Positions 1 to 64,000 of a stretch of 64,000 nucleotides of DNA are shown one piece after another. The DNA is taken from contig NZ_BMGT01000002.1 in the NCBI RefSeq assembly GCF_014640335.1, positions 1,240,001-1,304,000 on the forward strand. The letters run 5' to 3'. Positions within the stretch are counted from its first letter, which is position 1. The number at the start of each line of letters is the position of its first letter. Made by a program: the position numbers and the translations under genes. This stretch comes from Edaphobacter dinghuensis. GTDB taxonomy: Bacteria > Acidobacteriota > Terriglobia > Terriglobales > Acidobacteriaceae. Under the pieces are notes generated by a model that did not search any database, was not told the DNA's origin, and saw only the letters and a list, made by a program, of their open reading frames with translations.

Positions 1-2
1 TG

Positions 3-179
3 ATGCGGCGCGTCACCGAGCAGAATGTTCTGCTGCAGATTCAGCATCTGCGAACACATCCTTCGGTCGCCGCGGCCATTGCGCGCAAGGAGCTGACCAT
101 CTCCGCATGGGTGTATGAGATCGGCACAGGCGAGGTACGCATCTGCGAAGACGGCATTGAATTCGTACCGGTTGTTTAA
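3..179 (+). CDS. beta-carbonic anhydrase, C-terminal fragment (5' end outside window)
   Basis: The 58 codons up to the TAA at 177-179 read as the C-terminus of a beta-class carbonic anhydrase. The segment NVLLQIQHLRTHPSVAAAIA followed by WVYEIGTGEVRICED matches the family's last helix and strand, where a conserved 'THP.V' and 'GW.YDI.TG' occur. The enzyme interconverts CO2 and bicarbonate. The zinc ligands (Cys-Asp/His-Cys) lie upstream and cannot be checked. The first in-frame ATG at 3 is internal to the protein, not its start. A strong terminator follows within 20 bases, so this is the end of a transcript. Confidence 0.75.
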   Translation: MRRVTEQNVLLQIQHLRTHPSVAAAIARKELTISAWVYEIGTGEVRICEDGIEFVPVV

Positions 180-197
180 GCGACGGCAACATCTCCC

Positions 198-223
198 AAA
201 GGCCCCGGTTCGCTGGGGCCTTT
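198..223 (+). terminator. Rho-independent terminator after carbonic anhydrase gene
   Basis: A GC-rich hairpin (AAAGGCCCC / GGGGCCTTT) with a short loop lies directly downstream of the carbonic anhydrase stop and is followed by a pyrimidine-rich tract. It can also serve the leftward corA transcript. Confidence 0.75.
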
Positions 224-275
224 GCTCTTTCTGCAAGCCAGTTATCCCGCTGTTTGTGTTTTTGTGATGTGCAGC

Positions 276-1145
276 TTAGAACCACTTCAGCTTGCGCAAT
301 ACGACCAGCAGCACGGTTGTACACAATACAGTAATGCCGCCGACATAAAACGCTCCGTGAGCGGAGTCTTCAAAGGGCAAGCCCTTGAGGTTCATGCCGT
401 AGATGCCCGAGATGGCGAGAACGGGCAGCGCGAAGGTGCCCAGTACGGTGAGTACCTTCATCACCTCGTTGGTGCGGTTGGCGACGCTCGACAGGTAGAT
501 GTCGAGCGTGTTGTTGAGCAGGTCTCGCTGCGTCTCGACGGAATCGAGCAGGCGCGCCAGATGATCGTAGATGTCGCGCACATAGGACTGGTGCTCGGCG
601 TCGATGATCGAGCCTGAATCGCGCTGAAGGTGCAGCGTAGCATCGCGAGTATTGACCAGCACACGGCGCAGCTCGATCAGCTCGCGCTTAATGGCGAAGA
701 TATTCTGCAGCACCTCGGGCGAGGGCGAATCGACGACGATGTCTTCGAGATCGTCGATGCGATCGTCGAAGTGGTCGATAGCAGGAAAGTACAGATCGAC
801 GATGGTGTCGAGGATGAGATAGAGCAGTCTGCCCGGGTTGTCGTCGGAGCCGTCACGCCGCGCGCGGGACAACGCCTCGGCAGTGGAGGAGCATTTGGGA
901 TCGGCGATGGTGATGAGAAAGTCTTTGCCCGCAAACAGGTCGATAGTCGCGAAGGTCGGCATCTCCGGGTCGCCTTCGAGATGGACAGGCTTGAAGACAG
1001 CAAAGGTGTAGTGGGGAGCGGTGTCGACCTTGACGCTCTCGTTTTCGCTACGGCAGTCCTCAATGTGCAGAGGATGCAGGTTATATTGCTTGGCCAATTC
1101 GTCCAGGCGATGATCGGCGGCGGATTCGAGTTCGTACCAGGGCAT
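276..1145 (-). CDS. corA: CorA family magnesium/cobalt transporter
   Basis: 289 residues. The protein has the CorA layout: a soluble N-terminal alpha/beta domain (about 1-160), a long coiled helix (about 160-235) and two C-terminal membrane helices. The signature YGMN is at 249-252 at the end of TM1, followed by an acidic periplasmic loop and TM2 ending in a basic tail (RKLKW). CorA proteins form pentameric Mg2+/Co2+ channels in the inner membrane gated by cytosolic Mg2+. The length is slightly short compared with typical CorA (about 316). The start is ATG at 1145. It is convergent with the carbonic anhydrase gene and shares no operon with the ABC gene to its right. Confidence 0.9.
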   Translation of the reverse strand: MPWYELESAADHRLDELAKQYNLHPLHIEDCRSENESVKVDTAPHYTFAVFKPVHLEGDPEMPTFATIDLFAGKDFLITIADPKCSSTAEALSRARRDGSDDNPGRLLYLILDTIVDLYFPAIDHFDDRIDDLEDIVVDSPSPEVLQNIFAIKRELIELRRVLVNTRDATLHLQRDSGSIIDAEHQSYVRDIYDHLARLLDSVETQRDLLNNTLDIYLSSVANRTNEVMKVLTVLGTFALPVLAISGIYGMNLKGLPFEDSAHGAFYVGGITVLCTTVLLVVLRKLKWF

Positions 1146-1212
1146 CGGTCAAACACCTTCGACTACACGCTAGGATGACAGACTTTATCCGCGCTGAAAG
1201 AGTACAAAAGGC

Positions 1213-1914
1213 TTAGCCTCTGCCCTTCTCAATCTGCGTGATCTCACCGTCGCGCATGTGCAGGATGCGGTCGGCGATCTGCGCGGCCTCGAGATTATGC
1301 GTAATCATCAGGACAGTCTGCTTGAGATCGCGGCTCGACTTGCGCAGCATCCCCAGCACAGCGTCGGAGTTTTTAGTATCGAGGTTGCCGGTAGGCTCGT
1401 CGGCAAGCACGATGGCAGGCCGGGTAATCAGTGCACGCGCAATCGCCACACGCTGCTGCTCGCCGCCGGAGAGCTCGTTGGGACGATGATCGAGACGGCC
1501 ATCGATGCTGAGCATGTGGGTCAACTGATCGAGAAGCGGCCTGTCGATCTCTTTCTTCGGCGAGCCGAGATTGGCGATGTCGTGGGCGATCTCGATATTG
1601 CCCATGGCCGACAGCGTCGGCAGCAGGTTGAAGCGCTGGAAGACGAAGCCGATCTTGGCGCGGCGCATCTTGGTGCGCTCGGCGTCGTCGAGTGTGGCGA
1701 AATCCACGCCGTCGATGCAGACCGAGCCGCTGGTCGCGTGGGTAAGGCCGCCGAGGATGTAAAAGAGCGTCGATTTACCGGAGCCCGAGGGACCTACGAT
1801 AGCTACAAATTCGCCCGGATCGATGGCAAAGCTGACTTTGCGAAGTGCCGTAACGGCGAGTTTTCCGGAGCGATAGGTTTTGCTGAGGTCCTGCGCGAGA
1901 ATGATGGGTGCCAT
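1213..1914 (-). CDS. ABC transporter ATP-binding protein, LolD/MacB/DevA type
   Basis: 233 residues from the ATG at 1914. A longer reading frame to 2001 exists, but the family N-terminus ([14 protein letters not shown]) begins here. Walker [10 protein letters not shown] is at about 41-49, the Q-loop at 93, signature LSGGEQQ at 148-154 and Walker B IVLADEP at 168-174, with D-loop GNLD after it. This subfamily powers FtsX/MacB-like permeases that extract lipoproteins or export substrates without moving them through the inner membrane. No permease is adjacent. A matching FtsX-type permease lies alone at 18412-19518, and pairing the two is inference. It is divergent from the gene at 1953 with only 38 bases between starts. 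Confidence 0.88.
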
Positions 1915-1952
1915 GTAGTTACTATGAAGTTTATCGCGAGTGAGGGGTTGGC

Positions 1953-2549
1953 ATGAATTTTCGAGAGTTGCTGCTGCTTGTGCTGGTGGGCTGGACAGCA
2001 ATCGGCGTGATCGGAGTTACGATCTCGCTGCTGCGGCACGAGCGCGCCAAAGCGGTGCGGCACTCGCTGTGGGTCGTCGCTGTCTGGGCAGTCTACATGG
2101 TTATTCTGGTGACAACCTCGCTGACCCAGCCACAGAAGGTCGTGGCCATCGGGCAGGACCAGTGCTTCGACGAGATGTGCTTTGCAGTGACCGGCGTGCA
2201 GGAGCTGCCGGGCTACTTGATTCAGGATGGCAGCCGGTTGATTCGCGTCTCTGTTCGCATCTCCAACCACGGCAAGCAGAAGATGCAGAGTGAAAAGCTG
2301 ATTCAGGCTTATCTGATCGACAAGCAGGGACGGCGATGGGAAGAGTCGACCGCAGTCTCAGGCGTGCGCCTGACTGCGCGGGTTGCAGCCGGAGACTCTG
2401 TGGAGAGCCAGCCGGTGTTCAAAGTGGCAGGCGATGCCACAGGGCTGGTCCTCATCCTGACCCACGGCCAACGCCAGCCGGGAGTGCTCGTCATCGGAGA
2501 TTCCGACAGCCTGTTTCATAAACGGACAGTGGTCTGGCTGGGGCGATAA
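1953..2549 (+). CDS. hypothetical membrane-anchored protein
   Basis: 198 residues. Two hydrophobic segments near the N-terminus (about 5-27 and 39-57) are followed by a beta-rich region of roughly 130 residues (for example IRVSVRISNHGKQKMQSEK and LIQAYLIDKQGRRWEES). That pattern resembles small immunoglobulin-like extracytoplasmic domains of the DUF4352 kind. I do not recognise the family with certainty. The ATG at 1953 is preceded by a GAGGGG-like element. It is divergent from the ABC ATPase and may share its regulatory region. Confidence 0.7.
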   Translation: MNFRELLLLVLVGWTAIGVIGVTISLLRHERAKAVRHSLWVVAVWAVYMVILVTTSLTQPQKVVAIGQDQCFDEMCFAVTGVQELPGYLIQDGSRLIRVSVRISNHGKQKMQSEKLIQAYLIDKQGRRWEESTAVSGVRLTARVAAGDSVESQPVFKVAGDATGLVLILTHGQRQPGVLVIGDSDSLFHKRTVVWLGR

Positions 2550-2614
2550 AGATTCATAAGCCTTATCTATTTAAATAAGTATCGTCGCTATCTCCATTGA
2601 TCGAGATGAGCCCC

Positions 2615-2980
2615 TCAAGCTGGCGTGGAACCGATCATAAGCAGTGAATGCAGCGTCACATCTTCAAGGAAGCTGATTTCGAGACGAATGGTGACCACCT
2701 GTCCCAGCTCTGCGGAAGTAGCGATATTTCTGCGACAGGTACAAAGATCGGTCAGTGCGAGATGGCCAGCGCGGGTCAGTTCCAGACCAGACGATACGAT
2801 GGAGGCGTAGAGATCGACGATGGAGCGAAGCTGGATCTCGAGTCGAATCTCGATCATGCTGGGTGAGAGCGTCTTGCGACAAAGGACCCAGCCTCCGCAG
2901 TCAGCCAGCGCCGCCGTCAAATGGGGGAGCAGGCCTTGCCGCTCTTCGTAGCTGAAGCTCTGTATATCAAGAAGTTGCAT
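2615..2980 (-). CDS. conserved hypothetical protein
   Basis: 121 residues beginning MQLLDIQSFSYEERQGLL. The composition is that of a soluble alpha/beta protein with no signal peptide or membrane segment. The central part (MIEIRLEIQLRSIVDLYASI, then LELTRAGHLALTDLC) shows alternating beta strands and helices. The frame is longer and more protein-like than the competing frames over the same bases. No function is assigned. It is divergent from acpS, with about 210 bases between the two starts. Confidence 0.55.
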   Translation of the reverse strand: MQLLDIQSFSYEERQGLLPHLTAALADCGGWVLCRKTLSPSMIEIRLEIQLRSIVDLYASIVSSGLELTRAGHLALTDLCTCRRNIATSAELGQVVTIRLEISFLEDVTLHSLLMIGSTPA

Positions 2981-3191
2981 CGTATCCTGTAGCCACCGGG
3001 CGAGAAATTTCTGCCGTTAGGCTGTTCATCGGAATAGATCGCGGGAAGCGTGATAGGTTACACCGCACCGTAGTCATGTGACGGCAGAGAGTATCGAGCG
3101 GGCTCGAAAAGGACGCGCACAGTTACTACAGTTACCTTGATTGGAAGGCAGAACCAGTCGTGAGGTTGGACGGGCCACAGGAGATATCGGG

Positions 3192-3569
3192 ATGGTGCTT
3201 GGAGTTGGAACAGATTTAATCGAGATCGATCGGGTGCAGCAAAGCCTGACCCGTTTTGGAGAGCGCTTTATGCATAAGGTCTTTACCGCGGGCGAGATCT
3301 TCTACTGTCAGCAGAAGAAGCACGCCACCGAGAGCTTTGCCGCCCGGTTTGCAGCCAAGGAGGCAGCAGCCAAAGCGCTTGGAACCGGCATTGCACGCGG
3401 CATCGGATGGCAGGAGATCGAGGTGCGCCGCAGTCCCGGCGAGCGGCCTACGCTGCACCTGACCGGCCGCGCCGCAGACCGCGCCCAGGCAATGGGAGTG
3501 CAGCAGTTACACTTGAGCCTCACCCATAACCGCAATGTTGCCATGGCCGTTGTCATTGCAGAGAGTTGA
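3192..3569 (+). CDS. acpS: holo-[acyl-carrier-protein] synthase
   Basis: 125 residues from the ATG at 3192, which has the Shine-Dalgarno AGGAGAT just upstream. The frame extends to 3141, but that extension does not match the family. The protein transfers 4'-phosphopantetheine from CoA to the serine of acyl carrier protein, activating fatty acid synthesis. GVGTDLIEIDR at 4-14 carries the Mg2+-binding Asp, and RFAAKEA at 52-58 carries the second metal ligand (Glu) and catalytic Lys region. SLTHNRNVAMAVVIAE ends the protein as usual for AcpS. Confidence 0.95.
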   Translation: MVLGVGTDLIEIDRVQQSLTRFGERFMHKVFTAGEIFYCQQKKHATESFAARFAAKEAAAKALGTGIARGIGWQEIEVRRSPGERPTLHLTGRAADRAQAMGVQQLHLSLTHNRNVAMAVVIAES

Positions 3570-3731
3570 AACCATTGACACAATTCGTGCATCCATTGAA
3601 AGCAAGCACTTTACGCAATTGAGCAATGGAAGAAGATGTGCCGAACAGCAGACCGGCTGATGTATTCTCTCACTTACCGGGTACCCTGCTGCCTGTGTCG
3701 CATTTCGTTGAAAGAGATTTGAAGGAGAGTT

Positions 3732-4817
3732 ATGCCCAGCCAGCAGGAGGTCAGATGGTCACAGTTGAAAGTGGGCGTGATTGTACTGGTTGCGTCGATC
3801 GTATTAGTGACACTGCTGTTCCTGATGACGAGCGCCTCGGGCTTAGGAGTCTTTTCGCATAAGCTGACAATCCCCGTTTATTTTGAAAACTCAGCCGGCC
3901 TGAAGGAAGGCGCCGCCGTCAATCTCGAAGGTGTCACCATCGGCACGGTAAAGAGCGTTACGGTCGTCAATGATCCTAATCGCAAGCTGACTCCGGTCAG
4001 GGTCATCCTGAAGATCGATGAGAAGTTTACATCGAGTCTTAAAAAGGATTCCAAAGCATCCCTGACTACGGTGGGCGTCCTGGGCGATACGGTTGTCGAT
4101 ATCAACAGCCAGTTTGCCGTCGGTCCTCCGTTGAAAGACGGCGATGAGTTGAAGACGTCGGAGACCCCGAGCCTCACCGATGTCGTCAAAGCCAGCCAGG
4201 GAACCATCGAGAGCCTGAACGTAATTCTGGCGAAGATGAATGTGATCGTCGATAACCTTCAGTCGGGCAAAGGCTCTGTCGGCCAGTTGATCAATAATCC
4301 CGAGCTGTACAACAAAGCCAATGAAACGGTGAACGAGCTGCTGACGCTCGAGAAGAACCTGAACAACGGCCGCGGCTCCATCGGCAAGCTGATGACCGAC
4401 GACACCATGTATAACCGGCTGAACGATGCCGCCGGAAAGCTCGAAAATATTGCCAACGACCTCAACAGCGGTAAGGGCTCGGCGGGAATGTTGCTAAAGG
4501 ATGACTCGCTTTATAAGAACCTGAACTCGACGCTCGTTCATGCCAACTCGATCATGGCGGATGCGGACGCGGGCAAGGGCGGTCTTGGGCTGATGCTGAA
4601 AGATCCAAAGTTCCGGCGTGACCTAAGCAACACGCTGGCGCAGGTCAATACTCTGGTGAGCGGCATCAACGACGGCAAGGGAACGCTCGGCAAGCTGACG
4701 ACCGACGACCAGGCTTACACCAACCTCAACAAGTTGTTGACCGCGAGCACCGATCTGGTAACGACGATCCGGTCGAACCCGAAGAAGTATCTGACCATTC
4801 ATCTGAAGATCTTCTAG
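3732..4817 (+). CDS. MCE/MlaD family protein with C-terminal repeat region
   Basis: 361 residues. An N-terminal signal-anchor (about 15-36) is followed by one MCE domain (about 42-120; IPVYFENSAGLKEGAAVNLEG, then VTIGTVKSV). MCE proteins form periplasmic rings that conduct lipids for Mla-type ABC systems. From about residue 175 a unit of about 45-50 residues recurs four to five times, each copy containing GKGS.G.L..D...Y..LN (for example GKGSVGQLINNPELYNKAN, GRGSIGKLMTDDTMYNRLN, GKGSAGMLLKDDSLYKNLN). The start is ATG with Shine-Dalgarno GAAGGAGAG. No MlaE permease or MlaF ATPase is next to it. A terminator follows. Confidence 0.88.
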   Translation: MPSQQEVRWSQLKVGVIVLVASIVLVTLLFLMTSASGLGVFSHKLTIPVYFENSAGLKEGAAVNLEGVTIGTVKSVTVVNDPNRKLTPVRVILKIDEKFTSSLKKDSKASLTTVGVLGDTVVDINSQFAVGPPLKDGDELKTSETPSLTDVVKASQGTIESLNVILAKMNVIVDNLQSGKGSVGQLINNPELYNKANETVNELLTLEKNLNNGRGSIGKLMTDDTMYNRLNDAAGKLENIANDLNSGKGSAGMLLKDDSLYKNLNSTLVHANSIMADADAGKGGLGLMLKDPKFRRDLSNTLAQVNTLVSGINDGKGTLGKLTTDDQAYTNLNKLLTASTDLVTTIRSNPKKYLTIHLKIF

Positions 4818-4849
4818 ACACCTTTAGTAGATCCAGAGTAGATCCAGAG

Positions 4850-4874
4850 GTCCAGGCTACGGCCTGGACTTTTC
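4850..4874 (+). terminator. Rho-independent terminator after mlaD-like gene
   Basis: Perfect 8-bp stem (GTCCAGGC / GCCTGGAC) with a 4-base loop, followed by a T-rich run. It lies 33 bases after the stop codon. Confidence 0.8.
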
Positions 4875-4998
4875 TTTGCCTGTTCGGTTAATTCGGATCG
4901 GTGTATCCCTACTGTTGATCCACCGCGCTTTGTGCTGCCGAAAGCGCGGTTTATGCTGAATCTACCAATATTGCTTCTTCGGCATTTTGAGGAGACCC

Positions 4999-7083
4999 AT
5001 GACCTATAAATCTTTCGCTGCATTCCTGGTGTTAAGCAGTGGCCTATGTCTCGGCCAGTCTTCGACCCCGGCAAATAAAGCAGATACAGGGCTGGCGCCC
5101 ACATCCGTTCCGAAGAAGCCTATCAGCTTCGATCTGTCGGGAATCGACAAGACCGCCGATCCCTGCACCGACTTCTATCAATACGCTTGCGGCAACTGGA
5201 AGAAGGAGAATCCCATTCCTGCCGACCAGACGCGGTGGGGCCGCTTCAACGAGCTGGCCGAGCGCAACAACTATCTCCTCTATCAGGACCTGAAATCAGC
5301 AGCCGATGCTCCGAAGACTCCGCTGCAAAAGAAGTATGGCGACTTCTTTGCAGCCTGCATGAACGTGGATCTCGCCAATCAGCTTGGCGCCAAGCCGATA
5401 GAACCGGCGCTCAAGACCATCGCCAACTGGAACGACAAAAAAACGCTGGCCACGCTGCTGGGCACGATGGAGGACAAGTACGCGATTGGCTTCTTCTTCA
5501 ACTTCGGCTCCGAGCAGGACCAGAAAGACTCGACCCGGCAGATTGGCGCGCTGGATCAGGGTGGTCTTGGCCTGCCCGATCGTGACTACTATCTCAATCA
5601 GGACGAGCGCTCCAAGACTCTACGCGAGCAATACGTCGCGCATGTGACGAAGATGTTCGTTCTGCTTGGCGACACTCCCGCCCAGGCCGCTACCGAGGCG
5701 CAGAACGTGATGACGGTTGAGACCGCGCTGGCGCAGGGCTCGATGGCCCGCGTCGAACGTCGCAATCCTGCCAATGTCTATCACGTCATGACCATTGCCG
5801 AGTTGCAGACCATGACTCCCGACTTTAACTGGAAGGTCTACCTCGACGCTAAAAAAGAGGGCAGCCTTGAGACCGCCAACATCGTCTCGCCCGGCTTCTT
5901 CAAGGCAATGCAGCAGCAGATCGACAACACCAGCATCGACGCCCTGAAGAGCTACATGCGCTGGCATACAGTCCATCGCTTAGCGGCCAACCTCAGCGCG
6001 CCTTTTGTTGAAGAGAACTTCAACTTTTACGGAGCAACTCTGACCGGTCAGAAAGAGATCACGCCGCGCTGGAAGCGCTGCACCGCTGCCACTGATCGCG
6101 CCATGGGCGAGGCCGTTGGGCAGGACTGGGTAGCTAGAAACTTTCCTCCAGCAGCCAAGGACAATATGGACAAGTTGGTCCATGCGCTTGAGGCATCGCT
6201 CGGACAGGACATCCAGCATCTTGACTGGATGAGCGATGCCACCAAGGCGCAGGCGCAGAAAAAACTTGAGGCATTCCGTCAGAAGATCGGCTATCCCGAC
6301 AAGTGGCGCGACTATTCATCACTGACCGTCAAGCGTGACGATCCCGTCGGCAACGCCGAGCGTGCCAGCGCCTTTGCCGATCGCCACGACCTGAACAAGA
6401 TCGGCAAGCCCGTCGACGAGAAGGAGTGGGACATGACGCCACCAACGGTCAACGCCTATTACAACCCGGCGATGAACGACATCAACTTCCCTGCCGGAAT
6501 CCTGCAGCCGCCGTTCTACGACTTCAAGATTGATCCGGCGGTAAACTTTGGAGGCATCGGCATCGTCATCGGCCACGAGATGACGCATGGCTTTGACGAT
6601 CAGGGCAGCCAGTACGATGCACAGGGCAACGTGCGTAGCTGGTGGACGCCCGAGGACAAGAAGAAGTTCGACGAGCGCACCGATTGCGAGGTGAAGGAGT
6701 ACGACAACTTCGAGGTCGCTCCTGGCCAGAAGCTGAACGGACGCCTGACCCTGGGCGAGAACACCGCTGACAACGGCGGTCTCCGCATCGCCTACGCCGC
6801 TCTGATGAGCACTCTGGCTGAAGAGAACAAGTCGACCGGCAAGTCGGTGAATGACAAGATCGACGGCTACACTCCGGCGCAACGTTACTTCATCTCCTGG
6901 GGACAGGTCTGGTGCGAAAACACCCGCGAACAGGCCGCTCGTCTGCGCGCCAAGACCGATCCGCACTCGAGCGGCCAGTGGCGCGTCAACGGAAGTGTGC
7001 AGAACTTCGACGAGTTCGGCAAGGCGTTTGGCTGCAAGGTCGGCCAACCGATGATGCCGGTGAATAGCTGCCGCGTCTGGTAA
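4999..7083 (+). CDS. M13 family (neprilysin-like) secreted metallopeptidase
   Basis: 694 residues from the ATG at 4999, which is preceded by GAGGAG; the frame could begin at a TTG at 4987 but has no ribosome site there. A signal peptide (about 1-20, ending LCLGQS) indicates export. After the N-terminal peptidase_M13_N region (DPCTDFYQYACGNW) the catalytic domain shows NAYYNP, zinc motif HEMTH at about 526-530 with Glu527 catalytic, and the second motif ENTAD at about 587-591 supplying the third zinc ligand. The C-terminus CRVW is the classic neprilysin ending. These enzymes are zinc endopeptidases that trim peptides in the cell envelope. Monocistronic, between two terminators. Confidence 0.95.
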   Translation: MTYKSFAAFLVLSSGLCLGQSSTPANKADTGLAPTSVPKKPISFDLSGIDKTADPCTDFYQYACGNWKKENPIPADQTRWGRFNELAERNNYLLYQDLKSAADAPKTPLQKKYGDFFAACMNVDLANQLGAKPIEPALKTIANWNDKKTLATLLGTMEDKYAIGFFFNFGSEQDQKDSTRQIGALDQGGLGLPDRDYYLNQDERSKTLREQYVAHVTKMFVLLGDTPAQAATEAQNVMTVETALAQGSMARVERRNPANVYHVMTIAELQTMTPDFNWKVYLDAKKEGSLETANIVSPGFFKAMQQQIDNTSIDALKSYMRWHTVHRLAANLSAPFVEENFNFYGATLTGQKEITPRWKRCTAATDRAMGEAVGQDWVARNFPPAAKDNMDKLVHALEASLGQDIQHLDWMSDATKAQAQKKLEAFRQKIGYPDKWRDYSSLTVKRDDPVGNAERASAFADRHDLNKIGKPVDEKEWDMTPPTVNAYYNPAMNDINFPAGILQPPFYDFKIDPAVNFGGIGIVIGHEMTHGFDDQGSQYDAQGNVRSWWTPEDKKKFDERTDCEVKEYDNFEVAPGQKLNGRLTLGENTADNGGLRIAYAALMSTLAEENKSTGKSVNDKIDGYTPAQRYFISWGQVWCENTREQAARLRAKTDPHSSGQWRVNGSVQNFDEFGKAFGCKVGQPMMPVNSCRVW

Positions 7084-7102
7084 ATCCCATCAGCCCCGAC
7101 AC

Positions 7103-7130
7103 AGGCCCGGACTTCGGTCCGGGCCTTTTT
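7103..7130 (+). terminator. Rho-independent terminator after M13 peptidase gene
   Basis: Perfect 10-bp stem (AGGCCCGGAC / GTCCGGGCCT) closed by a TTCG tetraloop and followed by a T run, 20 bases after the stop codon. Confidence 0.9.
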
Positions 7131-7316
7131 ACGCCGCAAAACGGGTCTAGTGGTCTAACCGGTGGCTGGCGGCCAGAAACTTCGGCAAGGAATGCGTTGC
7201 GGGAAGTGGCATAAAGTCGCAACAGCTTCTACAATTGGCGAAGGAATCGTATCCCTACAGAGTTGCTCGCGGCAGAAGGTGATCGAACAAGATTACTGGC
7301 GAGGTTAAGGAAGCGC

Positions 7317-8600
7317 ATGAAGTTGAGCAGGATTGGCCGGGTTTCAATGGCCTTGGTAGTGTCCGTAGCGATGGGTTTGGGCATGACGGCGTGCGGTGGC
7401 GGCACCGTCGGTTTCATGTGGGTTCTTGGCACGCAGTATAACCAGATCGCCGGTTTCAAGATCGACGACTACACGGGCAACCTGACGGATGTTCCGCATG
7501 AGCCCTTCACCTCGGGCGGCTCCAATCCCGTCTCTCTCGTCGTAAGGCCCGGTGGACGATATCTCTATGTCGTCAACGAGGGCGTTACCGCGACGTCGGG
7601 CAATAACTCAGGAACGCAACAGTGCGGCACCAACGGCAGCGGCATCGCTGAGTTCAGCGTCGGCGGCGACGGCGTGTTGACCTTCCAGCAGTGCTTCGCC
7701 AGCCAGGGCTCGACTCCTGTGTGGGCGCAGATGGACAGCACCGGCTCCTACCTTTATGTTCTCGACCAGGTCGCACCCACTGCGGATTGCAGCACGGGCG
7801 CACCGGCTTCGGGCTGCTTCGGCGACATCACCGTATTCTCGGTCGCCAACGATACTGGCCGTCTGACGCTGGTACCGAACAAGCAGGTCAAGAACGCGGA
7901 CGGCACTCAGCTCACCTACTTCCCGGTCGGCAACACCCCCATCATGATGAAGGTTGCGGGCGGCGGATGCTTGTTCACGGTGGACTCGGGCGACCAGACG
8001 GTCTTCCCGTACAGCATCGGCACGGCTGGCCAGCTGACCCTGCCCACCAACACCACCATTCAAACCGGCGCAGGCAAGCTGACCTCGATCAATGCCGGCT
8101 CCACCTATGTCTACCTGACGGACGCGGCTGCTACCTCCGACAGCCCCGGCGGCTACATCCTGCCTTACACGGTCGGCACTGGTTGCGCTCTGAACACGCT
8201 GACCGGCGGCAAGGTGGCAAACCTGCCCCAGACGGCAAATCCCGTTTACACGCTGGTCGACAGCACCAACAAGTACCTCTATGTTGCCAACCAGTCGTCA
8301 AGCAACTCGAACGCGCCGGCCTACAGCACGATCTCGGCGTACACCATCGACGGAACGACCGGCAAGCTGCAGGAGATTCCTGATACCGGCAACAATCCCT
8401 ACCAGGTTGGCGCTGGCCCGGTGTGCATGGTCGAAGATCCTTCGAACCAGTACCTGTACACATCGAACAACGTCGACGGCACGGTTACCGGGTTCAATCT
8501 CGACAAGAGCACCGGCGAACTCTCGAACCTGAGACGAGGCTCGAAGTTCACCGCGACAGGGCTTTCGACCTGTCTCGCAGTCAGCGGAAATGTTAACTAG
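7317..8600 (+). CDS. lactonase-like beta-propeller lipoprotein (copy 1)
   Basis: 427 residues from the ATG at 7317; a TTG at 7263 in frame lacks support. The N-terminus is a lipoprotein signal with lipobox LGMTAC, Cys about 25. The mature part is a seven-bladed propeller of the lactonase/YVTN type: recurring blades of the form 'YLYVVN...SVGGDGVLTF' and 'KYLYVANQSSSNSN...SAYTIDGTTGKLQEI'. Family members include 6-phosphogluconolactonase, but most bacterial lipoprotein versions have no proven activity. The next gene is a paralogue in the same direction, 109 bases away, without an obvious terminator between them, so they may be co-transcribed. Confidence 0.85.
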   Translation: MKLSRIGRVSMALVVSVAMGLGMTACGGGTVGFMWVLGTQYNQIAGFKIDDYTGNLTDVPHEPFTSGGSNPVSLVVRPGGRYLYVVNEGVTATSGNNSGTQQCGTNGSGIAEFSVGGDGVLTFQQCFASQGSTPVWAQMDSTGSYLYVLDQVAPTADCSTGAPASGCFGDITVFSVANDTGRLTLVPNKQVKNADGTQLTYFPVGNTPIMMKVAGGGCLFTVDSGDQTVFPYSIGTAGQLTLPTNTTIQTGAGKLTSINAGSTYVYLTDAAATSDSPGGYILPYTVGTGCALNTLTGGKVANLPQTANPVYTLVDSTNKYLYVANQSSSNSNAPAYSTISAYTIDGTTGKLQEIPDTGNNPYQVGAGPVCMVEDPSNQYLYTSNNVDGTVTGFNLDKSTGELSNLRRGSKFTATGLSTCLAVSGNVN

Positions 8601-8709
8601 CTGGCAGTATTGCAGCTAAAGACACAGGACAGGGTGTCTGTACGAGCCCTGAATTGTTTTTGAATCAGCAGAAGCGGGCGGAAACGATTTGCCCCGGAGC
8701 CAGGTAAGC

Positions 8710-9972
8710 ATGAAGTTGAATAACATAGGCCGTGGTGCACTGGCCTCGATTTTGTCTCTTGCAGTTGGTCTTGGCGTAACGGCGTGCAGCCGCGACTACA
8801 CATTGGCCTACGTCTATGTGACCACCTCAGCCCCCCTCTCGGCGTCGTCTTCGACCGACGGCGGCGTCAGCGCTTTTGCCGTCGATTACCAGTCCGGTGC
8901 CCTGACACCGCTGGCTGACTCCCCGATTCCGGCGGGCAAGAAGCCGATAACCCTGGTTGCCGGCCCTGCCAGCGCAAACGGCCAGTTCATTTACGTAGTC
9001 AACCATGACGACTCGACTGTCATGGAGTTCGCGATTGGAACCGACGGCAAGCTGTACCTGAAGAACACCTACAACACGACTGGCAGCCTGCCCACGGCAG
9101 CGGCCATCGATGCGGGCGGCAAGTACCTGTTTGTAGCCAACACCTACCAGAACGGCCCCAACAACACGCAGCTCTACACGCCTGCGTCGCCTGGGCCGGG
9201 CAGCGTAACCATCTTCCCCATCAACTCGGACGGCAGCCTCGGTACAGCGACGACGCAGAACGTCGGCAACCTTCCGGTCGGTATCGTAGCCAGCCAGACC
9301 AACAGCTACATCTACGTACTGGATCAGGAGAATGCCTCCACCGCCAGCCCGCTGGGCGTCGTTCTTGGCTACTCTGAGAACACCTCCACTGGCGCTCTGA
9401 CTCCGACCACCGGCGGCACCGTCGTTCTGAACGGCGTTACCATCGGGAACGGCTATCCTGCCGGTACGACCCCCAGCGCGATTGCCGAGGACCCCTCGGC
9501 CCGCTTCGTCTATGTCACCGACAAGGCCACCAACCAGCTCTACGGCTACCTGACCGGTACCGCCGGACAGCTTTCCACGATGACCAATGGACCGTTCACT
9601 ACGGGCACCTTCCCGGTCGCCGTAACGGTCGACCCACGCGGCAAGTACCTCTATGTCTCCAACTACAACGACAACACCGTGAGCGCCTATGCGATCGACA
9701 TCGCCACCGGAGCCCCGGTGGCCTCAGTAGGTTCGTCCTCGACGGCAGTTGGAACCACCCCCACCTGCATCGCCATCGAGCCGGCACTGGGCAAGTACCT
9801 GTACGTCTCCAACTACCTGGATGGAACAGTCTCGGGCGAAGCGCTCAACTCGCATAACGGCGGCCTGACCGCAGTCCAGAACACGCCCTTCCCCACCTCC
9901 GGTCTCCCGACCTGTGCGGTGGCTGTGGCGAATGGAACATACGGCCATCCCAACCAGATCATCAACCCCTAA
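8710..9972 (+). CDS. lactonase-like beta-propeller lipoprotein (copy 2)
   Basis: 420 residues from the ATG at 8710; the frame can be opened at a TTG at 8689 but the lipoprotein signal begins at the ATG (MKLNNIGRGALASILSLAVG). The lipobox is LGVTAC. Blades repeat about every 45-50 residues with a KYLYVSNY.D.TVSAY.I signature (three clear copies at the C-terminal half). The N-terminal sequence closely parallels that of the preceding gene (MKLSRIGR versus MKLNNIGR), pointing to tandem duplication. Role unknown; likely a periplasm-facing or surface lipoprotein. A strong terminator follows. Confidence 0.85.
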   Translation: MKLNNIGRGALASILSLAVGLGVTACSRDYTLAYVYVTTSAPLSASSSTDGGVSAFAVDYQSGALTPLADSPIPAGKKPITLVAGPASANGQFIYVVNHDDSTVMEFAIGTDGKLYLKNTYNTTGSLPTAAAIDAGGKYLFVANTYQNGPNNTQLYTPASPGPGSVTIFPINSDGSLGTATTQNVGNLPVGIVASQTNSYIYVLDQENASTASPLGVVLGYSENTSTGALTPTTGGTVVLNGVTIGNGYPAGTTPSAIAEDPSARFVYVTDKATNQLYGYLTGTAGQLSTMTNGPFTTGTFPVAVTVDPRGKYLYVSNYNDNTVSAYAIDIATGAPVASVGSSSTAVGTTPTCIAIEPALGKYLYVSNYLDGTVSGEALNSHNGGLTAVQNTPFPTSGLPTCAVAVANGTYGHPNQIINP

Positions 9973-9993
9973 AGAACACGCAGTTGTATTGCA

Positions 9994-10021
9994 AAAAAGC
10001 CCCGCGAGTGCGGGGCTTTTT
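9994..10021 (+). terminator. Rho-independent terminator after propeller lipoprotein pair
   Basis: AAAAAGCCCCGC / GCGGGGCTTTTT, a 12-bp stem with a 4-base loop (GAGT) and T run, 21 bases after the stop codon. Confidence 0.9.
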
Positions 10022-10178
10022 GCTGGCCGCAATGGCCGTTCTTTCCGCAGGAGTGGCGGAAACCCTAATGACGCTGTAAGGTATCCCTCCCCCCATACTT
10101 AAGTACCAAAGTCTTCAAAGTAAATGGCTTATCTGATGACCTTCTCGCGGACTTCGAGGTGCGTCTGCCTCAATTGCA

Positions 10179-10215
10179 AAGGCCCGGCGCAATGGCCGGG
10201 CCTTGCTATTTTTGT
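10179..10215 (+). terminator. orphan terminator-like hairpin
   Basis: Perfect 10-bp stem (AAGGCCCGGC / GCCGGGCCTT) with a 6-base loop, then a short gap and TATTTTTG. No protein gene ends here. It could be a backup terminator or the 3' end of a small RNA covering about 10030-10210. Confidence 0.6.
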
Positions 10216-10383
10216 TTGCTGATATTAACTATAACAACTGGAAGGAAACTCGTTTGCAATCTTATGTCATTGATTCATTGCGGGTTGTGCGATTTATCGC
10301 TTGACAGGCTTTTCGCTCAGAGGTTTTGAGAAACGAGGCGAACTGGGCTGAGCGGCGAGAGATAGCGGCACCGCGAGCAAACC

Positions 10384-10445
10384 GCAGGTCCCTTCGACTC
10401 CGCCTTACGCGGTGAGGCTACACTACGCTACGCTCAGGATGACAA
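10384..10445. repeat. dispersed intergenic repeat, copy 1
   Basis: Starts GCAGGTCCCTTCGACTCCG and ends CTCAGGATGACAA with a variable GC-rich middle. Similar outer sequences occur at 13272-13325 and 39385-39426. Confidence 0.5.
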
Positions 10446-10519
10446 TTTCTTTCTTATCTTCTATTTGACACGCCGGTACGCTTTGACGCCACATGACCTA
10501 GCAGCCGTAAGACGATGCT

Positions 10520-11668
10520 TTAGGAAGAGGCGGTTTGGGCAACACGCGGTCGGGTGGAGAGGTGGGTAAGAATCAGTCTGCGGGCTGGGTTCTCGACGAA
10601 ACGGAAGGCCGCCAGCGAGAAGAGGACGACGAAGATATAGGAGAACCACGGATCGAGAGCAGCCAGGTGTAGGTGCTGCGACAGGTGGTACTTGCGCACG
10701 AGCATCAGTACATTGAAGTGCAGCAGGTAAAGGCAATAGCTGCTCTCGCCGACGATCAGCAAGGGGCGACAGGCAAAGACGGCGGCCACTGGGTTGACTC
10801 CGCTGAGACCAAGGACAAGAGCGGCAAAGAGCGGGATGAGCAAGCCGCCGTGCATCAGCAGGTAGGGCAGGTGCTCAACCAGACCGTAGAAGACGACCAT
10901 AAGAGCTGCTACGCTGGCGGCGGCGATGGCATAGCGCTGGCGCGCGGTGATCGAAAGTACATGCTGAAGCTTGCCCAGGACCACACCCACCAGAAAGGTG
11001 CAGGTGTAAGGGAGTGGGGTGTACTTGAGGAAGCGGACGAGGTAGGTCGAGGTGTAGCGCGTGACCGGACCGCTGAGGTGATCGGGGTTGAGCAGCAGAT
11101 AGAGGCTGTGCGGCACCATTCCGATCGCCCAGATCGCCATCAGGAGCGCGATGAGACGGCCTGCGGTCTTAGGCCAGGGAATACGGATCAACCAGGGGAA
11201 GGCTGCGTAGAGCATGACCTCGCAGGAGAGCGTCCAGGCAACGGTGTTCCAGAAGGTGGCGAGGTTGGGGCTCCAGCCCTGAAGCAGAAAGGGCGTAAGG
11301 ACGATTCCCTTCCAGAACTCGGCGTGGCTGCGGACGGCCCACTCGTCTTCGAGCATCTTGACGGAGACGATGAGGGCAAGCAGGTAGATGGGGTAGAGCC
11401 GGGCGAAGCGAGCTACCCAGAAGTTGCGCTTGTTGAAGCTGGCGCCGCGGTCGGCGTAGTTGTAAGTGAGGATATAGCCCGAGATCAGGAAGAAGACGCC
11501 GACGAAGATGTAACCGTTATCGACGAAGGGGTAGAGCGGCCCGAGATGCGAGGGCGTGAAGTGGAAGAGAACGATGCTGAGTGCCAGCAGGGTGCGGATG
11601 CCGGTCAGGGCGGGCAACGGTGGCTTGCGGGTGGTGGCAGGAGCAGCGACGGTGGCGGTGGTTGGCAA
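10520..11668 (-). CDS. acyltransferase 3 family membrane protein
   Basis: 382 residues. The N-terminal motif LPALTGIRTLLALSIVLFHF carries the family's R and H (R..A...V...H), followed by about ten hydrophobic helices (for example GYIFVGVFFLISGYILTYNY and YCLYLLHFNVLMLV). Family members transfer acetyl, succinyl or fatty acyl groups to sugars, glycans or lipids across the inner membrane. The substrate cannot be read from sequence. The start ATG at 11668 precedes a short low-complexity Ala/Thr segment. It is a single gene; downstream is the repeat-containing intergenic stretch. Confidence 0.88.
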   Translation of the reverse strand: MPTTATVAAPATTRKPPLPALTGIRTLLALSIVLFHFTPSHLGPLYPFVDNGYIFVGVFFLISGYILTYNYADRGASFNKRNFWVARFARLYPIYLLALIVSVKMLEDEWAVRSHAEFWKGIVLTPFLLQGWSPNLATFWNTVAWTLSCEVMLYAAFPWLIRIPWPKTAGRLIALLMAIWAIGMVPHSLYLLLNPDHLSGPVTRYTSTYLVRFLKYTPLPYTCTFLVGVVLGKLQHVLSITARQRYAIAAASVAALMVVFYGLVEHLPYLLMHGGLLIPLFAALVLGLSGVNPVAAVFACRPLLIVGESSYCLYLLHFNVLMLVRKYHLSQHLHLAALDPWFSYIFVVLFSLAAFRFVENPARRLILTHLSTRPRVAQTASS

Positions 11669-11798
11669 AGTGCAGGTTTCCTGTCAGTAACTGGTCTTTA
11701 ACGTAGATGCTTGGATGATGCGCCAGGCAGAGGTCAAGACGACAGGAAAATGACGCAGCTTTCTGCGGTCGATGCCGGGAGCTTCGGAAACGGTGTTT

Positions 11799-12503
11799 TC
11801 AAGCAGTAACGAGCGAGCCGAGCTTTTCGCCGCCGACGACACGGACGATATTTCCCTGCTCCTTCATGCTGAACACCATCATGGGCATATTGTTGTCCTT
11901 GCACAGGGAGACAGCGGTGGTGTCCATGACGCGGAGGTTGAGGCGGAGGATGTCGTTGTAGGTAATCTGGTCGAACTTGGTGGCGTCGGGGTTCGATTTG
12001 GGATCGGCGGTGTAGATGCCATCGACCGAGGTGGCCTTAAGCAGGATGTCGGCCTTGATCTCCATGGCGCGGAGGCTTGCTGCCGTGTCCGTCGAGAAGA
12101 AGGGGTTGCCGGTGCCGGCGGCGAAGATGACGATGCGGCCTTTTTCGAGGTGGCGCATGGCGCGGCGGCGGATGTAGGGCTCGGCGACCTGGTGCATCTC
12201 GATGGCGGACATGACGCGGCAGGTGAGGCCACGCTTTTCGATGGCGTCTTGCAGCGCGATGGAGTTAATGACGGTCGAGAGCATGCCCATGTGGTCGGCG
12301 GCGACGCGATCCATGTCGATGGCCTGCTGGGCTACGCCACGGAAGAAGTTGCCTCCGCCGACGACGATGCCGATCTGACAGCCAAGCGCGTGAGCGGCTG
12401 CGATCTCTTCGGCTATTTTGTGAATAAAGATGGCGTCGATGCCGAAGCCGCTGCCCGCGGCAAGGGCTTCTCCGGAGAGCTTGAGGAGGACTCGCTTATA
12501 CAT
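11799..12503 (-). CDS. pyrH: UMP kinase
   Basis: 234 residues from the ATG at 12503 ([15 protein letters not shown]); the longer frame upstream overlaps the neighbouring gene's sequence and is not family-like. The protein phosphorylates UMP to UDP with ATP. It shows the amino-acid-kinase fold signatures: KLSGEAL near the N-terminus, [12 protein letters not shown] for phosphate binding, and [15 protein letters not shown] and [13 protein letters not shown], which are typical of bacterial PyrH. In many bacteria pyrH directly follows tsf. Here a NAD(P)-binding protein gene is inserted between them, 52 bases upstream. Confidence 0.95.
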
Positions 12504-12555
12504 GTCAGATTCAAGTATCGCATGGCAGCGGCTTGGGGCATCGACCCATTGGTAG

Positions 12556-13197
12556 CTAATACCCGATGGTGAAACGCTGGCGCTCGTGCTGCGGCTTTTC
12601 GAGCTCGTCGACGAGGGCGATGGCGTAGTCTTCCATGGAGATTTTGCTGTTGCCCTGGGCATCGCTGATGAGCTGGTCTTTGCCGAGACGGAACTTGCCG
12701 GTGCGCTGGCCGGGCTCGAAGAAGGCGGCTGGGCTGAAGCTGGTCCAATTGATATCGGACTTTTTGATGAGGGCGAGCGCGTCGCTGTGAGATTTGGCGA
12801 TGGCCTGCCACTGGGCGGGGAGATGGCCGCTCGCGAGCAGAGTGACTCCGGGAGCGATTTCGAGGCTGGCCGCTCCGCCGACGTATATGAAGCGGGGAGC
12901 TTTGCCCGACGCGCCTACCTGCTTGATGGCTTCGATGAAGTTTTGCGTCACGGGAAGGATCTGGTCGGTGTCGTCGGCGGGTGGAGCGTAGGCGCTGACG
13001 ACGGCATCGGCTCCCTTGATGTTGGCGGCGATGGCGGCGGCGGAGTCTACGTCTCCCTGCTTGATGGTGAGGTTGGGCTTGGGAGCGAGCTTGGCGGGGT
13101 TGCGAGTGATCGCGGTGACCTGGTGGCCGCGGCTGAGGAGTTCGGTGAGGATGCGGCTGCCGGAATGGCCGGTGGCTCCGTAGAGGACGATGTGCAT
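12556..13197 (-). CDS. NAD(P)-binding (NmrA/atypical SDR-like) protein
   Basis: 213 residues. The N-terminus [20 protein letters not shown] is a Rossmann NAD(P)-binding motif of the extended atypical SDR type (G.TG..G), followed by [18 protein letters not shown], whose Arg after beta-2 favours NADPH. It resembles YwnB or biliverdin-reductase-B-like proteins (PF13460). No catalytic YxxxK pair is obvious, so it may be a sensor or reductase of unknown substrate. It sits between the tsf terminator and pyrH, with 52 bases to pyrH, and may be co-transcribed with it. Confidence 0.82.
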
Positions 13198-13271
13198 GTG
13201 GTTTCTCCCGTAGAAGATGAGATGTTGGGATAGATGAAAAGGATTTTGCGGGAAGAGTCGTAGCTAAAAAT

Positions 13272-13325
13272 ACAGGGGTCTCTCCACTGCGGCGGCAAAA
13301 GCGCCGCCTTCGGCCGAGATGACGT
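13272..13325. repeat. dispersed intergenic repeat, copy 2
   Basis: ACAGGGGTCTCTCCACTGC at the left and GGCCGAGATGACGT at the right, around an internal GGCGGC/GCCGCC palindrome. It resembles the repeats at 10384 and 39385 in outer sequence and length. Confidence 0.4.
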
Positions 13326-13351
13326 GAGTCTGTACAAGGGGTCGTGGCATG

Positions 13352-13380
13352 AGAAAGCCCGGACTGGTGTCCGGGCTTTC
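13352..13380 (-). terminator. terminator downstream of tsf
   Basis: GAAAGCCCGGAC / GTCCGGGCTTTC, 12-bp stem with a 4-base loop, 20 bases beyond the tsf stop. The T tract is weak on both sides but the stem is perfect. Confidence 0.7.
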
Positions 13381-13401
13381 TTTGCTGCTTGAAGCTGAGG
13401 G

Positions 13402-14064
13402 TTATGCCTCTTCGGTGGCTGCGATCTGAGCGGTGGTGGCTACCGTCCAGTTGGGATCGCCTACCTTGAAGCGGGCGAAGCGGCGGACGCTGATGTTCTC
13501 TCCGAGCTTGGCTACCTTGCTGGCAATGATCTGCGAGATGGTCTGAGTCTGCTCCTTGATGAAGGGCTGGTCGAGAAGGCAGACTTCCTCGTAGAACTTG
13601 CTCATCTTGCCTTCGAGCATCTTCTCGATGATGTTCGCGGGCTTGCCGGTTGCGGCGGCCTGGGCGCGGTAGACATCCTTCTCGCGGGCGATGTCTTCTT
13701 CGGTGACATCTTCGCGGCGAACGTAGCGCGGGTCGGTGGCGGCGATGTGCATGGCGATGTCGCGGAGCAGCTCCTGGAAGTCAGGGGTGCGGGCGACGAA
13801 GTCGGACTCGCAGTTGAGCTCAAGCAGAACGCCGATCTTGCCGCCGGCGTGGATGTAGGTTCCGACTGCACCCTCGTTGGTGGAGCGGGAGGCCTTCTTG
13901 GCAGCCGAGGCCATGCCGCGCTTACGCAGGACGACGAAGGCATCTTCGATCTCGCCCTTAGCTTCCTGGAGGGCCTTGAGGCAGTCGCCCATGGGGGCGC
14001 CGGACTTTTCGCGGAGTTCTTTGACGAGTTTTGCGTCGATCTTTACTGGGGTTTCCGTGGACAT
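13402..14064 (-). CDS. tsf: translation elongation factor Ts
   Basis: 220 residues from the ATG at 14064 (MSTETPVKIDAKLVKELREK). It is the nucleotide exchange factor of EF-Tu. The N-terminal UBA-like domain has the family motif LREKSGAPMGDCLKALQEA, followed by GDIEDA-like (GEIEDAFVVLRKRG) and the core EF-Ts signature IGVLLELNCESDFVART. A single shortened core domain is present, as in Thermus-type EF-Ts, compared with about 283 residues in E. coli. It lies 120 bases downstream of rpsB in the usual rpsB-tsf order. Confidence 0.96.
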   Translation of the reverse strand: MSTETPVKIDAKLVKELREKSGAPMGDCLKALQEAKGEIEDAFVVLRKRGMASAAKKASRSTNEGAVGTYIHAGGKIGVLLELNCESDFVARTPDFQELLRDIAMHIAATDPRYVRREDVTEEDIAREKDVYRAQAAATGKPANIIEKMLEGKMSKFYEEVCLLDQPFIKEQTQTISQIIASKVAKLGENISVRRFARFKVGDPNWTVATTAQIAATEEA

Positions 14065-14184
14065 TCGAGTTTCCTTAGGTACGGTTTCTGCGAAAAGGGG
14101 CGCAGGCTTCGGCCCGCGCCCCCAATCAAGGTAATAAAACACTGTTACGGGCTGGATAATGCGCGCTCGTAACGCAGGGGTTGC

Positions 14185-15096
<912 letters not shown>

Positions 15097-15409
15097 AGAG
15101 GCTCCTTGGTTAAGACAGCCGGACCGAATTGTTTCCGGTGCCTGGATTGATCCCGCTTTTCATGCAAGAGCGCGGGAGATTTAACTCCTTGCCTTCCGAT
15201 GCGCTGGAAGGGTGGTGCTAACGGCGATACCTTTTCGCCGGATGCTTCTTTTGATCCGGACCGGAAGAACATCGAGGCCGAATCGAAAACTGTACCTCGG
15301 CGGCTAAAGCCGCGACCGCCGAGGTGAGAAGTAGCGGCACGGCTGAAGCCGTGCCCTTAACACTGCAAGAACAAAAGCAACTGCAAAAGACCTTGCTGAA
15401 AGGCTCTTT
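15097..15409. other. rpsI-rpsB spacer with palindromic repeats
   Basis: 313 bases without a gene. Its right-hand part upstream of rpsI's stop holds two palindromic elements (15294-15325 and 15336-15355). The part nearer rpsB probably contains the rpsB promoter and leader, but no clear promoter was identified. Confidence 0.5.
15294..15355. repeat. two GGCTRAAGCC palindromes downstream of rpsI
   Basis: First element: outer arms CCTCGGCGG (15295-15303) and CCGCCGAGG (15316-15324) around CGGCTAAAGCCG. Second element: GGCACGGCTGAAGCCGTGCC at 15336-15355, a perfect 8-bp stem. Both share the core GGCT(A/G)AAGCC with the pair between rpsI and rplM. Confidence 0.75.
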
Positions 15410-15805
15410 TTATCGCTTCGAGAACTGGAAGCGAGCGCGAGCGCCCTTCTGGCCGTACTTCTTACGCTCCTTACCACGCGAGTCGCGGGTAACGAGGCCT
15501 TCTGCCTTGAGCGCCTTACGCAGCTCAGGGTTGAACTCCATGAGCGCACGGGCGATACCGAGCTTGACGGCGTCGGCCTGTCCCATGACGCCGCCACCGC
15601 GAACCGTGGTGATAACGTCGAAGGTTTCGCCGATATCGGCGATGCCGAGCGAGCGGCGAGCGGCAGCGCGCTGCTGGGCGGTGACGAAATAGACATCGAC
15701 ATCCTTCTTGTTGACGGTGAAGTTGCCGCTGCCGGGACGCAGGAAGACGCGCGCAATCGAAGACTTGCGACGGCCGGTTCCGTAGTATTGGATCAGATCT
15801 GCCAT
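15410..15805 (-). CDS. rpsI: 30S ribosomal protein S9
   Basis: 131 residues from the ATG at 15805 ([20 protein letters not shown]). S9 binds 16S rRNA in the small-subunit head, with its C-terminal tail reaching the P-site tRNA. The family motifs [12 protein letters not shown] and [19 protein letters not shown] are present. The protein ends FQFSKR, the invariant C-terminal KR that contacts tRNA. It follows rplM after 99 bases, the common rplM-rpsI pair, but the spacer carries two palindromes. Confidence 0.97.
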
Positions 15806-15832
15806 GGTGCTCCTTGAACTCTTGAAGGGCCC

Positions 15833-15884
15833 GGGGCTAAAGCCCCACATTGCCCCATTTTGTTCAGCAGGCTAAAGCCTGCTG
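15833..15884. repeat. two GGCTAAAGCC palindromes between rplM and rpsI
   Basis: GGGGCTAAAGCCCC at 15833-15846 and CAGCAGGCTAAAGCCTGCTG at 15865-15884, both perfect inverted repeats sharing the core of the elements at 15294-15355. They lie inside what should be a single rplM-rpsI transcript. Confidence 0.8.
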
Positions 15885-15904
15885 CTAATCCCTTGAAAAC
15901 AAAC

Positions 15905-16339
15905 TTAGGCGACGACTTCCAGCGGCTCGGGCTGCTGGGCGAGGTGCGGATGCTGGCTGCCCTTGTAGACCTTGAGCTTGGTGGCCATCTGGCGGCCCAG
16001 CTTGGACTTGGGAAGCATGCCCTTGACGGCCTGCTCGACGATCGCCTCAGGACGGCGGGCGAGCAGCTTGACGAAGGACTCTTCACGCAGACCGCCGGGG
16101 AATCCGGTGTAACGGCGATAGAGCTTGGTGTCCGACTTGAGACCCGTGAGGACGATCTTTTCGGCATTGATGATGATGACGTGATCGCCCATATCGATAT
16201 AGGGGGTGTACAGCGGGTTGAGCTTGCCTGCGAGAAGGCTGGCGGCATGGGTGGCAAGGCGGCCTAGCGTCTTACCGCTGGCATCGATGACAAACCACTT
16301 GCGCTTGATGTCTTTGCCGCTGGGGATGATGGTGGACAT
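15905..16339 (-). CDS. rplM: 50S ribosomal protein L13
   Basis: 144 residues from the ATG at 16339 ([20 protein letters not shown]); the open frame continues upstream to 16543 without homology to L13. L13 is an early-assembly protein of the large subunit. Motifs seen are [47 protein letters not shown] and [14 protein letters not shown]. It is first gene of the leftward rplM-rpsI pair. Confidence 0.97.
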
Positions 16340-16800
16340 TGCTCTGTTACTCCTTGGTTCTGCCGTCTTCATTGTTCGGCGTGCTTCTGAAGAATGGTCG
16401 ATCGAATGTGTGTTACAGCTTCTAATGCTTAATTCCGTACAACTTCTTTGTTTCTCAGACTTTACCGATGACAGCACGAAAGACCGGACATCCGAGAGCA
16501 TCCTCGAACGCAAAAGAGGCCATTCGCATGGGGCGTCGCGCAAAGCCTTGAAAGATCAGCCTGGGAAGTGGGTGCTTCGGGAGCGGCCTTGCTGCGCTGA
16601 CTGCCCCAAGTGAGTCCACCACGGTATCTCTTTCATCCGCCTTATCTATGAGGACAGGCCTTCATAGACGCACGGATGCGAGACTGCACGAGATTCAAGA
16701 TTAGCTAAAAGCCGGGAAAGAGTCAATGAAAATGCGACAGGGGGCGGCCCGGTCAATGGGCCGCCTCTGAGCTTCGGAGCCGCTCCGCTTCGCTTGATGA
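16340..16800. other. intergenic region upstream of rplM
   Basis: 461 bases between rplM and the GT-C-like gene. No credible protein gene, tRNA or named riboswitch was seen. A GGCGGCCC/GGGCCGCC hairpin at about 16743-16766 is a possible terminator region for the locus to the right in neither a perfect T-tract context, and TCTATGA/TCATAGA at about 16645-16668 is a weak hairpin in the presumed rplM leader. Confidence 0.45.
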
Positions 16801-18342
16801 CTATTCGTGTTGCTGCGTGTAGAGAGCGGTCAAGGGGTATGGGGTGGCACCAGCGACCGCCTGGCAGGTCTGAGCCGCTGTTGCTCCAGGCAATACAAGG
16901 TAGTGTCTATCGGGAGTGCGGACATTGCCGAAGTCATAGTGCGCGCAGACCTGCCAGTCGTACCCTTGTGCGGCGTTGGTGATCAACTTGACCTGGCCGA
17001 GGTTGCCGAAGACGAAGTCGGGGTGGCTGGCGGCGCAGTCGGCAAGACGTTGGCTTGCGGTGAGGCGGGCGAAGTCTCTTCCATCGACCAGGCCGGCAAT
17101 GTCGCAGATGTTGGCCTTCGAGAAGTAACCGATGTAGCCGACGTCCGAGGCGATTCCCTGCTTGCCCTCAAGCACGTCGAGGTGTTGGCCTGTGAAGATC
17201 TTCATCGTATGGGCGCGCGTGTTGAGGACCTGGCCCATAATCTTGCACTCGAACGGGAGCGCAATGAGAAGAAGCAGGATAAAGGCATAGACGAGCGGAT
17301 AAGATTGGCGCTTCACATTGGAGCGATCATGATTGATCGAGCCAAGCTCGAGAAGATTCCAGAGGACGGAAAAAAAGTAAGTCCACACAAGATAACGTGC
17401 TCCCTGAATCTCTTGTCCGCGAGTTGCCGCCAGAATAAGGACCGTGGGAAAGACCAGGTTCGCGAAGAGCGTCGGCATAGAGAAGCGTCCAGCGCGAAAC
17501 AGAAAGAAAACCGTAAGCAGCCACAAGACCAAGAGGCCAAGGCCGAAGGTAAGTGCGCCTACGATAACGGTCGCTGCATTGTGAAAGGCCGCCCACGAAG
17601 CTGTCCCGGACTTGGCGAGCGCGGTATCCGGCAACAGCGAGTGCATGGTCACAACGATGAACAGAAGGGCGAAGAGGCAGCCTACCAGAACGTGGCTCGA
17701 TCGAAGAACGGCACCAACCCATTGCGAGGAACGTTTGCCGCCATCGAAGATCTGCCGCCAGGCAAGCATTGCGAAGATGACACCGCAGAGCAGAGCCAGC
17801 TCTGTGCGCAAGAGGACGGTGAAGAAGGCCAATACCGCGAACACAACATATTGAAGAGGCGTTGTGGTGCTGCGACGAGACTGCTGGAAGGTGAGGATGC
17901 AGAGAAGCGCGACGAAGCAGAGCGCAAAGCCGGTCTCCATGCCGTCGTCGAGCCAGCGGACCGCAGATGGCGCCACCAGAATAAAGAGCAGGACGAGGCC
18001 AAGGAGGCGCGTGCGGAGAGACTCTCGCGGGATAAAGCGAACAAGGATGACGCTCGTGATCAGAAAGAGCGAGATGTGCATGAAGCTGGAGACGCCACGA
18101 GGAAGATTGGGCGATGAGATAAAGCCGGAGAGGAAGGCAACGACATGAACGTAGAGGAGGCTGGAGGCTCCATAGCTGGGATGAATGCCGTCGTAGGTGA
18201 TCAAATGCGTACGAAAGAGATTGTCCGCATAGCGCAGGTGGATGAGAGCATCATCCTGAATGGCCGCCCAGGAGAAGACGATCCAGGCGGCGAGCCAGAG
18301 CCCGAGAAGCGGCAGAATGAACTTGTACGCTCTATTGATCAA
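16801..18342 (-). CDS. polytopic GT-C-like membrane glycosyltransferase
   Basis: About 513 residues from a TTG at 18342 that has AAGGGG eight bases upstream; the frame can be opened at another TTG at 18384 without a ribosome site. About ten to eleven hydrophobic helices are followed by a C-terminal soluble part of roughly 120 residues. After the first helix comes DDALIHLRYADNLFRTHLIT, then PSYGASSLLY and WLDDGMETGFAL. This is the arrangement of GT-C enzymes that use polyprenyl-linked sugars, with an acidic DD pair in the first extracytoplasmic loop (compare arabinofuranosyltransferase-like proteins). The donor and acceptor are unknown. It ends an envelope block with an ABC permease and a Wzy-like protein upstream. 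Confidence 0.72.
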   Translation of the reverse strand: MINRAYKFILPLLGLWLAAWIVFSWAAIQDDALIHLRYADNLFRTHLITYDGIHPSYGASSLLYVHVVAFLSGFISSPNLPRGVSSFMHISLFLITSVILVRFIPRESLRTRLLGLVLLFILVAPSAVRWLDDGMETGFALCFVALLCILTFQQSRRSTTTPLQYVVFAVLAFFTVLLRTELALLCGVIFAMLAWRQIFDGGKRSSQWVGAVLRSSHVLVGCLFALLFIVVTMHSLLPDTALAKSGTASWAAFHNAATVIVGALTFGLGLLVLWLLTVFFLFRAGRFSMPTLFANLVFPTVLILAATRGQEIQGARYLVWTYFFSVLWNLLELGSINHDRSNVKRQSYPLVYAFILLLLIALPFECKIMGQVLNTRAHTMKIFTGQHLDVLEGKQGIASDVGYIGYFSKANICDIAGLVDGRDFARLTASQRLADCAASHPDFVFGNLGQVKLITNAAQGYDWQVCAHYDFGNVRTPDRHYLVLPGATAAQTCQAVAGATPYPLTALYTQQHE

Positions 18343-18411
18343 GCAACTATCCCCTTGTCCTTTTTTTGAGACTGCGCAGAACAAAAATTCAAGATGGAGA
18401 GCAATGAAGCA

Positions 18412-19518
18412 TTACTCGTACGAGAGGGCATCGATAGGATCTTTGCGCGAGGCCTTGATCGCTGGATAAAAGGCTCCCAGGATAGCGCCGCTGAAGGCGA
18501 TGATGACGGCAGCCAGAACCCACTCCGGTGTAACGGCAAAGGCCAGCGTCGGAAATTTGTAGTGAAAGATGGTTCGCATGAGATAGGTGAGGCCAACCCC
18601 GAGGGCGATGCCCGAGATGGCCAGCAACCCGGTCTCTCGCAGCACTACCGTGATGATGTAAAAACGCGACGCGCCGAGCGATTTGAGGATGCCGATCTCT
18701 CGAGTGCGTTCCATGACGGCGGTGTACATGGACTGAAAGATGACGAGGAAGCCGATGAGCACAGCGATGCCGATGACGACACGGAGGCCGATGTTGAAGC
18801 CGGGCAACTTCTCGGGGGAGAGGTTCGCGAGCAGTTCATCGAGGGTTTCGATGTTGTACTGCTGCATACCGGGAGTGGCAAATATCTCTTTGCGAACGGC
18901 GTCCTGAAACTGGGGATGATTCTCAGTTCGAAGATAGAACATGCTCGCCTTGCCGGGAGTTCCGCCAATTTCGTTCATCGTTGTAATGGGGATGAACTTG
19001 CGTCCGCCTTTGCCGTGCTCGACGATGCCGCAGATATGGAAGGGGTGGTGAAGGATTTCGATGGTATCACCGACCTTGAAACCCTTTCCCCTCGCCGCCT
19101 CGAGGTCATCAATGATGGCGTCGTCCGGATGTTGAAAAGGCCCTCCAGTTACGAAGACGAACGGACGAAGAGCGTTGTAGCTGGCGTAGTCGATGCCATA
19201 GATATTTTCGAGTGTCTTACCAGCAACGAGCTGGATATTGACTGGCGCAGCGACCTCGACATGCGGCAGACCGCGCAGAACATCGGCAACCTGAATCGAT
19301 GCAGCGGCACCGGACATGCCGATAAGGTTTGTGGCAGCTCCGGGGTGCACGATCATGTCCATGCCAATACCGCTCTGATTAACGCGCTGACCATTGAGCT
19401 GACCGAGCATGATGGCAGCGATGGAGAGAATCATGATGACTTCGATGGCTACAGCGAAGGCACTGATAATAGAGCGCAGCGGGCGATGGACGAGATTACC
19501 GACAACCAGTTTATTCAT
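18412..19518 (-). CDS. FtsX/MacB-type ABC transporter permease
   Basis: 368 residues with four membrane helices: one at the N-terminus (about 18-40), then a periplasmic domain of about 200 residues, then three C-terminal helices in the FtsX domain (about 245-360). The motif MERTREIGILKSLGASRFYI is the cytoplasmic coupling helix typical of FtsX/LolC/MacB/DevC permeases. Such permeases act with LolD-like ATPases in mechanotransmission or lipoprotein transport. The ATPase is not adjacent. The compatible ATPase at 1213-1914 is 17 kb away, and its pairing is inference. The closest neighbours are the GT-C-like gene (70 bases) and the Wzy-like gene (39 bases). Confidence 0.88.
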   Translation of the reverse strand: MNKLVVGNLVHRPLRSIISAFAVAIEVIMILSIAAIMLGQLNGQRVNQSGIGMDMIVHPGAATNLIGMSGAAASIQVADVLRGLPHVEVAAPVNIQLVAGKTLENIYGIDYASYNALRPFVFVTGGPFQHPDDAIIDDLEAARGKGFKVGDTIEILHHPFHICGIVEHGKGGRKFIPITTMNEIGGTPGKASMFYLRTENHPQFQDAVRKEIFATPGMQQYNIETLDELLANLSPEKLPGFNIGLRVVIGIAVLIGFLVIFQSMYTAVMERTREIGILKSLGASRFYIITVVLRETGLLAISGIALGVGLTYLMRTIFHYKFPTLAFAVTPEWVLAAVIIAFSGAILGAFYPAIKASRKDPIDALSYE

Positions 19519-19556
19519 ACCAGTACCAGTGTATGGGAAGCGATACCAACAGAGCT

Positions 19557-21122
19557 TTACAGACTGGCGTTCTCAGAAGACTGAATCACAGGAGGGCGGC
19601 GCGCAATGCTGCGCACTGCGACGTTACGACGGGATCTGGTCTCCCGAGAACCCGTCGCGATATATCCGAGAAGCGGCATGACATAGACAGCCGCCAGCGC
19701 AGCCAGACTTACATTGATGGCACCGAACCATAGCATATAGATCACACCGTTCATGCCGCCTTCCGGAGCTAAATGGCCAAAGATGACAAGAGCCAGCAAC
19801 CCCCACGGAGAGGTTCGAATATCGCCGCAAAGTGAATCGAACAAGATAAAGAGCGCAATCCACAAGAGGGGCAGAATGAGAAAGATGCTTGTCCAGCGCA
19901 GGAGATGAAAACCTTCTCCGATAGGGCTGAAGGAGATACCGGTCGTTGTATCATCCGGGTCCAGCATGCCAATTTCGTGGGCGTACATGTTTCCCAGCTT
20001 GAGTTCCGGTTTTCCCGGCCAGAGAAAGTGAGGGACCAGGTTTTCGAAGGACCAGAAGATCGGCGCAGGGCCAAAGGCGCCTCGTTGTTCCGTCACATTA
20101 ATGATGGCATCGTCGACGGCAATCATTTGAAGACGGTCAAACATGCCCTGCTCAGTATTGTAATAAGCCGGCATCCCCTCAACTCGCATTGGCACTTCCA
20201 CCTGCTTATCCAGTTGGCGAACATGTTCCAACTGGGTAAGTAAGGAGAAGGATGTATCTATATTTTGTAAAAAAGCGCCCATTGGAGAGAGCGGAGGGCC
20301 GGATTCCGGGTCGGCGGCGGTAGTAGCGTAGACCTTGGAATTTCTTCCATATTGGGAATAAGGGGCAAGATAATATCCGGTAAATACCACGAATCCCATA
20401 AAAAGGAGGAGCTTGTAAGGAGCAAGCCGATAGCGCTGAGAGGCGGCAGCTACAGCCCAGCACAACAGAGGAGTAAACATCCCCTGCTTGGAGAAGCCAA
20501 TGACCCCGATAAAGAAGATGGTGAAGCCGGAGATAAGAACTGGGATATTAATGCTGCGAGTTCCACCGCTCCTGCGAATCTCGTAGATGACTCCAAGAAT
20601 CATAGCCAGCGGCAGAAAACCGTTGAGCTGGGTCAATGCACCAAGGGCTGACCCACTTTCGTGAGGTACGAAAAGAATGATCGCCTCTATGATAAGACCG
20701 GTAATTAAACTTCCGATCGAGGCCTGCAATAACCGCTCATTCGTCAGGGCAGGCAGGATTGGAATCTTTCTTCTGAACCGGCGGCTTACCAATACCGCGA
20801 GACACATCGAGACCATGCCGCCCAAAATTGCTTCCATGGTCAAAAGAGGCTGAGTCAGATTGGAATCAGCCGGTTCCCCCATAACAACCTTCCAGCAAAC
20901 ACCGGCGATTACGGCGAGGACGGAGTAGAAGAAGACATATCCTCCCGAGGGACGGGTCAACCCGCCAGCCAGATTGAACGTAACTGCTGTTATGACGACA
21001 AAAAGAAAAAAGCACAGAGAAAACGCAGGGTCAGTCCCCTGAATCAATTGAATAACAGCTATCAGCGCGGCAAAGGCGACCGCGTACTGAAGGGGTATCT
21101 TCTCTGGAAATGGAAGGCGCAC
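19557..21122 (-). CDS. polytopic membrane protein, Wzy/O-antigen polymerase-like
   Basis: About 521 residues starting at the GTG at 21122, which follows AGAGGA; a TTG at 21152 is the alternative. At least ten hydrophobic helices are visible, with a large extracytoplasmic loop between about residues 270 and 400 (SKVYATTAADPESGPPLSPM through FLWPGKPELKLGNMYAHEIG). Topology and the late loop recall O-antigen/exopolysaccharide polymerases, but no family-specific motif was recognised. The bases look more AT-rich than the flanking housekeeping genes. It is the first gene of the leftward envelope block, divergent from the acyltransferase at 21370. Confidence 0.6.
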   Translation of the reverse strand: MRLPFPEKIPLQYAVAFAALIAVIQLIQGTDPAFSLCFFLFVVITAVTFNLAGGLTRPSGGYVFFYSVLAVIAGVCWKVVMGEPADSNLTQPLLTMEAILGGMVSMCLAVLVSRRFRRKIPILPALTNERLLQASIGSLITGLIIEAIILFVPHESGSALGALTQLNGFLPLAMILGVIYEIRRSGGTRSINIPVLISGFTIFFIGVIGFSKQGMFTPLLCWAVAAASQRYRLAPYKLLLFMGFVVFTGYYLAPYSQYGRNSKVYATTAADPESGPPLSPMGAFLQNIDTSFSLLTQLEHVRQLDKQVEVPMRVEGMPAYYNTEQGMFDRLQMIAVDDAIINVTEQRGAFGPAPIFWSFENLVPHFLWPGKPELKLGNMYAHEIGMLDPDDTTTGISFSPIGEGFHLLRWTSIFLILPLLWIALFILFDSLCGDIRTSPWGLLALVIFGHLAPEGGMNGVIYMLWFGAINVSLAALAAVYVMPLLGYIATGSRETRSRRNVAVRSIARRPPVIQSSENASL

Positions 21123-21369
21123 TCTTCCTCTTTCTATACAGATGACCGGCAATGACCGAAGTCAGCCGGAGAGATCGTGCCGCGAGTCCACATGTCGGCA
21201 GTTCAACCTCTCCCATAACCGTACGGAGAGACTATAGCGATGATACCAGCGTAGAAATATTTGTTCGCCAAAAGGTTCTATCGAGGTCTGGAAACAATAA
21301 TTTATGAAAACAGAAAAGAAGATAGACCTTGAATCAACGATCAACCATTTATTCTAAAGTTGGAGAATT

Positions 21370-22524
21370 GTGGCGAATCATATGGGATCAGTTGCGCAGA
21401 CGTTGACAGAGAGAAAGCGCAATCCTGAACTTTCGGCAAGTGTCCTGAAGCCTCACATGCCGGGAATCGACGTCCTGCGCGGTGTCGCGATTCTGATGGT
21501 GATCGTCTTCCATGGCTTCTACTACAGTGCATCCCAATTTCCATGGCATAACAGCTTTGCGAAGGCCCTCTTTCAGGTAACGAGCGGCGGGTGGGCCGGC
21601 GTCAATCTCTTCTTTGCTCTCTCAGGCTTTCTTATCACGGGAAATCTGATGGATTCAGAGGCAAAGAAAAACTACTACGCCCGCTTTTATGCTCGGCGTG
21701 CGCTGCGTATTCTTCCGATCTATTTCCTCATCCTGCTGACGCTCGGCCTTCTGCACCTGGCAAGTCCGCTCTATCTTCTTCTATGCGGCTTCTTTCTAGC
21801 GAATATGCCGGGAATCTTTCTTCATGGTGCCTATATGTCTTATGGGCCTTTGTGGTCGCTGGCGGTGGAAGAGCAGTTCTACCTTGTGTGGCCGTGGCTT
21901 TACCGACGCCTGAAGATGAAGGGGCTTCTTGGCCTCTGCCTGGCGATGATCGTCGTCTGTCCTCTGCTGCGTGCCGCAGCGCTCGACCACGTTCTGAAGA
22001 CCGGCGAAGTCTTCAGCAAAACCTGGATGATCGCAGACAATCTCGCCATGGGAGCAGTTATCGCCATTCTGCTGCGGATGACGAAGATGAAGCTGCGGAC
22101 ATTTCTTCGATTCGGAGTTGCGACGGTCGCGATTAGCGCAGCCGGTCTGGCATTGCTTGCCGCAACTCACCATCTCGTAAAAGAGGACGTCATTGGCGGC
22201 AGCTTCGGATATTCCATGATTGAGCTGATGGGTGCGGGATGGGTGATCATTATGCTGTACGCCTATCGGCAAAGGCCGCTGCAAAGCTGGCTGAAGATCT
22301 TCATCTTCTTCGGCGACATCAGCTATGGTCTCTACCTGATCCATATGCTTTGCCTCGAGATCTACGATCGCTACGCAGGCCAGGGATTTCGTACAGACGC
22401 GGGAGCACTATGGACACGTTTCCTGATTTGCAATGGAATCGCCATCCTGCTGGCGTACCTGTCGAAGCGCTTCTTCGAGAACCCCATCCTGAAGCTGAAA
22501 AACCGTATTCCCGCTGCGATGTAG
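21370..22524 (+). CDS. acyltransferase 3 family membrane protein
   Basis: 384 residues from a GTG at 21370 (GGAG four bases upstream). Family signature MPGIDVLRGVAILMVIVFHG at about 30-49 with the conserved R and H, then VNLFFALSGFLITGNL and FYARRALRILPIYFLILL, and SLAVEEQFYLVWPWLYR, the characteristic VEEQFYLxWP motif. This subgroup (OafA/YrhL-like) O-acetylates cell-surface polysaccharide or peptidoglycan. It lies tail-to-tail with another acyltransferase gene 56 bases away. Confidence 0.92.
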   Translation: MANHMGSVAQTLTERKRNPELSASVLKPHMPGIDVLRGVAILMVIVFHGFYYSASQFPWHNSFAKALFQVTSGGWAGVNLFFALSGFLITGNLMDSEAKKNYYARFYARRALRILPIYFLILLTLGLLHLASPLYLLLCGFFLANMPGIFLHGAYMSYGPLWSLAVEEQFYLVWPWLYRRLKMKGLLGLCLAMIVVCPLLRAAALDHVLKTGEVFSKTWMIADNLAMGAVIAILLRMTKMKLRTFLRFGVATVAISAAGLALLAATHHLVKEDVIGGSFGYSMIELMGAGWVIIMLYAYRQRPLQSWLKIFIFFGDISYGLYLIHMLCLEIYDRYAGQGFRTDAGALWTRFLICNGIAILLAYLSKRFFENPILKLKNRIPAAM

Positions 22525-22580
22525 CTAGCGACCACTCAATCGAACAACAGACAATCGCCGGCTCTCCAACCAATTCTGCA

Positions 22581-23726
22581 CTAGCGTTCTATCGCCTGCG
22601 CCGGCTTTGGCTCGGCTGAAGAAAAATAGTGCATGAGACGGGTACGGAGACGAAGCGAGGGCTGTTCGATCACGTAGTAGGAGAACTCTGCCACAAGCAA
22701 CACCGCAAGCCAGTTTCCTGGAAAGGTGCTGATGAGCTTCAACGATGAGCCGAGGATGGCCCCATTGCCATGGTGCAGGAATAACGTCTGCCAGATGTAG
22801 ATGCTGTACGACAAGACGCCGATATGCACGACAAACCGGGCGTTGAGGATGCGTCCGACGACAGAGGATGGATTGCGAACGCACCAGAGCAGAAAGAAAG
22901 CGATAGCGATCCCGGTAATGGTAAAGCCAATGGGAAATTGCCAGTAGTTCTGAAAGCGAACGGCGAGGCAATCGCACAAAAAGATAACCACCGGTGGAAT
23001 CCACCATATCTTCGTAGCGAAAGCATAGACTCGCTCGAAGGCCGGTGTGCCTTGCAGCAAGGCGACGACACAGCCAAACATCAGCGAGTCGGCACGCATG
23101 TGAAACATGCCGGGATGATGGAGGTAGGGCACCGGCGAAAGATAGGCGGCAACCCGGATGATGGGCGAGACGAGAATGACAGCGATAGCTACTTTAGCGG
23201 CGATCATACGGCCCGTAATACCGGGGCGATGCCGCAGACAGAAGTAGAGGACAAAGGGCCATATGAGGTAAAACTGCTCCTCGACGCTGAGCGTCCAGAA
23301 GTGCTCGAGTGACCACATGGAACTAGTGGTTGCATAGTTCCGAAAGAAGAAGAGCGCGCTGAAGATGTCGATCTTCGTGACAGCCACGCGACCGAGCCAG
23401 GCCATCAGCAGAATGAACGCGACATAAAAGTAGATCGGCGGCAGGATACGCATGGCACGGCGAAAGTAGAAGCTGCGCATGCTGATGGTGCCTTTCTTCT
23501 GCTGCTCGTGCAGAAGAAGGCTGGTGATGAGATAGCCGCTGATGACAAAGAAGATGTACACACCGGTATCGCCGTTGAAGATGGCATACCAGAGAGGAGA
23601 AAGGTGGTACGGCATCCTCTGCATGGTGTGGAGCGCCATGACAAGAAAGATCGACAGGGCCCGCAAGCCATCGAGACTAGGGATACGAGACATCGATGCA
23701 GCTCGGGTGGGGAGGGGCTGGGACAT
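22581..23726 (-). CDS. acyltransferase 3 family membrane protein
   Basis: 381 residues from the ATG at 23726. Signature RIPSLDGLRALSIFLVMALH at about 14-33, then GVYIFFVISGYLITSLLLHE, FYFRRAMRILPPIYFYV and TLSVEEQFYLIWPFVLYF. About ten membrane helices. Same OafA-like subgroup as the convergent gene at 21370 but clearly different in sequence, so not a recent duplicate. The substrate is unknown; the neighbouring GT-C-like and Wzy-like genes suggest a surface glycan. Confidence 0.92.
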   Translation of the reverse strand: MSQPLPTRAASMSRIPSLDGLRALSIFLVMALHTMQRMPYHLSPLWYAIFNGDTGVYIFFVISGYLITSLLLHEQQKKGTISMRSFYFRRAMRILPPIYFYVAFILLMAWLGRVAVTKIDIFSALFFFRNYATTSSMWSLEHFWTLSVEEQFYLIWPFVLYFCLRHRPGITGRMIAAKVAIAVILVSPIIRVAAYLSPVPYLHHPGMFHMRADSLMFGCVVALLQGTPAFERVYAFATKIWWIPPVVIFLCDCLAVRFQNYWQFPIGFTITGIAIAFFLLWCVRNPSSVVGRILNARFVVHIGVLSYSIYIWQTLFLHHGNGAILGSSLKLISTFPGNWLAVLLVAEFSYYVIEQPSLRLRTRLMHYFSSAEPKPAQAIER

Positions 23727-23878
23727 AGTAAAAAGGGCCTCTGTAGGGGCTAATTATATAGTGACCAGTTTACGGAAGTGCTTTGACTTGATAAGGATGC
23801 AGGTCTATGCTTCGAGAAACTGGAATAAATCCAGCAGAAATCTGGGGTTCCAGTAAGGCTAACGGCTGAGCGGAGCGA

Positions 23879-24295
23879 ATGGAAAGATTCTGCGACGAGC
23901 TGCGATGGGCGCGTGAGCAGCGCAAGATTTCGATTGAAGCGATCTGCGAGGAGACGAAGGTCTCGCCGCGGCATCTGCGTGCGCTCGAAGCTGGAGAGTA
24001 CAGCGAGTTGCCCGGCGGAGTCTTTCGCAAGGGCATCGTGCGCAGCTATCTTGCCGCGCTGGGGCTCGAGGAAGCATCGTGGCTCGACCGATTTGAGGCA
24101 AGCCTGCGCGAGAGCGGCGCTCAAGATACCGAGGTCGAGGACTGGTCTGAGTTTGCCGAGAATGTGCGCAGAAACAGAGGCGCCAGTGAGACCGGAACCA
24201 ACCTGCAATGGATGGGCGTAGCGATGATGATCGCCGCGTTGCTGGTTGTGGCATGGTGCGTATGGAAGTTTGTCCTGCATGGACGATTGCCTTAG
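23879..24295 (+). CDS. short RodZ-like helix-turn-helix membrane protein
   Basis: 138 residues. The N-terminal HTH_25 domain (about 4-70) contains LRWAREQRKISIEAICEETK, then VSPRHLRALEAGEYSELPGG and FRKGIVRSYLAALGLE, all diagnostic for RodZ. A single membrane helix follows at about 111-131. RodZ links MreB to the elongasome, and its HTH binds MreB rather than DNA. The usual periplasmic domain (DUF4115) is missing, since only seven residues follow the helix. It may be a natural short form or a paralogue. metK begins 178 bases downstream. Confidence 0.82.
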   Translation: MERFCDELRWAREQRKISIEAICEETKVSPRHLRALEAGEYSELPGGVFRKGIVRSYLAALGLEEASWLDRFEASLRESGAQDTEVEDWSEFAENVRRNRGASETGTNLQWMGVAMMIAALLVVAWCVWKFVLHGRLP

Positions 24296-24472
24296 ATGAT
24301 TGCCTGAGCAACAGCACAAGACCCTCCCATTCGATGCAAAATATCGCCATTGAACAGAAAATAGGCACGGATAAGTGCGCTTCTTTGTCGAGGGGACCGG
24401 GCGGCAGGTAAAATGGAAGGGTTGCAAACTGATCAGGCTAAGTGTCTGTTCGGGCACCTAAAAGGAGTTGTT

Positions 24473-25639
24473 TTGGCGACACGCGATAAGTTTTTGTTTA
24501 CGAGTGAGTCTGTAACCGAAGGTCATCCTGACAAGATTGCTGACCAGATCTCTGATGCGATTCTGGATGCCTGCCTCGAGCAGGATCCGTACAGCCGCGT
24601 GGCTTGCGAGACGCTGACCTGCACTGGCCTGGTAGTGGTCGCCGGTGAGATCACGACCAAGGCCTATGTTGACTTTCAGAGCATCGTTCGTGGAACCGTA
24701 GCGGCGATTGGATACGACAATGCCCTCTATGGCTTTGATTCCAATACCTGCTCGGTGATCTCGACGATCAACAAGCAGTCCGGCGATATCGCCATGGGCG
24801 TCGACACAGGCGGAGCCGGCGACCAGGGCATGATGTTCGGCTATGCGACCAACGAGACCCCCGAACTGATGCCGACCCCGATCTCCTTGGCCCACCGGCT
24901 GGTGCAGAAGCTGAGCGAGGTCCGCAAGTCGGGCCTGATGGCTTATCTGCGTCCCGACGGCAAGAGCCAGGTGACCGTAGAGTACGACGCCAACAACAAG
25001 CCGGTGCGCGTAGATGCAGTCGTCATTTCGACGCAGCATGCAGACAATATCGGCAACGACGAGCTTCGCGCAGACATTTTGAAGCATGTCATTCAGGCTG
25101 TCATCCCTGCTGAACTGCTGGATCAGGACACGAAGTACCACATCAATCCGACCGGCCGCTTTGTCGTCGGCGGACCGATGGGCGACACCGGATTGACCGG
25201 CCGCAAGATCATCGTCGACACCTACGGCGGCATGGGCCGTCATGGCGGCGGAGCCTTCAGCGGCAAGGACGCGACCAAGGTGGACCGTTCGGCTGCCTAC
25301 ATGGCTCGCTATGTGGCGAAGAACATCGTCGCTGCTGGCCTGGCCGACCGTTGCGAGGTGCAGCTTGCCTATGCCATCGGCGTGGCTGAGCCGGTGAGCG
25401 TGCTGGTCGAGACCTTCGGCACAAGCAAGATCGATGAGTCCAAGCTCGAAGCACTGGTGCGGAAGAACTTCTCCCTGACCCCGAAGGGGATCATCGAGAG
25501 CCTGAACCTGCGTCGGCCAATCTTCAAGGCGACCGCAGCCTATGGTCACTTCGGACGCAAAGGCGAGGGCTTCGCCTGGGAGGCAACCGACAAGGCTGCC
25601 GCTCTCAAGGAGCAGGCCGGTCAGCTGGCTGCCAAGTAA
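24473..25639 (+). CDS. metK: S-adenosylmethionine synthetase
   Basis: 388 residues from a TTG at 24473 preceded at five bases by AAGGAG; the reading frame opens earlier at 24413 but that part is not family sequence. It makes SAM from methionine and ATP. Motifs are [20 protein letters not shown] (methionine/ATP site) and [33 protein letters not shown] and PGGRF-like [18 protein letters not shown]. No SAM riboswitch was recognised in the 177-base leader. A strong terminator follows, so ada and ahcY have separate transcription. Confidence 0.97.
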
Positions 25640-25656
25640 GTCTTTCTGCAAGATTG

Positions 25657-25695
25657 AAGAAGAGGCGGGCCTTCGGGCCTGCCTCTTCTTTTTTT
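25657..25695 (+). terminator. Rho-independent terminator after metK
   Basis: AAGAAGAGGC / GCCTCTTCTT with an inner GGGCC-TTCG-GGCC stem-loop, followed by a run of seven or more T. Confidence 0.93.
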
Positions 25696-25763
25696 GGCAC
25701 GACCTAAGTTTGCATGAACGAATCGGAGTGTAGCGCAGTGCATCAGTAGAGGAAGATACTGAA

Positions 25764-26867
25764 ATGACGATGGCTGATAGAACTTCCAGAGCGAGTGCAG
25801 TTCCGAGTGTGTTTGCAGGCAAGCAGTGGCAACAGGTGCTGGAGCGGGATGCCAGCGCGGATGGACAATTTTTCTATGCGGTGAAGTCGACGAAGATCTA
25901 CTGCAAGCCCAGTTGCCCGAGCCGCAGGCCTACGCGGAAGCAGGTAACGTTCTTCCCTACCACGGCTGCTGCCGAGGCTGCAGGGTATAGGCCCTGCATG
26001 CGCTGCGAACCGGAGCGGACCAGGCCGAAGGACGATCCTCAGGCTGGAGCAATCACTGCCGTCACGGAGTACCTGAAGGAGCACGCAGACGAGCGCACCA
26101 AACTCGCCGATGTTGCCAAAGCTACCGGCGTGGGGCGGCTGACGATTCTGCGCGGGTTCAAGCGCGTATTGGGTGTCACTCCGGGGCAGTACGCCAAGGA
26201 GCAGCGACTGGCGAAGTTCAAAAACAAGATGCGCGAGCCGAAGACGCGGATTACGGACGCGATCTACGAGGCTGGATTCGGATCGAGCAGCAGGCTCTAT
26301 GAAAAGAGCGAAGCTTCATTGGGAATGACTCCGCGAACGATGCGCGCAGGTGGGGCTGGGTTGTTGATTCGCTACTGCACAGCGGCTAGCCCGCTGGGGC
26401 GAATGCTCGTAGCGGCAACCGACGTAGGCGTCTGCTCGATTGCGTTTGGCAAGGACGATGCCGAGCTTGTGGCCAATCTGCGCGAGCAGTTCAACAAGGC
26501 GCAACTGGTGCAGGCAAAGGGCAACACCGGATGGCTGGCGGACGCGGTTGCATTTGTGACGAGCCAGTTGGGCGAGCATCCGTTGGCGGCTTCCTTTCCA
26601 CTGGATGTAAGAGCAACGGCATTTCAGCAGCGCGTCTGGAAGGCATTGCAGCAAATTCCGCGAGGAGAGACGCGCAGCTATGGAAGCATCGCAAAAGAGC
26701 TGGGCAGGCCAACTGCCGCTCGTGCAGTAGGAACAGCGATTGGGTCGAATCCAGTGGCCGTTGTTGTGCCCTGTCATCGGGCGATACACAGCGATGGCAG
26801 TCTGTCGGGATATCGCTGGGGTGTCGAGAGGAAGAAGAAATTGCTACAGGCAGAAGGTGCTTACTGA
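25764..26867 (+). CDS. ada: Ada bifunctional transcriptional activator / O6-alkylguanine-DNA methyltransferase
   Basis: 367 residues, ATG preceded by AGAGGAAG. Domain order: an Ada zinc domain (about 15-90) with the four cysteines Cys47, Cys51, Cys78 and Cys81, in which Cys47 matches the phosphotriester methyl acceptor. An AraC-type helix-turn-helix follows (about 95-185). The C-terminal methyltransferase contains FQQRVWKALQQIPRGETRSYGSIA, with PCHR active Cys at about 337 and the GYRWGVERKK tail. The protein repairs methyl phosphotriesters and O6-methylguanine and activates its regulon when methylated. Located between metK and ahcY. Confidence 0.95.
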   Translation: MTMADRTSRASAVPSVFAGKQWQQVLERDASADGQFFYAVKSTKIYCKPSCPSRRPTRKQVTFFPTTAAAEAAGYRPCMRCEPERTRPKDDPQAGAITAVTEYLKEHADERTKLADVAKATGVGRLTILRGFKRVLGVTPGQYAKEQRLAKFKNKMREPKTRITDAIYEAGFGSSSRLYEKSEASLGMTPRTMRAGGAGLLIRYCTAASPLGRMLVAATDVGVCSIAFGKDDAELVANLREQFNKAQLVQAKGNTGWLADAVAFVTSQLGEHPLAASFPLDVRATAFQQRVWKALQQIPRGETRSYGSIAKELGRPTAARAVGTAIGSNPVAVVVPCHRAIHSDGSLSGYRWGVERKKKLLQAEGAY

Positions 26868-26961
26868 CAGTGAAGTTCCACTCCGAGACCGCTTGTTGAT
26901 TGCTCAGAATGATATCCTGAGAGGACTTGCAAGAACATCTGGAGAGTCTTAAGGAGCAGCG

Positions 26962-28398
26962 ATGGCGACAGCAGTTGTGGATAGAGCAGGGGTGGCTTCC
27001 GAGTATAAGGTAGCGGATCTTTCGCTGGCAGAGTTTGGGCGCAAGGAGATCGATATCGCCGAGCAGGAGATGCCCGGCCTGATGTCGATTCGCAACAAGT
27101 ACGCCGCAGGCAAGCCGCTGGCAGGCGTTCGCGTGACCGGATCGCTGCACATGACCATCCAGACGGCCGTACTGATTGAGACGATGGTTGCTCTCGGTGC
27201 AGACGTTCGCTGGGCGAGCTGCAACATCTTCTCGACGCAGGACCACGCGGCGGCGGCAATTGCTGCAGCGGGCGTTCCGGTATTTGCGTGGAAGGGCGAG
27301 AGCCTCGAGGAGTACTGGTGGTGTACCGACCAGGCACTGCGGCACAAAGGCGGTCTTGGACCACAGATCGTCATCGACGACGGCGGCGACGTGACCCTGC
27401 TGATCCACAAGGGCGTGGAGTTGGAGAAGGGCGATGGCTGGGTCAACACTCCCTCCGGAAATCAGGAAGAGGGCGTCATCAAGGACCTGCTGAAGAAGAT
27501 TCATAGCGAGGACGCCACCTACTTCCAGAAGCTGGCGAAGGAGTGGCGCGGTGTTGCCGAGGAGACAACGACCGGTGTTCACCGTCTGTACAAGATGATG
27601 GAGCAGGGCAAGCTGCTGGTGCCTGCCATCAACGTGAACGACTCTGTCACCAAGAGCAAGTTCGACAACCTCTATGGCTGCCGCGAGTCGCTGGTTGACG
27701 GCATCAAGCGCGCAACCGACGTGATGGTTGCGGGTAAGACGGCTGTGATCTGCGGTTACGGCGATGTCGGCAAGGGCTCTGCGGCTTCGTTGCGCGGTCT
27801 GGGTGCGCGCGTGATCGTCACCGAGATCGATCCGATCAACGCGCTGCAGGCAGCGATGGAAGGATATGAGGTCACGACGCTCGAAGAGACGTTGGGCCGC
27901 GGCGACATCTATGTCACCTGCACCGGCAACGTCGACATCATCACCTTCGAGCACATGCAGCAGATGAAGGACCAGGCGATCGTCTGCAACATCGGCCACT
28001 TCGACAACGAGATCCAGATGGACCAGCTGAACAGCGCCAAGGGCGTGAACAGACTGAACATCAAGCCTCAGGTCGACAAGTACACCTTCCCCAGCGGCAA
28101 CAGCATCTTTGTGCTGGCCGAGGGACGTCTGGTGAACCTCGGCTGCGCGACGGGTCACCCGAGCTTCGTGATGAGCAACAGCTTCTCGAACCAGACGCTG
28201 GCTGCGCTCGATCTCTGGAAGAACAAGGACACCTACAAGCCGGGCGTTTACATTCTGCCGAAGAAGCTGGACGAAGAAGTAGCGCGTCTGCATCTGGAAA
28301 AGATCGGCGTGAAGCTGACGACGCTTTCGCCAAAGCAAGCGGAGTATCTTGGCGTCTCGCCGGATGGGCCTTATAAGGCGGAGCAGTACCGGTACTAA
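26962..28398 (+). CDS. ahcY: adenosylhomocysteinase
   Basis: 478 residues, ATG with AAGGAG eight bases upstream. It hydrolyses S-adenosylhomocysteine to adenosine and homocysteine, closing the methyl cycle started by metK. The NAD-binding segment [20 protein letters not shown] and the catalytic region [20 protein letters not shown] are intact. [21 protein letters not shown] is the insertion found in bacterial and mycobacterial-type enzymes. The C-terminus [11 protein letters not shown] is the invariant family ending. A terminator follows. Confidence 0.97.
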
Positions 28399-28416
28399 AA
28401 CATAAGCCGAAATGGA

Positions 28417-28449
28417 AAAGGCCGCGGAGATCACTCTGCGGCCTTTTTC
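28417..28449. terminator. bidirectional terminator between ahcY and DUF4397 gene
   Basis: AAAAGGCCGC / GCGGCCTTTT stem with a 12-base loop and T runs on both strands, between convergent genes. Confidence 0.85.
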
Positions 28450-28486
28450 TGTTGAAGGATTTCGGGTAAATGAGCCGCGAATCTAA

Positions 28487-29230
28487 CTAGCTCGCGCTTG
28501 GCGGATCGTAGTCGTCCGCCGTGATGATCTGCAGATGATAGCCGTTGATCTGCCGCTGATCGATAAGAATCATGGTGCGTGCAGAGCCGTCGGCGTAGGA
28601 GACCTGGGTGCCTGCATAAGCTGCCGGTGTGGTGCCGATGGAAGGAGACCCGGCAGGCAGCATAACCAGTGTGTAGGTACCCGCCGGGGCGTTCAGGTAT
28701 CCCGTGTTGCTGCCTAAGCTGACGTTGGCCGCAATGGGCCTTACATCGGCAAGGGTTTGCCCCGAAGGCAAAAGATAGATATCGACTGCGCCCGAGCGCG
28801 GAGCTTGGCCGATGAAGCGAAGCGCGATCTGACCAGCGGGTGCGGGCTGACTCTGGTCCTTGAGCGTGAGCGACTGCGGACCCGCGGCAGTATCTCCAAT
28901 GAGAACGGTGTACTGCGTCGAGGGCAGGAAGGTATTTTTGGCTGAAGAGATGACCTGCGCGGTTCCAGTGGAGTTAGCGGCGATGGTGTACGTGCCGGGC
29001 GTGACAGGCACATAGGAAGTAATCGTTCCGAAACCGAGGCTGTAGGCGAGCACATCGTGGCTCTGATAGATGTCGAGGTTAGGAGCGTCCGGAGAGACAT
29101 CGACGATGCGAACCTGCGAGCTGGACAGAGCGCTGATGAGTCCCTGGCAACCGGAGAGTAGACCGAGGCTCAAGGCCAGGACGGCGAACTGCGCGGCCTG
29201 TCGGGCGGATTGAGGGATTTCAAAAGACAT
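28487..29230 (-). CDS. DUF4397 domain lipoprotein
   Basis: 247 residues. The N-terminal signal ends in the lipobox LLSGC (Cys about 28). The mature part contains two DUF4397-like halves: VRIVDVSPDAPNLDIYQSHD at the start of the first and ALRFIGQAPRSGAVDIYLLP at the start of the second, each followed by a strand-rich stretch (VTPGTYTI, APAGTYTLVM). Such lipoproteins are common in Acidobacteriota and Bacteroidota surface proteomes with no assigned activity. Single gene, convergent with ahcY. Confidence 0.85.
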   Translation of the reverse strand: MSFEIPQSARQAAQFAVLALSLGLLSGCQGLISALSSSQVRIVDVSPDAPNLDIYQSHDVLAYSLGFGTITSYVPVTPGTYTIAANSTGTAQVISSAKNTFLPSTQYTVLIGDTAAGPQSLTLKDQSQPAPAGQIALRFIGQAPRSGAVDIYLLPSGQTLADVRPIAANVSLGSNTGYLNAPAGTYTLVMLPAGSPSIGTTPAAYAGTQVSYADGSARTMILIDQRQINGYHLQIITADDYDPPSAS

Positions 29231-29304
29231 TCGCCGTCACTTCAGGGAGAGCTTTTTAATATTAAGGCATCTGCGACAGAATGGACATTCGCGATGAGTA
29301 ATAA

Positions 29305-29335
29305 AAACCCATGTCCCGGAGCGAGACATGGGTTT
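29305..29335 (-). terminator. terminator downstream of comEA-like gene
   Basis: AAACCCATGTC / GACATGGGTTT, 11-bp stem; on the minus strand it is followed by a T-rich run, 24 bases beyond the gene's stop. Confidence 0.8.
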
Positions 29336-29358
29336 CAATTCTGATCGATCGCCTGAGG

Positions 29359-29682
29359 CTACTTCTTGGGCTTGCTGGCGATGATCTGGTCCTTGATCTT
29401 GTTATAGGTAGCCGAAGGGAGGATGCCGCGAGTGACGAGCTGATTTTTAGCGGTGTAAGGACGCCCATCGATGATGCGCTTCGCATAAGCATCACCGATT
29501 CCGTTGAAGGCTTTGAGCTGATCGGGAGTGGCGGTGTTGATGTCGAGCTTGTCGCCGGTTGCAGCGCTGGCCGATGCTGCGGCCTTTGGCGGCGCGGCGA
29601 AGGGTGCTGCCGAGGCCATGACCGGCGCAGATAACAGGAGCGCCAATGCGATGGTGAAGGGAGAGCGGAAGAGTTTGAACAT
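29359..29682 (-). CDS. ComEA-like helix-hairpin-helix secreted protein
   Basis: 107 residues from the ATG at 29682, which has AGGAGG upstream; the open frame continues to 29721 without signal. A signal peptide of about 25 residues (ending ASA) is followed by a short Ala/Pro linker and one helix-hairpin-helix unit: KLDINTATPDQLKAFNGIGD, then AYAKRIIDGRPYTAKNQL. This motif binds DNA backbone non-specifically in ComEA, the periplasmic DNA-uptake receptor. No other competence gene is nearby. It could also be a small envelope protein with no DNA role. Confidence 0.82.
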   Translation of the reverse strand: MFKLFRSPFTIALALLLSAPVMASAAPFAAPPKAAASASAATGDKLDINTATPDQLKAFNGIGDAYAKRIIDGRPYTAKNQLVTRGILPSATYNKIKDQIIASKPKK

Positions 29683-29893
29683 TGTGAACGAGACCTCCTG
29701 AGATGTGTGCGTGCGATGCAAGAGTAGATGAGCAGAGGCGATTGGTCAAAGGAAAATACAACCGCCAATGAACTGAGATCGAAAAAAATATCTACGCGTA
29801 TAGCTGAAGATAATAGAGGTCCATGATTGATCAAATCGTGAAGACAAAGTTAGCGCTATCTGAAAGACTACTAGTCAAAAGCCGGAGGATGAA

Positions 29894-31540
29894 TTGAGGA
29901 TTTTGACTGTTTGCTCGTTTGGGGCTGCGCTACTGGCCCTGGGATGGATGGGTCATGGCTTTGCACAGGCTCGCCGCACCGATATACAGACTACGGCGAC
30001 GCCTATCAAACATGTAGTCGTCATCTTTGGCGAGAACATCTCGTTCGACCACTACTTCGGGACTTATCCTCATGCATTGAATCCTGCCGGCGAACCGGAG
30101 TTTCATGCGAAGCCGGAAACTCCCTCGGTGAACGGACTGACGAAGACGCTACTCGAACACAATCCAAACTTCATCAACACCAAGGTGAACGGCAAGGACG
30201 CGACCGCGCCGTTCCGGCTGTCGCGCGCGCAGGCAGCCACCGCCGATGAGAACCATGACTACACCGCCGAGCAGCGCGCCTTCCACTCCGGGCTTCTCGA
30301 TTCCTTTCCGCGCTACACAGGTATCCTCGGATCGCCGAAGTCGAGAGTGCGACTCGGCAGCGAAAAAGTAGAAGGCGCCAAGGAGTATGCGTTCCAGACC
30401 AAGGGCCTTGTGATGGGCTATTTCGATGGCAACACTGTAACGGCGATGTGGAACTACGCACAACGCTACGCGCTGAACGACAACTCGTACGGCACGACGT
30501 TTGGGCCTTCGACGCTGGGCGCAATTGAATTGATCTCGGGACAGACCAACGGTGTGACCGACAAGATTAACGCCGGCAATACGGTGATCGAGGGCGGTGA
30601 CGGCACGTTCACCGAGATCGGTGATGGCGATCCCATTGGCGATATCTGCTCGTCACCGTCAGGCTCCTTGCTGCACTTCAGCGGCAACAACATCGGCACC
30701 ATGCTCTCGAAGAAAGATGTAACGTGGGGATGGTTCGAAGGCGGCTTCGACCTCACGAAGAAGAATCCCAACGGAACGACGGGTTGCCGCCGCAGCACTT
30801 ATTCCAACGTAGTAAAGGTGACGGACCTCGATTACAGCCCGCATCACGAGCCCTTTCAGTACTACAAAGAGACGGCGAACCTCAAGCATGTAAGACCGAC
30901 CTCAGTGCAGATGATCGGACACAACGGCGATGCGGCGAACCATCAATACGACACGGACGACTTCTTCGATGCGGTAAAGGCTGGGAATTTTCCAGCGGTA
31001 AGTTTTCTGAAGGCTCCGGCTTATCAGGATGGCCATGCGGGTTACTCCGATCCGTTGGATGAGCAGGCATTCGATGTAAAGGTCATCAACTTTCTTCAGC
31101 AGCAATCTGACTGGAAGAGTACGGTAGTAATTCTGGCGTACGACGACTCCGATGGTTGGTATGACCATCAGATGGGCCCGATCGTAAACCAGTCGACGAC
31201 GCGGGCCGATGCGCTGACCGGGCCGGGACAGTGCGGCGATGGCTCGACTGCGTTGCCAGGACCACATACAGCACATGCACAGGGACGCTGCGGCTATGGG
31301 CCGCGGCTACCGCTGCTCGTCGTCTCGCCCTACGCAAAACAGAATTACGTCGACCACAGTCTGACCGACCAGACCTCTGTGCTTCGCTTTATCGAAGATA
31401 ACTGGCTGGGTGGCGAGCGCGTTGGCGGCGGCTCGTTCGACTCGATTGCAGGGCCGATGACGGGGATGTTCGACTTTGCGCATCCTGATGCGCGGCGCTA
31501 TCTCCTCGATGACGCGACGGGAGTTGTGGTGAAGCAGTGA
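29894..31540 (+). CDS. secreted phosphoesterase (phospholipase C / acid phosphatase family)
   Basis: 548 residues from a TTG at 29894, with GGAGG five bases upstream; an ATG at 29889 leads straight to a stop. A signal peptide spans about 1-25. The metal-binding start of the catalytic domain is IKHVVVIFGENISFDHYFGT, which has the E..S.D..FG pattern of the phosphoesterase family (PF04185). Later motifs are VILAYDDSDGWYDHQMGPIV (metal-binding Asp and His) and GYGPRLPLLVVSPYAKQNYV. Family members release phosphate or cleave phospholipid head groups outside the cytoplasm. The stop overlaps the start of the multicopper oxidase gene (GTGA), implying coupled translation. Confidence 0.9.
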   Translation: MRILTVCSFGAALLALGWMGHGFAQARRTDIQTTATPIKHVVVIFGENISFDHYFGTYPHALNPAGEPEFHAKPETPSVNGLTKTLLEHNPNFINTKVNGKDATAPFRLSRAQAATADENHDYTAEQRAFHSGLLDSFPRYTGILGSPKSRVRLGSEKVEGAKEYAFQTKGLVMGYFDGNTVTAMWNYAQRYALNDNSYGTTFGPSTLGAIELISGQTNGVTDKINAGNTVIEGGDGTFTEIGDGDPIGDICSSPSGSLLHFSGNNIGTMLSKKDVTWGWFEGGFDLTKKNPNGTTGCRRSTYSNVVKVTDLDYSPHHEPFQYYKETANLKHVRPTSVQMIGHNGDAANHQYDTDDFFDAVKAGNFPAVSFLKAPAYQDGHAGYSDPLDEQAFDVKVINFLQQQSDWKSTVVILAYDDSDGWYDHQMGPIVNQSTTRADALTGPGQCGDGSTALPGPHTAHAQGRCGYGPRLPLLVVSPYAKQNYVDHSLTDQTSVLRFIEDNWLGGERVGGGSFDSIAGPMTGMFDFAHPDARRYLLDDATGVVVKQ

Positions 31541-33162
31541 CGATTACCCGGAGGAGATTTCTGGAGCAGGCCGGAGTCTTTGCAACCGGCCTGCTGCTGA
31601 CTGAGACCGGCTCTGCGATGGCTCACATGGAAGCCGCGATGAGCGACACCGTGCTGGGGCCGGGAGAGCTGACTCCGTTTGTAGACGCCCTTCCGTTGCC
31701 TCCGGTTGCGAAGAGCACGGGAACGCGGGCAAATCCGGAACGCAAGGACGAACAGATTCCTTATTACAGGATCGCCATGCGCGAGATGCATGTGAAGGTG
31801 CATCGCGATCTGCCTGCAACGCGAGTGTGGGGATTCAACGACAGCTCGCCGGGGCCTGTATTCGAGACGCGCAGCGGAGAGCCGCTCCTTGTGGAATGGG
31901 CGAATGAGCTTCCGCTGAAGCACTTTTTACCAATTGACTACACGCTGCACGGCGCAGGCAAAGATGTTCCCGAGGTACGCAGCGTCGTTCATCTGCATGG
32001 AGGAAGAACACCACCCGAGAGCGACGGATATCCCGAAGACTGGTTTGTGCCGGGAAAATCTGCGGTCAATTTCTATCCCAACCGGCAGGATGCGACGGCG
32101 TTGTTCTATCACGACCATGCGATGGGAATTAATCGCCTGAATGTCTACGCAGGTTTGCAGGGGATGTTCCTGATTCGCGATGCAGTGGAGGACGCGTTGA
32201 ATCTGCCCAGCGGTAAGTATGAGGTGCCTCTGGTGATCTACGACCGCTTTCTGCGCAAAGATGGACAACTCGAGTATCCGGTCTCGCCGATACCGGGCAA
32301 ACCGTGGGTGCCAGAGGTATTCGGCAACGTCGTTCTGGTCAACGGCAAGGCGATGCCGTATCTCGAAGTAGAACCGCGCAAGTACCGGCTGCGAATTCTG
32401 AATGGATCGAATGCACGGTTTTATCGGCTGGCATTTGAGGATGAGCACGAGTTTCACGTGATCGGCTCCGATCAGGGACTGCTCGAAAGCCCTGTAGCGT
32501 TGCAACGGTTGCAGCTTGCTCCGGCAGAACGCGCCGATGTGATTGTGGACTTCAGCAAATATGCGGGCAAGCGAATGCAGCTTGCGAGCGACTCGCTTCC
32601 GGTCATGCAGTTCCGCGTGACTACTCAAGGCGCTCCCGATACAAGCGTATTGCCTGCAAAGCTGCGTGCGGTCGAACGAATCAAAGAGAAGGCCGCAGTC
32701 AAGACGCGCCTGCTGACACTCGATGAGCATCTGAATCTCGCCGATCAGTCCATGGACATGATGCTGAACAATACTCCGTGGCATGCACCGATTACGGAGA
32801 AGCCGGTGATCGATACAACGGAGATCTGGGAGTTTGTGAATCTCACCGAGGACACGCATCCCATTCACATCCATCTGGTGCGATTCCAAATTCTCGATCG
32901 GCAGAGGATCGATACCAATGCGTTCTTCGATAGCAGGTCGCTGGAGTTTATCGGAGATGTGGAACCCGCATCCGGGATTGAAACCGGATGGAAGGACACC
33001 GTACGCGCCGATGCCGGCACACTGACACGGATCATTGTGCCCTTCAAGGGATACACGGGCCGCTACGTGTGGCACTGTCATCTGTTGGAGCACGAGGACA
33101 ACGAGATGATGCGACCGTATGAAATTTTGGCCACAGAACCGCAAAAGCAGGCAAATGATTGA
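31537..33162 (+). CDS. Tat-exported multicopper oxidase, CotA/bilirubin-oxidase-like
   Basis: 541 residues from GTG at 31537 inside the upstream stop. A Tat signal (TRRRFLEQAG) exports the folded, copper-loaded protein. Copper ligands are visible in all four motifs: HLHGG, HDHAMGINRLNVYAG, HPIHIHLVRF and WHCHLLEHEDNEMM, the last including the type-1 Cys and axial Met. The fold has three cupredoxin domains. Family members oxidise phenols, bilirubin or metal ions with O2. Coupling to a secreted phosphoesterase suggests a joint extracellular task, which is inference. The stop codon lies within the putative -35 element of the his promoter. Confidence 0.93.
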   Translation: MTITRRRFLEQAGVFATGLLLTETGSAMAHMEAAMSDTVLGPGELTPFVDALPLPPVAKSTGTRANPERKDEQIPYYRIAMREMHVKVHRDLPATRVWGFNDSSPGPVFETRSGEPLLVEWANELPLKHFLPIDYTLHGAGKDVPEVRSVVHLHGGRTPPESDGYPEDWFVPGKSAVNFYPNRQDATALFYHDHAMGINRLNVYAGLQGMFLIRDAVEDALNLPSGKYEVPLVIYDRFLRKDGQLEYPVSPIPGKPWVPEVFGNVVLVNGKAMPYLEVEPRKYRLRILNGSNARFYRLAFEDEHEFHVIGSDQGLLESPVALQRLQLAPAERADVIVDFSKYAGKRMQLASDSLPVMQFRVTTQGAPDTSVLPAKLRAVERIKEKAAVKTRLLTLDEHLNLADQSMDMMLNNTPWHAPITEKPVIDTTEIWEFVNLTEDTHPIHIHLVRFQILDRQRIDTNAFFDSRSLEFIGDVEPASGIETGWKDTVRADAGTLTRIIVPFKGYTGRYVWHCHLLEHEDNEMMRPYEILATEPQKQAND

Positions 33163-33187
33163 CAAGCGAGATCATCGCAGCTACCTT
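33159..33187 (+). promoter_or_regulatory. putative his operon promoter
   Basis: TTGACA at 33159-33164, 17 bases, then TACCTT at 33182-33187 (three of six matches to TATAAT). The -35 hexamer overlaps the TGA of the multicopper oxidase gene. Predicted transcription would start near 33193-33195, immediately before the leader-peptide ATG. Sequence-only prediction. Confidence 0.4.
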
Positions 33188-33195
33188 TAAAAGCA

Positions 33196-33279
33196 ATGAG
33201 CGTTCGTCTGCAGCATCACGGCCATCACCATCATCATGCGCAAAGCGTGTTGGCGGCTGTGTCCGGTGTGGCGAAGTAA
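33196..33279 (+). CDS. hisL: histidine-rich leader peptide of the his operon
   Basis: A 27-codon frame starting ATG AGC GTT and ending TAA at 33277-33279. It contains seven His codons (33214-33237) in the run QHHGHHHHHA, followed by 13 ordinary codons. It sits directly upstream of a terminator and hisI, as HisL does in enterobacteria (whose peptide also has seven His). Translation speed through the His codons would report charged tRNA-His. There is no Shine-Dalgarno sequence, and the predicted transcript start is within a few bases of the ATG, so leaderless initiation is possible. It is too short for ordinary gene callers and was found by eye. Confidence 0.8.
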   Translation: MSVRLQHHGHHHHHAQSVLAAVSGVAK

Positions 33280-33318
33280 CGAACGCATACTAAGGATTGG
33301 AAAGGCCCGCTAACGCGC
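33245..33318 (+). promoter_or_regulatory. antiterminator pairing of the his attenuator
   Basis: GCGTGTTGGCGG (33245-33256) can pair along all 12 bases with CCGCTAACGCGC (33307-33318), counting two G-U pairs. The 3' arm overlaps the left arm of the terminator (33301-33310), so the two structures exclude each other. The 5' arm begins eight bases after the last His codon. A ribosome stalled on the His codons leaves it free, while one that reads to the stop codon masks it. Confidence 0.7.
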
Positions 33319-33339
33319 ATATCGCGAGCGGGCCTTTTT
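33301..33339 (+). terminator. attenuator terminator upstream of hisI
   Basis: AAAGGCCCGC (33301-33310) pairs with GCGGGCCTTT (33328-33337), with an extra inner CGCG/CGCG pairing and a T run to 33339. It lies between the leader peptide stop and hisI, where constitutive termination would switch off the operon. Confidence 0.85.
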
Positions 33340-33398
33340 GCTGCCCGCTTGCCCGATGGCATGTTGGATGACCGAAGAAAGTGATCAAGGAGATGGCA

Positions 33399-33737
33399 AT
33401 GGAAGCAGTAAAGATCGATTTTGCGAAGATGGACGGCCTGGTCCCGGGCATCGTGCAGGATGCGAAGACGGGCGAGATGCTGATGCTCGGCTTCTTGAAC
33501 GAAGTGAGCTACGCGAAGACGCTGGAGACAGGTTTTGTGACCTTCTGGAGCCGGACGCGCAGCAAGCTTTGGATGAAGGGCGAGACCAGCGGCAACCGGC
33601 TGAAGGTCATCTCCGCCGCAACGGATTGCGACAACGATGCTCTGCTCTTCAAGGTAGAGGTCGAGGGCGATGGTCTGGTCTGTCACGAGGGCACGGTGAG
33701 CTGCTTCACCAAAAATATTGAAACGGAGAAGGCGTAA
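33399..33737 (+). CDS. hisI: phosphoribosyl-AMP cyclohydrolase
   Basis: 112 residues from the ATG at 33399, which has AAGGAG six bases upstream; a GTG at 33381 in frame is less likely. It opens the purine ring of phosphoribosyl-AMP, the third step of histidine synthesis. Typical sequence: [38 protein letters not shown], then the zinc cysteines in [10 protein letters not shown] and CHEGTVSCF. There is no fused or adjacent HisE pyrophosphohydrolase, so that step must be encoded elsewhere. It is the first structural gene after the attenuator; its stop overlaps the hisG start. Confidence 0.96.
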
Positions 33738-34618
33738 TGTCTGGAGCGAAGAAGCTGAAGCTGGGAATTCCCAAGGGCAGTCTGCAGGATGCGACGATTG
33801 CGTTGTTTGAGCGGGCAGGTTGGAGGATCTTCGCCAATGGACGAAGCTACTTCCCTTCCATCGACGATGCCGAGATTGAGTGCATGCTGGTGCGTGCGCA
33901 GGAGATGGCACGATACGTCGAGCACGGCGCGCTCGATGCCGGACTGACCGGCAACGACTGGGTTCTCGAAAACGAGACCGATGTGGAGTACGTCACCAGC
34001 CTCACCTACAGCAAGCAGAGCCGGCAGAAGGTGAAGTGGGTGCTCGCAGTTCCCGAGGACTCTCCCTTCCAGAAACCCGAAGATCTCGCAGGCAAGATCA
34101 TCGCCACCGAGCTGGTCGAGTTCACCAAGCGCTACTTCGCCAACAAGAACATTCCCGTAAAGGTGGAGTTTAGCTGGGGCGCGACTGAAGTGAAGCCGCC
34201 CACGCTGGCCGATGCCATCGTCGAAGTGACCGAGACGGGAAGCTCGTTGCGTGCGAACCGTCTGCGGATCATCGAGACGCTGATGGAAAGTGAGACGCAG
34301 CTCATCGCCAACAAGAATGCGTACAAGGACGACTGGAAGCGCGAGAAGATCGGCAATATCTCTCTTATGCTGAACGCCGCGATTGCCGCCCAGGGCCGCG
34401 TTGGTCTGATGCTCAACGCTCGCAAGGATTCGTTGAAGGCAGTGGTCGGTGTGCTGCCCGCATTGAATTCTCCGACGATCTCGCAGCTCAGCGACGAGGG
34501 ATGGATTGCGCTGAATACGATTCTCGATGAGGCCGAGGTTCGGGATGTGATCCCCAAGCTTAAGGCTGCCGGTGCTACTGGAATCGTGGAGTATCCGTTG
34601 AGCAAGGTTGTTCTGTAA
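33737..34618 (+). CDS. hisG: ATP phosphoribosyltransferase, long form
   Basis: 293 residues. It catalyses the committed first step, joining ATP and [24 protein letters not shown] is the family N-terminus, followed by [14 protein letters not shown] and the PRPP loop in [19 protein letters not shown] (E-TG-S-L). The length and the C-terminal ACT-like regulatory domain (about 220-293, [20 protein letters not shown]) mark the long form, which works as a hexamer without HisZ and is feedback-inhibited by histidine. Starts at the TAATG overlap with hisI. Confidence 0.97.
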
Positions 34619-34631
34619 CGATGGCTTTTCT

Positions 34632-34659
34632 CGTCCGGCTCTCCATCGAGGGCCGGACG
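34632..34659 (+). other. hairpin between hisG and hisD
   Basis: CGTCCGGC / GCCGGACG 8-bp stem with a 12-base loop and no T tract, in the only sizeable gap (61 bases) of the front half of the operon. It may stabilise an mRNA end or affect hisD translation. Confidence 0.5.
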
Positions 34660-34679
34660 CTGGTACTCGGAGTTCATGA

Positions 34680-35939
34680 ATGAAGCTGGTGCGAACATTT
34701 GGACGGAGCAAAGCTGCTGCGGCTGCTCTGATAGAGACGCTGGAGCAACGCGGAGCCTCGAACACAGCGAAGGTAGAGCCGGTAGTGCGGCGGATTCTTG
34801 CAGACGTTCGCAAAGGCGGCGATGCTGCGCTGCGAAAATATGCCGCCAAGTTTGATGGGTTGACGAAGAGACAATCTCTGCGGGTCTCATCTGAAGAGAT
34901 GCAGGCGGCCTGGGATGAGACTGCACCGGAGCTGCAAGCTGCCATGATGGTCGCGCGCGGCAACATTCTTGCGTTTGCCGAGGCGCAGAAACCGTCGGAA
35001 TGGACGATTGCCCCTTCTGACGGTGTAAAGACCGGGCAGATCGTTCGGCCGCTGGGAAGCGTGGGTTGCTATGTACCGGGTGGGCGGTATCCTCTGCCTT
35101 CCACGCTACTGATGACGGTAACTCCAGCACAGGTAGCAGGAGTGGAGCGAATCGTCGTATGTTCGCCTAAGCCTGCGCGGGAGACGATGGCTGCGGCATG
35201 GCTTGCCGGAGTAACTGAGTTTTATCGCGTTGGCGGAGCACAGGCGATCGCCGCGATGGCCTACGGCACCGAGGCGATTACTCGCGTCGACAAGATTGTG
35301 GGGCCGGGAAATTTATTTGTAACCGCCGCCAAGACAATTGTTTCGAACGAGTGCGGCATCGATATGCCCGCCGGCCCGACCGAGATTGTCGTGACCAGCG
35401 AGACCGGAGATGCCTCTGGAATCGCAGCAGACCTCGTAGCACAGGCAGAGCATGATCCAGAGGCTTTGCCTATCCTGATTACAAGCAATGAAGCGCTGGC
35501 AAAGAACGTTGCCGGCGAAGTAAAGCTGCAAGCTGCGAAGAACAAGATTGCGAAACAATCACTGGCAGCCCAGGGAGCAATATTTGTAACTTCAACTGTT
35601 GCAGAGGCACAAGAGCTGACCAACCGCCTTGCTCCTGAGCATCTGACGGTTGATGCAGCGGCAGACCTGAAGTGGGTTCGCAATGCAGGAAGTGTCTTTG
35701 TAGGCGCCTACGCTCCGCAATCAATGGGCGATTACGTCTCGGGACCCAACCATGTGCTGCCAACAGGACGCGTCGGACGTGTACGCGGCGGCTTGAGCGT
35801 CATGGACTTCGTCAAGGTAATCACCGTGCAGGAGTACACGCGCAAAGGTCTACGAAAGATTGGCCCCCACGCTATTGCGCTGGCCGAAGCAGAAGGCCTG
35901 GTTGGTCACGCAGAGAGTGTTCGAGTGAGGATGCGATGA
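34680..35939 (+). CDS. hisD: histidinol dehydrogenase
   Basis: 419 residues. It oxidises histidinol to histidine in two NAD-dependent steps. Family motifs are VGCYVPGGRYPLPSTLLMT, the glycine-rich region VGGAQAIAAMAYGTE, DKIVGPGNLFVTAAK, IDMPAGPTEIVVTSE with DLVAQAEHDPEA (zinc ligands), LAPEHLTVDAA and GPNHVLPTGRVGR. Its position third in the operon is conventional. The ATG overlaps a preceding out-of-frame ATG. The stop codon overlaps hisC (ATGA). Confidence 0.97.
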   Translation: MKLVRTFGRSKAAAAALIETLEQRGASNTAKVEPVVRRILADVRKGGDAALRKYAAKFDGLTKRQSLRVSSEEMQAAWDETAPELQAAMMVARGNILAFAEAQKPSEWTIAPSDGVKTGQIVRPLGSVGCYVPGGRYPLPSTLLMTVTPAQVAGVERIVVCSPKPARETMAAAWLAGVTEFYRVGGAQAIAAMAYGTEAITRVDKIVGPGNLFVTAAKTIVSNECGIDMPAGPTEIVVTSETGDASGIAADLVAQAEHDPEALPILITSNEALAKNVAGEVKLQAAKNKIAKQSLAAQGAIFVTSTVAEAQELTNRLAPEHLTVDAAADLKWVRNAGSVFVGAYAPQSMGDYVSGPNHVLPTGRVGRVRGGLSVMDFVKVITVQEYTRKGLRKIGPHAIALAEAEGLVGHAESVRVRMR

Positions 35940-37066
35940 AGGTTGCTACGGAAGTAAAACCGCGCAGAGCTGTGCTCGAGATGCCGGAGTATCATCCTCC
36001 GCTGGCAGGACGTGACGCACTGCGACTGGACTTCAACGAGAACACCTTTGCACCATCGCCAAAGGTGATGGAACGGCTGCGCGAGATAACAGCAGAAGGA
36101 TTGACCAAATATCCTGAACGCGAGCCGGGAGAGAGGATCGCGGCAAAACACTTTGGACTTAACCCTGACGAAGTATTGCTGACCAATGGCGTGGACGAAG
36201 CGATCCACCTGGTATGCTGCGCGTTTCTCGAAGAGGGCGACGAGGCCCTGATCTGTACGCCCGGCTTCTTTATGTACGACGTCAGCATAATGATGATGAC
36301 TCCCAACCTGCGCAAGGTGCAGGCGGACGAGGCGTTACAGTTCCCCTTTGAAAAATTTCTCGCCGCAATTACCGAGCGGACAAAGCTGATCATTGTCTCT
36401 TCGCCAAATAATCCAACAGGCGCTGTCGTAAGCCGGGAGCATCTGCTTGCAATCGCTAAGGCAGCCCCTCAAGCCGTGCTGATGGTCGATGAGGCTTACT
36501 ACCACTTCCACGGCGAGACGACGATAGGCGACCTACGCGCTGTGCCGAACCTGCTTGTAGCGCGGACGTTCTCGAAGGCTTATGGGCTGGCTAATCTTCG
36601 CATTGGAATGCTGGCAGGCAACACGGCGCTAATGAAGTATGTGCGCAAGGTCAGCTCGCCTTACAACGTGAATGGCGTGGCGCTCGATTGCCTGACTGTG
36701 GCACTAGCCGATGAGGACTATCTTGCATGGTACGTCGAGCAGGTACGCGTTGGGCGCGATCGCATGATGCGCGGCCTCGATGAGTTGGGAGTTCCCTATT
36801 TTTCAAGCCACGCGAACTTCGTACTGATGAAGATCGGGCCGAAGCATAAGGAGCTGGTTACAGCGATGCGCAGCCACGGCATCCTGCTGCGCGATCGTTC
36901 CGCCGATCCGGGGTGCAATGGCTTTGTGCGCATCACGATTGGAATCGAAGAGCACGTCCGGCTTGGATTGGCGGCGCTGCGGTCGTCGCTTGAAGAGATT
37001 GGATGGAAGCCCACGGATGTGCGAACAGTACAGCAGAGCAGCGAAGGCGAAAGGGAGTTTGAGTAA
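35936..37066 (+). CDS. hisC: histidinol-phosphate aminotransferase
   Basis: 376 residues from the ATG at 35936 that overlaps the hisD stop; the frame is open further upstream within hisD but that part is not coding. It is a PLP-dependent class I/II aminotransferase. It shows [47 protein letters not shown] and [18 protein letters not shown], with the Schiff-base Lys about 214. It converts imidazole-acetol phosphate to histidinol phosphate. No histidinol phosphatase gene follows. Confidence 0.97.
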
Positions 37067-37674
37067 TGGCTAAGAGTTTAAGCAAGGTTCGAATAGGAAC
37101 GGTGAAGCGCGACACGACAGAGACGCAGATTGCGCTGAAGCTCGTCGTCGACGGGCAAGGCGTCTATAAAGTCTCGACTGGAATACGCTTCTTCGATCAC
37201 ATGCTCGAACTGTTTACGCGGCATGGCGGCTTCGATCTCACGCTGAAGTGCACCGGCGATCTGGATGTCGACCAGCACCACACTGTCGAGGACGTCGGCA
37301 TTGCATTGGGCGAAGCCTTCAATAAGGCTCTCGGCGATAAGAAGGGCATCATGCGCGCCGGATACTTTGTAATGGCGATGGACGAGACACTCGCGGTTGC
37401 CGCTGTCGACCTTAGCGGCCGTGTCGCTTACGTCGTCGACGACAAGGTGAAGGTGCGGCTGGTCGGCGACTTCCAGAGCGAGTTGCTGGCAGACTTCTTC
37501 GACGGCTTTGCACGCGGCGCCAAGGCAAATGTCCACGTCAAGACAATGTACGGCCGCTCGAACCATCACAAGATCGAGGCAATCTTCAAAGCATTCGCAC
37601 GAGCACTGCGTGGAGCCTGCTCACGCGACGAGCGCATGCGCGAGATGCTGCCTTCAACAAAGGGACTGCTGTGA
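37066..37674 (+). CDS. hisB: imidazoleglycerol-phosphate dehydratase
   Basis: 202 residues, monofunctional (no fused phosphatase). Metal-binding motifs [17 protein letters not shown] and [20 protein letters not shown] are intact, as are [16 protein letters not shown] and [20 protein letters not shown]. The enzyme removes water from imidazoleglycerol phosphate. It starts at the last base of hisC's stop region (TAATG overlap) and overlaps the hisH start by four bases. Confidence 0.97.
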
Positions 37675-38279
37675 TCGCTGTCATTGATTACAAAGCGGGA
37701 AATCTTACCAGTGTGGTGAAGGCGCTGACATATCTTGGCGCTGAAACGCAGGTGACTCAAGATCCCAAAGTGGTGCGTTCTGCATCGAAGGTTGTGTTGC
37801 CGGGCGTAGGACATTTCCAGGCCACGCAGTTGCTGACCGATCTCGGACTGACCGAAGCTGTGCGCGAGAGTGTAGCAAAGGGCACATGGTTCCTTGGAGT
37901 TTGCGTTGGGCTGCAATGGCTGTTTGAAGGCTCGACCGAAGCGCCTGATGTGGCCGGTCTCGGACATTTCGCCGGCATGTGCGAGCGCTTCCCTGCTTCG
38001 TTCGAAGGCAGTGAGTTGAAGTCACCGCACGTAGGCTGGAATTCACTCGAGGACGTGCGGCAGGACTCGAAGCTACTGCGCGGCGTGCAGGTTAGAGGGT
38101 TTGTCTATTACACCCACTCCTGGCGTGCGCCTGTAGTAAATAGCACCGCTGCAGTTACAAGTTATGGCGGGCCTTTCACAGGCGCGGTAGAGCGTGACAA
38201 CGTCATGGGTGTGCAGTTTCATCCAGAAAAGTCGAGCAGCGTGGGCTTACAGGTTTTGAAGAACTTCGTGGAGCTATAG
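37671..38279 (+). CDS. hisH: imidazole glycerol phosphate synthase, glutaminase subunit
   Basis: 202 residues from GTG at 37671 (GTGA overlap with hisB). It hydrolyses glutamine and channels ammonia to HisF. The oxyanion/nucleophile segment is [16 protein letters not shown] with Cys about 78. The canonical sequence is G[IV]C[LV]G[ML]Q, so this is close. [10 protein letters not shown] supplies the catalytic His and Glu. VLPGVGHFQ is the substrate-loop motif. Its partner hisF is separated from it by a small lipoyl-like gene. Confidence 0.96.
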
Positions 38280-38281
38280 CC

Positions 38282-38563
38282 ATGCCATTTATCTATGAGT
38301 TGAAGATCGCAGCCAATGAGCCTTCTTACACCTTCGTGCAGCAGTTGGTACCCGCCGGATCGTTGGTAGGCACAGGGCAAGCTGTATGCACTGTGACCGA
38401 TGGCGCAATGGACTTCCACGTGCCCGCACCGAAACAGGGGCTGCTTGTGGAGTGGTTCGTCGAACATGGGGCCGTGATTGAGAACATGGATTCGCTGGCC
38501 CGCATCGTCTGCGAAGGCACTGAGGTTGTAGTTCCGGCGGCTGTGCCGGTGAGGTTGGGATAG
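38282..38563 (+). CDS. small biotinyl/lipoyl-fold protein lacking the attachment lysine
   Basis: 93 residues between hisH and hisF. Shine-Dalgarno GGAG lies eight bases upstream of the ATG. The sequence reads as a single lipoyl/biotinyl domain: two half-barrels joined by a hairpin, with VQQLVPAGSLVGTGQAVCTV in the first half and VPAPKQGLLVEWFVEHGAVI in the second, which match 'V.EGD.V..GD.L..I' and '.APADGVV.EI.V.EGD.V'. Where attachment domains carry ETDKA or EAMKM, this has TDGAMD (39-44). The only lysines are at about 8 and 51, so it probably cannot be lipoylated or biotinylated in the usual way. The role in histidine synthesis is unknown. Confidence 0.75.
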   Translation: MPFIYELKIAANEPSYTFVQQLVPAGSLVGTGQAVCTVTDGAMDFHVPAPKQGLLVEWFVEHGAVIENMDSLARIVCEGTEVVVPAAVPVRLG

Positions 38564-39334
38564 ATGCTGACGAAACGAATTATTGCCTGCCTCGATGTAC
38601 GCGGCGGCCGCGTGGTGAAGGGTATTCAGTTTGTAGACATCATCGACGCCGGAGACCCGGCAGAGTTGGCACATCGCCATGCGGCGGCGGGTGCAGACGA
38701 GATTGTGCTGCTCGACATTACAGCTACGCATGAAGGACGCGGGACCCTGCTCGATACTGTGAAGCGAACAGCTGCATCACTATTTGTTCCGTTTACTGTC
38801 GGCGGCGGCATTCGCAGTGCAGAAGATGCGGCGGCGGTCTTCGATGCGGGTGCCGACAAGGTGAGCATCAACTCCTCTGCTATTGCCCGGCCGGAGTTGA
38901 TCGGCGAGATCGGCGGCAGCTTCGGAGCGCAGGCAGTCATCGTAGCCATCGATGCTCGTCGCGGCACGGCAGGAGTAGAAGACGCAGAAGTTTATGTGAG
39001 TGGTGGCCGAAAGCCCACAGGTCGAAAGGTTGTGGATTGGGCTCGCGAGGCTGAGCAACGCGGTGCGGGAGAGATTCTGTTGACCAGCATGGACACTGAT
39101 GGCATGCGTAATGGATTCGATTGCGAACTGACTGCGCGCGTAAGCGAAGCAGTGCAGATTCCGGTGATTGCCTCAGGTGGCGCAGGCTCGGCAGCCCACT
39201 TTGCCGAGGTCTTCGGCAGAGGCAAAGCCGACGCTGCCTTAGCTGCCAGCATCTTTCATTTTGGAGTTACTGATTCACGAGAGTTGAAAGCAGAGTTGCA
39301 ACAAGCCGGAGTCTCTGTGCGGCTGCCCTGCTAA
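38564..39334 (+). CDS. hisF: imidazole glycerol phosphate synthase, cyclase subunit
   Basis: 256 residues. A (beta/alpha)8 barrel that makes IGP and AICAR from PRFAR and ammonia. [20 protein letters not shown] holds the catalytic Asp (about 11), and [19 protein letters not shown] the second Asp (about 130-180 region). [20 protein letters not shown] and VIASGGAG are the phosphate-binding loops. The ATG directly abuts the stop of the lipoyl-like gene. Confidence 0.97.
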
Positions 39335-39384
39335 AAGCTGAACAGTGATGACACCTATTTAGAACAAACAGCAGTAAGTGCAAC

Positions 39385-39426
39385 CACAGGTCCTTTGACT
39401 CGCTCTTCGCGCTCGGATGACATTTT
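39385..39426. repeat. dispersed intergenic repeat, copy 3, inside the his operon
   Basis: CACAGGTCCTTTGACTCGC on the left and GCTCGGATGACATTTT on the right, in the hisF-hisA gap. Same outer words as the copy at 10384-10445. Confidence 0.55.
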
Positions 39427-39446
39427 AATAAGGGGATGAAAATCGC

Positions 39447-40121
39447 ATGTTGATACCTTCGATTGATTTGATGGGCGGTCGTATTGTCCAGTTGGTGCAG
39501 GGCGAAAAGTTGAAGCTCGCCTTCGATGACTTTGAGTACTGGATCGAGCGCTTCTCGAAGTATCCCGTAGTGCAGTTGATCGACCTCGACGCTGCGATGC
39601 GGCAAGGAAATAATCGTGAGCTGATCGAGATGATCTGCAAGCGACTGCCCTGCCAGGTGGGTGGCGGCTTGAAGACCGCTGAAGATGGTCAGGCACTGCT
39701 CGATGCTGGCGCAAAGCGAGTGATCTACGGTTCAAGCCTGTTTGGCGCGTCGGGAGTCAACAAAGAGTTCGCCGCCGGGCTAAAGAAAGCTTTGGGTGAA
39801 GATGCTCTCGTATTCAGCGTGGACACTAAAGGCGGCAAGGTTGCCGTGAAGGGCTGGAAGGACTCCGTCGATCTAACGCCGGAAGAAGCAGTGACGTGGC
39901 TCGAGGATTACTGCGCTGCATTCCTCTACACGCACGTCGATACCGAAGGAACGATGACGGGCTTCCCCATGGACGTCGCCGCCGTACTGCGCGCCACAAC
40001 AGGCCGCCAGCTCATCGTCGCCGGTGGCATCAAGGAGCGCGCTGAAGTCGACGCTCTCGATGCAATGGGCGTCGATGCCGTAGCAGGCATGGCGGTGTAC
40101 TCAGGCGCGATGGAAGCATAG
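39447..40121 (+). CDS. hisA: phosphoribosylformimino-5-aminoimidazole carboxamide ribotide isomerase (HisA type)
   Basis: 224 residues, ATG at 39447 in the gap after the repeat. It isomerises ProFAR to PRFAR in a (beta/alpha)8 barrel. The first catalytic Asp is in LIPSIDLMGGRIVQLVQGE (about 6), and VFSVDTKGGKVAVKGWKDSV holds the second. The phosphate loop is VGGGLKTAEDG and a second is VAGGIKERAEV. The region THVDTEGTMTGFPMD replaces the usual bacterial 'T.I.RDGT..G.N', and recalls the DVEG of eukaryotic HIS6. It is shorter than typical HisA (about 240-245). Last his gene; the Tat lactonase follows after 35 bases. Confidence 0.9.
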   Translation: MLIPSIDLMGGRIVQLVQGEKLKLAFDDFEYWIERFSKYPVVQLIDLDAAMRQGNNRELIEMICKRLPCQVGGGLKTAEDGQALLDAGAKRVIYGSSLFGASGVNKEFAAGLKKALGEDALVFSVDTKGGKVAVKGWKDSVDLTPEEAVTWLEDYCAAFLYTHVDTEGTMTGFPMDVAAVLRATTGRQLIVAGGIKERAEVDALDAMGVDAVAGMAVYSGAMEA

Positions 40122-40156
40122 ACTTTCCGGGTGGCACAATATCAAGGAGTACGTGA

Positions 40157-41317
40157 ATGCAGGGAATGACGAGGCGGAGGTTTATGAAGAGTTCGGCAGC
40201 AGCTACATTGGCAGCAAGTGCTTCACTGGCAAGCGCAAACGGCGGCAACAAGAGCGAACTATTGCTGGTGGGAACGCAGACGACAGGCACGAGCAAGGGA
40301 ATCTACTCGTACTCGTTTGACGAGGCGACAGGCGAGCTGAAGCAGACCGGGCTCGCCGCAGAGCTCGAAACTCCAAGCTTCATGGCACTCGCGCCGGGTG
40401 GCCAGAGATTGTTCGCCGTCAGCGAGGTCGATCACTTCGACGGCAAGGAAGGCGGCGGCGTCACTGGATTTACGCTCGACCGGCACAACGGACATCTCAC
40501 CAAGATCAACGGCGTCTCCACGGTGAGGACTGGCCCCTGCCATGTCGCCGTCGATCACACCGGCCACTGTGTCTTCGTGGCCAACTATACGGGCAGCAGT
40601 GCAGGCAGCTTCCATGTAAGCGATGACGGACATCTGAGCGAAGCCGTAAGCTTCTTCGACTACGTAGGCCACGGCCCAAACGCCGAGCGGCAGGAGAAGG
40701 CTCACGCCCATCGCGTCACCGTATCTCCCGACAACCGTTTTCTGCTGATCAACGATCTCGGCCTCGACGAAATTCACATCTACAAGCTCGATGCAAAGAC
40801 AGCGAAGCTGACACCGAACGAGCCTGCCGCGTGGAAGTCTGCTCCCGGCGCTGGCCCTCGCGCGCTTCGTTTCCACCCTAACAACAAATGGGTGTACTGC
40901 GTCACCGAGCTCACCTCAACCGTTGTCGTCCTGCACTGGAACGCAGAGGCAGGCACGCTCGAGGCGATTCAGACAGTTGAACTTCTGCCTGCCGGATATA
41001 CCGGTCCCACGCGCGCCTGCGATATCGTCATCAATCGCAAGGGCGACTTTGCCTATGTCGCGAACCGCGATAACGACTTCATGGCGTCGTTTACGGTCTC
41101 TCCGACAGATGGCAAGCTGACGATGATCGAGCGGACCTCGTGCGGTGGCAAGACTCCGCGGCACATCGCGCTCAGCCCCAACGAGCGCTGGCTGCTGGTG
41201 GCGAACCAGGACTCGAACAACATCTCCGTCTTCGCACGCGACGCAAAGACAGGCAAGCTGGCAAACTCCGGCAAGAGCTTCGAGCTGGCTGCGCCCCAGT
41301 GCCTGGTCTTCGCATAA
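40157..41317 (+). CDS. Tat-exported lactonase-family beta-propeller protein
   Basis: 386 residues. The N-terminus TRRRFMKSSAAATLAAS is a Tat signal. The mature part is a 7-bladed propeller of the 6-phosphogluconolactonase/YbhE class (PF10282): GIYSYSFDEATGELKQTGLA, HCVFVANYTGSSAGSFHV, AHAHRVTVSPDNRFLLINDL and PRHIALSPNERWLLVANQDS are blade signatures. Cytoplasmic relatives hydrolyse 6-phosphogluconolactone, but export argues for another lactone or a non-enzymatic role. It lies 35 bases after hisA and may be read from the his transcript. Confidence 0.88.
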   Translation: MQGMTRRRFMKSSAAATLAASASLASANGGNKSELLLVGTQTTGTSKGIYSYSFDEATGELKQTGLAAELETPSFMALAPGGQRLFAVSEVDHFDGKEGGGVTGFTLDRHNGHLTKINGVSTVRTGPCHVAVDHTGHCVFVANYTGSSAGSFHVSDDGHLSEAVSFFDYVGHGPNAERQEKAHAHRVTVSPDNRFLLINDLGLDEIHIYKLDAKTAKLTPNEPAAWKSAPGAGPRALRFHPNNKWVYCVTELTSTVVVLHWNAEAGTLEAIQTVELLPAGYTGPTRACDIVINRKGDFAYVANRDNDFMASFTVSPTDGKLTMIERTSCGGKTPRHIALSPNERWLLVANQDSNNISVFARDAKTGKLANSGKSFELAAPQCLVFA

Positions 41318-41344
41318 AAACAAAACTACGCAGAGGCTGCAATA

Positions 41345-41372
41345 AAGAACCCACGGACAATCCGTGGGTTCT
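41345..41372. terminator. bidirectional terminator between lactonase and VWFA gene
   Basis: AGAACCCACGGA / TCCGTGGGTTCT, a perfect 12-bp stem closed by CAAT-like loop, between convergent genes. Confidence 0.85.
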
Positions 41373-41400
41373 TCGCTTCTGAAACGCGGCGCGAACTAAT

Positions 41401-42438
41401 CTACTCGTCGTTGCCCATCGAATCGGCAAGCGCGTAGTAGCCTTTGCGAGCCTGTACCTTCTGCCCCTTCTGACAAGTGATGTTGAGCGTGCGGAACGTG
41501 CCATCGACCTTTAGATTTGTCGGCGTGTAGCTGGCCAGATACTGCGTGCGCAGCTCATCCTGAATCTGGTCAAACGCATCTTCAAGCTTCTTGCCGTTGT
41601 TGCCGACGTTGATGACGCGGCCGCCGGTCTCTCTCGCCAGACGGTCCATCGCTGCGGCGCCGGTATCCGCTAGGTTGATTCCAAAGCCGCCACCATAAAA
41701 TCCACGGTCGGCAATAAGGATGACGTAGATGATTGTGTTCGACTTCTGGGCCGCCTCAATCGAAGACTTCAGCGTCTCCTGGCTTCCCTGGTCGCCGCCG
41801 TCCGTGAGCATAACGAGCACCTTGCGTCCGGCCTCTTGCCGCAGCTTGTCGTGAGCCGCAAGATAGACCGCATCGTACAGCAGCGTGCCACGCGGTGTGC
41901 CATTGCCAGTCACCGAACCCGTACCAGCCCCCGTGTTGATGGTGGCCTTATCGATGGCGCGCCTCAGCTCCCGCGGATCGTTGGTGTAATCGGAGAGAAG
42001 ATCGACGTTGATATCGAACGAGATCAGGAAAGCCTCGTCCTTGGGCGTCAGCACATCCTTGAGAAATTCAGCGCCCGACTGCTGCTCCAGCGGAAGAACA
42101 TTCTGCTGGCTGCCGCTGGTGTCGAGCAGAATGCCGATCGTGAGCGGCAGCTTCTTCTCCTGCGTGAAGTTCTTGATCGTCTGGGGAACCTTGTCCTCAG
42201 CGATCTGGCAGTCGTCCTTATGCAGGTTCGTGATGAAGCCGTCCTTATCACGGACGGAGAAATAAACGTTGACAAGGTTGACGTTGACCTTCAGAGTCTC
42301 GACGTCCTGATCTTCGCGGGGTTGGGGGGCGGCAGTGCTGGCCGGGGGAGGCCCGTCCGGGGAAGGCGCCTCCTGCGCGTGGACGGGGAGGCAAAGACCG
42401 ATAGACAGAGCAGCGGCAAGCAAGACCAAAGGACGCAT
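41401..42438 (-). CDS. secreted VWFA-related protein, acidobacterial type (1)
   Basis: 345 residues. A signal peptide (about 1-21, ending HAQ) is followed by a short Pro-rich stretch and a strand motif VNLVNVYFSVRDKDGFITNL that is hallmark of the acidobacterial VWFA-related family (TIGR03436). The von Willebrand A domain has the metal site DTSGSQ (DxSxS at about 106-110) and VLVMLTDGGDQGSQ. The C-terminus ends QKVQARKGYYALAD, also typical. The function is unknown; such proteins are abundant in the phylum and exported. Divergent from a second member at 42631. Confidence 0.88.
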   Translation of the reverse strand: MRPLVLLAAALSIGLCLPVHAQEAPSPDGPPPASTAAPQPREDQDVETLKVNVNLVNVYFSVRDKDGFITNLHKDDCQIAEDKVPQTIKNFTQEKKLPLTIGILLDTSGSQQNVLPLEQQSGAEFLKDVLTPKDEAFLISFDINVDLLSDYTNDPRELRRAIDKATINTGAGTGSVTGNGTPRGTLLYDAVYLAAHDKLRQEAGRKVLVMLTDGGDQGSQETLKSSIEAAQKSNTIIYVILIADRGFYGGGFGINLADTGAAAMDRLARETGGRVINVGNNGKKLEDAFDQIQDELRTQYLASYTPTNLKVDGTFRTLNITCQKGQKVQARKGYYALADSMGNDE

Positions 42439-42630
42439 AACTTATTAGACGACGAAGATTCCATGGAGTCAGCGGAAAAATGCCGCCTCCGGGGGTAAAG
42501 GCACAACGTCGGGGGTAGGTCGAGCGTCCAACCAAAAGGTTTGGATACGGGGATGGCGGCGCGAGGAGCGCGCTGGTAGTCTGGTAGTTGGCCGGGTTAG
42601 TGTCCGGGCTGAAAGATATGGGGGTCGTTC

Positions 42631-43962
42631 TTGGTGAAGTACAGCATATTGGCGGGGGCTGTGGCATGCATGATGCTGGCACAGCAGGCACAGCAGACGG
42701 CAGCACAGGACAAGGCACCGCAGACAGTCGCGCAGCAGCAGGCGATTCCCGATGCCCCCAAGCCACAGCAACCGTCGCCGTTCGACGCGGTTGCGCCGGG
42801 CAAGGGCACGCCTGCCGACCTCTCAACATCTTCCAACGATGATTCAGACGCGCCGCCCACCAGCCTGCCGCAGACCGCTGCGGACAAGGCCGCGCAGGGA
42901 CCTCCGCCTGAGCAGCCCGCCGCAGGACAGGGCCCTGCGGCCTTTACCCTGCACGTCCAGACAAACTTCGTCGAAGTCCCCTTCACTGTTAAGGATTCCA
43001 AAGGCCGTCTGGTACCGGGGCTGACCTGGCGCGATGTCCACGTCTACGAGAATGGCCTGCGTCAGCAGATGGCGCTCTTCACCACCGACGCCTTCCCGCT
43101 TTCGGTTGCGCTGGTCATCGACCAGAGCATGAGCTACGACGATATGACCAAGGTCAACAACGCACTCGAGGCGTTGCCGGGAGCCTTTGCGGCCTATGAC
43201 GAGGTCGCGGTCTTTACCTACAACAACGGGCCAAGGATGCAGACAGACTTTACCTCCGCGCAGAGCGCCCGTCTCAGCGCTGTGATCGAGCGGTCGAAGT
43301 CGACTGGGCGCGAAGGCGCAATGGCCTACACCAGCGGCCCGCTCTCGCAGAACATCAACATCAACGGCGGCGCGCAGAGCTATATCGATCCCAACACCAA
43401 CTCGACCCACGGCACCAGTCTGAGCAATACACTGAACGTTCCCAAGGAAGTCCATACGCTCAACGACGCCATCCTCGAGGCGGCGAACCATCTCGCCAAG
43501 ACCCGTCCCGGTCGGCGGCGTGTGATCTACGTCATCAGCGACGGCAAGGAGTACGGCAGCACGGCCAGCTTCAAGGAAGTGGTGAAGTACCTCCAGACCA
43601 ACAAGATTGCCGTGTACGGCACGCTGGTAGGCGACTCTTCCCTGCCCGTGGTCGGCTTCCTCGACCGCATCCACCTGCCCTACACCATGCGCGACAACAT
43701 CCTGCAGGCCTATGCCAAGCAGACCGGCGGCAACTTTGAGGCGGAGTTCCGCCAGCGCGGCATCGAGGACAGTTTCGCCAAGATCGCCGAAGAGGTACGC
43801 ACGCAGTACACCATCGGCTACTACACGCACGAGCCGTTTATCGACGGCAAGTACCGCACGCTCGAGGTCAAGGTCATGCGTCCGAACCTGACCGTGATCG
43901 CCAAGGCAGGGTACTATCCGACGGCGGAGGACACCCGACCGTCGATCGTTCGCGGAAGGTAG
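42631..43962 (+). CDS. secreted VWFA-related protein, acidobacterial type (2)
   Basis: 443 residues from TTG at 42631 or the adjacent GTG at 42634, with GGGGG upstream. A signal peptide (ending TAAQ) is followed by about 75 residues rich in Gln, Pro and Ala. The core begins HVQTNFVEVPFTVKDSKGRL and has DQSMS as the MIDAS-like DxSxS, RRVIYVISDGKEYGS and a C-terminal TIGYYTHEPFIDGKYRTLEV with VIAKAGYYPT. Same TIGR03436-like family as the divergent neighbour. The shared 192-base spacer could coordinate them. Confidence 0.86.
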   Translation: MVKYSILAGAVACMMLAQQAQQTAAQDKAPQTVAQQQAIPDAPKPQQPSPFDAVAPGKGTPADLSTSSNDDSDAPPTSLPQTAADKAAQGPPPEQPAAGQGPAAFTLHVQTNFVEVPFTVKDSKGRLVPGLTWRDVHVYENGLRQQMALFTTDAFPLSVALVIDQSMSYDDMTKVNNALEALPGAFAAYDEVAVFTYNNGPRMQTDFTSAQSARLSAVIERSKSTGREGAMAYTSGPLSQNININGGAQSYIDPNTNSTHGTSLSNTLNVPKEVHTLNDAILEAANHLAKTRPGRRRVIYVISDGKEYGSTASFKEVVKYLQTNKIAVYGTLVGDSSLPVVGFLDRIHLPYTMRDNILQAYAKQTGGNFEAEFRQRGIEDSFAKIAEEVRTQYTIGYYTHEPFIDGKYRTLEVKVMRPNLTVIAKAGYYPTAEDTRPSIVRGR

Positions 43963-43972
43963 GCGCGTCCTG

Positions 43973-44851
43973 TTGCATCTGAACGCCCTGCTGGCCTTGG
44001 CGGCAGCAATTTTATGGGGTGGCGGAGACTTCTCCGGCGGCATGGGCGCAAAGAACGCCGGTGGCACCATGGGCGGCGCACTCCGCGTCATCCTTGTAAG
44101 TCACGCCGCCAGCTTTGCTGTGCTGGTCGCCATCGCGCGCTGGCGCGGCGATGCCTTTCCACACGGCGCTCCTCTGGCCTGGGGCATTGCCGCTGGTGTC
44201 GCAGGCGGAATCTCCCTGGCCTGTTTTTATGTGGCGCTCTCGCGCGGCGCTATGGGAGCCTCAGCCGCCCTGAGCGGTCTGTTGGCCGCTGCAATCCCTG
44301 CTGCGGTCTCAATCGCCTCCGAGGGATCGCCCGGGCTGCTACGGATCGTAGGATTTCTTGTGGCCGGAGGAGCGATCTGGCTGATCGCCGCCGGACCGAA
44401 CGCCGAGGCACAATCGGCCGACACAGGGACTATCTGGCTGGCCGTAGCGGCGGGCATCGGCTTTGGCATCTACTTTGTTTCCTTGAAGATGGCCGGGGTT
44501 GCCGGGGTGGTCTGGCCGATGGCCACGGCGAGAATCGGGAGCCTTAGTACCTGCTCCCTGATGCTGCTGGGGCTCTCGTCCAGTTCCAGGACCACAGAAC
44601 TTGCCCAAGGCCGCCTGAACCGCACCGCAGTTCGCTGGGCGCTAACGACAGCGCTGCTCGATACCTCGGGTAACCTGCTCTTTATCGCAGCGACAAGGGC
44701 CGGACGGCTCGATGTAGCGGCGGTACTGGCTTCCCTCTACCCTGCCTCAACCATTCTGCTCGCAGCCTGGATGCTAAGCGAACGACCAACCCGGCGGCAG
44801 AGCCTCGGGATGCTGGTCGCAGCCGCAGCCGTCGTCATGATTACCCTGTAA
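43973..44851 (+). CDS. EamA/DMT-family transporter
   Basis: 292 residues with ten hydrophobic helices in two repeats of five, the DMT/EamA fold: LALAAAILWGGGDFSGGMGA at the start, and a second half from about residue 145 (IWLAVAAGIGFGIYFVSLKM). EamA proteins export small metabolites such as amino acids or purines. No substrate can be inferred. The start codon is a TTG at 43973 without a strong ribosome site, 11 bases after the VWFA gene, suggesting readthrough or coupling. Confidence 0.85.
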   Translation: MHLNALLALAAAILWGGGDFSGGMGAKNAGGTMGGALRVILVSHAASFAVLVAIARWRGDAFPHGAPLAWGIAAGVAGGISLACFYVALSRGAMGASAALSGLLAAAIPAAVSIASEGSPGLLRIVGFLVAGGAIWLIAAGPNAEAQSADTGTIWLAVAAGIGFGIYFVSLKMAGVAGVVWPMATARIGSLSTCSLMLLGLSSSSRTTELAQGRLNRTAVRWALTTALLDTSGNLLFIAATRAGRLDVAAVLASLYPASTILLAAWMLSERPTRRQSLGMLVAAAAVVMITL

Positions 44852-45023
44852 GCCCTTGACACCACTTACTACAATTAACTTAGACAACTGAAGACACCTC
44901 AGCCTTATACCAAGATGTCCTGCTTAACCGGAGTCCATACTCAAGTCCGGACTTATGTCTTTTCTTTGGAATACTTTAGGACTTAAAATATGGGAGGGGG
45001 GATACCAGCGACTGCCGAAGCTT

Positions 45024-45830
45024 TTATAGCTTGATGTGGCTGGGATCAAAGGTCGAGGGCGGATATTTGAGCTTCAGTCCCTGCATAACGTCGACGAGGA
45101 TCTGGGAGATGGCGACGTTGCGATACCACTTGTGGTTGGAGGGGATGACGAACCAGGGCGCGTGTTTGCGGCTAGTGGAGGAGAGGATGTCGTTGTAAGC
45201 CTCTTCGTAGCCCACCCAAAATTTGCGCTCGTGGAAGTCTGCCTCGGAGAGCTTCCAGTGCTTGTCCGGCGTGTCGATACGGGACTTCAGGCGGCTAGTC
45301 TGCTCCTGATGGGAGATGTGCAGAAAGAACTTGAGGATGACGACGCCGTTGTCGGTGAGCATCTCCTCGAACCCATTGATGTCATCGAGGCGCTTGCGAA
45401 CAGTCTTCCCGGAGATGAGCTTGTGCACCCGCGGCGATAGTACGTCCTCGTAGTGCGACCGATTGAAGATGCCGATCATGCCCTTGGGCGGGACAGCACT
45501 GTGAGCGCGCCACAGGAAGTCGTGCCGTGCCTCGAGCGGGGTGGGAACCTTGAAGGCAGTGACATCGCAGCCCTGCGGGTTGATACCGGAGAAGATGTGG
45601 CGGATGGTGCCGTCTTTGCCCGCCGTATCCATGCCTTGCAGGACGATCAACAGGGCCTTCTGCTGGCTGGCGTAGAGGACTTCCTGCAGGCTGTTGAGCT
45701 GGCTGCGGTGCTTGACCAGAACCGGTGCGGCAGACTCCTCCGTCTTGAAGGAACCTGTATCCCCGGCCGGAAGACGGGTAACGCGAACCGTGGAGTGCGG
45801 TTTGACGAGGTAGGGCGATTTCAGCTTCAT
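45024..45830 (-). CDS. polyphosphate kinase 2 family protein
   Basis: 268 residues. Walker A is LIVLQGMDTAGKDGTIRHIF (about 62-81), Walker B-like region GMIGIFNRSHYEDVL, and lid module HISHQEQTSRLKSRID. PPK2 enzymes transfer phosphate between polyphosphate and nucleoside mono- or diphosphates. The single-domain length and the lid sequence (KSRIDTPDKHWKLSEADFHE) fit class II/III-type or 'PPK2 family' nucleotidyl members. It is followed by no gene in the same direction. It probably replenishes ADP/ATP from polyphosphate under stress, which is inference. Confidence 0.92.
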   Translation of the reverse strand: MKLKSPYLVKPHSTVRVTRLPAGDTGSFKTEESAAPVLVKHRSQLNSLQEVLYASQQKALLIVLQGMDTAGKDGTIRHIFSGINPQGCDVTAFKVPTPLEARHDFLWRAHSAVPPKGMIGIFNRSHYEDVLSPRVHKLISGKTVRKRLDDINGFEEMLTDNGVVILKFFLHISHQEQTSRLKSRIDTPDKHWKLSEADFHERKFWVGYEEAYNDILSSTSRKHAPWFVIPSNHKWYRNVAISQILVDVMQGLKLKYPPSTFDPSHIKL

Positions 45831-45909
45831 CAGGAGAGCCTGTCAGGACAGAACTACGGAGAAGAAACCCGGAGATGCGGATATCGCGTCATCCGGGCTA
45901 GAAATTGCC

Positions 45910-46122
45910 CTACTTGGTCGATTCTTCAGGCTTCGGCGTGACCGCGTGAGGGGTCTCGGTGGGCTTGTTCATCTCGTCGGTGACGCCCTTCATGCCCTCT
46001 TTGAAGCCGCGAAGTCCTTCGCCCAGCCCTTTGCCCAGCTCCGGCAGCTTTTTGCCGCCGAACAGCACGATCACGATGATCGCAAGGATGGCCAGATGCC
46101 AAGGTTGAAATAGATCGCCCAT
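45910..46122 (-). CDS. tatA: Sec-independent protein translocase TatA/E
   Basis: 70 residues. A short N-terminal membrane helix (about 7-21, HLAILAIIVIVLFGGKKLPE) continues into an amphipathic helix (GKGLGEGLRGFKEGMKG) and a charged tail (PTETPHAVTPKPEE). TatA oligomers form the pore for folded proteins. Tat substrates in this window include the multicopper oxidase and the 40157 lactonase. tatB and tatC are not adjacent. The ATG at 46122 is preceded by AGGGAG. Confidence 0.93.
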   Translation of the reverse strand: MGDLFQPWHLAILAIIVIVLFGGKKLPELGKGLGEGLRGFKEGMKGVTDEMNKPTETPHAVTPKPEESTK

Positions 46123-46276
46123 AATGAATTCTCCCTACAGCCGGGCGCGTAACGCTCCAGGCAGCTCATATCATTGTCGCACAAACCAAATCTATAAGAG
46201 ACCACGATTCCGGCCTCTTTGTAGATACGATACCGCGAATCGCGGCAGATGTGCGCCGGACGTTATATCTTGGAAG

Positions 46277-47011
46277 ATGAAGCTAATGCGGAAGAAGGTG
46301 TTGGGAAAAAAGATGCAGAGATTGATGTCTGGATTGAAGATGGCCGCGACGTGGAAGAACGGAATACGCACGGCAAGTGGAATGCTGCTGGGAGTCATGT
46401 TTGTTGCGGGTACGGCAGCGATGGCACAGGCCACAGGCAAGCTGGCCGCAGCTCCTCCGGTTACCTACGCCAACCGTTATGAGATCTATGGCGGTCTGAA
46501 CTTTATGAACTTTCAGGCTGGACAGAACCTGCCCACCCGCATGAACCTGGGCGGCGGCGAGATTCTGGGAACCTACTGGCTGACCAAGCGGGTAGGCCTG
46601 GCCGCCGACTACCGCGGCGAAGCGGGAACGACGCCGGTCTTCCCCAGCGCTCCGATTCCGCCGAACCCGAACTACATCAACCGGCCGTTGGTGTACATGA
46701 ACATGGGCATGCTCGGCGCACAGCTGCGCGGGCCGAAGAACCAGTTTGCCGCAATCAACCTGCACGGATACTTCGGCGTATCGCACGGCGTCTTCGACGG
46801 CGGCACCGGCGGCGTTCCTCCGCAGGATGTCGGCCTCTACACCAATCGCACCAAGCCGATCGCGGCACTGGGCGGCAGCATCGACATCAACCGCTCCAAG
46901 AACTTCGCAATCCGGCTCTCGCCGGATCTGATGCTGGAGCACTTCGGCACGGAGACGCGTGAGTTCTTCGCCATCTCGGCGGGTGTCGTCTACCGTTTCG
47001 GCAAGAACTAA
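46277..47011 (+). CDS. outer-membrane beta-barrel-type protein
   Basis: 244 residues from the ATG at 46277; an ATG at 46286 is a close alternative and the frame upstream to 46124 lacks support. A long, basic signal peptide ends near AAMAQA. The mature part has about eight amphipathic strands with aromatic girdles: RYEIYGGLNFMNFQA, WLTKRVGLAADYRGE, FAAINLHGYFGVSHGVF and FFAISAGVVYRFGKN, whose terminal aromatic-then-end pattern is that of OmpA/OmpW-like barrels. Function unknown. A bidirectional terminator follows. Confidence 0.78.
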   Translation: MKLMRKKVLGKKMQRLMSGLKMAATWKNGIRTASGMLLGVMFVAGTAAMAQATGKLAAAPPVTYANRYEIYGGLNFMNFQAGQNLPTRMNLGGGEILGTYWLTKRVGLAADYRGEAGTTPVFPSAPIPPNPNYINRPLVYMNMGMLGAQLRGPKNQFAAINLHGYFGVSHGVFDGGTGGVPPQDVGLYTNRTKPIAALGGSIDINRSKNFAIRLSPDLMLEHFGTETREFFAISAGVVYRFGKN

Positions 47012-47034
47012 TTCCAGAAGCTTGTTTGCAAAAT

Positions 47035-47069
47035 AAAACCGGCCGCAAAGAATGCGGCCGGTTTTGTTT
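47035..47069. terminator. bidirectional terminator between OMP-like gene and glgC
   Basis: AAAACCGGCCGC / GCGGCCGGTTTT, 12-bp perfect stem with a 7-base loop, T-rich on both outgoing strands. Confidence 0.9.
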
Positions 47070-47110
47070 GGTCCTTAGAACCTTTATTTCGATAGGTTCT
47101 TTGAGTTGGA

Positions 47111-48373
47111 TTACCAGTTTTCGCGTTGTTGGAGGAAGTCGGAAGAGACCGGGTTCTCGTAGACCGAGTAGTCCCTTGTGACCACGGTGATACCGCTGGC
47201 GGAGACAAAGTAGTTTTTCTTGTCTTCAGTCGGGTCATACCCGATGACGGTGCCATCGGGAATATGCACGTCACGGTCGAGGATGGCGTGGCGGATGCGA
47301 CAGTGCCTGCCGATGTTGACGTGGGAGAAGACGATGCTAGAGTCCACATCGGCGTAGGAGTTGACGCGAACGTCGTGAGAGAGCACGCTGTTGCGCACCA
47401 CGGCGCCCGAGACGATGGAGCCGGAGCAGACGATGGAGTTGATGGCCATGCCTGTACGGCCCGGCTCGCCGAAGACGAACTTGGCTGGGGGGTACTGGTA
47501 GGGCCGCGTACGCATGGGCCAGGACTGGTCGTAGAGGTTGAAGGTAGGCGAGACACCGGCGACGTCCATGTTGGCCTCGTAGTAGGCCTCAAGCGTACCT
47601 ACATCGCGCCAGTACAAAGCCTTGGTCTTGTTCTCGTCGACGAAGTTGAAGGCCTGCACCTTGAAGCGTCCCAGCAGCTTGGGCAGGATATCGTGGCCGA
47701 AGTCGTGCTTGGATTCGGGGTTTTCGGCATCCTTAAGCAGTTCGGGGATAAGAACGTCGGTGTTGAAGATGTAGATGCCCATGGAGACGTCGACCATGTC
47801 GGGAGTGAAGGGAGAGCGGATGTTGGTCTCCTTCGGCTTTTCGACGAAGCCGGTGACGTCGCCGTTGCGGGCGATCTCGACGACGCCGAAGGCCGAGACC
47901 TCGTCGGGCGAGATGGGCAGCGTGGCCAGGGTGACATCGGCTCCCGAGTCCTGATGCTGCTTAAGCATGAGGCCGTAGTTCATCTTGTAAATGTGGTCGC
48001 CGGAGAGGATGATGACGTATTTCGGCTCTTCGGAGCCGATGGAGTAGATGTTCTGGTAGACCGCGTCGGCGGTGCCGGTATACCAGTTTTTGCTGACGCG
48101 CTGCATGGGCGAGAGGATCTCAATGAACTCGCCGAGCTCATTGGCCACCACAGGCCCCCAGCCTTCGCGGATGTGACGGTTGAGCGAGAGTGCCTTGTAC
48201 TGGGTGAGGATGTAAACGCGACGCAGATCGGAGTTGATGCAGTTCGACAGCGTGCTATCGATGATGCGGTACTGCCCGGCAAAGGGAACAGCCGGTTTAG
48301 CACGATCACGGGTCAGTGGAAACAGCCTTTCACCGGCGCCTCCGGCAAGTAGAACACCAAGCGTATCTCTCAT
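47111..48373 (-). CDS. glgC: glucose-1-phosphate adenylyltransferase
   Basis: 420 residues. It makes ADP-glucose, the glycogen precursor. N-terminal nucleotidyltransferase: VLLAGGAGERLFPLTRDRAK (G-G-G-RL.PLT..RAKP), then YRIIDSTLSNCINSDLRRVY and GTADAVYQNIY with LSGDHIYKMNY. The C-terminal left-handed beta-helix carries hexapeptide repeats (VVRNSVLSHDVRVNSYADVD and HCRIRHAILDRDVHIPDGTV), the allosteric domain. No other glycogen gene is adjacent. ATG at 48373. Confidence 0.96.
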   Translation of the reverse strand: MRDTLGVLLAGGAGERLFPLTRDRAKPAVPFAGQYRIIDSTLSNCINSDLRRVYILTQYKALSLNRHIREGWGPVVANELGEFIEILSPMQRVSKNWYTGTADAVYQNIYSIGSEEPKYVIILSGDHIYKMNYGLMLKQHQDSGADVTLATLPISPDEVSAFGVVEIARNGDVTGFVEKPKETNIRSPFTPDMVDVSMGIYIFNTDVLIPELLKDAENPESKHDFGHDILPKLLGRFKVQAFNFVDENKTKALYWRDVGTLEAYYEANMDVAGVSPTFNLYDQSWPMRTRPYQYPPAKFVFGEPGRTGMAINSIVCSGSIVSGAVVRNSVLSHDVRVNSYADVDSSIVFSHVNIGRHCRIRHAILDRDVHIPDGTVIGYDPTEDKKNYFVSASGITVVTRDYSVYENPVSSDFLQQRENW

Positions 48374-48515
48374 AACTTTGACGACCTCGTACTGATGAAC
48401 TATGAACTACAACAGTCGGATGCACAAAACCGCGGACAAGCAACCACGGAAACGCGAGTCTATCACTACAAGGATTCGGTATGTTGATTTTTGCGAAATT
48501 CTTACCGGCAACTAG

Positions 48516-48540
48516 AAAAAGCCCGGCGAGGATGCCGGGC
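48516..48540 (-). terminator. terminator downstream of the 48583 gene
   Basis: GCCCGGC / GCCGGGC stem with a 6-base loop and, in the leftward direction, a run of five T. Confidence 0.8.
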
Positions 48541-48582
48541 CTGACAGAGATGCTAAGGAGGGATGCTGAAGAGGGATGCCAG

Positions 48583-48876
48583 CTATTCCTGGGCACTCTC
48601 TTCGGTGAGGCTGATGCGCAGGGATTTCAAAAAGGTCAGGTCGTTGGGTGTAAACGGACCTTCACCGTTTTCGGCAGGCGACTCGAGCAGGTCGCCCGAT
48701 TCGTCGGTCTCGGCCTCAACCTCATTGAGGCCGATGGTGGCCTCGAGCATGAGGAGAACATCGAAACCCTGTTCGCGAATATTTTTGACGACGCCGGCAA
48801 TGTCCTCCGACTCCGATACGGACTCGTGGATTGCTTCGCCTAGTTTCTGGATAAGGTTTTTGACCTTCTGATTCAA
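48583..48876 (-). CDS. conserved small hypothetical protein
   Basis: 97 residues from a TTG at 48876 that has GGAGG five bases upstream; the frame remains open to 48957 without support. It reads NQKVKNLIQKLGEAIHESVS, then an EDIAGVVKNIREQGFDVLLM hydrophobic region and an acidic C-terminal half. It is mostly helical and acidic. No known domain is recognised. It lies between glgC and a tiny membrane protein gene, with its own terminator. Confidence 0.65.
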   Translation of the reverse strand: MNQKVKNLIQKLGEAIHESVSESEDIAGVVKNIREQGFDVLLMLEATIGLNEVEAETDESGDLLESPAENGEGPFTPNDLTFLKSLRISLTEESAQE

Positions 48877-49051
48877 TGCCACCTCCGGACTGCCCTTTGT
48901 ATGCAACCAACCGCGCATCGGGTATTCCCGGCCTGACGCGACCGGCGGGAACGGCATTGCGGGTACTGCGGCGTACTTTGAGTACGTTTACACAGAATAC
49001 GCCCCTGTGAGACGCGCCGCAATCACATTGAAGGGGAATCCGCGGAGATGC

Positions 49052-49195
49052 CTAAAACGTCGTATGATGGTCGCCCCACGCGACATCGAGTTGCCTGGCC
49101 AGCTCCTCGACCGGCTTGATTCGTTTGGGCCCCCAAATCAGGAAACCCACCGACGCGGCACAGAAGGCACCGATCATCCAGAGAAAGCTCTTCAT
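49052..49195 (-). CDS. small single-helix membrane protein
   Basis: 47 residues, too short for ordinary length cut-offs. It begins MKSFLWMIGAFCAASVGFLI, one membrane helix, followed by WGPKRIKPVEELARQLDVAW and GDHHTTF. Shine-Dalgarno GGGAG is upstream of the ATG at 49195. The frame is the best-formed in this gap, with a basic then amphipathic segment after the helix. Unknown function; the shape is that of tiny membrane-protein regulators. The gene is divergent from the DJ-1 gene at 49321. Confidence 0.55.
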   Translation of the reverse strand: MKSFLWMIGAFCAASVGFLIWGPKRIKPVEELARQLDVAWGDHHTTF

Positions 49196-49320
49196 CGTGT
49201 TTGCTCCCTTCGTCAGTGCTCGCTTTATACCCTGTTAGATGCGACAGAGCAGAACGGCGTCTATCGCAGCCAATATTTTTCCTCGAAGAATTGGCGTACG
49301 GTAAGAACAGAGGACCGCCC

Positions 49321-50031
49321 TTGACTGATATTGCAAGCAGCAGACACCTTCATATTGGCGCACTGATCTTTCCCCGCATGGACCAGATCGATTTCACTGG
49401 GCCATTCGAGGTGCTGTCACAGGTTCCCGACTCGACCTTTCACGTGATTGGAAGGGACAGAAACCCTATTCGAGATATCAATGGGCTGATCCTGACGCCG
49501 GAAGAGACTATGGCGGAGGCACCGCAGCTCGACGTGCTGGTCGTTCCCGGCGGCTATGGGCAACAGGAGCTGATGGACGACGAGGCTGTGCTCTCGTTCA
49601 TCAGGACGCAGGCTGCCGGCGCGGAGTATGTCTTCTCGGTGTGCACCGGAGCCTTGATCTGCGGCGCGGCGGGATTGCTCAGGGGCGTGCGCTCGACGAC
49701 GCATTGGGCGTCGTTTGATCTGCTTCCTTACTTCGGTGCGGTTCCGGTGGACTCTCGCGTGGTCGTCGACGGCAGGCACGTCAGCGCTGCTGGAGTTACT
49801 GCGGGGATTGACGGCGCGCTTACGGTTGCGGCGCTTCTGCGCGGGAACGCCGCGGCACAGAAGATTCAACTGATGATCGAGTACGCACCGGAGCCGGCTT
49901 TCCATAGCGGCACGCCGAAGACGGCCCCGCTGGAGGTGTTGAAGGCTGCGCGGGAGCAGGGGCGAGAGATTCTGGCGGCACGGCTTGAAACGGCAATTCG
50001 CGTGGCGCGGCGGCTGGAGATCGCAATTTAA
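49321..50031 (+). CDS. DJ-1/PfpI family protein, isonitrile hydratase-like
   Basis: 236 residues from a TTG at 49321 preceded by AGAGGA; the upstream frame from 49201 is not family-like. The flavodoxin-like core has LVVPGGYGQQELMDD and the nucleophile elbow FSVCTGALICGAAGLL with Cys about 104. It continues STTHWASFDLLPYFGAVPVD and AAGVTAGIDGALTVAALL, which fits the isonitrile hydratase/AraC-associated DJ-1 subgroup. No helix-turn-helix follows, so this is a stand-alone enzyme or a small-molecule sensor. The substrate is not certain. Confidence 0.86.
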   Translation: MTDIASSRHLHIGALIFPRMDQIDFTGPFEVLSQVPDSTFHVIGRDRNPIRDINGLILTPEETMAEAPQLDVLVVPGGYGQQELMDDEAVLSFIRTQAAGAEYVFSVCTGALICGAAGLLRGVRSTTHWASFDLLPYFGAVPVDSRVVVDGRHVSAAGVTAGIDGALTVAALLRGNAAAQKIQLMIEYAPEPAFHSGTPKTAPLEVLKAAREQGREILAARLETAIRVARRLEIAI

Positions 50032-50085
50032 AGATTCGTGGCCGGGGCTGTCCGGGGAGTACGGTGAACCGCTACACTTTCTAGT

Positions 50086-50628
50086 ATGGATTCGGTTCGC
50101 TTTGGTCGTGCCCTTGGGGTAGGAGCTCGTGCAGCTGCAAAGACGCTGGTGACAGCCGTCGACGCAGCGACTTCGCCAAATCCTTCTGCCCAGGCGGCAA
50201 AACCGGCTCCGAGGAGCACAACGCCTTCAGGCGCCGCAACGACTGAACAGCGAGCACAAGCATCAGCCACGCACCCCGCACAACGGACCACGCAGCAGGC
50301 AGCACAGAAGGCTGCTCAGACAGTGGTTCAGGCGCGGCAGACCGGGCAGGGGCTGGTTCGCGGCGGCAAGCGCTTTGGAGAGGCGGTCTGGACGCCATTC
50401 GTCAAGCTATCGGGCGTTCTGGGGCTGGAGCTCGCGGGTGTGTTCTTTGGGCTCTTCGCCTTCTTCGGCGCAGGGTGGGCGTGGAAGCTGCGCGGTAACC
50501 TGCATGAGACGGCCGCCAATCACGATGCTCATGTGCGCTTTCTAGTGTGTGTGATCATGACAGTCGTGTTCACATATTTTCTTGTGAGCAGCTTCGTCAA
50601 GGCGAACCGCAGAAGCAACCGAAGATAG
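50086..50628 (+). CDS. hypothetical membrane protein with Ala/Gln-rich N-terminus
   Basis: 180 residues. About 90 residues of low-complexity Ala, Gln, Thr and Pro sequence ([20 protein letters not shown]) are followed by two membrane helices at about 118-138 ([17 protein letters not shown]) and about 152-172 ([16 protein letters not shown]), and a basic end. No domain recognised. It lies 55 bases after the DJ-1 gene and 32 bases before methylmalonyl-CoA mutase; operon membership is possible. Confidence 0.6.
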
Positions 50629-50659
50629 TTTCGCGACGCAGCGAGTACACTGCATTGTC

Positions 50660-52261
50660 ATGCCAGAGTCGCCTAAAACCAGTTCTGGAATCCCTGTCGA
50701 CCTTGTCTATGGAGCAGAGAGCCTTGAGGGCTTCGATGCGGCTGCTGAACTGGGCGATCCGGGTGTATTTCCCTACACGCGCGGGATTCAGCCGACGATG
50801 TATCGCGGACGGCTTTGGACGATGCGGCAATATGCAGGCATGGGCGATGCCGAGGAATCGAACCGGCGATATAAATTTCTACTGGCCAATGGAACCAAGG
50901 GGCTGTCGGTCGCCTTCGATCTGCCGACGCAGATTGGATATGACTCCGACTCGCCGCTGGCGCTCGGCGAAGTGGGCCGCGTAGGGGTTGCCATCGATTC
51001 AATCGAGGATATGCAGCGGCTCTTCGATGGAATTCCGCTGGATACAATTTCGACTTCAATGACGATCAACGCGACAGCGGCGATTCTGCTGGCGCTCTAT
51101 GTCACAGCAGCGCGACGGGCAGGCGCGGATGTAAAGAAGCTGAGTGGGACGGTACAGAACGACATTCTGAAGGAGTACATCGCTCGCGGCACGTATATCT
51201 ATCCGGTGCCTCATGCGATGCGACTGGTGACGGATATCTTTGCGTGGGCCGCGGTCGAGCTTCCCGAATGGAATACGATCTCGATCTCGGGTTATCACAT
51301 GCGCGAGGCAGGCTGCACGGCGGTACAGGAGGTGGCGTTTACGCTGGCTGATGGCATGACCTATGTGCAGGCCGCGATTGACACTGGGTTGGATGTGGAT
51401 GCCTTTGCCCCACGGCTGAGTTTTTTCTTCAACGCCCACAATAATCTGCTGGAAGAGGTGGCGAAGTTTCGCGCGGCGCGGCGGATGTGGGCGCACCTTA
51501 TGCGCGATCATTTCGGCGCGAAGAATCCGCGAAGCTGGATGCTGCGGTTTCATACGCAGACCGCCGGATCGACGCTGACGGCACAGCAGCCGGAGAACAA
51601 TATTGTGCGTACGACCTTGCAGGCTCTGGCCGCTGTGCTAGGCGGAACGCAATCGCTGCATACGAATGGGTTTGACGAGGCGCTAGCTCTGCCGACGGAG
51701 CAGGCTGCGCGCATTGCACTGCGGACGCAGCAGATATTGGCACACGAGAGCGGCGTACCGGATACGGTCGATCCGCTGGCGGGGTCGTACTACGTGGAGT
51801 CGCTGACCGATGAGATTGAACAGCGTGCAAAGAAATATCTGGCCACGATTGCCGAGTTTGATCGCAGCGGGAAGTATGGGATGCTGCGTGCTATTGAGCA
51901 GGGTTACGTACAGCGGGAGATACAGACCGCAGCGTACGCATACCAACGGGCGGTCGATGCCGGGGATGCGCTTGTTGTAGGGGTGAATGCGTTTGCTGCG
52001 GACGAAGGCGCTACGGTGCCGATTCAGCGGATGGACGATGCGCTCGAAGCAAGGCAGGTGGAACGAGTGCGAGCGCTGCGGCTGCGGCGCGATGCGGGTG
52101 TTCATGCGGCGGCACTGCGGGGCCTTGAGGATGCAGCCAGAGATGGCAGTAATCTCATGCCGCGGATTTTGAATGCCGTTGAAAGTTACGCGACTGTGGG
52201 TGAAATTTCCGATGTGCTGCGAGTGGTATTTGGAGAGTACCGGGAGTCGGTAACGGTTTGA
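50660..52261 (+). CDS. methylmalonyl-CoA mutase large-subunit-like acyl-CoA mutase
   Basis: 533 residues. It is the substrate-binding TIM barrel of a B12-dependent acyl-CoA mutase: [20 protein letters not shown] at about 39-58, [39 protein letters not shown] and [20 protein letters not shown] with the conserved Tyr and His. No C-terminal B12-binding domain is fused, so a separate small subunit is required, and it is not in this window. The reaction normally links succinyl-CoA and methylmalonyl-CoA; other acyl-CoA mutases share the signature. It precedes the gcv operon by 107 bases. Confidence 0.9.
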
Positions 52262-52368
52262 CTTTCGTATATCTAACGAGTGAGCCGATGGCACGCCGTG
52301 CAGATTTCGAATACGGTTGAGTGCTATCGTTTGAGTGGGACACCTACAAGACAGAGAAGGATTCAAAG

Positions 52369-53499
52369 ATGGCTGAGACATCGAGTGAGCTACGCAAGAC
52401 CGCGCTGAATGCGTCACATCGCGCCGCCAAGGCCAAGATGGTCGACTTTGGCGGATGGGACATGCCGGTGGAGTATTCGGGCCTGATCGCCGAGCATATG
52501 GCAGTTCGGACTGCTGTAGGGCTGTTCGATGTCTCTCACATGGGTGATATTCAGTTGCGCGGGCCGGGATCGCTGGCCGCTGTACAGCAGCTTTGCATGA
52601 ACGATGCCTCGAAGCTGGCGGATGGGCAGGCACAGTACTCGGCGATGCTGTATCCAAATGGAACGTTCGTCGATGATGTGGTCGTGCATAAACTCTCGGG
52701 CAATGATTATCTGATCGTGATCAATGCCGGAACGCGCGAGAAGGATGTTCAATGGGTTCGACAGACAATTGGACGTATGCCCGGCGTTCACATCAATGAC
52801 TTCAGCGACTACTACACGCAGCTTGCGATACAGGGGCCGCGCGCGGCAGAGACTCTGCAAAAGCTGACCTCGACCGACCTGAGCACGATTAAAAATTACT
52901 GGTTTACGTGGGGACAGGTCTGCGGGCTGCATAACGTGATGATTGCGCGGACCGGCTACACCGGCGAGGACGGATTCGAGATCTATGTTCCATCAGACGC
53001 GCCGACCAGCGAGCGGGTCTGGAATGAGGTGCTTGCGGCTGGAGCTGAGTTCGGCATTCTGCCTTGCGGTCTGGGGGCTCGGAATACGCTGCGACTGGAG
53101 TCGGCCATGGCACTGTATGGGCATGAGATCTCAGACACGATCAATGTGTTGGAAGCGGGATTGGGGCGCTATGCAAAGCTGGACAAGCCGGAGTTCGTCG
53201 GCCGCGAAGCTCTGCTGGAGGTTCAGGCTGGCGGTGGACCCAAGCGCAAGCTAGTTGGGCTGGAAATGATTGAGCGTGGTATTGGACGGGACGGCTATCC
53301 GATATTTTCTTTGGATGGCGTTAAAATTGGCGAAATTACCAGCGGATCACCTGCGCCATTTCTAAAGAAAAATATTGCGCTGGCTTATGTGCCTGTGGAA
53401 TTTACAGCCGTCGACACGGAGGTCGCGGTTGAGATTCGCGGCCAGAAGGTAAAGGCAAAGGTAGTATCTACACCTTTTTACAAACGGCCCAGAAAATAA
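52369..53499 (+). CDS. gcvT: glycine cleavage system aminomethyltransferase (T protein)
   Basis: 376 residues from the ATG at 52369, preceded by AAGGA; the frame extends to 52321 without homology. The T protein transfers the methylene group from lipoyl-H protein to tetrahydrofolate. Motifs: [20 protein letters not shown] and [19 protein letters not shown] at the N-terminus; [16 protein letters not shown] and [20 protein letters not shown] follow. First gene of a rightward gcv set. No glycine riboswitch is recognisable in the 107-base gap before it. Confidence 0.97.
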
Positions 53500-53540
53500 T
53501 CACAACCTGATTGTAAAAATAGATTTCAAGGAGCCTTATC

Positions 53541-53831
53541 TTGCAATTTCTCGTTTTGACCCGACGTAAGACGGAGCTATTTCCTGCTGAGGCTTGGACT
53601 GCGGAACTTCTGGCGAGTGAGTCCCAGCGCGTGCGTGAGCTCTATGCTGCCGGAATAGTTCGCAATATCTGGCGACGAAAGGATATGCCAGGCGCTGCGA
53701 TTCTGTTTGAGGCAGCAAGCCAGGACGAAGTACAAGCCGCCGTTGCCAGCCTGCCCCTGGCCATGCAGGGCATGCTGGAGATGGCCGCTCTGACCGAACT
53801 GGAGCCTTATCCGGGATTTGGGCCTCGTTGA
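53541..53831 (+). CDS. muconolactone-isomerase-like / YCII-like small protein
   Basis: 96 residues from a TTG with AAGGAG seven bases upstream. It starts MQFLVLTRRKTELFPAEAWT, has the alternating strand-helix pattern of a ferredoxin-like dimeric barrel (LASESQRVRELYAAGIVRNI, then GAAILFEAASQDEVQAAVAS) and ends ALTELEPYPGFGPR. Muconolactone isomerase-like proteins are its closest visible match. Its role between gcvT and gcvH is unknown. Confidence 0.72.
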   Translation: MQFLVLTRRKTELFPAEAWTAELLASESQRVRELYAAGIVRNIWRRKDMPGAAILFEAASQDEVQAAVASLPLAMQGMLEMAALTELEPYPGFGPR

Positions 53832-53900
53832 AAACAGGTTTTGCGGCACATTTTTTTCAACCCCGTACCCTCTACAATGGAAAGGGAGAAAACCCAAGAC

Positions 53901-54290
53901 ATGTCCTATCCTGCAAATTACAAGTACACCAAGGAACATGAGTGGATTGAAGTTGACGGCGCAAAGGGCACCGTCGGCATAACCGATTATGCGCAAAGCT
54001 CACTGGGCGATATCGTCTTCGTCGATCTGCCCAAAGTAGGCGACACGGTTGAGGCGGGCAAGATCTTTGGCTCGGTGGAATCGGTAAAGGCAGTTTCAGA
54101 CCTGTATGCTCCGGCGTCGGGCACCGTGACTGCGGTGAACGAAGAGCTGGCAAACGCTCCTGAGAAGATTAACGCCGACGCGAACAAAACCTGGATGTTG
54201 CGGCTGGATCTGACGGATGGAGCGTCGGCAGATGGCCTTCTGTCGGCTACTGACTATGAGAAGTTCATCAGCGAAGAGACCGGACACTAA
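53901..54290 (+). CDS. gcvH: glycine cleavage system H protein
   Basis: 129 residues from the ATG at 53901 (GGGAG upstream); the frame opens earlier at 53841. It shuttles the aminomethyl group on a lipoyl arm. [20 protein letters not shown] at the start, then [20 protein letters not shown], and the lipoyl lysine in [20 protein letters not shown] (Lys about 64). It ends with the usual helix ([12 protein letters not shown]). Confidence 0.97.
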
Positions 54291-54292
54291 CG

Positions 54293-55630
54293 ATGCGCTA
54301 TCTGCCGAAGTCCCCTGCGGACCGCGAGGAGATGCTGGCCGAGATCGGCGCTGCGTCCATCGACGATCTGTTCTCAAGCATCCCTGCGGAGTATCAGCTT
54401 AAGCGCGATCTTGCGATTCCACGACAGCATGGTGAGTCGGAGATTCTGGATCGCTTCCGTGCCTTCTCTGAAGGCAATGCGAGCGGATATGCCAGCTTTC
54501 TTGGCGCGGGCGCGTATCGTCACTACCGGCCTGTCATCATCGATTCGCTGGTGCAGCGCGGCGAGTTTTTGACCAGCTACACGCCGTATCAGCCGGAGAT
54601 CGCGCAGGGCACGCTGCAAGCCATGTTCGAGTTCCAGACCATGATCTGCGAGCTGACCGGCATGGAGATTGCCAACGCGTCGATGTATGACGGCTCGACC
54701 GGTGCAGCCGAGGCTGTGATGATGGCGGTGCGCGTGACTGGGCGTGATGGTGCTGTGGTGGCGCGGACCGTGCATCCTGAGTATCGCGAGGTGCTGTCGA
54801 CCTATGCTCAGCATCAGGAGATTCCGGTCACTGAAGTTGACTATGCGTCGAATGGGCGCGTGGACCTGACGGCGCTCGATGCTGCGATCACAAGCGAAAC
54901 GGCGTGCGTGCTGATTCAGTCGCCGAACTTCTTCGGCACGATTGAAGATGTGGCCGCGATTGCCGAGATTGCTCACAAGAAGGGCGCGCTGCTGATTGTG
55001 TCGATCGCCGAGGCGGTGTCGCTGGGAATCGTAAAGCCACCAGCGGAGGCTGACATTGTGTCGCTGGAGGCGCAGTCGTTTGGCGTTGCCGTTGGATATG
55101 GCGGCCCATATTGCGGCGTCATCGCGTGCAAGGAAAAGTTCCTGCGCCAGATGCCTGGGCGCCTGATCGGCGAAACGAAAGATATCAATGGTAAGCGTGG
55201 ATTTGTGCTGACGCTTTCTACGCGCGAGCAGCATATTCGGCGTGAGAAGGCTACCTCAAACATCTGCACCAATCAGGCTCTCGTGGCGCTGATGACGACT
55301 ATCTTCCTGACTGTCTATGGCAAGCAAGGGATGAAGGAGTTGGCGGAACAAAATCTGGCGAAGGCGCACTACGCGCAGACGGCGTTAGGTTCTGGCACGA
55401 AGGTGTTGTTCGATGGAGCGCCGCGCTTCCATGAGTTTGTGCTCGATCTCCCGGAGAGCGCGGAGGCAACGAACGCTGCGCTGCTCGATCAGAAAATTAT
55501 CGGCGGACTGCCCTTGCAGAAGTGGTATCCGGAGCTGGGGCCGAATGCTTCGCTATGGTGTGCGACCGAGTTGACGACACGGAAGCAGATTGACGCAGCG
55601 GCGGCGGTACTCGCGGGTAAGAAGGCCTAA
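54293..55630 (+). CDS. gcvPA: glycine dehydrogenase (decarboxylating) subunit 1
   Basis: 445 residues, two bases after gcvH. The split P protein decarboxylates glycine with PLP in a complex with gcvPB; subunit 1 lacks the PLP lysine. Motifs: [19 protein letters not shown] with [48 protein letters not shown] and [21 protein letters not shown] 114-residue gene separates it from gcvPB. Confidence 0.97.
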
Positions 55631-55632
55631 TC

Positions 55633-55977
55633 GTGGACGTATCGGCGATCATCGGCGAAGAGCTTGTAGCGGTGGAGTTTGTAGAGGACTATCTGCAGCT
55701 CCGCTTTGCCGCGCCTCTGTTCACGTTGTATACGTGGCCCCATGTTCTGTTTCCCGATTTCTCGCTCGCGTATGGAGAGCCGGAGTACCGCAATGCGCTC
55801 TGTGCGCAGATCGGCGAAAAAGTTGAGGCGGCGGCGTTCGAAGAGGGCGATGCACTGACGATTGAATTTGAAAACGGCACGGTCTTTGGCCTCTCATTGC
55901 GCGAGGAAGATGTGGATGGACCGGAGTCCGGAAGCTACTCCGAGACCGGCAGCGCAGTCGATGCGCAGGAGTTTTAA
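55633..55977 (+). CDS. small uncharacterised protein in gcv operon (1)
   Basis: 114 residues from GTG at 55633, two bases after gcvPA and two before gcvPB. It begins MDVSAIIGEELVAVEFVEDY and contains LQLRFAAPLFTLYTWPHVLF and AAAFEEGDALTIEFENGTVF, an acidic beta-rich sequence, with a Glu/Ser-rich tail. No known family recognised. The tight spacing points to translation with both P-protein subunits, so a role in complex assembly or immunity-like binding is possible; that is inference. Confidence 0.75.
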   Translation: MDVSAIIGEELVAVEFVEDYLQLRFAAPLFTLYTWPHVLFPDFSLAYGEPEYRNALCAQIGEKVEAAAFEEGDALTIEFENGTVFGLSLREEDVDGPESGSYSETGSAVDAQEF

Positions 55978-55979
55978 CG

Positions 55980-57527
55980 ATGGCAGATGAAAGATTCGCA
56001 GGTACGCCAAAGAAGGCGACAACCCATGTCAATCAGAACGAAGATCTCATCTTTGAGAAGTCTTCGCCAGGCAAGAAAGCTTATCGTCTGGCGGAGCTGG
56101 ATGTGCCGGCGGTAGATGCTGCTTCCCTGCTGGGCGCGGCGGCGCGTACCGATCTGGGTGTGATGCCGGAGCTGAGCGAGATCGAGATCATCCGCCACTT
56201 CACGCGGCTTTCGACGTGGAACTACGCGATTGACCTGGGCATGTATCCGCTGGGCAGCTGCACAATGAAGTACAACCCTCGCGTGAATGAGGCGGTGGCG
56301 CGGCTGGAAGGAATTGCCGAGGCACATCCTTATCAACCTGAGTCGTTGTCGCAGGGCTGCCTTGGCATCATGAAGCTGTTGCAGGACTGCCTGACCGAAA
56401 TTACCGGCATGGATGCAATTACGCTGCAACCAGCCGCGGGTGCGCATGGCGAGTTTACCGGCATCCTGTTGGTGCGGGCTTATCACGAGAGCAAAGGCAA
56501 TGCGCGGAAGAAGATCCTGATTCCTGACTCGGCGCATGGCACGAATCCTGCTACGGCTGCGGTTTGTGGATATGAGGTTGCGAATCTGAAGTCGAACGCT
56601 CAGGGCATGGTCGATATTGCCGAGTTGGAGCGCATGGTCGATGAGGATACTGCAGCGTTGATGCTGACCAATCCTTCGACCATCGGCGTCTTCGAGAGCG
56701 AGATTCACAAGATTGCGGACATCCTTCATGCGAAGGGCGCGCTGCTCTATATGGATGGCGCGAATATGAACGCGCTGGTCGGCAAGACGCGTCCGGGCGA
56801 CTTCGGTGTGGATGTAATGCACCTTAATCTGCACAAGACTTTTTCCACTCCACATGGTGGGGGTGGACCGGGATCGGGACCGGTGGCGTGCAAGAAGATT
56901 CTGGAGCCGTTTCTGCCGACGCCGGTTGTGGTCACTCGCGACAATGGAACTCTGGGATTGGAGTATGACCGTCCGCAGACTGTGGGCCGGGTGCGAATGT
57001 TCTACGGCAACTTCGGCATGTTCGTGCGTGCGCTTGCTTATATTCTGGCTAATGGCCCGGATGGGTTGCGACAGACGACTGAGGATGCCGTGCTCAATGC
57101 CAACTATTTGCGATCAAAGTTGCTGGACACCTTCGATCTGCCTTATACCGCTCCTTCGCTGCATGAGGTTGTCTTCTCCGACCGGAGGCAGGCGAAGAAC
57201 GGCGTGAAGACCGGCGACATGGGCAAGCGGCTTATCGACTATGGCTTCCACGCTTATACCGTGAGCTTCCCTCTGGTTGTGCCGGGAGCAATGATGATTG
57301 AGCCGACCGAGAGCGAGTCTCGTGAAGAACTTGATCTGCTGGCCGATGCGCTGAAGCAGATCGCACGCGAGGCAGAGGAGAATCCGGAGCTGGTGCAAAC
57401 GGCTCCGCATACGACGCGGGTGCAGCGCCTCGACGAGACGACGGCTGCGCGTAAGCCTGTACTCCGTTGGAAAGGGCCGGTGGCTTCGTCCCCTTTAGTG
57501 ACGGACACTGCCGCGAAGGAGTGGTAA
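55980..57527 (+). CDS. gcvPB: glycine dehydrogenase (decarboxylating) subunit 2
   Basis: 515 residues. The PLP-bearing half of the split P protein. The Schiff-base Lys is in HLNLHKTFSTPHGGGGPGSG, and YPLGSCTMKYNPRVNEAVAR, PAAGAHGEFTGILLVRAYHE and IPDSAHGTNPATAAVCGYEV are family motifs. The C-terminal tail of about 40 residues (RVQRLDETTAARKPVLRWKG) extends past the fold. It is followed without gap by the next small gene. Confidence 0.97.
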   Translation: MADERFAGTPKKATTHVNQNEDLIFEKSSPGKKAYRLAELDVPAVDAASLLGAAARTDLGVMPELSEIEIIRHFTRLSTWNYAIDLGMYPLGSCTMKYNPRVNEAVARLEGIAEAHPYQPESLSQGCLGIMKLLQDCLTEITGMDAITLQPAAGAHGEFTGILLVRAYHESKGNARKKILIPDSAHGTNPATAAVCGYEVANLKSNAQGMVDIAELERMVDEDTAALMLTNPSTIGVFESEIHKIADILHAKGALLYMDGANMNALVGKTRPGDFGVDVMHLNLHKTFSTPHGGGGPGSGPVACKKILEPFLPTPVVVTRDNGTLGLEYDRPQTVGRVRMFYGNFGMFVRALAYILANGPDGLRQTTEDAVLNANYLRSKLLDTFDLPYTAPSLHEVVFSDRRQAKNGVKTGDMGKRLIDYGFHAYTVSFPLVVPGAMMIEPTESESREELDLLADALKQIAREAEENPELVQTAPHTTRVQRLDETTAARKPVLRWKGPVASSPLVTDTAAKEW

Positions 57528-57794
57528 GTGTCCATCTTCTATGACCGCCAGCAGGAACTTGAAAAGTACGAGTTCATGATGGGCGAGGCGCGGGGACGGC
57601 TGGCCGTTACTCTTGATGCGCTGACGGATGCACTGATTTTGGTGGGGCAGCATGGCGTCTACTGCGCGAGCAACCGGAACCCGATGGTTCCGGCGCTCGA
57701 TCTGCAGGCTGTTCTGGCTAATATCACCGGAGCGAAAGAGCTGGTCTCTTCCGTGATGGAGAAGTTGCGGCTGGAAAAAGAAGCCGCAGAGTAG
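57528..57794 (+). CDS. small uncharacterised protein in gcv operon (2)
   Basis: 88 residues from GTG at 57528, immediately after the gcvPB stop; GGAG is seven bases upstream. The sequence begins SIFYDRQQELEKYEFMMGEA and is helical (GRLAVTLDALTDALILVGQH, VLANITGAKELVSSVMEKLR). No family recognised. Its stop codon is within the hairpin shared with the convergent gene. Confidence 0.7.
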   Translation: MSIFYDRQQELEKYEFMMGEARGRLAVTLDALTDALILVGQHGVYCASNRNPMVPALDLQAVLANITGAKELVSSVMEKLRLEKEAAE

Positions 57795-57807
57795 TTTTAC
57801 TCTGCGG
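57784..57807. terminator. bidirectional hairpin overlapping two stop codons
   Basis: CCGCAGAGTA / TACTCTGCGG, 10-bp stem with loop GTTT. The stem includes the TAG of the rightward gene (57792-57794) and the stop of the leftward DUF2911 gene (57797-57799). T-richness is poor, so it may only act as a convergent 3' end. Confidence 0.65.
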
Positions 57808-58363
57808 TGACATCGACGTACTCGTCGGTCTTCTCCCATTTGACGTGCAGTTCGGTGCTGTTTCTCTTGGTGTGCTCGAAGGAGATGGACATCTTTTCCT
57901 GCGCTGCGGGCAAGGTATTGCCTTTCATGGGGGTGCGGCCGAAATCCTGGTTCTCGTTATAGACAGTACCCCACTGGCCGGTCTGCTTGTTGACAATGAG
58001 CAGCCACTGGTCAGTGTTAGGCAGCGTGTAGATCGTGTAAGTTCCGGCAGGAACGTCGAGGGTTCCGATCTTCAGATTGGCTTTGGTAATGAGGGTGGTG
58101 GCAGGATTGGCTCCGGTACGCCAGACCTTGCCGTAAGGAACGAGTTCCCCCATGATCTTGCGGCCACGCATCGAAGGAGTGTTGTAGTGAATGACGATCT
58201 GCTTGCCGTTGAGGGTGACTTGGGCAACGGCGGCGGGGCTGGCGAGCGGCTTGGCGGAATCGGGCGCGGGCATATCGTTCATGCGATCCGGCATTTGAGC
58301 GGTGAGGCTGGCGGTGGCAAGTAGGGCCGTACAGGCCAGCGTTGCGATAGAACGGAAGAACAT
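57797..58363 (-). CDS. secreted DUF2911 protein
   Basis: 188 residues from the ATG at 58363 with GAGAG upstream. A signal peptide (ending LTAQ) is followed by the DUF2911 domain: GKQIVIHYNTPSMRGRKIMG, ELVPYGKVWRTGANPATTLI, and GTLDVPAGTYTIYTLPNTDQ then WLLIVNKQTGQWGTVY. The family has a conserved W-R-G-N region that probably forms a ligand pocket, with no proven activity. Single gene. Confidence 0.9.
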   Translation of the reverse strand: MFFRSIATLACTALLATASLTAQMPDRMNDMPAPDSAKPLASPAAVAQVTLNGKQIVIHYNTPSMRGRKIMGELVPYGKVWRTGANPATTLITKANLKIGTLDVPAGTYTIYTLPNTDQWLLIVNKQTGQWGTVYNENQDFGRTPMKGNTLPAAQEKMSISFEHTKRNSTELHVKWEKTDEYVDVTAE

Positions 58364-58464
58364 GGATTTGTCTCTCTTTCCCGGATTTCCGGATGGTGGT
58401 TCGATGTTGTACTGCGGCGGCGAACCTGTCAACCAGCACAACGATCATGCTACGCTAGAGGAAC

Positions 58465-58541
58465 GCACCCGTAGCTCAGCTGGATAGAGCGGCAGCCTCC
58501 GAAGCTGTAGGTCAGAAGTTCGAATCTTCTCGGGTGCACCA
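58465..58541 (+). tRNA. tRNA-Arg (anticodon CCG)
   Basis: Cloverleaf from GCACCCG (58465-58471) to CGGGTGC (58531-58537) plus ACCA. D arm GCTC...GAGC; anticodon stem GCAGC/GCTGT with loop CTCCGAA giving anticodon CCG (reads CGG, arginine); T arm AGAAG-TTCGAAT-CTTCT. The 3' CCA is encoded. Confidence 0.96.
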
Positions 58542-58710
58542 ACATTAGCGCATCGTTCACTCCCACAGAGGAATAACGATGCGAGAAGTAATATGCACGG
58601 TTTCAGGTTAGAGCACCGAAACCAGATCCAACACAATAAGCATTACCAATAACAGGAGCAATCACCCACATTACGGGGCGAAAAACCTTCTGTCTGATTT
58701 GGCCTTCAAA

Positions 58711-58751
58711 CAGTCTGAGCGGCCCATTGCATGGGGCCGCTCAGACTGTTG
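58711..58751 (-). terminator. terminator downstream of the TonB receptor gene
   Basis: Perfect 15-bp stem (CAGTCTGAGCGGCCC / GGGCCGCTCAGACTG) with an 8-base loop, 38 bases beyond the receptor stop. Confidence 0.85.
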
Positions 58752-58788
58752 CTAATAGAGTGAGAACCACTCTGGATTCGTTCTCCGG

Positions 58789-61700
58789 TTAGAAGATGAT
58801 CTTCCCAGTAAGCTGCATATTGCGTGGGCCATAATCAACAGCAGTAGGAATACCAAATCCTGTGCTTTGCGACGAGTCGTTCGGCGCAAGATCCGGAAGA
58901 GCCATCCGATGCCGGTTGAAGAGGTCGAACGCCTCCCCTTTCAACTGGAACCGAACCTTCTCCGTAACGTGGAAGTCCTTCAGGAGACTAAGGTCTTCAG
59001 CGAGATAGGCAGGGCCTGTGATCGCTTCGGTAACTCGGGTAATGTTGCCGAGCGCAAACGGAGCGAAGGAGCATGGTTGTGCGGTTGTTCCGCAGTTAGC
59101 CGAATATGGACGCGCCCAGCCAACGCCTTCGCGGTTCTGATCGACAAACGCAGCCTGCGACATCGGAACGCCGGGATCGCTGGCTCCATTTGTTCCCGGG
59201 ACGCGATAGGCCGGCTTGAACCAGGACTGCCCGTTGAAGACGCTGGGACCGTTCTTGTTCGCCTTGTATGCTGTGCTCGCAAAGCCATTTCCGCTAAGCG
59301 ATGCGGGACCTGCCGTAAACATGATGCAATTCTGGTAGTAAGGTATTCCCGTAGCGCAACCGAAGCCTATCGGTTGACCACTGGAGTAGCGTTGGATCGC
59401 GCCTACCTCCCACCCCCCGACGAGCAAGTCCAGGGCGCGGTTATGATTCAGCCACTTGCGTCCTTCACCAAACGGTAGCTGGTAAAGATAACTAAGCGAA
59501 AACTGGTGCTTGAGATCCTGAACGCTGACGGCTTTATCGCCTTTCAGGTTCTGGGAGTATTGTGCTTGTTCACGCTGATTGTTCGAGGTATAGCTGAAAG
59601 GAATCAGCGAGTCCGCGTCGGTAAGCGTCTTGGCCCACGTATAGGAGACCTGCAGGTTAAGACCATTGCGGAATCGACGCTCCAATGAGGAGATCATCGC
59701 ATTGTAGGAGGAGTGACCAAGATTCTCCAGGCAGCAATCGTCCGCAATGTAGTCGTATTGGGGGAACGGACGCAGCGATTGACCGATGGGGCCAGTAAAG
59801 GTTGAGTATGGTGCCTGGTATCCGTTGCTGCTTCCACCAAGCGGGATGTTGTATTGCGAGTTGCTCAGCAAATCGCCCAGACCAAAGTATTTGGTATCGA
59901 TGTTGTTGAAATTGGTAAGGAAGCCGGAACGAAGGTTCTGCGATACCTGACCGATATATCCAATCGTAAAGATCAGATCTTGCGCAAGCTGGTCCTGCAA
60001 CTGGAGACTCCAGTTGCTCGTCATCGAGGGCCGACCGTCTCTTGGCAAGATCAGATCGCCGCCAACAGCCTGAAACGAGCCAGGTCCGTTCTGCGCGGTC
60101 AACTGGGTTGGATCGGTATTGGGAGCATAGCTATAGTTCGGGAAGCCGATGTTGGAGTTCTGAGGATCGGCAGGCGAACCCGAATCGAGCCGAAATGCCG
60201 GGGTGAACGCACCGCCCTGTGTGGCCGTTCCACCCAACGCTACGCTCTTGCTGATGTTGTATCCCTGCAACATGCTGCCACCGAAGTCGTTGTATTGCAG
60301 CGGACCGTAAATAATCGCGCCGCCGCCACGCAAGGCAGCTTTGCCATTAGTACCCGGCAGCACATAGGCAAAACCAAGGCGTGGAGCGATGTCCTTATAC
60401 CAGGTGTCTGCCCATGCTGTGTTGCACTTGTTGCATGTGGTGCCGAAGACCAGCGCGCCAGGCAGACCGCCGGCAGCGGCATCCGGAGCGGTAAAGCTGA
60501 AGTTTGACGTGCGATTCAGAGCCTCATGGCGCGGCAGATCGATGTCGTAGCGCAGACCAGCGTTAATCGTCAGATTGCTGGTGACCTTGATATCGTCCTG
60601 AACGAAACCGGCGATGTACCAGGACTTCCAGCGCGGATTTACGTTGTATACCGTCTGGCCGGCTTCGCCGACCTCACCCAGCAGATAGCTTGCATACGGA
60701 TTACCCGAACCGCAGCAGGAATTGCTCACACCTGCCGTCTGGTCACGGTAGAAGTTGAAGTTATCCACGTTGTAAAGATTGGTGGAGTACCGTTGATTGC
60801 GATAGTCCACACCGAACCGGACGCTGTGCCTACCCTTCACCCAGCTCACAATGTCGTTAACGCGAATGCCATTGTCGATATTGATGCCGTTCTGCTGCTG
60901 GCCCCAAGTCGAAGGTGCATCCGGACTGGGGAATGCGATGGAGGGAAAGAATTTCGAATAATCATTCGCAAGACCCGCCGCCGCCGCTGTATTGGTCGTA
61001 TTGAATTCTGAGGACAAATTCACACTGTTCGTGCGGTTGTACCCCAGGTTCAGGTGGTTCAACAGGGTAGGCGTAAAATCGAAATCCCATCCGGTACGAA
61101 CGTAGTGAGTGGTGAAGGTCTGTACGTATCCGTTGTTATTGAACGGCTCAGGTAAACTTGGCGCTGCCGTCAGTTTGAAGTTCTGACGCGTGTTGTAGGA
61201 TACGAAAATCTTATTCCGTTGCCCCAGACTCTGATCGATACGGATTGTGTAGGTCGTATTGTCGTTAGGCGCAACACCGGTCTGAGCATAGTTTCCGAGA
61301 TAGCCAAATACGTCAGTGCTCTGCGGAGTCTGATTGGGCAGAGGAAGTCCGTTACCCAACTTCTGGGCGGTTGAACTAAAGAGAGTCGTCGGTACCTGGT
61401 TGTTGGCAAAAGGCGTACGGCAGAAGACACCAGGACTTACTTGTTTTGTAGTGCGCGGATCGTAGACCTGGTTGTACTGCACCGGAAGGCCCGTGCACGG
61501 GTTCAGCAGAACATTCTGCCCGTTGTAAGGTGTTCCGCCAGGGATGTAACCTCCCAGAACGTCGCTGAAGTCGCCGCCGCGCTCCGCGGCAGTGGGTACT
61601 GTGGAGACAATTACGGTACCAGGGCGATATTGATACTTCTCCCACGCAAAGAGGAAGAACGACCGATTGTGGCCGTCGTAGACGTGGGGAATCCAGACGG

Positions 61701-62655
61701 GACCGCTAAATACCCCGCCGTAGTCGTATTTGCTGTCTTGAGGCTTCTTGTAATTGCAATTGATCTCGGAGATACCGGTACAATTAAGAGCTTTGTATCC
61801 ATCATTGAACCAATTATTCGCGTCGAAGATGCGGTTCTTGACTATGGCATAAGCCGTACCGTGAAAATCGTTCGTCCCGGATTTGGTGGAGAAGCTTTCA
61901 ATACCGGATGTCGTACGCCCGAACTCAGCCGAAGGGGTAGAAGTTGTTACCTTGAACTCCTGCAGGGCTTCGATCGAGGGCGAGGTTTCATCGAAAGACG
62001 ATCCGTTCTCGCTGCGTTGAATACTGGCGCCATCCAGCAGCACCTCGGCACCATAGGCCTGCCCGCCGCTCAACCTTGAGAAGAAGACGCCATTGCCGGT
62101 GTTTCCTGAAGTACCGCTGCCGGGACCGGTGGTGCCCGGAAGCAGGAAGACGAACGTCTCGGGCGAACGCAGTCCGCCAATACCGGCTGCGAGTGACAGT
62201 GGAAGGTCTTCGATCTGTTTATTAGAGACGTTACCGCTGATATCGGACGACTCCGTCTGCAACAGTTCGCCGCTGGCGTCGACGGTAACAACCTGATTCA
62301 CCGCGCCAGAGCTGAGCGATACGTTTAAGCCAGTAGTATTGTTGACCTGCACAAGGACACCGGTATTGGTCTTGGTCTGAAAACCCTCTGCCGAAACCGT
62401 TACGGTATAAGTCCCAATGGGGAGATCCTGAAAGCTATAGACGCCCGCACCTGTTGTATGCGAGGTAGTTTTTCCACCTGTCTCCTGATTCGTCGCTGTG
62501 ATAGTGGCGTTCGGGATCACTGCTCCGGTCGAATCTGTGACGCTACCACCAATAGCGCCGCGCACTGACTGTGCCAGCATCGGGCTTCCGGCGACAGCAA
62601 TCAGCAACAATGTAAATAGGGAAACGCAGAGGTATTTTACAAATGACTTAGACAT
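58789..62655 (-). CDS. TonB-dependent receptor with N-terminal carboxypeptidase-regulatory-like domain (Oar-like)
   Basis: 1288 residues from the ATG at 62655 with GGAGAG upstream; the longer open frame to 62859 overlaps the cytochrome gene. A signal peptide (about 1-29, ending LAQS) is followed by a CarboxypepD_reg-like beta sandwich (VRGAIGGSVTDSTGAVIPNA to SLSSGAVNQV). A plug region (TESSDISGNVSNKQIEDLPL) and a beta-barrel of about 1000 residues follow, rich in aromatic and Asn residues, ending KIIF. Acidobacteria carry many such receptors for polysaccharide or peptide import. No susD-like gene is adjacent. The next gene, further left, is tRNA-Arg. Confidence 0.92.
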   Translation of the reverse strand: MSKSFVKYLCVSLFTLLLIAVAGSPMLAQSVRGAIGGSVTDSTGAVIPNATITATNQETGGKTTSHTTGAGVYSFQDLPIGTYTVTVSAEGFQTKTNTGVLVQVNNTTGLNVSLSSGAVNQVVTVDASGELLQTESSDISGNVSNKQIEDLPLSLAAGIGGLRSPETFVFLLPGTTGPGSGTSGNTGNGVFFSRLSGGQAYGAEVLLDGASIQRSENGSSFDETSPSIEALQEFKVTTSTPSAEFGRTTSGIESFSTKSGTNDFHGTAYAIVKNRIFDANNWFNDGYKALNCTGISEINCNYKKPQDSKYDYGGVFSGPVWIPHVYDGHNRSFFLFAWEKYQYRPGTVIVSTVPTAAERGGDFSDVLGGYIPGGTPYNGQNVLLNPCTGLPVQYNQVYDPRTTKQVSPGVFCRTPFANNQVPTTLFSSTAQKLGNGLPLPNQTPQSTDVFGYLGNYAQTGVAPNDNTTYTIRIDQSLGQRNKIFVSYNTRQNFKLTAAPSLPEPFNNNGYVQTFTTHYVRTGWDFDFTPTLLNHLNLGYNRTNSVNLSSEFNTTNTAAAAGLANDYSKFFPSIAFPSPDAPSTWGQQQNGINIDNGIRVNDIVSWVKGRHSVRFGVDYRNQRYSTNLYNVDNFNFYRDQTAGVSNSCCGSGNPYASYLLGEVGEAGQTVYNVNPRWKSWYIAGFVQDDIKVTSNLTINAGLRYDIDLPRHEALNRTSNFSFTAPDAAAGGLPGALVFGTTCNKCNTAWADTWYKDIAPRLGFAYVLPGTNGKAALRGGGAIIYGPLQYNDFGGSMLQGYNISKSVALGGTATQGGAFTPAFRLDSGSPADPQNSNIGFPNYSYAPNTDPTQLTAQNGPGSFQAVGGDLILPRDGRPSMTSNWSLQLQDQLAQDLIFTIGYIGQVSQNLRSGFLTNFNNIDTKYFGLGDLLSNSQYNIPLGGSSNGYQAPYSTFTGPIGQSLRPFPQYDYIADDCCLENLGHSSYNAMISSLERRFRNGLNLQVSYTWAKTLTDADSLIPFSYTSNNQREQAQYSQNLKGDKAVSVQDLKHQFSLSYLYQLPFGEGRKWLNHNRALDLLVGGWEVGAIQRYSSGQPIGFGCATGIPYYQNCIMFTAGPASLSGNGFASTAYKANKNGPSVFNGQSWFKPAYRVPGTNGASDPGVPMSQAAFVDQNREGVGWARPYSANCGTTAQPCSFAPFALGNITRVTEAITGPAYLAEDLSLLKDFHVTEKVRFQLKGEAFDLFNRHRMALPDLAPNDSSQSTGFGIPTAVDYGPRNMQLTGKIIF

Positions 62656-62727
62656 TGTGGACTCTCCAAAAACCTGCTCTACTTGCGTCTGTTGGCGACG
62701 CTCTATGAAATCCATTACAAACCCTTC

Positions 62728-62743
62728 GGTAAGCGTTTTCTCG
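62728..62743. promoter_or_regulatory. putative LacI-family operator upstream of the TonB receptor
   Basis: CGGTAAGCGTTTTCTCG contains a CG-centred near-palindrome of the GAAANCGNTTNC type used by LacI-family repressors, about 75 bases upstream of the receptor start. No LacI regulator gene lies in the window. Confidence 0.3.
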
Positions 62744-62839
62744 GGCATCAGTAAAGCTAAATATCCCAAACATCGTATGTCAACATAAAAATTGGCCCTG
62801 CAGGAATTGCAGCATGCCTGGCGCGGAGCCGAATCATTC

Positions 62840-64000
62840 TTATTTCGTATGAGTTGCAACGCACGAACTCGTCTGTTGCAGCCGATTGGTCAGTTCCCGC
62901 GATCCTGGGTTGAATTTGAGCGCTGTCTCAATCGTGGAGCGAGCCGCCTCGCCATCGCCCAGCAGACATTCGACGGCGGCAAGATTGGTGGCTAGTCCAA
63001 GCGAATCCTGATTGCGGTTGAAGGCCGGCTGCAACAGCGTGAGGGCGCATTGCAGGTCTCCTGTTTTCGCCTCGAACACAGCAAGATCTGACGCCGCGGT
63101 CTGGTCGGTCGGGCTTAGCTTCAACACATTGCGAAAGAGCGAGCCGGCGAGTTGAGAGTCTCCGCTCATGCCTGCGAATATGCCCAGCGACCGCATCACT
63201 TCCACATCGTCGGGATCGCTCTGATGCGCTGCGGTCAACATGGCGTATGCCCGCTCGCGGTCGCCACTGTGCCCTTCCATTGCGGCTGCGTAATATGCGA
63301 GAGCTGTATCTCGCTGCGTCGTCGAGGGAGAGAAGATGGGCATCAGCGTATCGCTATGAATAGGGTTTGCATCGGCTAAATTCATCATGGGCTGACGCAG
63401 AATGCGATGGTCCGTCCATGCCACGTGAGGAATATTTTCAGCCCTACTGCGCGGCATATGGCAACTGGTGCAGTCCTGATTTTCTGGATGGTGTTCTCTG
63501 ACGAACGCGGGCTGATTGTGGCAGGCGAGGCACTTGGCCCGATAGAAAACGGCACGCTCGGCAGCCGGAGGTGTGTAGTGCGGATCGTGGCAGTTGGTGC
63601 AGGACATCTTGCTTCCGCTTGCACGCTTGCACATGCTGGTGTTGAACTGCTCTACCTCGCTTACGCCGCGGGCGGTTGCGCCTGCGCTGGCATAGACAAA
63701 GTAGGAAAGATAGCGGGAGATAGACTCGCCGGGTTTAAAGTCTACCGGCGAGCGTCCTTCTTTTTCGACGGAGACGTCTCCCTCAAGATGGCAACTCATG
63801 CATATTGAGTCGCGGCGATCTGCATCGAGCTTCGCTGGATTGATAACAGCCGCCTTGCCTGCGCTCAGCACATGCGCCTTTGTGTCGCCGTGGCAGCTCT
63901 CGCAGGTGATGCCACCATAGAGAAAGGGCTCTTGAGAGTAGTGGTTCACGCTGCCGACATCGCTGTGCCGGACACCGCTCATGTGGCAACGGAGGCAGTT
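62840..64000 (-). CDS. multihaem cytochrome c with C-terminal tetratricopeptide repeats, N-terminus outside window
   Basis: At least 386 codons, open at the window's right edge. Six CXXCH haem motifs are visible: CLRCH at the very edge, CESCH, CMSCH, CTNCH, CLACH and CTSCH. They are spaced like cytochrome c554/NrfA-type or doubled-CXXCH proteins. From about 230 residues before the end a TPR region begins (ALAYYAAAMEGHSGDRERAY, AAHQSDPDDVEVMRSLGIF, DSLGLATNLAAVECLLGDGE). The N-terminal export signal is not seen. Such fusions are frequent in Acidobacteriota. The gene starts beyond 64000. Confidence 0.9.
   Translation of the reverse strand, partial: NCLRCHMSGVRHSDVGSVNHYSQEPFLYGGITCESCHGDTKAHVLSAGKAAVINPAKLDADRRDSICMSCHLEGDVSVEKEGRSPVDFKPGESISRYLSYFVYASAGATARGVSEVEQFNTSMCKRASGSKMSCTNCHDPHYTPPAAERAVFYRAKCLACHNQPAFVREHHPENQDCTSCHMPRSRAENIPHVAWTDHRILRQPMMNLADANPIHSDTLMPIFSPSTTQRDTALAYYAAAMEGHSGDRERAYAMLTAAHQSDPDDVEVMRSLGIFAGMSGDSQLAGSLFRNVLKLSPTDQTAASDLAVFEAKTGDLQCALTLLQPAFNRNQDSLGLATNLAAVECLLGDGEAARSTIETALKFNPGSRELTNRLQQTSSCVATHTK

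Follow-up and report, generated by a model that had tools for sequence, protein, structure and literature searches.

The analysed stretch of Edaphobacter DNA, 64,000 nt long and here called the window, contains a set of histidine biosynthesis genes downstream of a multicopper oxidase gene:

31537-33165: multicopper oxidase gene (NCBIfam multicopper models, matched below their cut-offs)
33399-33737, forward strand: hisI, the first structural gene (NCBIfam phosphoribosyl-AMP cyclohydrolase, over the cut-off; the ORF is listed from 33381)
33737-34618, forward strand: hisG (profile match)
34680-35939, forward strand: hisD (profile match)
35672-37066, forward strand: hisC frame (profile match from about 35963)
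37066-37674, forward strand: hisB (profile match)
37671-38279, forward strand: hisH (profile match)
38564-39334, forward strand: hisF (profile match)
39447-40121, forward strand: hisA-like gene (profile match below the curated cut-off)

The most plausible start of hisI is the ATG at 33399, with the Shine-Dalgarno box AAGGAG at 33387-33392. We infer that all his genes from hisI to the hisA-like gene (33399-40121) are co-transcribed. The only Rfam match at the gathering level in the window is a tRNA gene at 58465-58538.

The region upstream of hisI contains the following elements of a candidate attenuator:

33159-33187, forward strand: predicted promoter, spotted by eye (TTGACA at 33159-33164, a 17-nt spacer, -10-like TACCTT at 33182-33187)
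33196-33279, forward strand: leader ORF of 27 amino acids and a stop codon, predicted to be leaderless and conserved in relatives
33214-33237, forward strand: candidate regulatory His codons, seven of eight codons, interrupted by one Gly codon
33245-33256, forward strand: arm 2, the 5' arm of the antiterminator, within the leader ORF (core 33250-33256)
33307-33318, forward strand: arm 3, the 3' arm of the antiterminator, overlapping the 5' arm of the terminator (pairing, covariation)
33302-33339, forward strand: intrinsic terminator (arm 3:arm 4) with a U tract (folding, covariation)

The translation of the leader frame (33196-33279) is MSVRLQHHGHHHHHAQSVLAAVSGVAK, followed by the stop codon. 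An earlier note on this DNA had described a 27-codon frame with seven His codons at 33214-33237, and these are present in the translation. The 12-bp alternative pairing that it saw, with a 3' arm overlapping the 5' arm of the terminator, is exact: all pairs between 33245-33256 and 33307-33318 are standard, ten of them Watson-Crick and two wobble (U-G 33248:33315 and G-U 33252:33311). The terminator before hisI, given there as 33301-33339, is placed by folding at 33302-33339, with a GC-rich hairpin at 33302-33336 and the U tract running to 33339. Folding of the RNA, proposed as a check, yielded a leader more stable than most shuffled sequences (150 nt, z = -2.87; 3 of 200 shuffles fold as well).

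The upstream regions of hisI were then compared among relatives. HisI was found in 111 of the 150 genomes of the family, and 104 upstream regions were read. To these were added 80 named loci, partly overlapping with the 104, from Edaphobacter, Granulicella, Terriglobus, Terracidiphilus, Silvibacterium and MAGs. A His-rich leader frame (at least four His in nine codons) is present upstream of hisI in 183 of these 184 loci; in the only exception, L055, just 84 nt can be read upstream of hisI. The density of His codons in the family leaders is five to eight per nine codons. The window has one frame with at least seven His in eight codons, and 60 dinucleotide shuffles of it contain no such frame. 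The codon run expected of ribosome-mediated amino acid attenuators is thus seen at all of these loci but one and is absent from the shuffled windows. Merging of identical leader-to-hisI regions reduced the 183 leaders to 174 distinct ones.

The box TTGACA is observed within 60 nt upstream of the leader ATG in full in 136 of the 174 distinct upstream regions and with at least five of six matches in 173, a level reached by 22% of base shuffles (773 of 3480). It lies at a nearly fixed distance from the ATG, and when the regions are aligned on this box alone, the pattern TA(A)--T(T) emerges 17-18 nt downstream. In 118 of 170 regions, the distance between the end of the -10 hexamer with the best score and the leader ATG is 8-10 nt. 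If transcription starts at the usual distance past the -10 box, the 5' untranslated region would be about 0-4 nt long; in the window the promoter boxes predict a start at about 33194-33196, that is, about at the leader ATG. Shine-Dalgarno-like four-mers upstream of the leader ATG are found in only four of the 174 regions (mean in shuffles 8.5), and at the start of hisI, where the rule applied was looser, a Shine-Dalgarno box is found in 132 of 174. Thus the predicted promoter directly precedes the start codon with no Shine-Dalgarno box between them, and judged from sequence the leader frame looks leaderless. A simple consensus scan of the window called neither the promoter nor the terminator at the leader, probably because the terminator has a 2-nt bulge and the -10 box is weak. 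Leaderless genes are predicted to make up 9.7-19.4% of the genes in three genomes of Acidobacteria (PMC3160421).

A scan of the same genome for exact TTGACA, a -10 box and ATG found 12 places, compared with two for a control with the reversed pattern. Judged by eye, only the his leader among the 12 has a dense run of codons for one amino acid, apart from the Cys-rich L288. The latter (C2:695434-695475 and downstream) is a leaderless-looking frame of 27 codons ending in RSCCRCY, upstream of a gene that by eye resembles outer membrane receptors, and is possibly a cysteine leader.

A terminator hairpin of -12 kcal/mol or lower before a T-rich tract precedes hisI, the first structural gene, in 173 of the 174 distinct leaders, L062 being the exception. 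Its median energy is -22.5 kcal/mol and it starts about 25 nt past the stop codon. L062 was omitted from the antiterminator tests, leaving 173 leaders, of which 145 remained at less than 90% identity and 143 after exclusion of two leaders longer than 165 nt. The alignment used 127 of these. The other 16 were dropped by hand (L031, L033, L137, L151-L155, L160, L162, L163, L166, L171, L173, L179, L181); L031 and L033 are divergent, and dropping them may slightly favour the attenuator reading. For both helices the shuffle statistics given below ignore the relatedness of the leaders.

In this alignment, 78.0% of the cells of the terminator helix are paired, compared with at most 53.0% when the 3' partner is slid, and 84 cells at nine pairs are changed on both sides (mean in shuffles 39.0). 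The inner part of the helix is paired in only 50.5% of cells across relatives. In the antiterminator, 87.8% of cells are paired and the covariation score is 0.225, compared with at most 46.3% and 0.073 when slid. Changes on both sides affect 43 cells at six pairs (mean in shuffles 17.2). The number of such cells, the percentage paired and the covariation score were equalled by none of 500 shuffles; the other two of the five measures, double-change pairs (46 of 500) and further pair types (64 of 500), are within the reach of shuffles. For example, one pair is U-A in 72 leaders and C-G in 20, the next is C-G in 93 and U-A in 10, and a third is G-U in 55, G-C in 50 and A-U in 16. The ORF base of the third pair falls on a third codon position (the codon is TTG in the window; relatives have TCG or TCA), which lets the RNA vary there while the peptide stays the same.

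The ORF part pairs with the terminator arm of its own locus at a median of -23.0 kcal/mol, with the arms of other loci at -20.2 kcal/mol, and when shuffled at -16.8 kcal/mol. Leader by leader, the pairing of arms 2 and 3 passes a 5% shuffle test in 114 of 173 cases and fails in 59. The distance from the first base of the last His codon to the start of the arm 2 core is 15 nt (the median and both quartiles; range 7-33). The antiterminator shares the 5' arm of the terminator, and the two helices are mutually exclusive. The alignment asked for in the earlier note therefore bears it out on both counts, the His codon run being kept in the related loci and compensatory changes being seen in both helices, and its main claim, a complete histidine attenuator with leader peptide, antiterminator and terminator ahead of an acidobacterial his operon, is supported by this conservation and covariation.

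Two other motifs were seen in the leaders. In Edaphobacter- and Granulicella-type leaders AAGGAT or CAGGAT recurs just upstream of the terminator (33292-33297 in the window) and could lengthen the antiterminator by pairing with GTCC inside the ORF. In Terracidiphilus-type leaders (L018, L019, L133, L134, L136) TGGCC close to the stop codon is complementary to a downstream GGCCA, and the two can form a small extra hairpin between arms 2 and 3.

The region is very probably a ribosome-mediated, histidine-sensing transcription attenuator of the hisI-G-D-C-B-H-F-A operon. The proposed mechanism is as follows. Transcription would begin at or beside the leader AUG, and a ribosome would load on the leaderless end. 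When charged tRNA-His is scarce, the ribosome would stall in the His run. From its footprint, the front edge of a stalled ribosome is expected about where the arm 2 core begins; the core, just past this edge, could then pair with arm 3 once the latter emerges. This pairing, whose arms are supported by covariation, would block the terminator and the his genes would be transcribed. When histidine is ample, the ribosome would pass the His run. Where the stop codon is near, as in some lineages, it would mask arm 2 at the stop; in Edaphobacter it would probably leave, and arm 2 would fold back on the upstream leader RNA. In either case arm 3 would be free for arm 4, and RNA polymerase would terminate upstream of hisI.

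The ribosome was modelled with an assumed footprint of -17/+13 nt on a transcript cut in the terminator loop. Over the 127 leaders, the mean probability of the arm 2:arm 3 pairing, P(2:3), is 0.83 with the ribosome at the first His codon, 0.84 at the third and 0.60 at the last, compared with 0.52 without a ribosome and 0.44 with the ribosome at the stop codon. The last value depends on the position of the stop: it is 0.00 in the 41 leaders with the stop 6-13 nt past the arm 2 core and 0.64-0.66 in the 86 with the stop farther away. With one fixed footprint, the on/off contrast exceeds 0.3 in 77 of the 127 leaders and is reversed in none. In the window leader the stop codon is 21 nt past the core, and P(2:3) at the stop is 0.91, the same as in the His-stalled state, compared with 0.29 without a ribosome. 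Thus the model agrees with the first half of the classic switch of the earlier note, as the modelled His-stalled ribosome leaves the antiterminator arm free; however, a ribosome at the stop codon should not cover this arm in the window leader, and the off state there probably needs release of the ribosome. Masking at the stop fits the 41 leaders of other lineages.

Equilibrium folding of the full-length leaders shows hardly any switch: P(3:4) is 0.78-0.85 whatever the state, and the window leader has 0.69 throughout. The model thus depends on the arm 2:arm 3 pairing forming first. In folds restricted to the ORF, arm 2 pairs for the most part with upstream sequence (mean 0.71). The resulting arm 1:arm 2 hairpin, which would provide the off state in Edaphobacter, is weakly supported as a conserved helix: it has a median of -12.5 kcal/mol, compared with -11.6 kcal/mol in shuffles, and is significant (p at most 0.05) in 17 of the 127 leaders, with p = 0.95 for the window leader. 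RNAalifold recovered six terminator pairs from the leader alignment A1 and no 5' hairpin. The 5' hairpin was thus rejected as a conserved helix and is retained only as a part that is probable and varies among lineages. In individual leaders it looks convincing by eye (L086, L095, and L103 with a matching double change).

Of 150 genomes of the order, 124 have a match to R1, a covariance model of the leader, at E at most 1e-6; five of these belong to another family, counted by the R1 match alone, irrespective of hisI. Each of the 124 has exactly one such match, which rules out a second strong copy. At E at most 0.1 the genome of the window has three matches. HisI was missing in 39 family genomes, and 20 of these were examined further. 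None of the 20 has hisI or hisG, and none has a genuine leader copy. The single R1 match among them (G007, E 1.2e-5) is false, as it adjoins a frame that by eye resembles ribonuclease E/G and has no His run. Weak R1 matches are thus unreliable, and outside the family only those beside hisI were counted. Genomes lacking HisI and HisG are up to 100% complete, and some belong to genera in which other genomes have HisI (G116 versus G064 and G140; G023 versus G090). Repeated loss of histidine synthesis in the family is probable.

Three other explanations of the region can be weighed against this pattern. The oxidase frame ends at 33162, close upstream of the leader, and the hairpin might be the terminator of that gene, with the His frame being incidental or encoding a metal-binding peptide linked to the oxidase; metal binding is possible for His-rich peptides. 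However, in all 63 named loci whose sequence extends 3 kb in both directions hisG is found within 3 kb, and in none of them is there an oxidase homologue (tblastn, E at most 1e-10) within this distance, and on these grounds the link to the oxidase was rejected. Moreover, the His frame of relatives has a promoter-like box on one side and the terminator on the other, arm 2 shows covariation with the terminator arm, and the 20 examined genomes without hisI and hisG have no genuine copy of the leader. This explanation is very improbable.

Slightly better placed, and still with little probability, is a His-codon leader that acts mainly via translation or Rho, with the hairpin being secondary. Other leader ORF systems may do so, such as the mycobacterial cys leaders described without obvious terminators (PMC1262725). 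Against this, the hairpin and the T-rich tract are present in all leaders but one, and hisI has its own Shine-Dalgarno box well downstream of the hairpin, as do most relatives by the loose rule. It is hardly conceivable that the element senses a ligand or a protein rather than the ribosome, as a T-box, a riboswitch or a DnaA-dependent switch would, although histidine T-boxes are known in Firmicutes and Actinobacteria (PMC9413887) and a DnaA-dependent his switch has been suggested for E. coli (PMC10989985). No riboswitch or T-box family reaches the gathering score in the window, and none is among the five weak matches of a permissive Rfam scan of 33100-33420; membership in the T-box class was rejected accordingly. 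The best of the five is Thr_leader, itself an attenuator family, with 19.3 bits compared with the gathering score of 55. Sensing of a ligand or a protein would also leave the conserved His codons unexplained. The ribosome-mediated attenuator accounts for them, and the region holds a real and conserved histidine attenuator that is almost certainly functional.

Candidate leaders were also found outside the family. In a search of 297 genomes of the phylum, R1 matches at E at most 1e-5 lie beside hisI in 15 genomes of five other families (f2, f23, f28, f45 and f74), and one further genome, G224, has such a match away from hisI. A search for short frames with at least four His in nine codons, made without the model, found one before hisI at 22 of 42 loci outside the family; this is no rate for the phylum, as the loci were picked by hand to cover many families, closest HisI first. 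At the other 20 loci no His-rich frame was found in the 1.0-1.7 kb before hisI, and f20, f22 and f24 are among the families in which no leader was seen there. A terminator is present in 20 of the 22 leaders; 11 of the 20 pass the 5% shuffle test for the arm 2:arm 3 pairing. Exact TTGACA ends 31-33 nt before the ATG in eight of the 22.

If this interpretation is correct, it would add a large soil phylum to those with ribosome-mediated histidine attenuation; one survey reports almost no predicted attenuators with associated functions in this phylum (PMC2965389). The phylum and the predicted leaderless start are unusual for such an attenuator; the principle is ordinary. The terminated RNA of about 140 nt would be a tiny leaderless mRNA, and the predicted design raises the question of whether a ribosome on a bare 5' end can keep pace with RNA polymerase. 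It would be a good candidate for a new RNA family because it has one strong copy per genome, is present in the family wherever the region upstream of hisI can be read, and shows natural covariation. A broader scenario is unlikely: the leaderless attenuator would have spread through much of Acidobacteriota after arising apart from HisL, and the RNA or the His-rich peptide would also act in trans, as described for rnTrpL and peTrpL of S. meliloti (PMC7298713).

Among the matches listed in the open-access literature, judged by title and the start of the abstract, there is no histidine attenuator from Acidobacteria, and an earlier prediction is possible; the words histidine and acidobacter are missing from the main text of a survey of structured RNAs (PMC8632094). 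The Rfam family His_leader (RF00514) has no match at the gathering score in the window, at E at most 5 in 33100-33420, or at E at most 0.001 in the whole genome, and the E. coli control matches. Membership in this family was thus rejected; the missing match does not prove an origin independent of HisL. The candidate attenuator resembles the gammaproteobacterial hisL in having a leader ORF with His codons, an intrinsic terminator and a competing antiterminator before the his operon. However, the E. coli operon begins with hisG and the Edaphobacter operon with hisI, the leader ORF is predicted to be leaderless, and arm 2 lies inside the ORF, its core mostly at a distance of 15 nt from the last His codon.

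Histidine attenuators of Firmicutes have been described in the Bacillus cereus group, Peptostreptococcaceae/Lutispora and Erysipelotrichales (PMC9413887), and leaders of hisS and hisZ are also reported there (PMC2965389); RF00514 is stated to have no occurrence in Firmicutes (PMC9413887). They are similar in combining a lineage-specific His leader peptide with a terminator and an antiterminator, and differ in having, as described, three to five consecutive His codons, compared with five to eight in nine codons in Acidobacteriaceae. The word leaderless is absent from the paper on these attenuators (PMC9413887).

Leader ORFs that open the transcript directly, or that have no ribosome binding site, have precedents. 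The trpL leader of Sinorhizobium meliloti is one, and it is described as leaderless (PMC7298713). These precedents differ from the Edaphobacter leader, where the leaderless start is a prediction from sequence, in that trpL, the poly-Cys leaders and the ilvB leader concern other amino acids and other phyla. Mycobacteria reportedly have leaderless poly-Cys ORFs, and the ilvB leader of C. glutamicum is said to have no ribosome binding site.
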